Positions 1 to 36,468 of a stretch of DNA of 36,468 bases are shown here, one piece after another. Under the pieces are notes generated by a model. It had not been told where the DNA came from. It worked only from the letters and a program-made list of their open reading frames with translations, and ran no database searches. Numbering within the stretch: the stretch's first letter is position 1; each line of letters opens with the position of its first letter. Source of the stretch: Rhodanobacter sp. (lineage in GTDB: Bacteria; Pseudomonadota; Gammaproteobacteria; Xanthomonadales; Rhodanobacteraceae); contig DZCM01000013.1 in assembly GCA_022730295.1 (NCBI GenBank), positions 1-36,468 on the forward strand, read 5' to 3'. A program made the position numbers and the translations under genes.

Positions 1-223
1 AGAGGCTTTCGATGTCGCTGTCGCGGCTGACGTCGCAGGGCAGCACGATGTCGGAACCAAGCTGGGTGGCGGCTTCATCGACGCGGCTGCGCAGTTTGTC
101 ATCAACATAGGTGAAGGCGAGTTCGGCGCCTTCGCGGTGCATGGCCTGCGCGATGCCCCACGCGATCGAGCGGTTGCTGAGAATGCCGGTGACGAGTGCG
201 CGCTTGCCTTCGAGGAAACCCAT
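1..223 (-). CDS. fabI: Enoyl-ACP reductase FabI (N-terminal part, runs off the window)
   Basis: The first 74 residues are visible on the minus strand, starting at an ATG at 223 with a GGAG about ten bases upstream. They begin [13 protein letters not shown] and continue with [19 protein letters not shown], which closely matches the start of E. coli FabI including the atypical short-chain-dehydrogenase nucleotide-binding loop. FabI reduces enoyl-ACP with NADH in the last step of each fatty acid elongation cycle, in the cytoplasm. The catalytic Tyr/Lys part lies outside the window. A TACAAT (complement of 261-266) could be its -10 box, but no convincing -35 is visible. Identification is by recognised sequence similarity. 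Confidence 0.93.
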
Positions 224-385
224 GTACGCATTGCTCCGTATCGGAATCTGAGAGTTGCCCATTGTAAGCGGCTTTTGTGGAAAGCCGGAGCAGGGATGTC
301 CGCTACGGTGCTGACGACGCGCGAACGTTGCGGGCCGCACAGTCGGCCGGTGGCACGGCGATCAAGGGTGAGCGTACGACACGCC

Positions 386-1624
386 TCAGCCTTGCACGCG
401 CAACTCTTCCCCAGGGCGGATGTCGTTGCCGTCGAGGTGGTTCCAGCGTTTCAGGTCCTTGACGCTGACGTGGTAGCGGTGGGCGATCGACCACAGGGTG
501 TCGCCAGGACCGACGCGATGGTGGCTTGCAGGAGCTGCCGCCGGTGATGGTGTTGCGTCGCTGTCGGGCGGCGGCTCTAGCGGCAGCGGCAACGCGTTGC
601 GTGAGGTGGGGCCGGTCTCGGGTGCCGTCACCTGTGCCACCGATTCGGAGGACTGGACGGTCAATGCTGCCAGCAACGACTGCGCAGCCGTTGCAGGTAG
701 CAGCAGGCGGCGCGGACTGCCGGCCGGAAGCGTGCGGCCGAGGTACCCCGGGTTCAGTGCACGCAGGCTGGTTTCCGGGATCTCCGCCATGTCGGCGGCA
801 TCGGCGATGCGCGTTCCGGGCGGCAGCTGCACGCTCACGAGTTCGCTGTTGTGCGCGGGGTCCGGCAGGGTTACGTGGAATCGTGCCGGGTCCTTGATGA
901 TGCAGGACAGCGCCATGAGCTTGGCCAGGTGCTGACGTGCGCCGGCGCTGACCGGAATATCGGGGATGGGTCCCGTGCCCAGGTCCGGGTGGTGGCGCAG
1001 TGCCTGCATCGCCGCATACGGTCCGGCGTTGTAGGCCATGTCGACGATGCGCCAATCTTTGAAGTGCTGGTGCAGATTGGTCAGCATCGAGATCGCCGCT
1101 GCGGTCGAGGCGACAGGATCGCGGCGCCCATCGTAATGGCGCGTCATTTGTACGCCGAGCAGGCGGGCGGTACGGGGCATCAGTTGCCACATGCCCCCTG
1201 CGTCGCCGCGGTGGCTGCGTGCGGCGGGGTCGTAGCTGCTCTCCAGCATCGGCAGCATCACGAATTCATCGGGGATTCCAGCCACATGCAGCTGTTTTTG
1301 CACGTAAATCATCAAGGGAATTGATTGTTGCAACAGACGTTCGAACGCCTGCGGGTGGCCAGTGAACAGGGTCGCCTTGGCGTTGATCAAGGGCGCATCC
1401 GCGCAGTCGTGCATGACGAAACCCGCAGTCATGCTTGACCATAGGTCCGGTCGGGCTGGCGCGCTCGGCGGGCGTGCCGGCGCAACCGGAGCCACGTTGG
1501 GCAGCGCGATCACCTCGGCTGGGCGCGGCAGGTGTTTGGCAGGCTGTACCGCGCAAGCGCCAAGCGCGGCACCGAGCACGAGCACGAGGCCGAGGCGCAC
1601 TCCGGTCGCGTGCTGGACACTCAT
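386..1624 (-). CDS. mltD: Membrane-bound lytic murein transglycosylase D (lipoprotein, SLT + LysM)
   Basis: This 412-residue protein cleaves the glycan strands of peptidoglycan non-hydrolytically. It has a lipoprotein signal with lipobox LGAC, so Cys24 should be lipidated and the enzyme tethered to the outer membrane. The SLT domain covers about residues 100-215: catalytic Glu128 in MLESSYDP, then GMWQLMP (144-150) and AYNAG (197-201). A degenerate LysM-like stretch precedes a clear C-terminal LysM beginning HHRVGPGDTLWSIAHRY. The ATG at 1624 overlaps the gloB stop (ATGA), implying translational coupling. A longer open frame runs upstream inside gloB but lacks a signal peptide, so the start at 1624 is preferred. 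Confidence 0.93.
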   Translation of the reverse strand: MSVQHATGVRLGLVLVLGAALGACAVQPAKHLPRPAEVIALPNVAPVAPARPPSAPARPDLWSSMTAGFVMHDCADAPLINAKATLFTGHPQAFERLLQQSIPLMIYVQKQLHVAGIPDEFVMLPMLESSYDPAARSHRGDAGGMWQLMPRTARLLGVQMTRHYDGRRDPVASTAAAISMLTNLHQHFKDWRIVDMAYNAGPYAAMQALRHHPDLGTGPIPDIPVSAGARQHLAKLMALSCIIKDPARFHVTLPDPAHNSELVSVQLPPGTRIADAADMAEIPETSLRALNPGYLGRTLPAGSPRRLLLPATAAQSLLAALTVQSSESVAQVTAPETGPTSRNALPLPLEPPPDSDATPSPAAAPASHHRVGPGDTLWSIAHRYHVSVKDLKRWNHLDGNDIRPGEELRVQG

Positions 1625-2397
1625 GCGCGGAAGTTGTCCTTCGCCGTGCGCAGGGCCGCAAAGCGATCTTCGCGGCGGCTGCGGTTGGCTTGCGCGGACC
1701 AGGGGATCTGCGCATCCGGAATGGCGTCGACCCGCAGGAAGGGGTTGGCCGCGCATTCGTCGGCAAGCCGCGCGGGGAGCGTGGGTTCGCCACGCGCGCG
1801 CTGCGCACGCGCGTGGGCGGTGCGTGTCAGCAGGGCGGCGTTGTCCGGCTCCACCGTCAGTGCGAACGTGGCGTTCGCCAGCGTGTATTCGTGGCCGCAG
1901 CAAACCTGGGTGTTGCCCGGTAGTGCCGCCAGCCGGTCCAGCGAGGCCAGCATCTGGGCGGGCGTGCCTTCGAACAGCCGGCCGCAGCCAAGGCTGAACA
2001 GGGTGTCGCCGCAAAACAGCAGCCCCTCGCCGTAATAGGCGATGTGGCTGCGCGTGTGGCCGTGCACCTCAAGCACCTCGAAGCGCGCGACGGGCGAATC
2101 GATCTGCGCGGCGTCGCCGTGCGCCACGCGCCGGTGGGCGAGGGGAATGCGCTCGTCGTGCGGTGCGAAGATCGTGGCGCCGGGAAATTGGCTGGCGAGT
2201 TCAGCGACGCCGCCAATGTGGTCGGCGTGATGGTGGGTCAACAGCAGCGCGGAGAGCGTGAGGCCATCTCGCTCCAGCGCATCCAGCACCGGCTGTGCAG
2301 CGCCCGGGTCGACCACCAGTGCCGTGCGGGCACCGGTGTCGGCGAGCATCCAGATGTAGTTGTCGTGGAATGCTGGCAGGGCGCGCAGGGACGGCAT
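1621..2397 (-). CDS. gloB: Hydroxyacylglutathione hydrolase (glyoxalase II)
   Basis: A 258-residue metallo-beta-lactamase-fold enzyme that hydrolyses S-lactoylglutathione to D-lactate and glutathione, the second step of methylglyoxal detoxification. The metal-binding motif THHHADH lies at residues 54-60, and the N-terminus (MPSLRALPAFHDNYIW) is typical of GloB. The length fits the family (about 250 residues). It is divergent from the methyltransferase-rnhA-dnaQ group, the same neighbourhood as in E. coli. An in-frame ATG 48 bases upstream exists, but the start at 2397 matches the family N-terminus. mltD follows with a four-base overlap. Confidence 0.95.
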   Translation of the reverse strand: MPSLRALPAFHDNYIWMLADTGARTALVVDPGAAQPVLDALERDGLTLSALLLTHHHADHIGGVAELASQFPGATIFAPHDERIPLAHRRVAHGDAAQIDSPVARFEVLEVHGHTRSHIAYYGEGLLFCGDTLFSLGCGRLFEGTPAQMLASLDRLAALPGNTQVCCGHEYTLANATFALTVEPDNAALLTRTAHARAQRARGEPTLPARLADECAANPFLRVDAIPDAQIPWSAQANRSRREDRFAALRTAKDNFRA

Positions 2398-2547
2398 CGC
2401 AGGTCGGTTCGCCCAAAAAGGGAAAACCTTATCAGCGAGCCGCATGGCGGTTCGTTAGCCTTGGGTTAAATCGGGCCAGTGCTTATCGCTGGTTGGGGAT
2501 TCAGTCACAATGTGCGCTTGTCCGGCTTGCGATGACAACCTGCGAAC

Positions 2548-3216
2548 GTGTCCAACCCGAATCCCATCCCCCCGGCCGATGCAGCCGCACGTGCCCGTGC
2601 CGCCTTGCGACAGGACGCGGCAGCCGCGTGCGCGGCGAGCCTCGGGCGTGTCGCGGGTACGCACGCATTGTTGCTGGACGAAGCAGGCGCAACAGCACCG
2701 GTCTTGCCGGGCGTCGCGCGCTGGACGGTGCTGCATCCAGAGCCCGGTGGTACGGGTTGGCAGGGTCCCGTGCGCGCCGAGTCCGACGCCTTGCCGTTCG
2801 GTGATGATTCGTTCTGCGCGGTACTGGTGCGGTTTGCTGGCGCAGTGGGCGGCGTCCCGGAAGTGATCGCCGGTGAGCTGTCGCGCGTGCTTGCGCCGCA
2901 CGGCGTGTTGCTGGTCGTCGACATGCACACCGGTTCGTTGTGGCCGGGCGACGGCACGTCGCCACGGCGTTGGGAATGTGCATTGCGCGCTGCCGATCTG
3001 GATGTCGCAGCGGCCGTGCGTTGCGGATCGCCCTGGCCACGCGGACGTGGTGCGGAGGGTTTGCCGCGTTGGCTGGTGCACGGACTGGGCGGCGCCTACG
3101 TGATCGAGGCGCACCGGCGCAGTTCGGCCGTGATCCCGCTGCGCAAGGCCGCGGTGCGGCGGCGCAAGCTGGATCACGGTGCATTCGTACCCGGCGCGCG
3201 GCGGCAATCCGCATGA
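2548..3216 (+). CDS. SAM-dependent methyltransferase-like protein (YafS-type position)
   Basis: This 222-residue protein sits between gloB and rnhA, exactly where E. coli carries the putative methyltransferase yafS. The middle part resembles a class I methyltransferase core: a [18 protein letters not shown] acidic-loop region, then a [15 protein letters not shown] strand-helix-strand. The usual N-terminal glycine-rich SAM loop is not clearly recognisable, so catalytic competence is uncertain. The C-terminus is rich in Arg/Lys. The start is a GTG at 2548; the nearby ATG at 2532 is out of frame. Its stop overlaps the rnhA start by four bases, indicating one transcription unit. The substrate is unknown. 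Confidence 0.8.
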
Positions 3217-3665
3217 TGGCACCGGACGCGGTCGAAATTTTCACGGATGGCGCGTGCCTCGGCAATCCTGGGCCGGGTGGCTGGGCCGCGCTGCTGCGTT
3301 GGCGCGGCATCGACAAGTTGCTGTCTGGCGGCGAGCAAGCCACCACCAACAATCGGATGGAATTGATGGCGGCGATCATGGCACTGGAGTCGCTGAAGCG
3401 CGATTGCGAGGTGCACCTGACCACCGACTCGCAGTATGTTCGCCAAGGTATCGAGCAATGGGTGGCGAAGTGGCGCGCCAATGGCTGGCGCACCGCGGAC
3501 AAGCAGCCCGTGAAGAATCAGGATTTGTGGCAGCGCCTGGCCGCGGCGGCGGAGCGGCATCGGGTGCGCTGGGCGTGGGTCAAGGGGCATTCCGGGCATC
3601 CGGAGAACGCACGGGTCGACAGCGCCGCGCGCGCCGCGGCCGTTGCGCTGCAAGGAGCGAATTGA
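3213..3665 (+). CDS. rnhA: Ribonuclease HI
   Basis: This 150-residue enzyme degrades the RNA strand of RNA-DNA hybrids. The four acidic active-site residues are visible: Asp12 (FTDGAC), Glu50 (NNRMEL), Asp72 (TTDSQY) and Asp136 (ENARVD). The [11 protein letters not shown] segment supplies the conserved His near the metal site. The start ATG overlaps the preceding methyltransferase-like gene (ATGA). The stop overlaps the dnaQ start (TGATG). rnhA next to dnaQ is the conserved gammaproteobacterial arrangement, although in E. coli the two are divergent and here they are co-directional. Confidence 0.96.
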
Positions 3666-4387
3666 TGTTGCGCAAGGTGGTGCTGGATACCGAAACCACG
3701 GGTCTCGAAGCCGCGCGGGGACATCGCGTCATCGAAATCGGTTGTGTCGAAATCATTGACCGCCAGCCCAGCGGGCGCACGTTCCAGCGCTATCTCAATC
3801 CCGGGCGCGCGAACGACGCCGGTGCCGTGGCGGTGCACGGCATCACCGATGAATTTCTGCGCGACAAGCCGCGTTTTGCGGAGGTTGCAGAGGAGTTCGT
3901 GGCCTTCATCGACGGCGCGGAGTTGTTGATCCACAACGCCACGTTCGACGTGACCTTCCTCGATGCCGAACTGCAACTGGCGGATACGCGCTACGGTTGC
4001 ATGCGCGAGCATGCCGTCGTCGTCGACACGCTGGCACTGGCGCGCGAGAAATACCCGGGCCAGAAAAACACGCTGGATGCCTTGTGCAAGCGGCTCGCCA
4101 TCGACAACAGCCACCGCGAGGTGCATGGCGCGCTGCTCGATGCGCACCTGTTGGCCGAAGTCTGGCTGGCGATGACGGCCGGACAGGGCGCCTTGTCGTT
4201 GGGGAGCAATGGCGCTGCGGGGCCGCACGCGCAGACTGCGAGCGGCATCGCGCCAACCGGCCTGCCGCGCCCACGGGTGCAGCGGGCCTCTGCCGCCGAA
4301 GTCGCGGCCCACGACGCCCGCCTCGCAGCGCTCGCCAAGGCTTGCGGGGGCGCCAGCCTGTGGCGCAAATCTGCGTCCGAAAGTTGA
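3665..4387 (+). CDS. dnaQ: DNA polymerase III epsilon subunit (3'-5' proofreading exonuclease)
   Basis: A 240-residue DEDDh exonuclease that proofreads replication as part of the Pol III core. Exo I is LDTETTGLE (Asp8, Glu10), Exo II is HNATFDVTFLD (Asp95) and Exo III is HGALLDAHLL (His154, Asp159). PGQKNTLDALCKRL is a typical epsilon segment. The region after about residue 175 is a flexible linker plus C-terminal helix, consistent with binding to the alpha subunit. The start overlaps the rnhA stop by one base. It converges on the PP2C gene with only seven bases between the stops, and I see no hairpin terminator there. Confidence 0.96.
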   Translation: MLRKVVLDTETTGLEAARGHRVIEIGCVEIIDRQPSGRTFQRYLNPGRANDAGAVAVHGITDEFLRDKPRFAEVAEEFVAFIDGAELLIHNATFDVTFLDAELQLADTRYGCMREHAVVVDTLALAREKYPGQKNTLDALCKRLAIDNSHREVHGALLDAHLLAEVWLAMTAGQGALSLGSNGAAGPHAQTASGIAPTGLPRPRVQRASAAEVAAHDARLAALAKACGGASLWRKSASES

Positions 4388-4394
4388 TTCCGCG

Positions 4395-5078
4395 TCAGGC
4401 GACCCGCAGCAGCAACACGCTGATGTTGTCGCGACCGCCCGCCGCCAGCGCCGCCAGCACAAGGTGGTCAACGCATTCCTGCGCAGCCAGGCCGGTGCGT
4501 GCGAGCAAGCCCGCGATCGCGGATTCGCCAATGGCTTCGATCAAGCTGCCGCTGCACATCAGGAACTGCATCCCGCGCTCCACCGCGCCAGTCACCGGCT
4601 CGGTGCAAAGCTTGTCGGACGGCGTGATGCCGAGCGCCTGGGTCGCGCGGTTGCGCCGGGATGGTGGCGCGTCAACGCCGCCGGCGCCGGTACATGGCGG
4701 TTCGCCATCGTCGATGTGCAGCCATTGCGTCTGATGCCAAAGCAGGATCCGGCTGTCGCCAACGCAATGCGTACGGAATCCGGTGTTGTCGAGTTGCAGC
4801 ACCGCGAGCGTGGTGCCCATCGGCGGCAGGCCGGTCGCTTGCCGAGCCTGCCCGGCGATGACCTTGCCCACCGCGCGGATCGCAGCCTCGAGATCGTGCC
4901 CGGCGCGCGCGGCGTCCACCAGCGCGTCGCGGGCGATGGCTGCTGCGGCCTCACCACGGCCGTGTCCGCCCATGCCGTCAGCGATCAGGAACAAACCGGC
5001 ATCGGCATCCGCCCAATAGGTGTCTTGGTTGTGCTCACGCCGCAAACCGGCGTGGCTGGCGTGCCCGAATTCGATCAT
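4395..5078 (-). CDS. PP2C-type serine/threonine protein phosphatase
   Basis: A compact 227-residue, soluble PPM/PP2C phosphatase that removes phosphate from Ser/Thr residues using two metal ions. Motifs in order: RREHNQDTYW (residues 13-22), ADGMGGHGRGEAAA (metal-binding Asp34-Gly35), PMGTTLAVLQL (about 85), HCVGDSRILLW and the terminal GGRDNISVLLL with metal-binding Asp. The chosen ATG at 5078 leaves a standard bacterial PP2C start (MIEFGHASHAG); the longer open frame adds a low-complexity N-terminus and is less likely. No cognate kinase or FHA protein is adjacent. An unknown gene lies just upstream on the same strand and may be co-transcribed. Confidence 0.9.
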   Translation of the reverse strand: MIEFGHASHAGLRREHNQDTYWADADAGLFLIADGMGGHGRGEAAAAIARDALVDAARAGHDLEAAIRAVGKVIAGQARQATGLPPMGTTLAVLQLDNTGFRTHCVGDSRILLWHQTQWLHIDDGEPPCTGAGGVDAPPSRRNRATQALGITPSDKLCTEPVTGAVERGMQFLMCSGSLIEAIGESAIAGLLARTGLAAQECVDHLVLAALAAGGRDNISVLLLRVA

Positions 5079-5133
5079 GGGGAATGGGGATGGCCCGGAT
5101 ACGTCGGCGCGGGCACCGGCGGTGGCGGCAGGC

Positions 5134-5583
5134 TCAAGCCTGGTTGCCGTCCGTGCCGTCGGACGAGGCAAACACTTTCAGTTCGCGCATCAGGCGCAAC
5201 AGCAGGCGGTGCAACTCGTCGCTGTCGGCAGCCGCGCGGTCGCGTTGGGTCTCGTGGTAGACCAGAGCGAGCCACAGGGCGATACCGCGCATGCGCACTT
5301 GCACGTTCTCGGAGCGACTCCGATCAAAGCCGACGTCCAGTCCACTGGTGGTGACTTCGCCTTCGGTCTGCGCACCATAGGTAGCCACGTCCGCCTGCTC
5401 GACGCTCGCGCATTCGCGTTGGATCAGTTCCGCCAACTGTGTGCGGTAGGAGCGGGGAAGCTCAAGGCTGTGCTGTTCGATTTCGCCGAACTGCCGGCGC
5501 AAGCGTGCCGTCCGGCTCATGTTCGTTACGCGCGAGACGAAACGCCTGAGGTAATGGGCTTCCCCCGATTTCTGTCGCTGCAT
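5134..5583 (-). CDS. Uncharacterised conserved-looking protein upstream of the PP2C gene
   Basis: An approximately 149-residue soluble protein I do not recognise. It is predicted to be mostly alpha-helical and highly charged: RTARLRRQFGEIEQHSLELP near the start and SDELHRLLLRLMRELKVF near the end. It has no signal peptide or membrane segment. Three starts are possible: GTG at 5604 (GAGG close upstream), ATG at 5583 (GAGGA rather far) and ATG at 5520 (no ribosome-binding site). 5583 is chosen as a compromise. It lies 55 bases upstream of the PP2C start on the same strand, so a shared transcript is plausible. Nothing visible tells its function. Confidence 0.65.
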   Translation of the reverse strand: MQRQKSGEAHYLRRFVSRVTNMSRTARLRRQFGEIEQHSLELPRSYRTQLAELIQRECASVEQADVATYGAQTEGEVTTSGLDVGFDRSRSENVQVRMRGIALWLALVYHETQRDRAAADSDELHRLLLRLMRELKVFASSDGTDGNQA

Positions 5584-5664
5584 GATCAACGGCAAAGTCC
5601 TCACATTTCCTCGCCTGTCCCCCTCGCGTCTCCCGATTGTGCCCTGAATCCGCAGCGTTCACAA

Positions 5665-6498
5665 TCAACAACATCCCAGTTTCTGACCGACGCGCACAGT
5701 TCGTTCAGGAACGAGTGATGGATCGAGGCTCCCGGCCGGGAACAGCACGATCACCGTGGAGCCCATCTCGAAACGCCCCATTTCCGCGCCCTGGGCCAGC
5801 TTGATGCGCCGGTCGCGCCAGTCGCGGCGGCGGATCGTGCGCGCGTACGGCGGGATTTCGGGACCGCTCCACACCGTCGTGACGCCCGAAACCAGCATCG
5901 CACCCACCATCGCGAGCACGAACGGGCCGTGTTCGTCCTGGAAGTGGCACACCAGCCGCTCGTTGCGGGCGAACAGGCGCGGAATTTCCGCGACCGGTGT
6001 GGGGGCGACGCTGAACAGGCGTCCCGGCACGTGCACGGTTTCAATGAGCTCCCCGGCCAGCGGCATGTGCACGCGGTGGTAATCGCGCGGTGACAGGTAA
6101 AGGGTGGCGAAAATCCCATCCCGATAAGTCGCCGCAGCCGCTTCGTCGGCCAGCAGTTCGGCAACGGAATAGGTGCGACCCTTGGCCTGCACGATCCGGC
6201 CCTCGGTGATTCGCCCGGCCTGGCTGACGCGTCCGTCGGCCGGGCAGGTGATGGCTCCGGCAGCGCCGTCCAGTGGCCGCGCGCCTGCGTGCAACGCGCG
6301 GGTGAAGAAGGCATTGAAGCTCGGATAGGCGTGCGGATCCGGTTGCGCAGCTTCGCTCATGTCGACTCGGTACGCGCGAACTATGCGTCGGATCAGGAAA
6401 TCCTTCCACGGGCGCCATGTCCAACGCGTGGCGGCACGCACGATGCGGCTCAAGGTCTTCTGGGGGACGATGTTCTGGACAAGCATGGAAACGTGCAT
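5665..6498 (-). CDS. psd: Phosphatidylserine decarboxylase proenzyme
   Basis: This 277-residue membrane-associated enzyme makes phosphatidylethanolamine from phosphatidylserine. It is a self-cleaving pyruvoyl enzyme: the GST site at residues 246-248 (EMGSTVIVLFP) is where the chain splits and Ser247 becomes the pyruvoyl group. The protease-like residues are visible: Asp88 in CPADGRV and the His of SPRDYHRVHMP (about 141-144). YPSFNAFFTRAL is a family hallmark. The open frame extends far upstream antisense to prmB, but similarity starts at MHVSMLVQN; ATG 6486 is a second possible start. It is divergent from prmB with about 70 bases between. Confidence 0.95.
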   Translation of the reverse strand: MHVSMLVQNIVPQKTLSRIVRAATRWTWRPWKDFLIRRIVRAYRVDMSEAAQPDPHAYPSFNAFFTRALHAGARPLDGAAGAITCPADGRVSQAGRITEGRIVQAKGRTYSVAELLADEAAAATYRDGIFATLYLSPRDYHRVHMPLAGELIETVHVPGRLFSVAPTPVAEIPRLFARNERLVCHFQDEHGPFVLAMVGAMLVSGVTTVWSGPEIPPYARTIRRRDWRDRRIKLAQGAEMGRFEMGSTVIVLFPAGSLDPSLVPERTVRVGQKLGCC

Positions 6499-6540
6499 CG
6501 CCAAAGTGTAATTGACGAGGGGCGGCTGGCCGCGCTCTTC

Positions 6541-6546
6541 TATACT
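6541..6546 (+). promoter_or_regulatory. Possible -10 box for prmB
   Basis: TATACT sits 25 bases before the prmB start in the short psd-prmB divergent gap. A TTGACG at 6512-6517 is too far away (23-base spacer) to be a standard -35, so the assignment is tentative. Confidence 0.3.
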
Positions 6547-6570
6547 GAGCGGTCCGACGGGAGGCATTGC

Positions 6571-7494
6571 ATGCAGGATCTCGCCACCATCATCGACCTG
6601 ATCCGCTATGCGGCGAGCCGCTTCAATGCGGCCGGCCTCACTTTCGGCCACAGCCATGACAACGCGATCGACGAGGCGAGTCATCTGCTCTTGTCGAGCC
6701 TGCACTTGCCGCCTGACCTGCCGCCTGCCTACGGCAGCGCGCGGCTGACGGCCGACGAGAAGGCCGCAGTGCTGGCGCTGGTCGAGCGCCGCATCCAGAC
6801 GCGCGAACCGGTGGCCTATCTGGTCGGCGAAGCCTGGTTCGCGGGCATGCCGTTCAAGTCGGATCCGCGCGCGCTGGTGCCGCGCTCGCCGATCGCCGAA
6901 TTGATCGAGGACGGGTTCTCGCCGTGGCTGGATGGGCGCGAGGTCGAACGCGCACTCGACTTGTGCACCGGCTCGGGCTGCATCGGTATCGCCATGGCCG
7001 CGTACAACCCGCATTGGCAGGTCGACATCGCCGACATCAGCAACGACGCGCTGGCGCTGGCGGGCGAAAACATCCAGCGGCATCAGTTGGGTGCGCAGGT
7101 GCGCGCGCTGCGCTCGGACCTGTTCAGCGGGCTGGCGGGTGAACGCTATGACCTGATCGTCTCCAATCCGCCCTACGTCACCGATGCCGAATACGCCGCC
7201 TTGCCGGGTGAATACGCGCACGAGCCGAAATTGGGCCTGACCGCCGGCAGCGACGGCCTCGACCTTGCGTTGCGCATCCTGCGCGATGCGCCGGAGCACC
7301 TGAACGAGAATGGCTTGCTGATCGTCGAGGTCGGCGAATCCGAACGTGCGCTGGTTGCATTGTTGCCGGAGGTGCCCTTCGTGTGGATCGAGTTCAAGGT
7401 TGGCCAGATGGGGATATTCGCGTTGGAGCGCGGCGATCTCATTGAGCATGCCGCGGACATTCGTGCGGCGATGGCAAATCGCCCGCGGCACTGA
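6571..7494 (+). CDS. prmB: 50S ribosomal protein L3 N5-glutamine methyltransferase PrmB
   Basis: A 307-residue SAM-dependent methyltransferase that modifies a glutamine of ribosomal protein L3. The SAM-binding motif DLCTGSGCIGIA (residues 130-141) and the catalytic NPPY (199-202, SNPPYVTDAEY) define the PrmB/PrmC group. The long N-terminal helical region starting MQDLATIIDLIRYAASRF is characteristic of PrmB rather than PrmC. The ATG at 6571 has a strong GGGAGG six bases upstream. The stop is three bases before the GNAT gene, so the two are probably co-transcribed; aroC follows in the same direction, as in other gammaproteobacteria where prmB precedes aroC. Confidence 0.95.
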   Translation: MQDLATIIDLIRYAASRFNAAGLTFGHSHDNAIDEASHLLLSSLHLPPDLPPAYGSARLTADEKAAVLALVERRIQTREPVAYLVGEAWFAGMPFKSDPRALVPRSPIAELIEDGFSPWLDGREVERALDLCTGSGCIGIAMAAYNPHWQVDIADISNDALALAGENIQRHQLGAQVRALRSDLFSGLAGERYDLIVSNPPYVTDAEYAALPGEYAHEPKLGLTAGSDGLDLALRILRDAPEHLNENGLLIVEVGESERALVALLPEVPFVWIEFKVGQMGIFALERGDLIEHAADIRAAMANRPRH

Positions 7495-7497
7495 ACC

Positions 7498-8049
7498 ATG
7501 CAAATCGTCACTGCGCGGCTGCGAATCGACGACCTGCGGCCGGAGGATGCGTCGGCGCTGTTTGCGTACCGCAGTGATCCCGAAGTCGCCCGCTACCAGG
7601 GCTGGAAGCCGTCAGCGCTCGCCGACGCCGAGCGTTTCATCGAGGCACAAAAACATGTGGCACCGGATACGCTGGGCGCCTGGTGGCAGCGCGCCATCCG
7701 GTTGCGCGACAGCGGAGATTTGATCGGCGATCTCGGCCTGCACTTCGTGGATGCCGATACCGTGGAACTCGGCATCAGCCTGGTGCCTGCTCAGCAGCAC
7801 CATGGTTACGCTCGCGACGTGCTGGAACTGGCTCTGGACTTCGTGTTTGGCGGCTTGCGCAAGCATCGCGTGATCGCCTCGGCCGATCCACGCAATACCG
7901 CATGCGTGCGTTTGCTCGAAGGCGTTGGCCTGCGCCGCGAAGCGCACTTCCGCGAAAGCCTGCGCGACGGCGAAGGCTGGGCCGACGACATGCTGTTCGC
8001 GATGCTGGAAAAAGAATGGCTCGTCCCAGCGGACACCGAAGACCGGTAA
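7498..8049 (+). CDS. GNAT-family N-acetyltransferase (RimJ/RimL-like)
   Basis: A 183-residue acetyltransferase of the Acetyltransf_3 type. The N-terminal strand TARLRIDDLRPEDASALFAY and the core VELGISLVPAQQHHGYARD (acetyl-CoA pyrophosphate-loop region, with HHGYA in place of the usual QxxGxA) are visible, followed by the ASADPRNTACVRLLEGVGL helix. Related enzymes acetylate ribosomal protein N-termini or small molecules; the substrate here cannot be read from sequence. It is inserted between prmB and aroC and starts three bases after prmB. Confidence 0.85.
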   Translation: MQIVTARLRIDDLRPEDASALFAYRSDPEVARYQGWKPSALADAERFIEAQKHVAPDTLGAWWQRAIRLRDSGDLIGDLGLHFVDADTVELGISLVPAQQHHGYARDVLELALDFVFGGLRKHRVIASADPRNTACVRLLEGVGLRREAHFRESLRDGEGWADDMLFAMLEKEWLVPADTEDR

Positions 8050-8082
8050 GCTGGCGCGGTTCACCCCATCAGGTTGCGTATC

Positions 8083-9186
8083 GTGGCGTCCAACACCTTC
8101 GGCAAGCTGTTCAGCGTCACCACTTTCGGCGAATCGCACGGGCCGGCGATCGGTTGCGTGATCGATGGTTGCCCGCCCGGCATCGCCATCGCGCCAGAGG
8201 ATTTCGTGCACGATCTTGCGCGCCGCGCCACCGGAAAATCGCGCTATACCTCGCAGCGGCACGAGGCTGACGAGGTTGAAATGCTTTCAGGTGTCTACCA
8301 AGGCACGACAACGGGAACCCCTATCGCGCTGCTGATCCGCAACACCGACGCGCGTTCGAAGGACTACGCGTCGGTCGTGGATACCTTCCGCCCGGGACAC
8401 GCCGACTATACCTACTGGCAGAAATACGGGATCCGCGATCCACGCGGCGGCGGGCGCGCCTCGGCGCGCGAAACCGCGATGCGGGTTGCCGCGGCGGTGC
8501 TTGCGAAGAAGTGGCTGCAACAGCGGTTCGGCGTCGCGGTGCACGGTTGGTTGGCGCAAATGCACGACATCGTGCCCGATTTGCCGGCCGGCGCCGAAAT
8601 CGACTTCGGTGTAGTGGAGTCCAACCCCTTCTTCTGGCCGGTCGCCGCCGAAGTGCCCGAGCTGGAGGCCCGCATCAATGCCCTGCGCAAGGCCGGCGAT
8701 TCCTGCGGCGCGCGTGTCAACGTGGTTGCATGCGGGGTGCCGCCCGGCTGGGGTGAGCCGGTCTACGGCAAGCTGGATGGTGAGTTGGCGGCCGCGCTGA
8801 TGTCGATCAATGCCGTGAAGGGGGTCGAGATCGGGGCCGGCTTCGGCTGTGTCGCCCAGCACGGCGCGCAGCATCGCGATGAAATGCATTTGGACGGCTT
8901 TACGTCCAACTATGCCGGCGGTATCCTTGGCGGAATTTCCAGCGGCCAGGATATCCTCGCCTCGATCGCGTTGAAGCCGGCATCCAGCATCCCGACGCCC
9001 GGCCGCAGCGTGAACCTCACAGGCGAAGAAGTGGAAGTGCGCACCACGGGCCGGCACGACCCTTGCGTGGGCATCCGCGCGGTCCCGATCGCGGAGGCGA
9101 TGGTGGCCTTGGTGCTGATGGACCAGGCCATGCGGCATCGGGCGCAGTGCGGCGATGTCGGTGAAGTGAGTCCGCGGATTGCCTGA
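8083..9186 (+). CDS. aroC: Chorismate synthase
   Basis: A 367-residue FMN-dependent enzyme of the shikimate pathway, converting 5-enolpyruvylshikimate-3-phosphate to chorismate, the precursor of aromatic amino acids and folate. The signature [18 protein letters not shown] is near the N-terminus, followed by [19 protein letters not shown] and [15 protein letters not shown]. The GTG at 8083 is chosen because it yields [18 protein letters not shown], the family's usual start; a TTG at 8074 would add three residues. It ends in a gap carrying an inverted repeat before asd. Confidence 0.95.
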
Positions 9187-9195
9187 AAAAGCTTT

Positions 9196-9272
9196 ACCAC
9201 GGATTGGCACTGATTCACACGGATTGAATCAGAAGTGCGCTTGATCCGTGCCGATCCGTGTAAATCCGTGGT
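9196..9272. repeat. CACGGAT-type inverted repeat in the aroC-asd gap
   Basis: The 112-base gap is dominated by iterated CACGGAT/ATCCGTG units. ACCACGGATT at 9196-9205 is the exact reverse complement of AATCCGTGGT at 9263-9272, with further inverted units between them (CACGGATT at about 9218-9225, GATCCGTG at 9243-9250 and 9253-9260). The transcript could fold into a long imperfect hairpin. From general knowledge, similar ATCCGTGTAAATCCGTGG sequences recur between genes in many unrelated bacteria. It may act as a terminator or processing site between aroC and asd, but no T-run follows. Confidence 0.7.
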
Positions 9273-9298
9273 GAAGATCTTTCTGACATAGGTAACCC

Positions 9299-10327
9299 AT
9301 GAGCCACAAAGAGCGTTACAACGTCGCGGTCGTCGGCGCCACCGGTGCGGTCGGCGAGGCCCTGCTATCCATTCTTGAAGAACGCGAGTTCCCGGTTGCC
9401 GAACTGGTGCCGCTGGCCAGCGAGCGCTCGGCGGGCGATCAACTGAGATTCGCCGGCAAGCCGGTGACCGTGCAGGAGCTTGCGAAGTATGACTTCGCCG
9501 GTGTCGACATCGCGTTCTTTTCGGCTGGGGGAGCGGTCAGCCGTGAGCACGCGCCGCGCGCCGCGGCGGCGGGCGCGGTGGTGATCGACAACACCTCCGA
9601 GTTCCGTTACGTCGCGGATATTCCGCTGGTCGTCAGTGAAGTGAATCCGCACGCGGTCGCGGAATACACCAACCACAACATCATTGCCAACCCGAACTGT
9701 TCGACCATGCAATTGCTGGTGGCGCTGGCGCCGATCCACCGTGCGGCCGGGATCGAACGCATCAACGTGGCGACCTACCAGTCGGTCTCCGGTGCGGGGC
9801 GTTCAGGCATGGAAGAGTTGGGGCGCCAGACCGCCGACCTGCTGAACTTCCACTCGATCGAACCGAAGAAGTTCCAGGCCCAGATCGCCTTCAACGTGAT
9901 CCCGCAGATCGATGTGTTCCAGGACAACGGCTACACCAAGGAAGAAATGAAGATGGTGTGGGAGACCCGCAAGATCCTCGAAGACGAGTCGATCGCGGTG
10001 AATCCGACTTGCGTACGGGTGCCGGTGTTCTACGGCCACTCCGAGGCGGTGCACATCGAGACCCGCGACCAGATCGACGCGGCCACGGCGCGCGCACTCC
10101 TGGAGTCAGCGCCCGGCGTGGTGGTGGTCGATGAGCGCAAGGCCGGTGGCTACCCTACGCCGGTGGGTCATGCCGCCGGCAAGGACCCGGTTTTCGTGGG
10201 CCGCATCCGCGCAGACATCTCGCACCCGAACGGGCTGGACTTGTGGGTGGTGTCCGACAACATCCGCAAGGGCGCCGCGCTGAACGCGGTACAGGTCGCG
10301 GAGATCCTCATTCGCGAGTATCTTTAG
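9299..10327 (+). CDS. asd: Aspartate-semialdehyde dehydrogenase
   Basis: A 342-residue NADP-dependent enzyme that reduces aspartyl phosphate to aspartate semialdehyde, the branch point to lysine/diaminopimelate, threonine and methionine. The nucleotide-binding GATGAVG is at residues 13-19 and the active-site Cys134 lies in NPNCSTMQL. The SAGGAVSREHAPRAAAAG and SVSGAGRSGMEEL segments are typical of the archaeal/Gram-positive-like ASADH group found in Xanthomonads. The ATG at 9299 is preceded by AGG. It heads the conserved asd - coiled-coil protein - fimV - truA - trpF order. Confidence 0.95.
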   Translation: MSHKERYNVAVVGATGAVGEALLSILEEREFPVAELVPLASERSAGDQLRFAGKPVTVQELAKYDFAGVDIAFFSAGGAVSREHAPRAAAAGAVVIDNTSEFRYVADIPLVVSEVNPHAVAEYTNHNIIANPNCSTMQLLVALAPIHRAAGIERINVATYQSVSGAGRSGMEELGRQTADLLNFHSIEPKKFQAQIAFNVIPQIDVFQDNGYTKEEMKMVWETRKILEDESIAVNPTCVRVPVFYGHSEAVHIETRDQIDAATARALLESAPGVVVVDERKAGGYPTPVGHAAGKDPVFVGRIRADISHPNGLDLWVVSDNIRKGAALNAVQVAEILIREYL

Positions 10328-10354
10328 CCGCAACAGGCATCCGGAGACCGGCTG

Positions 10355-10678
10355 ATGACGATGCGCGGAAAGGTTCAGGGCTGGATTTTGCTGGGAGCGG
10401 TGCTGGCCGCGCCCCTGGTGGCCAGCGGCGCGCCGCCGCATGCGTCCCGGCACGGCGCCAGCATCGCCAAGGTGCAGGCGCAACTGCAGGACTTCAACGA
10501 CAAGCTGGCGGCTGCGCATGCGCGCAACATGTCGCTGCAGTCGGAAGTGACCGATCTCGAGAAGCAGAACGCCGCGCGCTCCCAGCAGCTGCAGCAGCGT
10601 GACGATCAGATCGCCGCGCTGCAGAAGCAATTGGCGGCGGCCGGCGTGCCGGCGGCGGCAACGACGGCTGGCCAGTAA
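10355..10678 (+). CDS. Small exported coiled-coil protein between asd and fimV
   Basis: A 107-residue protein with a hydrophobic N-terminal signal (WILLGAVLAAPLVASGAP) probably cleaved near residue 26. About 65 residues of Gln/Ala/Leu-rich heptad-like sequence follow (KVQAQLQDFNDKLAAAH, then EVTDLEKQNAARSQQLQQRD), predicted to be a periplasmic coiled coil. GGAG lies about eight bases before the ATG. I know of no assigned function. Its position just upstream of fimV, itself a periplasmic/inner-membrane protein with a coiled coil, makes a link to pilus-polarity or envelope assembly possible, but that is inference. Confidence 0.75.
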   Translation: MTMRGKVQGWILLGAVLAAPLVASGAPPHASRHGASIAKVQAQLQDFNDKLAAAHARNMSLQSEVTDLEKQNAARSQQLQQRDDQIAALQKQLAAAGVPAAATTAGQ

Positions 10679-10824
10679 AGCGGCGGCGCCGCGCGACCGG
10701 CTTCCCACTGTGCGGTTCGCGGGCTTGGTGATTGGTCAATTCTGCAATACTCTGGCGGCGCGTGGGGGCGTAGTGGTTATTCGCGCGGCCCTTGGCGTCC
10801 GATTGCCAGCAGGGGTTTGACTCG

Positions 10825-13050
10825 ATGAAGTCCACAATCCGAATTACATGCGTCGCCTTGTTGGCCCTGGTCGCGACCCCGGCCTTGGCACTCCAACTGG
10901 GGCAGATCCAGGTGAAGTCGGCGCTCAATCAGCCGCTGGTGGCGGCGATTCCGCTGCACCCGAAGTCACTCACCGAACTTGCCGGCATGACGGTCAACCT
11001 TGCGCCGGCCGCAGACTTTGCGCGCGCCGGATTGCAGTTGACGCCCGCCAGCCAGACGTTGCAGTTCCGCGTCGTCACCGACAACAATGGCCAGAAGTCG
11101 ATCCTGGTCACCAGCAGCCAGCCGATCACCGACCCCTACCTCGACTTCCTGGTGCAGGTGAACACGCGCCAGGGCAAGCAGGTGCGCGAGTTCGTGGTGC
11201 TGCTGAATCCGGTCATTTCCGCGCCTGCGCCGGTCATTGAAGCGGCGCCGACTGCGGCGGCACCCGTCGCGAAGGCACAACCGGCCCAATTGCCGGCGGC
11301 ATCGGCGTTCCCGCAGCCCGCGCCAGCGCTGGCTCCCCAGCCAGCGCCGCAACCAGCGCCGGAGCCTGTCCCGCAAGCCCCTGAACCTGCGCCGCAAGCC
11401 GTTGCGCCACCGCAGCCGGCACCGGTCGCGCAGACTGAGCCGGCTGCTTCGCCAGGGTCGATCAAGGTCGTGCGTGGCGACACCCTGTACCGCCTCGCCG
11501 CGCAGGCGACATCCGGTACCGGCGAGACCATCAACCAGATAATGTTGGCGATGAAGGCGGCCAACCCCGACGCCTTCTTCAAGGACAACATCAACAACCT
11601 CAAGGCCGGCGCGATCCTGCGCATCCCCACGCGCGACGAAGTGGACACGCGCAGCGTCGCCGCGGCCACCGCCGAGGTGCGCCGCCAGATGGAAGCCTGG
11701 AGGGCGGCGAAACCGCAGGCGGCGACGGTGCTGGCGGGGACCGCGGTGCAGGCGGCTGCCAACAGTCAGGCGCAGTCGAACGCCGCGGCGCCCGCGTCCG
11801 ATCACCTGTCGTTGGTGCCGCCGTCGGGCGAAGGCGGCAGTGCCAACAGCCGTCCCGGCGTGAAAGGCGGTACGGGCACGGAAACCGTGGCGGGCTTGCG
11901 CCAACAGTTGCAGAACGCCCGCAGCAGCCTGGTCAGCCTCAATCAGTCCAACGCCGATCTCGACTCGCGCGTGAAGAGCCTGAAGGACATCGCCGACAAG
12001 AGCGACAAACTGCTGAGCCTGAAGGATGCGACCGTCGCCGACCTGCAACGCAAGTTGGCGCAGGTGCAGGCCGGCAAGAACGGCGCGGCGATTGGCGCGA
12101 CAACCGCGCCAGCCACCGGCGCCAGTGTGGCCACGGCTACGTCCGCGGCCAACGTGATTGGCACCAGCGCGGCGCCCGCCGCCAGCGTGTCGGCAGCCGC
12201 AGGGACGCCGCCGGTTGCAGCCAGGCGTGTCGCCAAGCCCGCCATGCAGCCGTGGTACATGCGCCCGCTGACCTGGATCGTTGCGGGCGTGGTGATCGTG
12301 GTGCTGATCCTGCTTGGCTTGCTGTTGCGCAAGCGCAAACCCGGTGCGGCCGCGCGCGGTCCACTGCCTGATCCCGCGGATATTGCTCCCGCCAGCGCCG
12401 AGGCTGCCGCCCCGCGCACGCCGGATGAACGCGTGTTGCATGCGCGCCTGGTGGAAAATCCCGGCGACATCGATGCGCATCTGCAGCTGTGCCGCCTGTA
12501 CTACGCCCACGCCGATGCGGCGCATTTCGTCGAGGAAGCCGAGGCGATGCGTGAAGAAGTCTCCGACCTCGGTTGCGTCGAGTGGCGCGAGGTGCTGGTG
12601 ATGGGCAGGGCGCTGGCGCCTCATCATCCGTTGTTTGCAGCCCATGCGGAACCTGCGGACGATCCGTACGGTTTGGCGGCGTTGCGTCGTCCGACAGCAG
12701 ACGTGGAGCCCACGCCCGCGGCGGTCGACGATGACGCGACCTTGGTACGTCCGCAAGTTGCACCGGCGTACGACGCGCCCAGCTTCGATGCGCCGGATGC
12801 GGCAGCTTCGGCACCGGCTGGCGGCAACGCCCACGACCTGCCGCCGCCGGCCGCACCGCGTGGAGTCTCCAGCGAACGCGCCTTCAGCGACGATCCGGTC
12901 GACACCAAGCTCGATCTTGCGCGTGCCTACCTCGACATGGGCGACCCGGTGGGTGCCCGGGCGATGCTTGAAGAGGTATTGGCAGAGGGCACGCAGATGC
13001 AAAAGGACGAAGCCAGGAAGTTGTTGGTCGAAGCCGGTGCGTCGAACTGA
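10825..13050 (+). CDS. fimV: FimV/HubP-family polar landmark protein
   Basis: A 741-residue inner-membrane protein that in relatives organises type IV pili, chemoreceptors and polar proteins. Features in order: signal peptide (cleavage near residue 22); FimV N-terminal domain beginning LQLGQIQVKSALNQPL; a Pro/Ala/Gln-rich linker at about 160-205; a peptidoglycan-binding LysM (IKVVRGDTLYRLAAQ, about 212-268); a coiled-coil stretch at about 350-420; a transmembrane helix at about 484-505 (WIVAGVVIVVLILLGLLL); an acidic cytoplasmic region; and a C-terminal FimV TPR-like motif DTKLDLARAYLDMGDPVGAR (about 693-712). AGGGG precedes the ATG. truA follows nine bases after the stop. Confidence 0.93.
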   Translation: MKSTIRITCVALLALVATPALALQLGQIQVKSALNQPLVAAIPLHPKSLTELAGMTVNLAPAADFARAGLQLTPASQTLQFRVVTDNNGQKSILVTSSQPITDPYLDFLVQVNTRQGKQVREFVVLLNPVISAPAPVIEAAPTAAAPVAKAQPAQLPAASAFPQPAPALAPQPAPQPAPEPVPQAPEPAPQAVAPPQPAPVAQTEPAASPGSIKVVRGDTLYRLAAQATSGTGETINQIMLAMKAANPDAFFKDNINNLKAGAILRIPTRDEVDTRSVAAATAEVRRQMEAWRAAKPQAATVLAGTAVQAAANSQAQSNAAAPASDHLSLVPPSGEGGSANSRPGVKGGTGTETVAGLRQQLQNARSSLVSLNQSNADLDSRVKSLKDIADKSDKLLSLKDATVADLQRKLAQVQAGKNGAAIGATTAPATGASVATATSAANVIGTSAAPAASVSAAAGTPPVAARRVAKPAMQPWYMRPLTWIVAGVVIVVLILLGLLLRKRKPGAAARGPLPDPADIAPASAEAAAPRTPDERVLHARLVENPGDIDAHLQLCRLYYAHADAAHFVEEAEAMREEVSDLGCVEWREVLVMGRALAPHHPLFAAHAEPADDPYGLAALRRPTADVEPTPAAVDDDATLVRPQVAPAYDAPSFDAPDAAASAPAGGNAHDLPPPAAPRGVSSERAFSDDPVDTKLDLARAYLDMGDPVGARAMLEEVLAEGTQMQKDEARKLLVEAGASN

Positions 13051-13059
13051 CGCGATGCG

Positions 13060-13833
13060 ATGCGCGTAGCGCTGGGCATCGAGTACGACGGCACCGGATT
13101 TTTCGGCTGGCAGCGACTGTCGCATGGTCCGAGCGTGCAGGCCGAAGTCGAGGCTGCGCTGGCGTTTGTGGCGGATCATCCGGTCGAAGTGACCTGCGCC
13201 GGTCGCACGGACGCCGGTGTGCATGCGCGTTGCCAAGTAGTGCATTTCGATACCAGCGCCCAGCGCACTGCGCGCAGTTGGGTGCTGGGTGCGACCACCC
13301 GCCTGCCGCACAGCGTGGCGGTACTGTGGTCGCGCGAAATGCCGGATGATTTCCACGCGCGCTTTTCCGCGCGCGCCCGGCGTTATTGCTACACCATCCT
13401 GAACCGGGCTGTCCGGCCCGCGCTGGATGCCCGCTTCCTCGCGTGGGAACGTGTGCCGCTGGATGCCAGTGCGATGCACGCCGCGGCGCAGGCCTTGCGT
13501 GGCGAGCAGGATTTTTCTTCGTTCCGCGCGGTGTCCTGCCAGGCACGGCATGCGCGACGTTGCGTCAACCACATCAGCGTGCGGCGTGACGGCGACCACG
13601 TCGTGATCGAGATTGAAGCGAATGCATTCCTGCACCACATGGTGCGCAACATCGCCGGCTCGCTGCTGGAAGTGGGGCGCGGCGAACGCCCGCCCGCATG
13701 GATCGCCGGCGTACTGGCTGCACGCGACCGCAATACCGCCGGCGTCACCGCGATGCCGCAAGGCCTGATCTTCACCGGCCCGCGCTATCCGGCACAATGG
13801 AACCTGCCTCCCGAAGTCACGCTGCCCGGATGA
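13060..13833 (+). CDS. truA: tRNA pseudouridine(38-40) synthase TruA
   Basis: A 257-residue enzyme that isomerises uridines 38-40 in the anticodon arm of tRNAs. The catalytic Asp51 is in the family motif [10 protein letters not shown]. The N-terminus [15 protein letters not shown] and the later [17 protein letters not shown] are also diagnostic. Length is as expected (about 260). Its stop overlaps the trpF start (ATGA), implying coupled translation. The fimV-truA-trpF order is standard in Xanthomonadaceae and Pseudomonadaceae. Confidence 0.95.
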
Positions 13834-14513
13834 TCCGAACCCGCGTCAAGATTTGCGGAATCACCCGCGTCGAAGACGCGTTGCTTGCTTGCGAGCTTGG
13901 TGCCGACGCGATCGGGATGGTGATGACGCCATCCAGCCCGCGCTGCGTTGCCCTCGAACGGGCACGCGAAATTCGCGCGGCGCTGCCCGCGTTCGTGGAC
14001 GCGGTGGTGCTGAGCCACGGTCTGCCGGCGGATCAGGTGGGCCGGATCATCGGCATGCTGCGGCCCGACCTGGTGCAGTTCCACGGCTTGGAAGATGCGC
14101 CTTTTTGCGAGGTTTTCGGCGTGCGCTATCTCAAGGCTTTGGGCATGGCCGGTGACGTCGACGTGCATGCGCTTGCGGCCGAGCACACCCGCGCCGCGGG
14201 TTTCGTGCTCGACGGCCATCCACCGGGACAGCAGGGCGGCCAAGGCAAGACGTTTGACTGGACCCGCATTCCGCGCGACTTCGATCGCCCGATCCTGCTT
14301 GCCGGTGGTTTGAACGCGGGCAACGTCGGTGACGCGATTCGTGCCGTGCACCCGTGGGCGGTCGATCTCGCCAGTGGCGTCGAGACGGCGCCCGGTATCA
14401 AGGATCCGTCGAAACTCAGGGCCTTCTTCGCAGCCGTGCGTGCCGCCGATGCGGAAGTGAGCGAATGCGCGCAGCCGCCCGCGTCCGTTGCTTCCGTGCC
14501 ATCTTCGCCTTGA
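13830..14513 (+). CDS. trpF: Phosphoribosylanthranilate isomerase
   Basis: A 227-residue (beta/alpha)8 enzyme of tryptophan synthesis. The catalytic general base Cys9 lies in RVKICGIT and the general acid Asp128 in [11 protein letters not shown]. The phosphate-binding segments [12 protein letters not shown] and [16 protein letters not shown] are clear. The start overlaps the truA stop. The last 20 or so residues (Ala/Ser/Pro-rich) extend past the usual end. trpB and trpA, which commonly follow in relatives, are absent; a gene-free stretch begins immediately. Confidence 0.94.
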
Positions 14514-14677
14514 TGTTACTTCCCGGGTGAGCACACACAGCGGTGGATTCCACGCGGCCACTCGAACAGCTGCCGTCTGGCACTACCTTGCGGCCTTCTG
14601 CTCGCGCGTCCCCCACGGGCATGGCGGATTTCCCTGCGCGCGCAGCCACGGCCGACCCCGGGAGTGACCGCGTGACG

Positions 14678-14686
14678 TGACATAAT
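14678..14686 (+). promoter_or_regulatory. Extended -10 promoter element upstream of the ClC gene
   Basis: TGACATAAT has TG one base before a five-of-six -10 hexamer, the extended -10 form that can work without a good -35 (none is evident). It would place transcription start near 14693, exactly at the foot of a 10-pair hairpin, leaving a leader of about 238 bases. Confidence 0.45.
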
Positions 14687-14692
14687 ACCCGC

Positions 14693-14716
14693 AGCATGCA
14701 TCGGCTGATGCGTGCT
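14693..14716 (+). other. Stem-loop at the predicted 5' end of the ClC leader
   Basis: AGCATGCATC (14693-14702) pairs with GATGCGTGCT (14707-14716) over ten positions with one G-U pair and a GGCT loop. No T-run follows, so it is not a simple terminator. A 5'-terminal hairpin would be expected to protect the transcript from RppH/RNase E attack. Confidence 0.55.
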
Positions 14717-14930
14717 GGCGGTCGTCTGCTGTACGTCATCACGGAATACAGTGGCGCGGATGCGCCCGCGCCGCGTGCAGTGCGTGGGTACTTGCCCGTT
14801 GACCTGATTCAGGGGCGCAGTTGCGGTTGACGTGCTCGCCGGGTCCTGCATGACGCGGGCGGCAAGCAGCGTGGCAGACGATCAGCAAGCTCGATGCTCA
14901 TCACCCCTCGCCGGAGCAGGTTTTCCGCCC

Positions 14931-16733
14931 ATGTGGCTGCTCAAACTCAATCCCACCACACGGCTGATCCTGATCAGCGCCATCCTCGGTGTCGTTGGAG
15001 CCCTGGGCGCACAGTTGTTCCTGCTCTTGCTGCATTTCGTGGAGGTCTACGTACTCACGTTCATCGGCCACTACCACGTGATCCATGTAGAAGATGCATA
15101 CGCGGCGAAGCTTGCGCCGAAGCCATTCACCGAGCTGCACTGGTGGCTGCCGGTCGCGACTACGTTGGGTGGTTTGGTGGCAGGACTCATCATCTACGGC
15201 ATCGCGCCCGAGACGGAAGGGCACGGTACCGACGCCGCACTCAATGCTTTCCATCGCAATAATGGGCGGATGCGCGCGCGCGTGCCGTTCGTCAAGACCG
15301 TAGCCAGTGCGTTGACCATCGGCAGTGGCGGCTCGGGTGGTCGTGAGGGCCCGACCGCGCAGATTGCTTCGGGCGTCGGTGCGATCGTCGGGCAGTTGCT
15401 CAAGCTTCCGGATGACGAGCGGCGACTGGTGTTGCTCGCCGGTATGGCGGCCGGGCTCTCCGCGATCTTCAAGAGTCCGCTCGGCACCGCGATCTTCGCG
15501 GTGGAAATCCTGTATTCGGGGATGGCTTTCGAGGGCAGCGCGCTCATCTACACCATGATCGCCGCGGCCGTCGCCTATGCGATCACCGGGATGTTTTCAG
15601 GCTTCACGCCGCTGTTCCTGCTGCCCGCGGATGGGTATGTGGTGCATCCGGTTGACCTCGTGTGGTTTGCGTTGCTAGGCGTTCTCGCGGGTGGGTTCGG
15701 CGCACTCCTGCCCGCCGTGTTTTACCGCATTCGCGATGGCTTTCGCGCGCTGCGTGTGCCGGTTTACCTGAAACCCGCGCTCGGCGGACTGGCGGTGGGC
15801 TTGATCGGCATCGTGCTGCCGCCGGTGACCGGTGGCGGCTATGGCTACATGCAGTTCATGCTGCAGGGCGGTTCCGGGCTCGTGGTATGGGTGCTGCTGT
15901 TGCTCTCGCTTGGCAAGATGCTGACGGCGTCGCTCACCATCGGCTCGGGTGGGTCCGGCGGCATGTTCGGCCCGACTCTGTACGTGGGAACGGCGCTTGG
16001 CGCAACCTTTGCGGCGTTCCTGCACATCCTGCATGTGGATGTGGACGCTGCCTGGCTGGCGGTGGTCGGCATGGCGGCGGTATTTGCCGGCGGTGCGCGG
16101 GTGCCGATTGCGTCGATGGTGATGGTGATCGAGATGACCGGCGGGTTCGAACTCATCATGCCAACGATGCTGGCGGTGGCCATCGCCTTCGTGGTGCAAA
16201 TTGCGCTGACCCGGCATGCCAAGTATCCGACCATCTATGAAGCACAAGTACCGATGCCGGGCGACAGTCGTGTGCATCGTGAAGCGTATTACGAGACGGT
16301 TGCGAAACTCTTGCGTGACCACGAGATCGAACTCGACCGGGACCTGCTGGCGCACGAGCTGCAAGTGGCGATGGACCATGGCAGCGGCCTCGCCATCGCG
16401 GGCGGCAATGCACGCATGTACCACGTGCGGCTGCGGCCAGGCTCACCCGTGGCGGGCAGCGAGGTGCGCTCGCTCGGGCTGGCCGAGCTGGGCGTGTTGA
16501 TCGTCAGCGTGATTCGCGGCGAGCGCGAAATCGTTCCGAACGGCAGCACCACCTTGCAGGTCAGTGACCGCTTGCTGGTGGCCGCCAGTGAAGACACGAT
16601 CGATCAATTCCGAACCCTGGTGACCGCTCCCTTGGCGCCGCCCGTGGTGGCCGCTTCCGCGGCGAGCGAAAGTGCGGATTCGGCGGCAGTGAAAGCGGCA
16701 TCGGAGAGTCCCGGCGCGCCGGATTCCAGGTAG
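14931..16733 (+). CDS. ClC-family chloride transporter/channel with C-terminal RCK_C domain
   Basis: A 600-residue integral membrane protein of the ClC family. The ion-path motifs are present: GSGGSGGREGP at 131-141 with gating Glu139, and the second GSGGSGGMFGP at 338-348. The internal proton-glutamate position of the E. coli antiporter appears to be Ile193 (FAVEILYSG, where E. coli has EEM), as in ClC channels. After the membrane part, about residues 505-580 form a TrkA-C/RCK_C domain (MYHVRLRPGSPVAGSEVRSL ... LLVAASEDTIDQF) that could bind a regulatory ligand. The ATG at 14931 has GGAGCAGG upstream; an in-frame extension to 14832 is possible but atypical. Confidence 0.9.
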   Translation: MWLLKLNPTTRLILISAILGVVGALGAQLFLLLLHFVEVYVLTFIGHYHVIHVEDAYAAKLAPKPFTELHWWLPVATTLGGLVAGLIIYGIAPETEGHGTDAALNAFHRNNGRMRARVPFVKTVASALTIGSGGSGGREGPTAQIASGVGAIVGQLLKLPDDERRLVLLAGMAAGLSAIFKSPLGTAIFAVEILYSGMAFEGSALIYTMIAAAVAYAITGMFSGFTPLFLLPADGYVVHPVDLVWFALLGVLAGGFGALLPAVFYRIRDGFRALRVPVYLKPALGGLAVGLIGIVLPPVTGGGYGYMQFMLQGGSGLVVWVLLLLSLGKMLTASLTIGSGGSGGMFGPTLYVGTALGATFAAFLHILHVDVDAAWLAVVGMAAVFAGGARVPIASMVMVIEMTGGFELIMPTMLAVAIAFVVQIALTRHAKYPTIYEAQVPMPGDSRVHREAYYETVAKLLRDHEIELDRDLLAHELQVAMDHGSGLAIAGGNARMYHVRLRPGSPVAGSEVRSLGLAELGVLIVSVIRGEREIVPNGSTTLQVSDRLLVAASEDTIDQFRTLVTAPLAPPVVAASAASESADSAAVKAASESPGAPDSR

Positions 16734-16856
16734 GACCCGGTGCACGGCGGGATCTTCGCCGACGGCGCCTTCGGTACTACGTTTTTGCCAGCGCCTCGGC
16801 TGCACGGGCATGCCTGTTCAGGCACCATTTTCATTTTCCATAAAAGATCTTGCCAC

Positions 16857-18083
16857 ATGACGTCACGCACACCCGACAACAGCAAACAAAAACGATCCAA
16901 GGCAAACCGCATCAAGATGACCCCGCTGGAGACGCGTTCGAGTGCGACGCTCGCATCGATCTACGGCCTGCGCATGCTCGGCTTGTTCCTGATCCTGCCG
17001 GTGTTCGCTATTTACGCCCAGACCTTGCCGGATGGCAACAACCGGTTCCTGGTCGGTCTCGCGCTCGGGATCTACGGTTTGACCCAGGGGGTGTTGCAGA
17101 TTCCGTTTGGGCTTGCCAGTGACCGCTTTGGGCGCAAGCCGGTGATGATGTTCGGCATGCTGATCTTCGCCGCCGGCTCGTTCATGGCCGGCACCTCGCA
17201 CACGTTGCCCGGGATCATCATCGGGCGTGCAGTGCAGGGAGCAGGCGCGATCTCGGCCGCCATTTCAGCCATGATCGCCGACTCGACGCGGGACGAGAAT
17301 CGCACCAAGGCGATGGCCATCGTCGGCATGACCATCGGCGGTTCCTTCTTCATCTCGTTGGTTGCCGGCCCCTCGATCTACCAGGTCATTGGTGTCCACG
17401 GCATGTTCGTGCTTACCGGTGTGCTCGCCTTGGCCGCGATTGCGGTGATCCGTTGGGTGGTTCCCGATGTTCCGCAGGCACGGTTGGCCACGCCCTCGCA
17501 CGAAAAGGTGATCACGCCGGCCTTGTTGCGCCTGGATTTCAGCATCTTCGTGATCAATTTCATGCAGACCGCGATGTTCGTGGTGGTACCGCTGGCATTG
17601 CTGCATGACGCCGGGATCGGCGTGGAGCGGCAGTGGATGGTGTACCTGCCGGTCACGGCGTTGTCATTTCTGCTGGCGGTGCCTGGCATCGTCGGGGCCG
17701 AAGCGCGCGGCCACATGCGCAGCGTGTTCGTGGGCGCCGTCATGGTCATGCTGTTGACGATGCTCGGACTTGGATTTCGCTACACGCACCCGGTGTGGCT
17801 GATCGCCGGCCTGTTCTTTTTCTTTCTCGCCTTCAACCTCATGGAGGCGCTGCTGCCATCGCTGGTATCGCGCACTGCGCCGCAGGCGCGTAAAGGCTTG
17901 GCGCTCGGCATCTACAACACGGCGCAGTCGCTCGGGCTGTTCGCGGGTGGCGCCATCGGGGGATGGATCGCCAACGTCTGCTCCGACCGCTACGTGTTTC
18001 TCGCCTGTGCCGCGTTGTCTGCGGTGTGGCTGGTCGTGGCGCAGTTCATCAAGGCGCCGCCAAAGCGCATGCCTGCGGAGTAA
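16857..18083 (+). CDS. Major facilitator transporter, YajR-like (without YAM domain)
   Basis: A 408-residue protein with 12 predicted membrane helices. It resembles E. coli YajR in several stretches: LRMLGLFLILPVFAIYAQ, LGIYGLTQGVLQIPFGLASDR with the MFS motif A (DRFGRKPVM), GRAVQGAGAISAAISAMIAD, NRTKAMAIVG and NLMEALLPSLVSR. YajR carries an extra C-terminal ferredoxin-like YAM domain; this protein stops right after helix 12 (IKAPPKRMPAE). It is probably a proton-driven exporter with unknown substrate. A second start at 16917 (MTPLETRSS) aligns better with YajR; neither start has a strong ribosome-binding site. Confidence 0.88.
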   Translation: MTSRTPDNSKQKRSKANRIKMTPLETRSSATLASIYGLRMLGLFLILPVFAIYAQTLPDGNNRFLVGLALGIYGLTQGVLQIPFGLASDRFGRKPVMMFGMLIFAAGSFMAGTSHTLPGIIIGRAVQGAGAISAAISAMIADSTRDENRTKAMAIVGMTIGGSFFISLVAGPSIYQVIGVHGMFVLTGVLALAAIAVIRWVVPDVPQARLATPSHEKVITPALLRLDFSIFVINFMQTAMFVVVPLALLHDAGIGVERQWMVYLPVTALSFLLAVPGIVGAEARGHMRSVFVGAVMVMLLTMLGLGFRYTHPVWLIAGLFFFFLAFNLMEALLPSLVSRTAPQARKGLALGIYNTAQSLGLFAGGAIGGWIANVCSDRYVFLACAALSAVWLVVAQFIKAPPKRMPAE

Positions 18084-18130
18084 GTCGACTGGCCGGTTGT
18101 GTTGGCGTTGGCCGCGCCAGCGGGTTGTTG

Positions 18131-18178
18131 AAAAAGTGCTGTCCCCGCATCAAGTCCGGGGCAGGCTCTGCACTTTTT
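18131..18178. terminator. Bidirectional rho-independent terminator between the MFS gene and hutI
   Basis: AAAAAGTGC at 18131-18139 is the exact complement of GCACTTTTT at 18170-18178, and an inner stem (GTCCCCG / CGGGGCAGG region) strengthens it. An A-run on one side and T-run on the other serve the two converging genes. The inner CATCAAGTCCGGGG resembles a palindrome common between alphaproteobacterial genes. Confidence 0.85.
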
Positions 18179-18203
18179 ACTCACGCCGTCCCTGGCGCTC
18201 GCC

Positions 18204-19439
18204 CTATGGCCAGCTGCGCTGTTCGCGTCCGCCCGCGATGACCCGATGGGCCAGAAGGCCGCCGATCCAGTACGCCAGCTCTGCGGGTTGGCGTGCGTTC
18301 CAGATCACGACGTCGGCGCGTTGCCCTGCGGCCAACACGCCGCGATCGTGCAAGCCCAGCGCGCGCGCGGCATTGACGGTTGCCCCACGCAGCGCCTCAA
18401 CCGGCGTCATCCGGAACAGGGTGCAGGCCATTGACATCGCAAGCCGCAACGAAAGCAACGGTGAAGTGCCTGGGTTGAGATCCGTTGCCACCGCCATCGG
18501 TACGCCGTGCTCGCGGAAGGCTGCAACCGGGGGCAGGCGCGTCTCGCGCAATGCGTAGAAGCTGCCGGGCAGCAGCACCGCGACGGTATTCGCGCGAGCC
18601 ATCGCCGCGACACCCGCTTCATCGGTGCACTCAAGATGATCGGCGGACAGTCCGGAAAACGCGGCCACCAGCGCCGCGCCGCCGAGATCTGACAACTGGT
18701 CGGCGTGCAACTTGATCGGCAGGCCGAGTTCGCGCGCGCGTTCGAAGCAGCGGCGAACCTCATCGGGCGTGAAGGCGATACCTTCGCAAAAGGCGTCCAC
18801 CGCGTCAGCCAGTTTCGCCTCCGCAATTCGTGGCAGCCATTCGTCGCAAACCATGTCCACGTATTCTGCGCGGCGGTCCGCGTATTCCGGGGGCAGCGCG
18901 TGCAGGCCGAGCAGGGTGGTGCGGACCGTGATTCCGAGTGCATCGCCTATGCGGCGCGCGACACGCAGCATCCTGGTTTCGGCATCAAGGTTCAGCCCGT
19001 AGCCGGACTTGATTTCAAGCGTGGTAACACCGTCGCGCAGCAGGGCGCGGGCGCGGGGCAGGGACGCGTCGAACAACTCGTCGTCGCTGGCTGCCCGTGT
19101 CGCGCGTACGGACGACAGTATTCCGCCGCCGGCGCGGGCGATCGCCTCGTAGCTCTCGCCGTTGAGGCGCATCTCGAATTCATTGGCACGGTTGTCGCCG
19201 AACACCAGATGGGTGTGGCAGTCGATGAGGCCCGGCGTGACCAGGGCGCCGCGCACCGATGCGTGGGAAGCGGCGATGGTTGCGGGTTCGCCGGGCAGCT
19301 CACGCTGCGGCCCGACGAAAGCAATCACGCTGTCGCGCCAGCCGATCGCGCCATCCTCGATGAGGCCGTAACCGGCATCACCGGCCAGCGTGGCGAGGGT
19401 GCAGTCCAGCAGCAGGTTGTCCCAGCGTTTATGGGGCAT
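18204..19439 (-). CDS. hutI: Imidazolonepropionase
   Basis: A 411-residue amidohydrolase that opens the ring of 4-imidazolone-5-propionate to formiminoglutamate, the third step of histidine breakdown. The metal-binding motif DCHTHLVFG is at 73-81. EIKSGYGLNLDAETRMLRVA, KLHADQLSDLGGA, SADHLECTD and VATDLNPGTSP are HutI hallmarks. The ATG at 19439 (MPHKRWDNLL) is preferred because AAGGA lies ten bases upstream and the length fits; an in-frame ATG at 19466 and a longer open frame also exist. It is divergent from hutF with a 250-base gap in which I see no HutC-like TGTATATACA operator. Confidence 0.95.
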   Translation of the reverse strand: MPHKRWDNLLLDCTLATLAGDAGYGLIEDGAIGWRDSVIAFVGPQRELPGEPATIAASHASVRGALVTPGLIDCHTHLVFGDNRANEFEMRLNGESYEAIARAGGGILSSVRATRAASDDELFDASLPRARALLRDGVTTLEIKSGYGLNLDAETRMLRVARRIGDALGITVRTTLLGLHALPPEYADRRAEYVDMVCDEWLPRIAEAKLADAVDAFCEGIAFTPDEVRRCFERARELGLPIKLHADQLSDLGGAALVAAFSGLSADHLECTDEAGVAAMARANTVAVLLPGSFYALRETRLPPVAAFREHGVPMAVATDLNPGTSPLLSLRLAMSMACTLFRMTPVEALRGATVNAARALGLHDRGVLAAGQRADVVIWNARQPAELAYWIGGLLAHRVIAGGREQRSWP

Positions 19440-19689
19440 TGCGAGCTGATCCTTGTTCGAGGTCATGTGCGGGCCGGCCAGCGCAGTTGATGAAGATCGT
19501 GGCGGCGATCCTTGATGTTCTGGACGGTGCCGCTGTTGCGGGCACGCGCCAGCTTTTCCGGGTATGTTCCTGCGCAGGTTTTGCCATACGTCCATTATGA
19601 CCGTACGGCGCGCGTACCAGTCGTGCTGGCATCGGGAACCGGCCGCCGCTAGCCTGCATGCATGCCAGGGGCCATTGCCGGGAGCGACT

Positions 19690-20997
19690 ATGTTGCACGC
19701 GGAACACTTGTGGACGCCGCTTGGCTGGCAGCGCGACGTGATGCTGGGGCAGGGCGCGGAAACCACGCGCGCGCGGTTCGTGTTGCCGGGCATGCCCGAC
19801 TTGCACTCACACGCCTTCCAGCGCGCGATGGCGGGGCTGGCCGAGCGGCGCGGGCCCGGCGACGACAGTTTCTGGACGTGGCGCGAGGCGATGTACGCGT
19901 TCGCGTCCCGCATCGGGCCGGACGCTTTGCGGGCGATCGCAACGCAGTTGTACGTGGAGATGCTGAAGGCCGGTTACACCCGCGTCTGCGAATTCCATTA
20001 CCTGCACAACGCGCCGGACGGCAAGGCCTATGCCGAGCCGACAACGATGTCGCAGGCGATCATCGAGGCGGCGCGCGAGGCTGGCATCGGCCTGACGCTG
20101 CTGCCGGTTCTGTACATGTCCGGTGGTTTCGATGGGCGTCCGTTGAACGCGCGGCAGCGCCGTTTCGGACTGACGCTTGATGCTTTCCTGCAGATGGTCG
20201 AAGCGTTGCGCGCACAGGAGTCGGCGCAGCTGCGGGTGGGCATTGCGTTGCACTCGTTGCGCGCGGTGCCGGAGGCGGCGCTACGCGAGGTGCTGGCGTC
20301 GCCGCTTGCCAGCGCGTGCCCGATCCACATCCACATCGCCGAGCAGATCGGCGAGGTGCAGGATTGCCTCGCGCTTCGCAACGCGCGGCCGGTGCGATGG
20401 TTGTTCGATCACGCCGAGGTCGATGCGCGCTGGTGCCTGGTACACGCAACGCATCTGGATGATGGGGAAATGCGCGCCATTGCACACTCGGGCGCGGTCG
20501 CCGGCCTGTGCCCGACCACCGAGGCCAACCTCGGCGATGGTTTGTTCCCGCTGGCGGCGTACCTTGGTGCCGGGGGCGTACTCGGGATCGGCTCGGATTC
20601 GCATATCTCCGTGTCGCCCGTCGAGGAACTGCGCTGGCTGGAGTATGGCCAGCGACTGGCGACACGCCAGCGCAACGTCGCTGCGCGCAGTGCGGGTGAA
20701 AGTGTGGGCGAGACGTTGTGGGGTGCCGCGTGGCGCGGTGGCAGGCAGGCGGCGGGCGTCGCAGCGTCCGATGACAGCCTGCGCGGCGATTGCATCGTGC
20801 TGGATGAGGCCGCGCCGCTGCTGGCTGCGCGCGATGAGCGCAGTGTCATCGACAGCTTCGTGTTCGCGGGCAATGTGCCGTTGGTGCGTGATGTGCTGGC
20901 GGGCGGGGAGTGGGTGGTGCGTGATTTCCGGCACCGCGACGAGGACGCCATCGCCGCGCGCTTTCGCGGAGTGGTCGAACGACTCGCCGCTGCGTAG
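19690..20997 (+). CDS. hutF: Formimidoylglutamate deiminase
   Basis: A 435-residue amidohydrolase that deiminates N-formimino-L-glutamate to N-formylglutamate, the five-step branch of histidine catabolism (with HutG next). The metal site MPDLHSHAFQRAMAG is at 35-49 (His39, His41). HIHIAEQIGEV, CLVHATHLDD, LCPTTEANLGDGLFP and GIGSDSHISVSPVEELRWLE are characteristic. The ATG at 19690 has GGAG six bases upstream. A hairpin terminator follows. With HutF present, histidine nitrogen is released as ammonia rather than formamide. Confidence 0.95.
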   Translation: MLHAEHLWTPLGWQRDVMLGQGAETTRARFVLPGMPDLHSHAFQRAMAGLAERRGPGDDSFWTWREAMYAFASRIGPDALRAIATQLYVEMLKAGYTRVCEFHYLHNAPDGKAYAEPTTMSQAIIEAAREAGIGLTLLPVLYMSGGFDGRPLNARQRRFGLTLDAFLQMVEALRAQESAQLRVGIALHSLRAVPEAALREVLASPLASACPIHIHIAEQIGEVQDCLALRNARPVRWLFDHAEVDARWCLVHATHLDDGEMRAIAHSGAVAGLCPTTEANLGDGLFPLAAYLGAGGVLGIGSDSHISVSPVEELRWLEYGQRLATRQRNVAARSAGESVGETLWGAAWRGGRQAAGVAASDDSLRGDCIVLDEAAPLLAARDERSVIDSFVFAGNVPLVRDVLAGGEWVVRDFRHRDEDAIAARFRGVVERLAAA

Positions 20998-21014
20998 CAC
21001 GGCAGTTGGCGAGA

Positions 21015-21052
21015 CGGGCACCGGCAAACACGCCGGTACCCGCATCGTTTTT
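21015..21052 (+). terminator. Rho-independent terminator after hutF
   Basis: CGGGCACCGGC (21015-21025) pairs with GCCGGTACCCG (21032-21042) with one mismatch and a six-base loop, followed by five Ts at 21048-21052. It lies 18 bases past the hutF stop and ends just before the stop of the convergent Spy-like gene. Confidence 0.8.
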
Positions 21053-21069
21053 CTGACGAGGTCAGTGTG

Positions 21070-21615
21070 TTACTTGCTGCCGCTGGCGGCCGGTGCCTTG
21101 GCGGCGGCCGCGCGCTGCGCTTGTTCCTTCCGCCACTGCTCGATGCGCGCCGTCTGTTGCGCGGTCAGGCTGGTGAGCTTGGTGCGTTGTTCGGGCGTCA
21201 TCAAGTGATAGACGTCGGCGCGGAACGCGGCTTCGGTCAATACTTGCGCGCGCGCCGCATTCGCTTCGGCGGTGGCCAGCGTATTCGCCGCCGGCTGGTA
21301 TCCGGCGCTGCCGGGAGTTTCGTTGGCGAACGCGGCTTGCTTGTCCCGCAGCGTCTGCATGTACGGACGCTCCTTCTCGATGCTCGTCTTCTGCAACTGC
21401 TGGATGCGCGTGCGTTGGGCGTCAGTCAATCCAAGCTGGTCCAGGATGCTGCGGGGGCGCACTTGCTGCTGCGCCTGCGGAGCCTGGGCCGCAGGGGATT
21501 GTTGCGCCAGCGCTGAGGCCGGCGGCGGCGCTGCGATGGCAGCTGCGGAGAATGCAGCCGCGGAAATGGCGACGGCTGTCGACAGCAACGCCGATCGACC
21601 CGGTGACTTGCTCAT
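21070..21615 (-). CDS. Spy/CpxP-like periplasmic LTXXQ-motif protein
   Basis: A 181-residue exported helical protein. The signal peptide (LLSTAVAISAAAFSAAAIAA) is followed by a Gln/Ala/Pro-rich linker and a helical domain. LGLTDAQRTRIQQLQ and LMTPEQRTKLTSLTAQQ match the paired LTxxQ motifs of Spy/CpxP proteins, which act as periplasmic chaperones or stress sensors. The C-terminus is Ala/Lys rich. A good AGGAGT precedes the ATG at 21615. No CpxAR-like two-component genes are nearby, so its regulation is not visible. Confidence 0.82.
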   Translation of the reverse strand: MSKSPGRSALLSTAVAISAAAFSAAAIAAPPPASALAQQSPAAQAPQAQQQVRPRSILDQLGLTDAQRTRIQQLQKTSIEKERPYMQTLRDKQAAFANETPGSAGYQPAANTLATAEANAARAQVLTEAAFRADVYHLMTPEQRTKLTSLTAQQTARIEQWRKEQAQRAAAAKAPAASGSK

Positions 21616-21879
21616 TGTGTACTCCTGTGTTGCGTGGGGAAAACGACCGCAACCTTGGCAAGGGGCGGATTGACCGGCCCTGAACAGGCGCCGGGTGACC
21701 GCACACCGTACAACCGCGCGCCGGGAATTTCCATGCCCGGGATGTGGACGGCAAACCGCACCCGGGCCGGCCGGTGCCCGCAGCCAGATCCTGAACGCCA
21801 GCAATTTCATGGCAGCGCTCCCGTCAACGTCGCGCTCGCGGTAGGCGTTTCCGATGCAAGCCCATCACGGAGACGCATC

Positions 21880-22062
21880 ATGCAAGGTCGTATTGCAATA
21901 CTGTTGTTGGCTGTCCTCGCCGCCGGGTGCCTCGGCCTTGGCGGCTGCGTAGTCGCACCGCCGCGTGCGCGCGTGGTGGCCGTCGCGCCTGCACGGGTCT
22001 GGGTGCCGGCGCACTGGAATCACAATGGCGTGTGGATCGTCGGGCATTGGCGCTATCGGTAA
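21880..22062 (+). CDS. Very small YXWGXW-like lipoprotein
   Basis: A 60-residue protein. The signal ILLLAVLAAGCLGLGGC contains a lipobox (LAAGC; a second candidate is GLGGC). The mature part is only about 40 residues and ends WVPAHWNHNGVWIVGHWRYR, the aromatic W-x-x-x-H-W repeat seen in YXWGXW-repeat lipoproteins of Proteobacteria. GGAG lies eight bases before the ATG. Function is unknown; such proteins are thought to sit in the outer membrane. Confidence 0.75.
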   Translation: MQGRIAILLLAVLAAGCLGLGGCVVAPPRARVVAVAPARVWVPAHWNHNGVWIVGHWRYR

Positions 22063-22107
22063 CGGGCGTTGCGCGAGTTCGTGTGGTGGTGCGGATAAAA
22101 TGACTGC

Positions 22108-23379
22108 ATGCCAGTCAATGCAAAATGCCTCGATGACAGCCACGCGTCCGCTTTCATCCATCACGGCACGCCGGCGTTCCGGCGCGTCAACCTTGCACTG
22201 TTCGCGGCGGGTGTCGCCACGTTCGGCCTGCTCTATTGCGTGCAGCCGTTGATGCCAGAGTTCAGCCGTGAATATGGGGTTGGCGAAGCGGTCAGTTCGC
22301 TCTCGCTGTCCTTGAGTACGGGGGTGCTGGCAGTTGCGATGTTGTTTGCCGGCGCGCTCTCGGACGCGTGGGGGCGCAAGCTGGTGATGGTGGCCTCGGT
22401 CCTGTCATCGGCGGTCCTCGTGCTGCTGACGGCATGGGTGCCGGGTTGGCACATGCTGCTGGCGTTGCGCGCGTTGCTTGGCTTGACCTTGAGCGGCCTG
22501 CCGGCGGTGGCAATGGTCTACCTTGCCGAGGAAGTCGACGCGGCATCAATCGGGCTGGGCATGGGCCTGTACATCAGCGGCAATGCGATCGGCGGCATGG
22601 CGGGGCGGTTTCTCGCCGGCGTCGTGGCTGACTGGCTGGGCTGGCGCGGAGGCATCGCATCCGTCGGTGTGCTCGGCTTGATCGCGGCCTTGCTGTTCTG
22701 GCGCAGCCTGCCGCCGTCGCGGCATTTCGTGGCACAGCCGTTTCGCCCGCGCGACTTGTTCGCGAAATTCGCCGGGATGTTCCATGACCGCGCCTTGCCG
22801 TGGTTGTTCATTGAAGGGGCATTGTTGCTCGGCGCTTTCGTCACGGTGTTCAACTACCTCGGCTATCGCCTGCTGGCGGCGCCGTACGGGTTGAGCCAAG
22901 CCGCCGTCGGTTCGATCTTCCTGGTCTACGTGGTCGGGATGTTCAGCTCGCCCTGGATGGGGCACCTGTCCGGCAAACTCGGGCGGCGCAAGGTGTTGTG
23001 GACCACGCTCGCGCTGATGCTGGCGGGTGTTGCGTTGACGATGGCTGCACCGTTGTTGTTGGTGCTGCTGGGATTGGCGGTGCTGACATTCGGCTTCTTC
23101 GGTGGACATTCCATCGTCAGCAGCTGGATCGGCAGGCGTGCCGGCGCGTTGCGGGCGCACGCGTCGTCGATGTACCTGTTTTGCTACTACACCGGGTCCA
23201 GTATCGCTGGCGCCTGCGGCGGGTTGTTCTACGGCGCGCATGGCTGGGATGGTGTCGCAGTGTTCGTCGGTGCCTTGACCTTGGCGGGCCTGCTGGTGGC
23301 AGTGTGGCTTCGACGCGTGCCGCCACTGCCCACGGAGGGGGTGCCGCCAACGCCGATGTCGACGGGCGCGATGCCCTGA
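22108..23379 (+). CDS. MFS transporter of the YnfM/arabinose-efflux type
   Basis: A 423-residue, 12-helix major facilitator protein. Visible features are CVQPLMPEFSREYGVGEAVSS at the end of helix 1, the motif-A-like GALSDAWGRKLVM, and LARALLG-type helix 4 (LLALRALLGLTLSGLPAVAM). In the second half, GHLSGKLGRRKVL is the second motif A copy. The pattern resembles YnfM-like drug or sugar exporters. Substrate cannot be inferred. A soluble N-terminal extension of about 25 residues precedes helix 1; a later start is not excluded. It converges on tpm with a 29-base gap. Confidence 0.88.
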   Translation: MPVNAKCLDDSHASAFIHHGTPAFRRVNLALFAAGVATFGLLYCVQPLMPEFSREYGVGEAVSSLSLSLSTGVLAVAMLFAGALSDAWGRKLVMVASVLSSAVLVLLTAWVPGWHMLLALRALLGLTLSGLPAVAMVYLAEEVDAASIGLGMGLYISGNAIGGMAGRFLAGVVADWLGWRGGIASVGVLGLIAALLFWRSLPPSRHFVAQPFRPRDLFAKFAGMFHDRALPWLFIEGALLLGAFVTVFNYLGYRLLAAPYGLSQAAVGSIFLVYVVGMFSSPWMGHLSGKLGRRKVLWTTLALMLAGVALTMAAPLLLVLLGLAVLTFGFFGGHSIVSSWIGRRAGALRAHASSMYLFCYYTGSSIAGACGGLFYGAHGWDGVAVFVGALTLAGLLVAVWLRRVPPLPTEGVPPTPMSTGAMP

Positions 23380-23408
23380 GTGGGCGTGGCAAGCGCGGGT
23401 CGCGCCTG

Positions 23409-24095
23409 CTAGACGGCCTGTTTCGGCAGTTTGTGCAGCGCGTACACGCTGGTGTGCATGGCGGTCGCGCCGCGCGCCGCGAAGCCGGGATCGCTGGCGA
23501 AAATGTCACGCCGGTCAAACGCCGTGACCTGCCACTGCGCCGCCAGCAGTGCCTGCACTTCTTTCGGGTCGACGGAAAACGGCGGGCCTTCCATTTCGTG
23601 CTGGGGGTAATCAAGCACGATCAACAGCCCGTGACTTTCCGCCGGGAGTTGCGCATACACGTCGCGCGCTATGCGTTCGCGCACCTTCGCGGGCAGCGCG
23701 ATCATCGCGGCCTGGTCGTAGAACGCGTTGCAGCGGGCAATGATTTCCGGAGCGACGTCGAAGATGTTGCCGTTGATGATTTCGATGGCGCCACCCGGCG
23801 GGTTGCTCACCTCGAAGTGGATGCCTTCGGGCGCGGCAACGCTGCGTGCATGCAGGTGGTTTTCGCGCAGGAACGATTCCACCGCGACCGGCGAAAGCTC
23901 CACGCCCAACACATCGTGGCCTTGCCGGGAGAGCCAGAGCATGTCGATGGATTTGCCGCACAGCGGCACCAGCACGCGCGCGCCCGCCGCCGCCCCCGAC
24001 GCGGGCCAGTACTTTTCGAGTAGCGGCATCACCTCGTCGCGATGCCAGTCAGTGCGGCCTTCGCGCCATCGCTGCAACCAGTATTCGGCGTCCAT
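23409..24095 (-). CDS. tpm: Thiopurine S-methyltransferase
   Basis: A 228-residue SAM-dependent methyltransferase. The N-terminus MDAEYWLQRWREGRTDWH is the classic TPMT start. The SAM site VLVPLCGKSIDMLWLSRQGH and GVELSPVAVESFL follow, then FYDQAAMIALPAKVRERI and LIVLDYPQHEMEGPPFSV. Bacterial homologues methylate thiopurines and also selenium or tellurium species to volatile forms. GAAGG lies about nine bases upstream of the ATG at 24095. Confidence 0.95.
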   Translation of the reverse strand: MDAEYWLQRWREGRTDWHRDEVMPLLEKYWPASGAAAGARVLVPLCGKSIDMLWLSRQGHDVLGVELSPVAVESFLRENHLHARSVAAPEGIHFEVSNPPGGAIEIINGNIFDVAPEIIARCNAFYDQAAMIALPAKVRERIARDVYAQLPAESHGLLIVLDYPQHEMEGPPFSVDPKEVQALLAAQWQVTAFDRRDIFASDPGFAARGATAMHTSVYALHKLPKQAV

Positions 24096-24133
24096 CGCGG
24101 GGCCTTCGAGCCGACGTGGGTCTTTGGCGTGAC

Positions 24134-24139
24134 TATAAT
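24134..24139 (+). promoter_or_regulatory. Consensus -10 box upstream of the TPR protein gene
   Basis: A perfect TATAAT. A CCGACG at 24111-24116 with a 17-base spacer matches three of six -35 positions. It would give a leader of about 115 bases before the ATG at 24261. The opposite strand also reads TATAGT here, so tpm may share the region. Confidence 0.5.
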
Positions 24140-24260
24140 CCAGCCGATGGCAGGATTGGGACCGAGATGCGGGACCTGCCAAATGTGAATCAGGATGTGA
24201 GCTCTGCTCGCGGGATTGGGGGTCGCCGTCGGTGATTGATCGGGGAACAGGGTACGTGCA

Positions 24261-25904
24261 ATGAGCGCAGGGTCGCGCCAGGCGTTGATCAGCGGCGTGA
24301 CCTTGCTGGTGGTCTTCGCGGCCTCGTGGTGGTTTTTTGCAGGCGTCAAGCGCGCCGTCGTCGCGATGCAACCAATACCGCCGGCGGTGCGTTTCAAGAC
24401 AACGCTGCCGAAGGCAGCAGCTCACAAATTCACGCGCGACGAGACACTGCAATTCCTGGTCGCGGCTCAGGTTGCCGAAGACATCAAGGATCCACTGCAA
24501 CGGTGTCTCAAGTTTCCGGATCCGCCGGGCAGCCACTGGAACCACGCGGCCGTCGTTGCTTATTGCCATTATCGCAATCAGCCGTTGATCACGTTCGCGC
24601 AAGCGAAACAGCTGATCGAGTCCGGGCACGCCGCGAAGCTGGACCAGCTATTGGCGCAAGCCCTGCATGCGCAGCAGACCGAGCCGGATGCGGTGGGACG
24701 GCTGGACCGTATCTATCAGCGGGATTTCCGCACCGGATCCTTCGACGTACGCAACGTACTCGATGCGTGGAAGCGGCAGTCACCGAACAGTGCTTTCGCG
24801 TACGCAGCCAGCAGCCTGGCGTACGAGGAAATGGCCTACAAGGCGCGCGGCGGCAAGTGGACGACCGAAACCCCCGACAGCAATTTCGAGTCGATGCACA
24901 GGCTCGCGCTTGAGGGCGATGCCGATGCGCAGCGCGCGCTGGCGATCAACCCCGGGGTGACGCCCATCTACACTGCCATGATCCACCTTGGCGGCCTGGA
25001 TCTTGGTGGTGCCTACGCAAGCGCGGCAGCCGAGCGGGGCCTTGCCGTCGCGCCTGACGATCTCGACATCTACGACCAGGTGATGTGGCTGCGCGAGCCG
25101 AAGTGGTATGGCTCGCTGGACGCGATGACCGTGGTGGCCAGCGAAGCGCATCGCCACGCTACAAGCAATCCGTTGCTCGACATTCTGTCGCAGGAAGAGG
25201 GCTGGTATCGCGTTGACAATTGCGAGTGCTCCAACGCGGAGCAGTTGGAGGGATACCGCGTGGTCGCCGACCATCTGGTGGGGTACGGCACTCTCGAAGA
25301 CATCGGGGATGACGCGAAGGATGCCAACGACTCCGCGACCGCAGCGATCTATTACTCCGAGGCACTGCGCTTCAATCCGGACTTGACCAACGATCGCATC
25401 AACCGGGTATTCGCGCTGATCTACTTCCGCCATGGCGAATGGGCGCTCGCGGAGGGCAACAAGGTGGTTGCCGCCGCGCCAGACAATGAATACGCGCATC
25501 ACGCGCGCGGCGTGGCCTACATGAATCTGGGCGACTTCCAGCATGCGCAGCGCGACTTCGCGGCGGCCGTCAGGATCGACCCGAAAGATGCTTGGGGACT
25601 CTGGGAGCTCGGTGGCACTTACGTGCTGGAACGCCAATGGGATAAAGCTTGGGCGGTTTCAAGCACGTTGATCGATCGGCATCCGAAGTTTGCGGCGGGC
25701 TGGTTGCTGCGCGCACGCGTGCAAATTGGCCAGCCGCGCCCCGGCCTGGACAAGACCTTTGCCTACCTTGATGCCCATTTCGGCAGCGACGCGAACGTTG
25801 CCCTCGACGTCGCCCGCTTGCGCTCGTGGGCGAAGTGGGTTGCCGCGCACCCGCAGGAACGCGTGCACCCGGCGAAGCACATCATGCACGCCAGTACCGG
25901 CTGA
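24261..25904 (+). CDS. Membrane-anchored TPR-repeat protein (DUF4034-like)
   Basis: A 547-residue protein. An N-terminal membrane helix (about 8-30, ALISGVTLLVVFAASWWFFA) is followed by an exported or cytoplasmic soluble region. Residues of about 130-310 (RLDRIYQRDFRTGSFDVRNV ... YDQVMWLREPKWYGS) resemble DUF4034 proteins of Xanthomonadales. The C-terminal third contains TPR-like helices: GVAYMNLGDFQHAQRDFAAA with IDPKDAWGLWELGGTYVLE next. Several Cys residues (CECSN) stand out. Function is unknown. It lies 57 bases upstream of hutU in the same direction, but a separate promoter for hutU is likely. Confidence 0.75.
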   Translation: MSAGSRQALISGVTLLVVFAASWWFFAGVKRAVVAMQPIPPAVRFKTTLPKAAAHKFTRDETLQFLVAAQVAEDIKDPLQRCLKFPDPPGSHWNHAAVVAYCHYRNQPLITFAQAKQLIESGHAAKLDQLLAQALHAQQTEPDAVGRLDRIYQRDFRTGSFDVRNVLDAWKRQSPNSAFAYAASSLAYEEMAYKARGGKWTTETPDSNFESMHRLALEGDADAQRALAINPGVTPIYTAMIHLGGLDLGGAYASAAAERGLAVAPDDLDIYDQVMWLREPKWYGSLDAMTVVASEAHRHATSNPLLDILSQEEGWYRVDNCECSNAEQLEGYRVVADHLVGYGTLEDIGDDAKDANDSATAAIYYSEALRFNPDLTNDRINRVFALIYFRHGEWALAEGNKVVAAAPDNEYAHHARGVAYMNLGDFQHAQRDFAAAVRIDPKDAWGLWELGGTYVLERQWDKAWAVSSTLIDRHPKFAAGWLLRARVQIGQPRPGLDKTFAYLDAHFGSDANVALDVARLRSWAKWVAAHPQERVHPAKHIMHASTG

Positions 25905-25926
25905 CCATCCGCTTGCGACGCTGGCC

Positions 25927-25932
25927 TATACT
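25927..25932 (+). promoter_or_regulatory. Possible -10 box for hutU
   Basis: TATACT lies 30 bases before the hutU ATG in the 57-base gap. The best -35-like match (CTGACC, 25901-25906) has a 20-base spacer, so this is weak support only. Confidence 0.3.
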
Positions 25933-25961
25933 TCCCATTTTGTTCCGCCGGAGTTGCACGC

Positions 25962-27632
25962 ATGAATGCCCCCACCCGCATCGACACCGCCCGCGTGATC
26001 CATCCGCCGCGCGGCACCGGGCTCAGTTGCAAGAACTGGCTGATCGAGGCGCCGTACCGGATGCTTCAGCACAATCTCGATCCCGAGGTGGCGGAGAATC
26101 CTGCGGAACTGGTGGTATACGGCGGCATCGGTCGCGCCGCGCGCAACTGGGAATGCTTCGACGCCATCCTGAAATCCTTGCGCGAATTGAATCCGGACGA
26201 AACCCTTCTCGTACAGTCCGGCAAGCCGGTCGGTGTATTCAAGACCCACGAAGATGCACCACGCGTGCTGATCGCCAATTCCAACTTGGTGCCGCACTGG
26301 GCGACGTGGGAGCACTTCAACGAGCTGGACAAGAAAGGCTTGATGATGTTCGGCCAGATGACAGCCGGCTCGTGGATCTACATCGGCTCGCAGGGCATCG
26401 TGCAGGGCACCTACGAAACTTTCGTCGAGATGGGCCGGCAAAGTTACGGCGGTAGTCTCAAAGGCCGGTGGATTCTGACCGCCGGCCTCGGCGGCATGGG
26501 TGGCGCGCAGCCGCTGGCGGCATCGCTCGCGGGTGCGTGTTCGCTCAACATCGAATGCCAGCAGTCGCGCATCGACTTCCGTTTGAAGACCGGTTACGTC
26601 GACGAGCAGGCCAGGGATCTCGATGACGCATTGGCGCGTATCGAAACATGCACCAAGGCTGGTGAAGCCAAATCCATCGCGCTGCTCGGAAATGCCGCCG
26701 AGGTGTTGCCTGAGCTGGTGCGCCGCGGCGTGAAGCCGGACGCGGTGACCGATCAGACTTCCGCGCACGATCCGGTCAATGGCTATCTGCCGCAGGGCTG
26801 GACGGTCGAGCAGTGGTTCGAGCGCCGCCAGAGCGATCCGGATGGCACGCGCGATGCGGCCAAACAATCCATGAAGGTGCATGTGGATGCGATGCTAGCG
26901 TTCCACGCGCAAGGCATTCCGACCTTCGATTACGGCAACAACATCCGCCAGATGGCGTTCGACGTTGGTTGCAAGGATGCGTTTGCGTTCCCCGGTTTCG
27001 TGCCGGCCTACGTGCGCCCGCTGTTCTGTCGAGGTATCGGTCCGTTCCGCTGGGTCGCGCTGTCCGGCGATCCCGAAGACATTTTGAAAACGGATGCGAA
27101 GGTCAAGGAGCTGATCCCCGGCGATGCGCACTTGCACAACTGGCTGGACATGGCCGAGCAGCGCATCCATTGGCAGGGCCTGCCCTCGCGCATCTGCTGG
27201 GTCGGATTGGGTCTGCGCGACAAGTTGGGATTGGCGTTCAACGCGATGGTGCGCAGTGGTGAATTGAAAGGCCCGATTGCGATCGGCCGCGATCATCTGG
27301 ATTCCGGCTCGGTCGCCTCACCCAATCGCGAAACCGAATCCATGCGCGATGGCTCCGACGCCGTCAGCGACTGGCCGATCCTGAACGCCTTGTTGAACAC
27401 CGCCAGTGGCGCGACTTGGGTTAGCTTCCACCACGGCGGCGGCGTCGGCATGGGCTACTCGCAGCATGCCGGATTGGTGATCGTGTGCGATGGCACGCCA
27501 GAAGCGGACAAGCGCATCGCCCGCGTGCTGTGGAACGACCCCGGCACCGGCGTGATGCGCCACGCCGACGCGGGCTATCCCGATGCCATCGCCTGCGCGA
27601 AGGAAAAAGGCCTGAAGCTGCCGATGGTGTGA
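25962..27632 (+). CDS. hutU: Urocanate hydratase
   Basis: A 556-residue NAD-dependent enzyme converting urocanate to 4-imidazolone-5-propionate, the second step of histidine catabolism and the substrate-producer for HutI. The NAD-binding [12 protein letters not shown] is near 170; the active-site Cys356 lies in [20 protein letters not shown]; the late motif [15 protein letters not shown] is intact. GGAG lies about ten bases upstream of the ATG. The C-terminus departs slightly from the common consensus ([17 protein letters not shown] rather than GYDIAI/GYEIAI). A second, displaced copy of the last 63 codons lies 3.2 kb downstream. Confidence 0.97.
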
Positions 27633-27783
27633 TCGCATTGGTGCTGCGTCATGGAAAATCGGGTGCGTTGTGTGAGTGCGCGGCAGAAGAGCGCCGCAAA
27701 GCCAATGTATGGGAAAGCCGCCGCATGGTTCGGTCCAGCTTCTTGAGTGGGAGGCAGGACGCCAAGGAAAATCTGATACAATG

Positions 27784-27805
27784 ACCATAACGACATACCA
27801 TAACG
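27784..27805 (+). promoter_or_regulatory. Direct-repeat operator candidate upstream of the RHH antitoxin
   Basis: ACCATAACG occurs at 27784-27792 and again at 27797-27805, a 13-base period, immediately after a TACAAT (27777-27782) that could be the -10 box. Ribbon-helix-helix antitoxins usually repress their own promoter by binding such repeats. Confidence 0.45.
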
Positions 27806-27814
27806 GCATCTGCA

Positions 27815-28096
27815 ATGCCTCGCATGTCCATCCGCGCAACCTATGCACTCGATGAACAGACCGATCGACGCATCCGCCGCCTTGCGGCCACATGGCGCGT
27901 GTCGCAGGCAGAGGTGATTCGCCGCTCCGTGAAAGCTGCCACCGAGCAGGCCGACGAAACGCTGACGCCAGCGCAGGTGGTCGCGCATTACGCCAAAGCT
28001 CGGCCGCTCCGCACCCGCGAGGCAACTGGCCGTGCGATCCGCGCCCTGCGCAATTTGCGCCACGCCGACGATCACCATCGATCCAGTGTCAAGTGA
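27815..28096 (+). CDS. Ribbon-helix-helix antitoxin of a VapBC-like pair
   Basis: A 93-residue protein. The N-terminal RATYALDEQTDRRIRRLA plus WRVSQAEVIRRSVKAA is a ribbon-helix-helix DNA-binding fold. The C-terminal half, rich in Arg and Thr (ARPLRTREATGRAIRALRN), would bind and neutralise the toxin. It may start at 27815 or at the ATG at 27824. The stop overlaps the GTG of the toxin (GTGA), typical of toxin-antitoxin operons. It is the first gene of the accessory segment after hutU. Confidence 0.82.
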   Translation: MPRMSIRATYALDEQTDRRIRRLAATWRVSQAEVIRRSVKAATEQADETLTPAQVVAHYAKARPLRTREATGRAIRALRNLRHADDHHRSSVK

Positions 28097-28476
28097 TCCA
28101 CTTCGACACCAACGCGCTGATTGCATTGCCGCAGTGGGCGCGCCGGGGCCAGGCTGTGGTCAAGCGCGTGGCGCGCGGGGAAGCTGCAGCGGCGTGTGCG
28201 CTGGTCTGGTACGAGTTTCTGTTGGGGCCGCTCGCGGACGGCGAGGCCGATTTGGCGCACGCTTTCCTCAGTGGCAGGATCGAACCGGTCGGCGCGGAGG
28301 ATGCAGCGCTTGCGGCAAAATTGTTCAACGCCGCGGGACGCCGACGCACGCTGAAGACCGATGCGCTGATTGCAGCGCTGGCCATTCGCGCAGAAGCCGA
28401 TTTCGTCACCATCAATGTGACCGATTTCGAGCCGTTCATTCCACACGGCCTGCGGCTGGTACCAGCCGAACTGTGA
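28093..28476 (+). CDS. PIN-domain ribonuclease toxin (VapC-like)
   Basis: A 127-residue PIN-domain protein. The four conserved acidic residues are Asp5 (HFDTNALI), Glu41 (WYEFLLGP), Asp90 (KTDALIAALAI) and Asp111 (NVTDFEPF). These coordinate the metal ion for RNA cleavage in VapC toxins; the RNA target cannot be predicted. The start is a GTG overlapping the antitoxin stop. The length and all four acidic residues look intact, so it may be active. Confidence 0.85.
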   Translation: MIHFDTNALIALPQWARRGQAVVKRVARGEAAAACALVWYEFLLGPLADGEADLAHAFLSGRIEPVGAEDAALAAKLFNAAGRRRTLKTDALIAALAIRAEADFVTINVTDFEPFIPHGLRLVPAEL

Positions 28477-28521
28477 CGCCTCGTTGTATCGAAGGGGGCG
28501 TGGCTGCATGGAAGGGCCTTT

Positions 28522-28644
28522 ATGCTCAATGAGAAACTGAAAAAGCGCATGGTGCGGGATCGCCCCGTCACCAGCATTACCCTGCGCTGTTGCCGCCGAT
28601 CGAAAATTGACCCATTTTTGAAGGTTCTGCCGATCCAAATTTGA
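28522..28644 (+). pseudogene. Truncated CopG/RHH-like antitoxin start
   Basis: A 40-codon frame with a good AAGGG six bases upstream. The first 22 residues (MLNEKLKKRMVRDRPVTSIT) resemble the start of CopG-type RHH antitoxins (DRPxTSITLR). After LR the frame runs into the IS-like repeat at 28588 and ends as CCRRSKIDPFLKVLPIQI, which is not family sequence. The gene looks cut by an insertion; the rest is missing. The assignment rests on a short match. Confidence 0.4.
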
Positions 28645-28647
28645 CCC
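28588..28647 (+). repeat. Remnant end of an IS21-like insertion sequence
   Basis: The block starts TGTTGCCG and contains two imperfect copies of an 18-base unit, CCGATCGAAAATTGACCC (28596-28613) and CCGATCCAAATTTGACCC (28630-28647), 16 of 18 identical with a 34-base period. Multiple terminal repeats containing AAATTGACCC next to a TG end are typical of IS21-family elements. No istA/istB frames and no opposite end are visible, so only a fragment remains. Confidence 0.45.
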
Positions 28648-28671
28648 GGGTGTTCAACCTAACCTGGCAGC

Positions 28672-28743
28672 GTGTTGCTGGAACGCATTGCGGCCGAACG
28701 CGCGCAGCGCGAGCGCGTCGCGGCCACGGGCCAAAAGGGGTGA
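28672..28743 (+). pseudogene. Relic of the C-terminal end of a type I restriction specificity subunit (hsdS)
   Basis: The 23-residue stretch VLLERIAAERAQRERVAATG ending in a stop matches the usual C-terminal tail of HsdS proteins (ASVLLERIRAERA). An in-frame stop lies three codons before it, so nothing upstream survives in frame. The identification is from a short but distinctive match. Confidence 0.4.
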
Positions 28744-28783
28744 AAGGGAATGATGCCCGTGGCGCGGTGGCTCAGCAGATCTT

Positions 28784-28930
28784 TTCCTTCTCCCTCCGGG
28801 AGAAGGAAGCGCGTAGCGCCGGATGAGGGTACGAACACGCGAATGGCTGGATTGTCAGTAGATTGTCGCCGCCAGGCAAGTGCGTACCCTCACCCGCCCC
28901 TTCGGGGCACCCTCTCCCGGAGGCAGAGGG
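28784..28930. repeat. Inverted pair of REP-like hairpins (REPIN-like)
   Basis: The left unit is a perfect 11-pair stem TTCCTTCTCCC/GGGAGAAGGAA (28784-28794 with 28798-28808, loop TCC), a small GCGC-GTA-GCGC hairpin and TGAGGGTACG (28824-28833). The right unit is CGTACCCTCA (28883-28892), exactly complementary to that, then a CCCC-TT-CGGGG-type hairpin and CCCTCT/AGAGGG (28910-28930). Opposed REP units of this kind are common between genes in Xanthomonadaceae and are moved by RAYT transposases; no RAYT gene is in the window. Confidence 0.65.
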
Positions 28931-28947
28931 AAGCGGCGGCCTGCCCC

Positions 28948-29241
28948 TTACGCGGCGCGCGGACGAATGTGCGTCAATGAGTTGCCGAGTTCGCGGCGCG
29001 CGGTTTCCAGTTCGTAATGCTGCTGCAGGTTCACCCAGCTCTGCGCATCGGTACCGAAATAACGCGCAAGGCGCAATGCCGTGTCGGCGCTGATGCCGCG
29101 GCGTTCGCGCACGATGTCGTTGACGCGGGCGGGCGTGACGCCGATGGCGTTGGCCAGCGCGGTGCTGGACAGGCCGAGCGGCAGCATGAACTCCTCGCGG
29201 AGGACCTCGCCGGGATGGATCGGGGGAAGTTTTTGGGTCAT
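28948..29241 (-). CDS. higA: HigA-type antitoxin (HTH, XRE family)
   Basis: A 97-residue helix-turn-helix protein. LPPIHPGEVLREEFMLPLGL is the family start, LANAIGVTPARVNDIVRERR the HTH and ISADTALRLARYFGTDAQSW the following helix, all typical of the HigA antitoxin. AGGAGT precedes the ATG at 29241. It follows higB by ten bases on the minus strand, the reversed toxin-first order that defines higBA. It should bind the palindrome at 29540-29560 to repress the pair. Confidence 0.92.
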   Translation of the reverse strand: MTQKLPPIHPGEVLREEFMLPLGLSSTALANAIGVTPARVNDIVRERRGISADTALRLARYFGTDAQSWVNLQQHYELETARRELGNSLTHIRPRAA

Positions 29242-29251
29242 GCCGGACTCC

Positions 29252-29530
29252 TCAATGGTAATCAACGATTTCGACATCCAGCGCATCGCCCTGTTGCCAG
29301 CGGAAACACACGCGGAACTGATCGTTGATGCGGATGCTGTGCTGGCCGCTGCGATCGCCTTTCAGGGCTTCCAGCCGGTTGCCGGGCGGGACGCGCAAAA
29401 AGTCGAGCGTGGCGGCCGCGTTGAGCTGCACCAGTTTGCGTCGCGCCACTGCTTCAATGTTGACGAACCTTCGCACGCGGCTGCCGTTGAACAGCGCTTC
29501 GGTGTCCTTGTCCGCGAAGGTCTTGATCAT
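29252..29530 (-). CDS. higB: HigB-type toxin (RelE/ParE superfamily mRNA interferase)
   Basis: A 92-residue protein beginning MIKTFADKDTEALFNGSRV, with RKLVQLNAAATLDFLRVPPG, NRLEALKGDRSGQHSIRIND and QFRVCFRW, a standard HigB/GraT sequence. HigB toxins cleave mRNA on translating ribosomes. The open frame continues upstream in-frame through the operator, but the family start is the ATG at 29530. The length and key C-terminal Arg/Trp segment are intact. Confidence 0.92.
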   Translation of the reverse strand: MIKTFADKDTEALFNGSRVRRFVNIEAVARRKLVQLNAAATLDFLRVPPGNRLEALKGDRSGQHSIRINDQFRVCFRWQQGDALDVEIVDYH

Positions 29531-29539
29531 GCATGTATC

Positions 29540-29560
29540 GTATATCGGTAAGCGATATAC
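29540..29560 (-). promoter_or_regulatory. higBA operator palindrome
   Basis: GTATATCG (29540-29547), spacer GTAAG, CGATATAC (29553-29560): a perfect 8-base inverted repeat ten bases upstream of the higB start. It overlaps AT-rich -10-like sequence (TATACG on the minus strand), the expected place for HigA autorepression. Confidence 0.8.
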
Positions 29561-29599
29561 TGCAAACCCGGCATCACCACTCGAATGGAATATTGATCC

Positions 29600-29719
29600 A
29601 TGATGGATGTATCGCAAATCGGCAAACGCGCCTGGAGCTACGCGGGCGTGCTGCGCCGGGCGGGGTTCACGTTCGAAGTGGACGGGTCAGCCATAATGGC
29701 CGTCCATTTTTGCGGTTAG
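29600..29719 (+). pseudogene. Relic of the N-terminus of a type I restriction methylase (hsdM)
   Basis: A 39-codon frame whose first part, MDVSQIGKRAWSYAGVLRRA, matches the start of HsdM subunits (typically QRAWNYAHVLRDAG). After RRAG similarity ends and the frame reads through the region upstream of the RIO kinase to a TAG. There is no ribosome-binding site. With the hsdS scrap 0.9 kb away on the same strand it suggests a decayed type I restriction-modification locus. Confidence 0.45.
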
Positions 29720-29734
29720 CGAGTTTTCCCAAGC

Positions 29735-30592
29735 ATGATCCCCCCAGCCGGCCTGCAGACGCTGATTGACGACGGCGTGATCGACGAGGTCCTGCGCCCG
29801 CTGAAAAGCGGCAAGGAGGCGTCGGTCTATGTCGTGCGCGCGGGCGACGCGGTGCGTTGTGCCAAGGTCTACAAGGACATGGCCCAGCGCAGCTTCCAGC
29901 AGCGCGCCCAGTATCAGGAAGGCCGCAGGGTGCGTGGCAGCCGTCAGGCGCGCGCCATGGGCAAGGCCAGCAAGTTCGGGCGCAGGGAAGCCGAGGCCGC
30001 CTGGAAAAATGCCGAGGTGGATGCGCTGTATCAGTTGGTGGGCGCCGGCGTGCGGGTGCCGCAGCCGTACGGTTATTTCGGTGGCGTGCTGGTGATGGAG
30101 CTGGTTACCGATGCCGACGGCCATCCGGCGCCGCAGCTCGGCAAGGTGGAGCTGTCGGCGCAGACGGCTCACGAATACCATCGAGTTCTGGTCCGCCAGA
30201 TTGCGTGCATGTTGTGCGAGGGACTGATCCACGGCGACCTGTCCGAATACAACGTGCTGGTGGCGCCCGATGGCCCGGTCATCATCGATTTGCCGCAGGT
30301 GGTCAGCGCCGCGGGCAACAATGCTGCGCGCACCATGTTGCGGCGGGACGTGGGCAACATCACGATCACGCTGTCGCGGTTCGTACCGGAACTGCTCGAT
30401 ACCCATTACGCCGAGGAAATGTGGGCGCTGTTTGAGCGGGGCAAACTGCGGCCGGACAGCGAACTGACCGGCCACTTCGTGTTCGACGAGGGCGAGGTGG
30501 ACGTCGACAGCGTGATGCAATCAATCATCGATGCGCGCGAAGAAGCCATCATTCGCCAGCAGGGGCGCGAGCTGGCGCAGGCAGAGGGTTGA
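29735..30592 (+). CDS. RIO1-family serine protein kinase
   Basis: A 285-residue atypical kinase. [20 protein letters not shown] and GKEASVYVV form the nucleotide-binding start, Lys44 (CAKVYKD) the ATP lysine, [12 protein letters not shown] (Asp168, Asn173) the catalytic loop and IIDLPQVV (Asp185) the metal-binding loop, where RIO kinases have DFPQ. The [20 protein letters not shown] insert is typical of bacterial RIO1 proteins. Eukaryotic RIO1 acts in 40S ribosome maturation; bacterial roles are poorly known. All catalytic residues are present. It ends 13 bases before the displaced hutU fragment. Confidence 0.92.
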
Positions 30593-30605
30593 GGCTGGCG
30601 CTGTT

Positions 30606-30797
30606 GGCGTCGGCATGGGTTACCCGCAGCACGCCGGACTCGTGATTGTCTGCGACAGCAGCAAGGAAGCCGACGCCCGCATCACCCGCGTGCTCTGGAA
30701 CTACCCTGCTACCGGCGTGATGCGCCACGCCGATGCTGGCTACGACATCGCCATCGAGTGCGCGAAGGAAAAAGGCCTGAAGCTGCCGATGGTGTGA
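30606..30797 (+). pseudogene. Displaced 3' end of a second hutU (last 63 codons and stop)
   Basis: The frame reads [20 protein letters not shown] and on to KGLKLPMV-stop, aligning without gaps to the C-terminus of the intact HutU at 27441-27632: 52 of 63 residues are identical. The last 39 bases, including the stop, are identical in both (27594-27632 and 30759-30797). Similarity begins abruptly at GGCGTCGGCATGGG, 14 bases after the RIO kinase stop, and no upstream hutU sequence remains. It carries the commoner family form [17 protein letters not shown], so it may be the older, native end. It has no start signal and is surely not a working enzyme. Confidence 0.9.
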
Positions 30798-30842
30798 GAC
30801 GGGCTTGCGGCCCGGCACACACACACCGTTGAGGCTGCGCGA

Positions 30843-31346
30843 TTACAACCGGGTCGAGGTTGCCGTGCCGCACACATCGCCGGCGACGCTGCCATCAGGC
30901 GCGTAGGTCGTCACGTGCACCGGTCCGGAAACCGAATTGCGATCGGCGCTCATTTGCAGATCGCGCTCCACCTGCGCCGTGCCTTGCAACTGGCCGTTCA
31001 CGAATGCGTAGTAGCGCAGGCTTACCGAATAACGGTTGGTACGCGGGTTGTAAGTCCAGGTGCCCATGTCGTTGGTGCGCGAGAAGTTGTTGGCGCCCTG
31101 CGGCGGAAACCTCGGCATCGCGACGGCCGTGCCGCCCTGGTTGAAGATGATCGTATTGATGACCGGGCGATCCGGGCCCGCCGATCCGCAATCCCTGACC
31201 ATCGCCTTGCTCTCGTAGGCGCCGACGATGCGGTTGGCGAACCAGCCCGATGTGGTTTGCGGATCGAAGGCAGGGTTGGCTGCGGCGGCACCGGCCGCGG
31301 TCGAGATGGCCAGCAGGGCGACGCTGAGTGCGGTTTTGGTGTTCAT
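30843..31346 (-). CDS. Small secreted protein of unknown function
   Basis: A 167-residue protein with a clear Sec signal peptide (TALSVALLAISTAAGAAAA, cleavage near residue 22). The mature part is beta-rich: MGTWTYNPRTNRYSVSLRYY, QLQGTAQVERDLQMSADRNS and VSGPVHVTTYAPDGSVAGD. It has two Cys (VRDCGSAG and DVCGTATS), possibly a disulfide joining the ends. I do not recognise a family. A strong AGGAG precedes the ATG. It lies 42 bases downstream of the autotransporter gene on the same strand, so they are probably co-transcribed. Confidence 0.8.
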   Translation of the reverse strand: MNTKTALSVALLAISTAAGAAAANPAFDPQTTSGWFANRIVGAYESKAMVRDCGSAGPDRPVINTIIFNQGGTAVAMPRFPPQGANNFSRTNDMGTWTYNPRTNRYSVSLRYYAFVNGQLQGTAQVERDLQMSADRNSVSGPVHVTTYAPDGSVAGDVCGTATSTRL

Positions 31347-31388
31347 GGTGTTTCTCCTCGTGGATGGAAGATCGGTTGCCGGTTCCTG

Positions 31389-33359
31389 TCAGAACCTGAA
31401 TTGCATGCCCACGGATGCGGCCTCGGCGTGGCCCTGCCTGTCATAGCTCAGGCGCCAAGCCCAGTCGCCGCTGCCGGTGGCCAGATTCATTTGCAGCCAA
31501 CCGGCGTTGCGTTGGCGGGGCATGCCAGCGAGTGCGAAGCTCACGTCCGGTGCGCCGGTGAAGGCGGCGCGCGCGTCGTCATTGGCATTCAGGAGTTGGC
31601 GGTAGCCGGCAGTCAGGTTGAAGCTCGTCCAGCGCCCGCTGCGGCTGCGCCAATCGGTTCCCAGCCGTACGCCGGCCAACGCGTTGACGCGTTGGTACGT
31701 GGCGGGCTGCGCGAGCAACTCGAAGCCGGTGTTGCCTTGCTCGGCGAATCCCGCGCCTTGCAGCATCGCGTAGCTCACGGCCCCGAACGGCGTGAGCTGT
31801 GCTGCGCCGATGCGGAAATCGCGCCCGGTTTCAAGGTAGGCGTGGGTCAGGCCGAAGCTGTTTTGGGCACCTGCGGCTTGGCGCACGCTGCCGAGGTCGA
31901 TCTGGCGATTGAATTCCAACTGGTGGCGGCTGTAGCCGATGTCGCCGAATACGTAACTGTTTTCGCCGACGTTGTGGCGCAGATACACGTCCCATTGCGG
32001 TGACTGGTCGCGCGCGCTGCCGCCGGAGCGATCGAAGCGCAGGCGCCCATCGCTCAAGCTGAAGCTCGTTCCCACCAGCGTGCGTTCGCCGAGCCACTGG
32101 TCGAAACCTGCGCGTTCACCGCTGAACGCGCTCGTGCCTGAGGCGAGCATGGACGTTGGTGCGGACCACGAACCGGACTTTGATCCGGCGTGCAAGTTGC
32201 CGACCCGTGCCATCAGTTCCGGCGCTGGCAATGCGGCCTGTTGCAGCAAGGCATCCGCAGCGTCGGTGTAACCGTGACCCGACAAGCTGTCGAAAGTCCT
32301 GGTGGCCTGGGCGTAGTCCTGCAGCCGTTGGATCTTGCCGGCCGAGGAGAGGAATTGCCGCTGGGTCGCGGTGAGCGGCGCATTGGGCGTGTTCGCCCAC
32401 GTGCCGGCGTTCGCGATTGCTGCGTCGAAATGTCCTGCCGATCGCAGCGTCACGGACTGCGCGGTGACGGCGCCCATCACTGATGCCGCCGAGATCGCGG
32501 TGGCGTCGAAGAACACGTCGTGCGTCTCGTAGCGCGGAACGCCGGTAATGAACAGCCCCGGCGAGGTCCACTGGGCGAACTGGCCGAACACGCCGCCGTC
32601 GGCGTGCAACACCTGGAGGCTGAAGGGCGCATCGGGCAGCGGATAGGGTCCCCAGTCGTCCTGGTATTGGGTGAGATACAGCGTACCGTCGAGTTCGGCG
32701 CGGCCGGTGACCGACAGGAATCCGCCGGTCGTCGCTCCGATTACTGCCAACAGAGTGCCGTTCGACGTCTGGCTGAAGTTGCCTTCGATGTGGGCAGGGA
32801 CAACATCGCCGTAAATAGACGAGCCGGGGGCGAGGACGGCGTCGTTGGTCACGTCGCCGATCACCTTGTCCCAGAGAATCGTGCGGCCGTGGTTTTCCAA
32901 ACTGCCTGTCATCGTGCCATATAAAAACAAGGTTCCGATCGCCTGCACGACGACGTTCGAATGCAGGGTGGCGCTGGACTCTACCATCAGGTAACCACCC
33001 TCGACGGTGGTGCCGCCGTCGAAGCGGAAATCCACAGCCGGTGGATCAAAGCTGTTCGACTCCCTGATCAGTTTCAAGTCGCCATCGCCGCGCTTGGTCA
33101 AAGCGAAATCGCTCTGGCGGCCACCGGTCATGTCCTGGTTGACTGAAATGTCAACCACACAGTCGGACGTGATGGGTGCCGGACACGCTTCGGCTGCAGG
33201 GATCGGCGGTGGGGGCGGAGGCGGGGGCGGGGGCGAAGGCGGCGGCTCAGACTGTGCAACTACCGCCGGATGCACCGTGCTGCCCCCTCCACAGGCGGTC
33301 AGCAGGACGGATGAGAGGGCAAGCAGTACGGCCGTTGCCAAAAGTTTTCTGGAAGTCAT
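31389..33359 (-). CDS. Autotransporter-type outer membrane protein with lipobox and polyproline linker
   Basis: A 656-residue protein. The signal ends in a lipobox, SSVLLTACGGG, so Cys23 may be lipidated. A run of about 13 prolines with one serine (about 39-54) follows. Residues of about 60-330 are repetitive beta-strand sequence (GGTTVEGGYLMVESSATLHS, GSLENHGRTILWDKVIGDV, GFLSVTGRAELDGTLYLTQY) like an autotransporter passenger beta-helix. A helical linker (about 350-420) leads to a C-terminal barrel of about 270 residues ending in the outer-membrane signature SVGMQFRF. GGAGA precedes the ATG. It is divergent from the winged-helix regulator. Confidence 0.85.
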   Translation of the reverse strand: MTSRKLLATAVLLALSSVLLTACGGGSTVHPAVVAQSEPPPSPPPPPPPPPPIPAAEACPAPITSDCVVDISVNQDMTGGRQSDFALTKRGDGDLKLIRESNSFDPPAVDFRFDGGTTVEGGYLMVESSATLHSNVVVQAIGTLFLYGTMTGSLENHGRTILWDKVIGDVTNDAVLAPGSSIYGDVVPAHIEGNFSQTSNGTLLAVIGATTGGFLSVTGRAELDGTLYLTQYQDDWGPYPLPDAPFSLQVLHADGGVFGQFAQWTSPGLFITGVPRYETHDVFFDATAISAASVMGAVTAQSVTLRSAGHFDAAIANAGTWANTPNAPLTATQRQFLSSAGKIQRLQDYAQATRTFDSLSGHGYTDAADALLQQAALPAPELMARVGNLHAGSKSGSWSAPTSMLASGTSAFSGERAGFDQWLGERTLVGTSFSLSDGRLRFDRSGGSARDQSPQWDVYLRHNVGENSYVFGDIGYSRHQLEFNRQIDLGSVRQAAGAQNSFGLTHAYLETGRDFRIGAAQLTPFGAVSYAMLQGAGFAEQGNTGFELLAQPATYQRVNALAGVRLGTDWRSRSGRWTSFNLTAGYRQLLNANDDARAAFTGAPDVSFALAGMPRQRNAGWLQMNLATGSGDWAWRLSYDRQGHAEAASVGMQFRF

Positions 33360-33480
33360 GGCGGTTCTCCCGGTAAGTATGGGTTGTCGACCTCGCCAGC
33401 GGCGTGCCCACGATCGCGCAGACACGCCAGCCGAGTCCTGCTAGATTTATGAAATGTCCTGAATTTCGCTGAAGGGAACG

Positions 33481-35247
33481 ATGGATTGGGGCAGGCGCCA
33501 TTACGAGTTTTCCGGCTTTCGGCTGGACGTCATTTCCCGGGAACTGTTCGGCCCGGATGGCGCACCGATTCCGCTGACGTCGAAGGCGTTGGACGTTCTG
33601 GCCTACCTGATCGAGCGCCGCGACAGCGTGGTCGACAAGGATGAATTGCTGGCGGCAGTCTGGAACGGCAGGATCGTCGAGGAAAACAACCTGACCCAGG
33701 CGATCTCGGCGGTGCGGCGTGCGTTCGGAGCCGGCATCGGCGACCACCGCTACATCGTGACCGTGCCCGGGCGCGGTTACCGGTTTGTCGCCGAGATCGG
33801 CGAGAACGGTGCCGCGGGTTCCAACGTCACCCCGTTCCGGTCACACGCGCCGAAAACGCTTGCGGTATTGCCGTTCCGGTCGTTGTCGTCGGGGCCGCGC
33901 GACGAACTGTTCGAGTTGGGACTTGCCGAAACGCTGATTACGAGGCTCAGCCATTCCCGGGAATTGCGCGTGAGCGCGCTCGCGTCCTCGCAACACCTGG
34001 GCAGGGAGGTGCAAGATCCCATCGAAGCGGGCCGGCAGCTCGGTGCGGCGTACGTCATCGATGGCTCGGCGCAACAAGCCGCCGGGAATGTGCGGATCAA
34101 TGTGCGCCTGCTCTCGGTCGCCGATGACGCGACATTGCATGCCGACACGTACGACGTCGGCGCCGGCAACGTGTTCGCGATGCAGGACAGGATTTCCGCC
34201 GCGGTGGCCGGAGCCTTGGCGCTCAAGCCGATCGTCGTGCCAGAACGAGCGTGCAGCCCTTGCGATGGCGACGACCCGGCCGCCTATCGCGCCTACCTGC
34301 GCGGCTATTACCTGCTGCAGCGTCCGAGCGAGGCAAACCTCACGGAGGCCCTGTCGGCCTTTCGCCGCACCCTCGAACTCGATACGGCTTGCACCCGCGC
34401 CTACGCCGGCATGGCCTTGGCGTATCGCGGGCTGGTGCATCTGGATCGCGAGCCGGATGAAATGTTCGGCCTGGCCAAGGCCGCCGTCGCCCAGGCCTTG
34501 AAGCTCGACCCGGATTCGCCCGAGGCGCTCGCTGCGCAGGGCCGCAACCGGCAGCTGTATGACTGGGATTGGGCGGGTGCCGAGGCTGCGTTGAAACGCG
34601 CGATCGAATTGAATCCGAGCCTCGTGGAAGCGCGCCTTGCCTGTGGCCACCTGCTGGTGAACCTGGGACGCTTCGATGAAGGCTTGGAGCAGGTGCGCGA
34701 GGCCCGCGCGCTCGATCCGTTGTCGCCGCTGGTCAATTCGCTGCTCGCCGGTTTCCTCACCGCTGCACGACAACCCGAGGCCGCACACAAGCAGCTGCAG
34801 CGTGCGTTGGACCTGCAACCCGACTTCTGGATCGCGTTGCAGGTTCGTGGCGGGATGGCACTCGATCGCGGTGACGTCGCAGCCGCCATCGCCGATTTCC
34901 AGCGTGCGGTCGAGAGCTCCCATCGCGCCAGCCAGATCCTGGTGGTGTTGGCGATCGCGTGTGTTCAAGCCGGTGACCGTGTGCAGGCGCAGGCGATTCT
35001 GGATGAACTGGTGGGACGCCGCGCCGCCGGTTATGTCCCCGCCACCAGCGTCGCCGCCGTCGCCGCCGCGTTGGGCGATACCGGTGTGGCACTGGGCGAG
35101 CTGGAGCGCGCGCATCGCGAGCGCGACATCCGCATGGCGTTCCTGAAGGTCGATGCACGCTGGAACGTGCTGCGCTCACAACTGCGCTTCCAGGTATTGG
35201 CGCAGCGCATGGGTTTGGTAAGCGACCGGGGTTATAGTCGCCTTTGA
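33481..35247 (+). CDS. Cytosolic winged-helix/TPR transcriptional regulator (CadC/ToxR-type DNA-binding domain)
   Basis: A 588-residue regulator. The OmpR/PhoB-type winged helix occupies 1-105 (LTSKALDVLAYLIERRDSVV, ENNLTQAISAVRRAFG, YIVTVPGRGYRFVAEI). Next comes a TolB-N-like domain at about 125-260 (KTLAVLPFRSLSS, ELGLAETLITRLSHSRELRV, QLGAAYVIDGSAQ), then TPR-like repeats to the end. No phosphoacceptor domain or membrane helix is seen, unlike CadC or ToxR. AAGGG lies five bases before the ATG. Divergent orientation makes the autotransporter-secreted protein unit its likely target; a small GAAAT-7-ATTTC inverted repeat at 33451-33467 lies just upstream of its start. Confidence 0.88.
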   Translation: MDWGRRHYEFSGFRLDVISRELFGPDGAPIPLTSKALDVLAYLIERRDSVVDKDELLAAVWNGRIVEENNLTQAISAVRRAFGAGIGDHRYIVTVPGRGYRFVAEIGENGAAGSNVTPFRSHAPKTLAVLPFRSLSSGPRDELFELGLAETLITRLSHSRELRVSALASSQHLGREVQDPIEAGRQLGAAYVIDGSAQQAAGNVRINVRLLSVADDATLHADTYDVGAGNVFAMQDRISAAVAGALALKPIVVPERACSPCDGDDPAAYRAYLRGYYLLQRPSEANLTEALSAFRRTLELDTACTRAYAGMALAYRGLVHLDREPDEMFGLAKAAVAQALKLDPDSPEALAAQGRNRQLYDWDWAGAEAALKRAIELNPSLVEARLACGHLLVNLGRFDEGLEQVREARALDPLSPLVNSLLAGFLTAARQPEAAHKQLQRALDLQPDFWIALQVRGGMALDRGDVAAAIADFQRAVESSHRASQILVVLAIACVQAGDRVQAQAILDELVGRRAAGYVPATSVAAVAAALGDTGVALGELERAHRERDIRMAFLKVDARWNVLRSQLRFQVLAQRMGLVSDRGYSRL

Positions 35248-35271
35248 CCGGCAGCTGGTGAGGTGAACGCC

Positions 35272-35709
35272 ATGCAGACAACAGCCGCACCCGCAGATTC
35301 GATCCGCCAGTTGCTTGAAGAGCAAGTCAGCGCGTGGAACACAGGCGATGCGCAAGGCTGGTGCAAGGACTTCACGGCCGACGCCGCGTTCGTCAACATC
35401 CTCGGCATGCGCTTCGAGGACAGGGACGCCAACGCGCGCCGCCATGCCGAGCTGTTCGCCGGCATCTTCCAGGGCAGCCATCTTGAAATGCAGGAGCTGA
35501 AGGTGCGCGTATTCGGGGAGGTCGCCGCGACCGCCGGTGCCGTCCTCGACTTGACGCACTTCCACAAGCTGCCGCCCGGCATCCGGCCTTCAGTTGGCGA
35601 CGACCTGCTCCGCACGCGCATGCATTACGTACTGATCCATGAAACAGGCCGCTGGCAGATCGTCTTTTCGCAAAACACCGCCGTCGCGCCGTTGCCTCCG
35701 GCGGGATGA
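35272..35709 (+). CDS. SnoaL-like (SgcJ/EcaC-type) protein
   Basis: A 145-residue alpha+beta barrel protein of the NTF2/SnoaL superfamily. SIRQLLEEQVSAWNTGDAQG, CKDFTADAAFVNILG and RHAELFAGIFQGS are typical of SgcJ/EcaC proteins, named after antibiotic biosynthesis genes but widespread and mostly of unknown substrate. GAGGTGA lies six bases before the chosen ATG at 35272; a GTG nine bases upstream is also in frame. It lies 24 bases after the regulator stop in the same direction and may be co-transcribed. Confidence 0.82.
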   Translation: MQTTAAPADSIRQLLEEQVSAWNTGDAQGWCKDFTADAAFVNILGMRFEDRDANARRHAELFAGIFQGSHLEMQELKVRVFGEVAATAGAVLDLTHFHKLPPGIRPSVGDDLLRTRMHYVLIHETGRWQIVFSQNTAVAPLPPAG

Positions 35710-35823
35710 CGCAGGTACTGGCCGGGCAGTTTGCCGTGGAACCCGGGTGCTTCGGCGAGGTGGAAAGGCGGGAGTTGGTGCGTGGTCGAGTAGAGCTGGA
35801 TTGGGCGGAGGTCAGCGGGTTGC

Positions 35824-36354
35824 TCACCGCACCAGCCACGCGTCGATGGTGGATTTGGGTAGCGGGAAGTAACCGTTGGTGATCGCCGGTGCCGTGGCGG
35901 ACGGGTCTACCTCAAGGTGGACGTGCCAGTGGCCTGTCAATTTGATCTGGAAGCAGTCGTCGATCTCGTGCAAATCGTCCTTGTGGACGGATTCCATGCC
36001 TTGCAACAGCGTGCGCTTGGCGCTTGCCTTGGCGGCAGTCCTGTTCGGCGCGCCAAAGAAACCCCATGCGTGGCGTTCGCCGAATTCACCTGCGCGGTAG
36101 CCACCGATGTTGATGAAATACAGATGCAAGCCATTGTCCGGTGGCGTCCGCGACACCTTCACGCGGTAGCCGTCGACACTGTCGAGGAAGCACCAAGCAT
36201 CTACGTGCAGGCCGTGCGGGTCGCCGAACCAGCTCGCGAGCAGTTGTTCGTGTACCGCTTCGAGTGAATCGCCCACCGCGAAGGCGACATCGTGCAATTC
36301 GGTTCGTGCGCGAGGTGCGGTGCCACCGAGCACGCAGGCGATCAATCGGGTCAT
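35824..36354 (-). CDS. DUF1543 domain-containing protein
   Basis: A 176-residue soluble protein. RLIACVLGGTAPRARTELHD with VAFAVGDSLEAVHEQLLASW, then DSVDGYRVKVS, HLYFINIGGYRAGEFGE and HAWGFFGAPNRTAAKASAKR match DUF1543 proteins, a small family without assigned function. The Gly/Tyr-rich FINIGGYRAGEF segment is the most conserved part. The C-terminal ITNGYFPLPKSTIDAWLVR looks complete. Confidence 0.82.
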   Translation of the reverse strand: MTRLIACVLGGTAPRARTELHDVAFAVGDSLEAVHEQLLASWFGDPHGLHVDAWCFLDSVDGYRVKVSRTPPDNGLHLYFINIGGYRAGEFGERHAWGFFGAPNRTAAKASAKRTLLQGMESVHKDDLHEIDDCFQIKLTGHWHVHLEVDPSATAPAITNGYFPLPKSTIDAWLVR

Positions 36355-36372
36355 GGATGATCCAGCGATGCC

Positions 36373-36468
36373 CTATGCCGATTCCGGCAGCGGCGCGTTG
36401 GCGGGCTTCAATCGCACCAGGCGCAGCAACAGGACCAACAACAGGCAGGAGATGATGCCGAGGCTGGC
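36373..36468 (-). CDS. C-terminal end of a membrane protein (runs off the window)
   Basis: The last 31 residues are visible: a hydrophobic helix GIISCLLLVLLLRLVRLKPA followed by a short polar tail and TAG stop (36373-36375). This looks like the last membrane helix of a transporter, possibly MFS, but family cannot be decided. The stop is 18 bases upstream of the DUF1543 start on the same strand, so co-transcription is likely. Confidence 0.55.
   Translation of the reverse strand, partial: ASLGIISCLLLVLLLRLVRLKPANAPLPESA

Follow-up and report, generated by a model that had tools for sequence, protein, structure and literature searches.

Integrase-bearing genomic islands occupy the 3' ends of protein-coding genes such as guaA and prfC, where the gene stays intact and the displaced 3' end forms the far border of the island, and hotspots of gene exchange adjoin conserved core genes. 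The region behind hutU (urocanate hydratase, a gene of histidine degradation) in the Rhodanobacteraceae resembles the islands in that hutU is intact and has its displaced 3' end at the far border, but it has no tyrosine integrase nearby (eight genomes) and no fixed left border, and its scars lie 0.3–3.4 kb (once 13 kb) behind the gene. It resembles the hotspots in that a conserved gene is followed by an interval of variable accessory content, and differs from them in that insertions at hutU leave readable tail scars. A further parallel is single-crossover (Campbell-type) insertion at lacZ of Escherichia coli, where crossover of a re-circularised, end-trimmed plasmid gave the duplication product in 56 out of 60 clones and 14 sequenced clones carried lacZ-end duplications of 109–950 bp (PMC3240628). 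Variable 3'-end duplications flank the insert in both cases (26–514 nt at hutU), but the hutU insertions are natural, repeated at one gene across genera, and consist of accessory modules. Among the papers listed by searches of open-licence PubMed Central, none was on hutU as a site of insertion.

The window (the whole stretch of 36,468 nucleotides that was analysed) covers positions 1–36,468 of the forward strand of contig DZCM01000013.1 from Rhodanobacter sp. (GCA_022730295.1). The features considered are:

25,962–27,632, forward: hutU, intact, 556 aa; open reading frame with full-length matches among relatives (up to 94%)
27,441–27,632, forward: duplicated 3' part of hutU, from the alignment with the downstream copy
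27,594–27,632, forward: last 39 nt of hutU, identical in the fragment; likely crossover tract
27,815–28,096, forward: small open reading frame upstream of the PIN gene, likely an antitoxin by its position (no Pfam match)
28,093–28,476, forward: PIN-domain toxin gene, putative GTG start codon (PF01850 in frame 27,892–28,476)
28,784–28,932, no strand assigned: dispersed inverted (REP-like) repeat with about 30 own-genome matches among those listed, on both strands and some at the same site
28,948–29,286, reverse: HTH (HigA-like) antitoxin (PF01381)
29,252–29,617, reverse: HigB-like toxin (PF05015)
29,735–30,592, forward: RIO-type kinase (PF01163), patchy across the family in a distribution survey
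30,606–30,797, forward: displaced hutU 3' end (scar), 63 codons plus stop, apparently a mosaic allele from the alignment, breakpoint test and site patterns
35,824–36,354, reverse: DUF1543 gene, placed by neighbour positions in relatives

The duplicated hutU end described in the initial annotation was confirmed. Positions 27,441–27,632 and 30,606–30,797 align without gaps, with 158 of 192 nucleotides and 52 of 63 amino acids identical and the final 39 nt the same throughout, and identity drops to chance level left of 27,441/30,606 and right of the stop codon. Mismatches fall at first, second and third codon positions 9, 7 and 18 times, respectively. The displaced fragment lacks the first ~493 hutU codons and alters residues that are constant among 33 relatives (CDG to CDS, WND to WNY), and is therefore a remnant; at a further site it has GYPQ for GYSQ, where one of the 33 relatives has GYAQ. 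The suggestion that the intact gene carries the rarer ending failed within the genus, whose own ending the gene has: GYP[DE]AI is present in all ten comparable genus mates (of 15) and the GYDIAI form of the fragment, supposed to be the common one, in none of the ten. The AAGGAAAAAGGCCTG motif of the 39-nt tract was absent from all 153 other hutU ends compared. Chance as the origin of the duplication is rejected by this alignment together with the recurrence relative to controls described below.

A search of 135 distinct loci (hutU with at least 82% protein identity and at least 2.5 kb of downstream sequence) found, among the matches listed, 11 loci, all within the Rhodanobacteraceae, in which hutU is followed by a partial copy of its 3' end on the same strand; the sample leans to closer relatives because hutU coordinates were taken from the best matches listed. 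Loci with identical last 300 nt of hutU were merged (246 to 204, of which 202 were tested), and some double counting of near-identical species is still likely to be possible. Control frames, chosen mechanically as the longest open frames of 170 loci (at least 80% identity) and therefore including some that are not genes, displayed such copies in 7 out of 576 cases (11/135 versus 7/576, Fisher P = 7.6e-5). Two of the seven control positives (L234 and L235) are long low-identity repeats, probably paralogs, and inspection of the other five revealed a resemblance to IS200-like transposase ends, dispersed AACCTGACCCC-type repeats or antisense frames. No copies of the hutU end were found in 47 more distant hutU loci or in the upstream flanks of two controls (0/34 and 0/35), and opposite-strand matches to inner hutU were limited to two weak ones among the 202 loci. 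Eleven of twelve copy-bearing loci hold the 3' end of the gene; the internal 43-nt match of L246 (-289 to -246) was excluded from the 3'-end count, and the weakest scars included were L208 (49 nt, 84%) and L116 (80 nt, 74%).

The scars measure 26–514 nt. Their right ends lie at or near the hutU stop, and their left ends are abrupt and variable (-28, -71 twice, -84, -87, -91, -94, -99, -179, -192, -206 and -514 at the 11 loci), also among well-kept scars (-28 at 100%, -71 at 98.5% and -514 at 93% identity). A separate search for a 30-mer of the hutU end, allowing up to three mismatches so that hutU tails of other spelling would escape, matched 34 of 45 Rhodanobacter genomes, and the reversed pattern matched none of the 45. 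The matches were located at hutU or in same-strand downstream copies in G200 (13 kb), G211 and G220 (twice), with the sole exception of one match in G213 on a contig without hutU. The contigs of Rhodanobacter sp. C05 and of G201 break off soon after a hutU tail. A tandem pair of full-length hutU genes on one contig was absent from the 19 genomes that were searched again. In some of these 19 genomes a further hutU is present, either elsewhere or on a different contig.

Overall, the insertion of small accessory modules, some of them toxin-antitoxin pairs, directly behind hutU recurs in the family of the window. Of 30 loci, 6 had the 1.5 kb downstream of hutU in common with another locus and 24 the upstream side; when 132 loci were sampled more densely, the downstream segment was shared in 82. 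Four of 11 inserted modules were found directly behind hutU elsewhere (window/G014, G214, G016 and G052), including window positions 27,770–28,474, which lie directly 3' of hutU in G014 with 86% identity. The DNA that follows the scar corresponds to DNA directly behind an intact hutU in another genome at 4 of 13 loci (G214, G213, G104 and G052). In G214 (Rhodanobacter FW106-10_bin.24), which carries a 26-nt scar, the post-scar DNA is colinear from its second base with the DNA that directly follows the stop codon of intact hutU genes elsewhere (87–91%); the match in G052 has 70% identity and is shifted by 64 nt, and the G104 pair stands 0.8–2.5 kb from hutU in half of the eight partners listed. 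G104 also carries an 871-aa gene, without a Pfam or PADLOC match, whose homolog (51%) terminates near the same place, indicating that the end of the gene is joined in frame with the hutU tail. The empty sites anticipated by the initial annotation are thus seen at sister loci, and none was found for the window itself, where the 1.2 kb behind 30,797 matched the DNA behind no hutU compared.

The RIO-type kinase, which had been considered possibly core, is patchy, being present in 40 of 100 relatives (one a weak partial match) and in 36 of 95 good assemblies. In G001, G002, G007, G009 and G037 the stretches examined contain the kinase but no hutU fragment, and together with the patchy distribution this rejects the kinase as obligate, scar-linked cargo. 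The initial annotation had itself named a RIO kinase beside hutU without a duplicated end as evidence against its model, to which these five relatives partly correspond. The DUF1543 gene lies 1.1–1.8 kb behind the kinase in G001 and G002 and about 1.2–1.6 kb behind hutU in G012, G008 and G027, and is likely the right border of the variable interval. With the kinase free of a scar in five relatives and near DUF1543 in two, part of the segment may predate the event or have moved otherwise.

Ordinary recombination between gene tails, rather than a dedicated integrase, is the simplest explanation for the scars. In our preferred reading, to which we assign a probability of about 0.55, a single crossover between hutU tails brings in a circularised hutU tail with its module. 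In several species of the family a small module (a toxin-antitoxin pair or other accessory gene) starts no more than about 200 bases past the hutU stop. Incoming DNA from a relative would comprise a hutU tail and its module, circularised with the junction at a variable point in the tail. With the hutU 3' end as the anchor, one homologous crossover would integrate the circle and produce an intact hutU with the donor tail end, the new module, a partial hutU copy starting abruptly at the circle junction and running to the stop, and the former module. A single crossover is expected to flank the insert with a duplicated gene end whose length varies, as is seen at hutU. Segment 27,633–30,605 of the window would have arrived in this manner, with the crossover in the last ~39–53 nt of hutU. 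Circularisation, the single crossover and the involvement of RecA are deduced from the arrangement; ComEC was found in the same genome, which lends weak support because the family also matches in E. coli.

The origin of the displaced tails bears on this reading. No recombination breakpoint was found in the hutU of the window at -192 (27,441), in disagreement with the earlier proposal that the gene end was replaced from there on. A tree of the last 189 nt did not reject the fragment and its own hutU as sisters (p-AU 0.91) and the quick search was unstable, making the tree uninformative, and site patterns were used instead. At 12 of 34 sites the window copy carries the genus-majority state and differs from its own hutU, suggesting that the copy is a different, mosaic allele. 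Of the 39 mismatches in the G211 copy, 25 fall at third codon positions; the frame of this copy is open, with 6 of 169 residues changed. Two of the three longest copies (window and G211) thus show signs of an allelic rather than self origin. Four of 13 copies, that of G211 included (92.8% versus 91.4% for the next), match the hutU of their own genome best, which fits a self copy as well; for most other copies another species matches equally or better, and several scars are so short and decayed that donor and recipient copies are indistinguishable.

Site-specific integration, with the hutU 3' end as attB, a replacement tail carried by the element and a recombinase that acts in trans or has disappeared since, would account for the right ends at or near the stop, the restored tail and the displaced end downstream on the same strand, and hutU does remain intact with the displaced end at the far border. 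We nevertheless regard it as unlikely. The widely differing left ends, even in well-kept scars, do not show a fixed attachment core or the same crossover point per event, and the cargo of the inserts examined amounts to one or a few genes, with more only in the 13-kb insert of G200. Furthermore, in eight genomes the part of the hutU contig up to 60 kb from the gene gave no match to tyrosine integrases (PF00589); of the 52 matches listed, the one closest to a hutU on the same contig lay about 65 kb away (G220). Of the original model, insertion behind hutU is retained in outline, based on the recurrent displaced ends and the empty sites in sisters; a site-specific integrase, replacement of the hutU end of the window from 27,441 on and a scar-tied kinase are not supported.

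Less probable still is homology-facilitated illegitimate recombination of linear DNA, anchored in hutU with an illegitimate joint in the recipient tail, so that the scar would be the recipient's own tail. This process, known from competent bacteria according to the E. coli study, which reports four apparent cases among its 60 clones against the 56 single-crossover duplications (PMC3240628), accounts for variable left ends and additive insertion, and the four copies closest to their own hutU agree with it. It predicts that the left part of the scar equals the host hutU, but the copies of the window and G211 look like another allele there, and the site pattern of the window suggests a foreign left part of the scar and a native host hutU.

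A local partial tandem duplication, or the decay of a second full-length hutU, fits the 67-nt copy of G104 (66/67 with its own hutU, the nearest match) and the same four best matches, but it is quite improbable given the presence of the 3' end in 11 of the 12 copy-bearing loci, the abrupt left ends, the other genes between hutU and the copy, the lack of a tandem full-length pair in the 19 genomes mentioned above, the equal or better matches that most other copies have in other species and the apparently foreign allele in the window.

In a speculative reading, modules that carry only a short hutU tail (26–500 nt) might act as recombinase-free cassettes that use the tail as portable homology and stack with the newest next to hutU. 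The end of a metabolic gene would then be a place where toxin-antitoxin, defence and peptide-maturation modules dock throughout the family. More generally, accessory modules that bring no integrase may build up at a single site of the chromosome, and the readable scars could reveal single events, donors and the order of arrival. If the loss of a resident toxin-antitoxin pair is penalised by the pair itself, as we infer, insertions that retain the pair would be favoured, which would help to explain why toxin-antitoxin pairs gather at the borders of conserved genes.

The window contains an intact urocanate hydratase gene (hutU) and, downstream of it, a displaced partial copy of the hutU 3' end (a scar), in the following arrangement.

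25962-27632, intact hutU, open reading frame
between the two hutU ends, small open reading frame and PIN toxin gene
28784-28932, inverted repeat, dispersed, for which about 30 matches are listed in the window's own genome
between the two hutU ends, opposite strand, HigA/HigB-like pair
29735-30592, RIO kinase gene, between the two hutU ends
30606-30797, hutU 3'-end fragment, from alignment to hutU

The duplicated 3' end reported in the initial annotation is real. Without gaps, hutU and the fragment are identical at 158 of 192 nt, including all of the final 39 nt, and at 52 of 63 residues, and the likeness has sharp borders, on the left at 27441/30606 and on the right at the stop codon. Residues that are constant among the 33 relatives listed are altered in the fragment. 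The source genome is fragmented and incomplete (110 contigs, 81.6% complete).

A scan of 233 genomes of the Rhodanobacteraceae (G numbers; their hutU loci carry L numbers) found multiple matches to the HutU C-terminus in 19 relatives, in addition to the window's own genome; a second search with the whole protein resolved some as a second hutU or contig-split genes and others as tail copies. Same-strand partial copies within 10 kb downstream were present in 12 of 202 distinct loci, and 11 of the 12 hold the 3' end. Among loci with at least 82% identity and at least 2.5 kb downstream, a 3'-end copy was found in 11 of 135, compared with 7 of 576 for other open reading frames (loci with at least 80% identity; Fisher p = 7.6e-5), in a sample biased to closer relatives and with some scars short and old. 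No tail copy was found in 47 more distant loci, nor any copy of the hutU 5' part (0/34) or 3' part (0/35) in the upstream flank. Across 45 Rhodanobacter genomes the hutU-end 30-mer was located at hutU, in same-strand downstream copies (in G200, one at a distance of 13 kb) or on a single hutU-less contig (G213), and had no match in 11. One contig stops 32 nt past hutU while a second tail starts another contig (G201), and in G209 hutU itself is broken across contigs. The 11 scar loci include isolates (Dyella lipolytica, Dyella flagellata and Rhodanobacter sp. C05), and metagenome assembly errors alone therefore do not account for the tail copies. Overall, hutU tails are probably recurrent recombination junctions in the family (probability roughly 0.8).

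The right ends of the scars lie no more than 42 nt from the end of the stop codon in all 11 loci and no more than 7 nt in seven. The left ends differ (-28, -71, -84, -87, -91, -94, -99, -179, -192, -206 and -514 nt, counted back from the hutU 3' end). Well-kept scars have sharp borders (26 nt at 100% in Rhodanobacter FW106-10_bin.24, G214; 67 nt at 98.5% in Dokdonella, G104; 514 nt at 93% in Rhodanobacter sp. C05, G211). In G220 (L102) two successive tail copies follow hutU at +1480 and +2366, the second also from -71. Insert genes that were tested include the following.

G104, PIN toxin-type
G211, MvdD-type ATP-grasp
G236, KAP-type NTPase, like a PADLOC candidate
G200, ATPase-Toprim component
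G116, beta-hydroxylase, with an Xre-type antitoxin past the scar

The G104 scar is joined in frame to the 3' end of an 871-aa gene (L106:4918-7533) that has no Pfam or PADLOC match and gives matches in 2 of 229 gammaproteobacterial genomes; three insert genes tested, this one included, lack a Pfam match. By eye, it has an NPPF methylase-like motif. In L101:4086-5412 (Rhodanobacter sp. C05) a repetitive small peptide gene, seen by eye, and the MvdD-type ATP-grasp gene are flanked by two hutU ends, a pair that may be described as graspetide-like.

A single crossover between the hutU tails of a circular DNA and the chromosome fits the variable left end, the right end where shared homology stops and the apparently different allele at the left of the scar; for the window this mechanism is somewhat favoured, with circularisation and a role of RecA as presumed steps. 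The same outcome is described for E. coli in PMC3240628, where re-circularised, end-trimmed molecules were inserted by single crossover and lacZ-end duplications spanned 109-950 bp in 14 sequenced clones. Repeats of the AACCTGACCCC or GCCACGTCCCC type, recognized by eye (L101 about 6400-6450, L118 about 3590-3630, L332 about 8930-8975), lie at or close to the left scar ends of G211, G214 and G213, a hint that the circle junction may come from dispersed repeats. ComEC is present in the window's own genome, so DNA uptake is possible. Classical site-specific integration is unlikely, because in eight genomes the contig that carries hutU has no tyrosine integrase match closer than 60 kb to the gene, and the scars share no fixed left border. 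A replacement of the window's hutU end from 27441, as first proposed, is not supported: the gene body resembles genus mates to its end, with no break at -192. A similar gene-tail scar at a mobile gene was noted by eye in L285, where a Phd-RelE-like pair lies between two copies of what is probably the 3' end of an IS200-like transposase gene.

At the 34 sites where the two ends differ, the genus majority agrees with the window's own hutU at 21 and with the fragment at 12 (one tied). Between -166 and -122 the fragment shows the genus state at most of the differing sites; its DIAI codons near -54 to -50 are unlike all 10 genus ends. The final 39 nt common to both hold a motif absent from 153 other ends compared. 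Over 192 nt the closest relative of the fragment is G014, equalled by L212 (G259); the toxin-antitoxin module that matches the window's is present in G014 too. A tree of the last 189 nt was compatible with the fragment and the window's own hutU being sisters (p-AU 0.91). In the G211 copy most differences fall on third codon positions and the frame is open, as would be seen in a once-functional allele; the hutU of G211 is still the single closest match to it (92.8% vs 91.4% for the next).

DNA upstream of the window's hutU is matched in most genus mates, and downstream DNA, among genus mates, only in G014, G012 and G008. In G014 the small ORF/PIN pair directly adjoins the hutU 3' end (86% to the window). 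Since a DUF1543 gene trails hutU (by about 1.2-1.3 kb in G012 and G008 and 1.6 kb in G027, another genus) or the RIO kinase (by 1.1-1.8 kb in G001 and G002), hutU and DUF1543 seem to be the borders of a variable interval. In 30 loci covering 5 kb to either side of hutU, the 1.5 kb flank had a partner upstream in 24 and downstream in 6; in a denser set with at least 3 kb downstream of hutU, 82 of 132 loci had a downstream partner, and downstream modules are therefore common to some species. The RIO kinase DNA of the window is 88% identical to that of G037 (another genus) and hutU about 82%, which suggests a recent exchange.

Insertion past hutU, as initially annotated, accords with the recurrent tail copies but less well with the stretches read from five relatives, where the RIO kinase occurs without a scar. 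An empty site was not found for the window among the hutU loci compared, but sister cases matched one in 4 of 13 loci checked. In G214 the DNA past the scar is colinear, from base 2, with the DNA directly past the intact hutU stop in L264 (87%), L276 (87%) and L262 (91%). In G104 the scar is followed by a small pair of genes that look Phd-RelE-like by eye; the spacing is close to that between intact hutU and this pair in L037, L096, L041 and L268, and in four other loci among those listed the pair lies farther from hutU. G213 also fits, and G052 matches one locus (70%, 64-nt shift). The inserted module itself recurs past hutU of other species for 4 of 11 loci (the window, G214, G016 and G052). 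Because both empty-site and module matches lie behind hutU in other species, it appears that modules from behind hutU of different species can be stacked in one genome, with a hutU tail between them.
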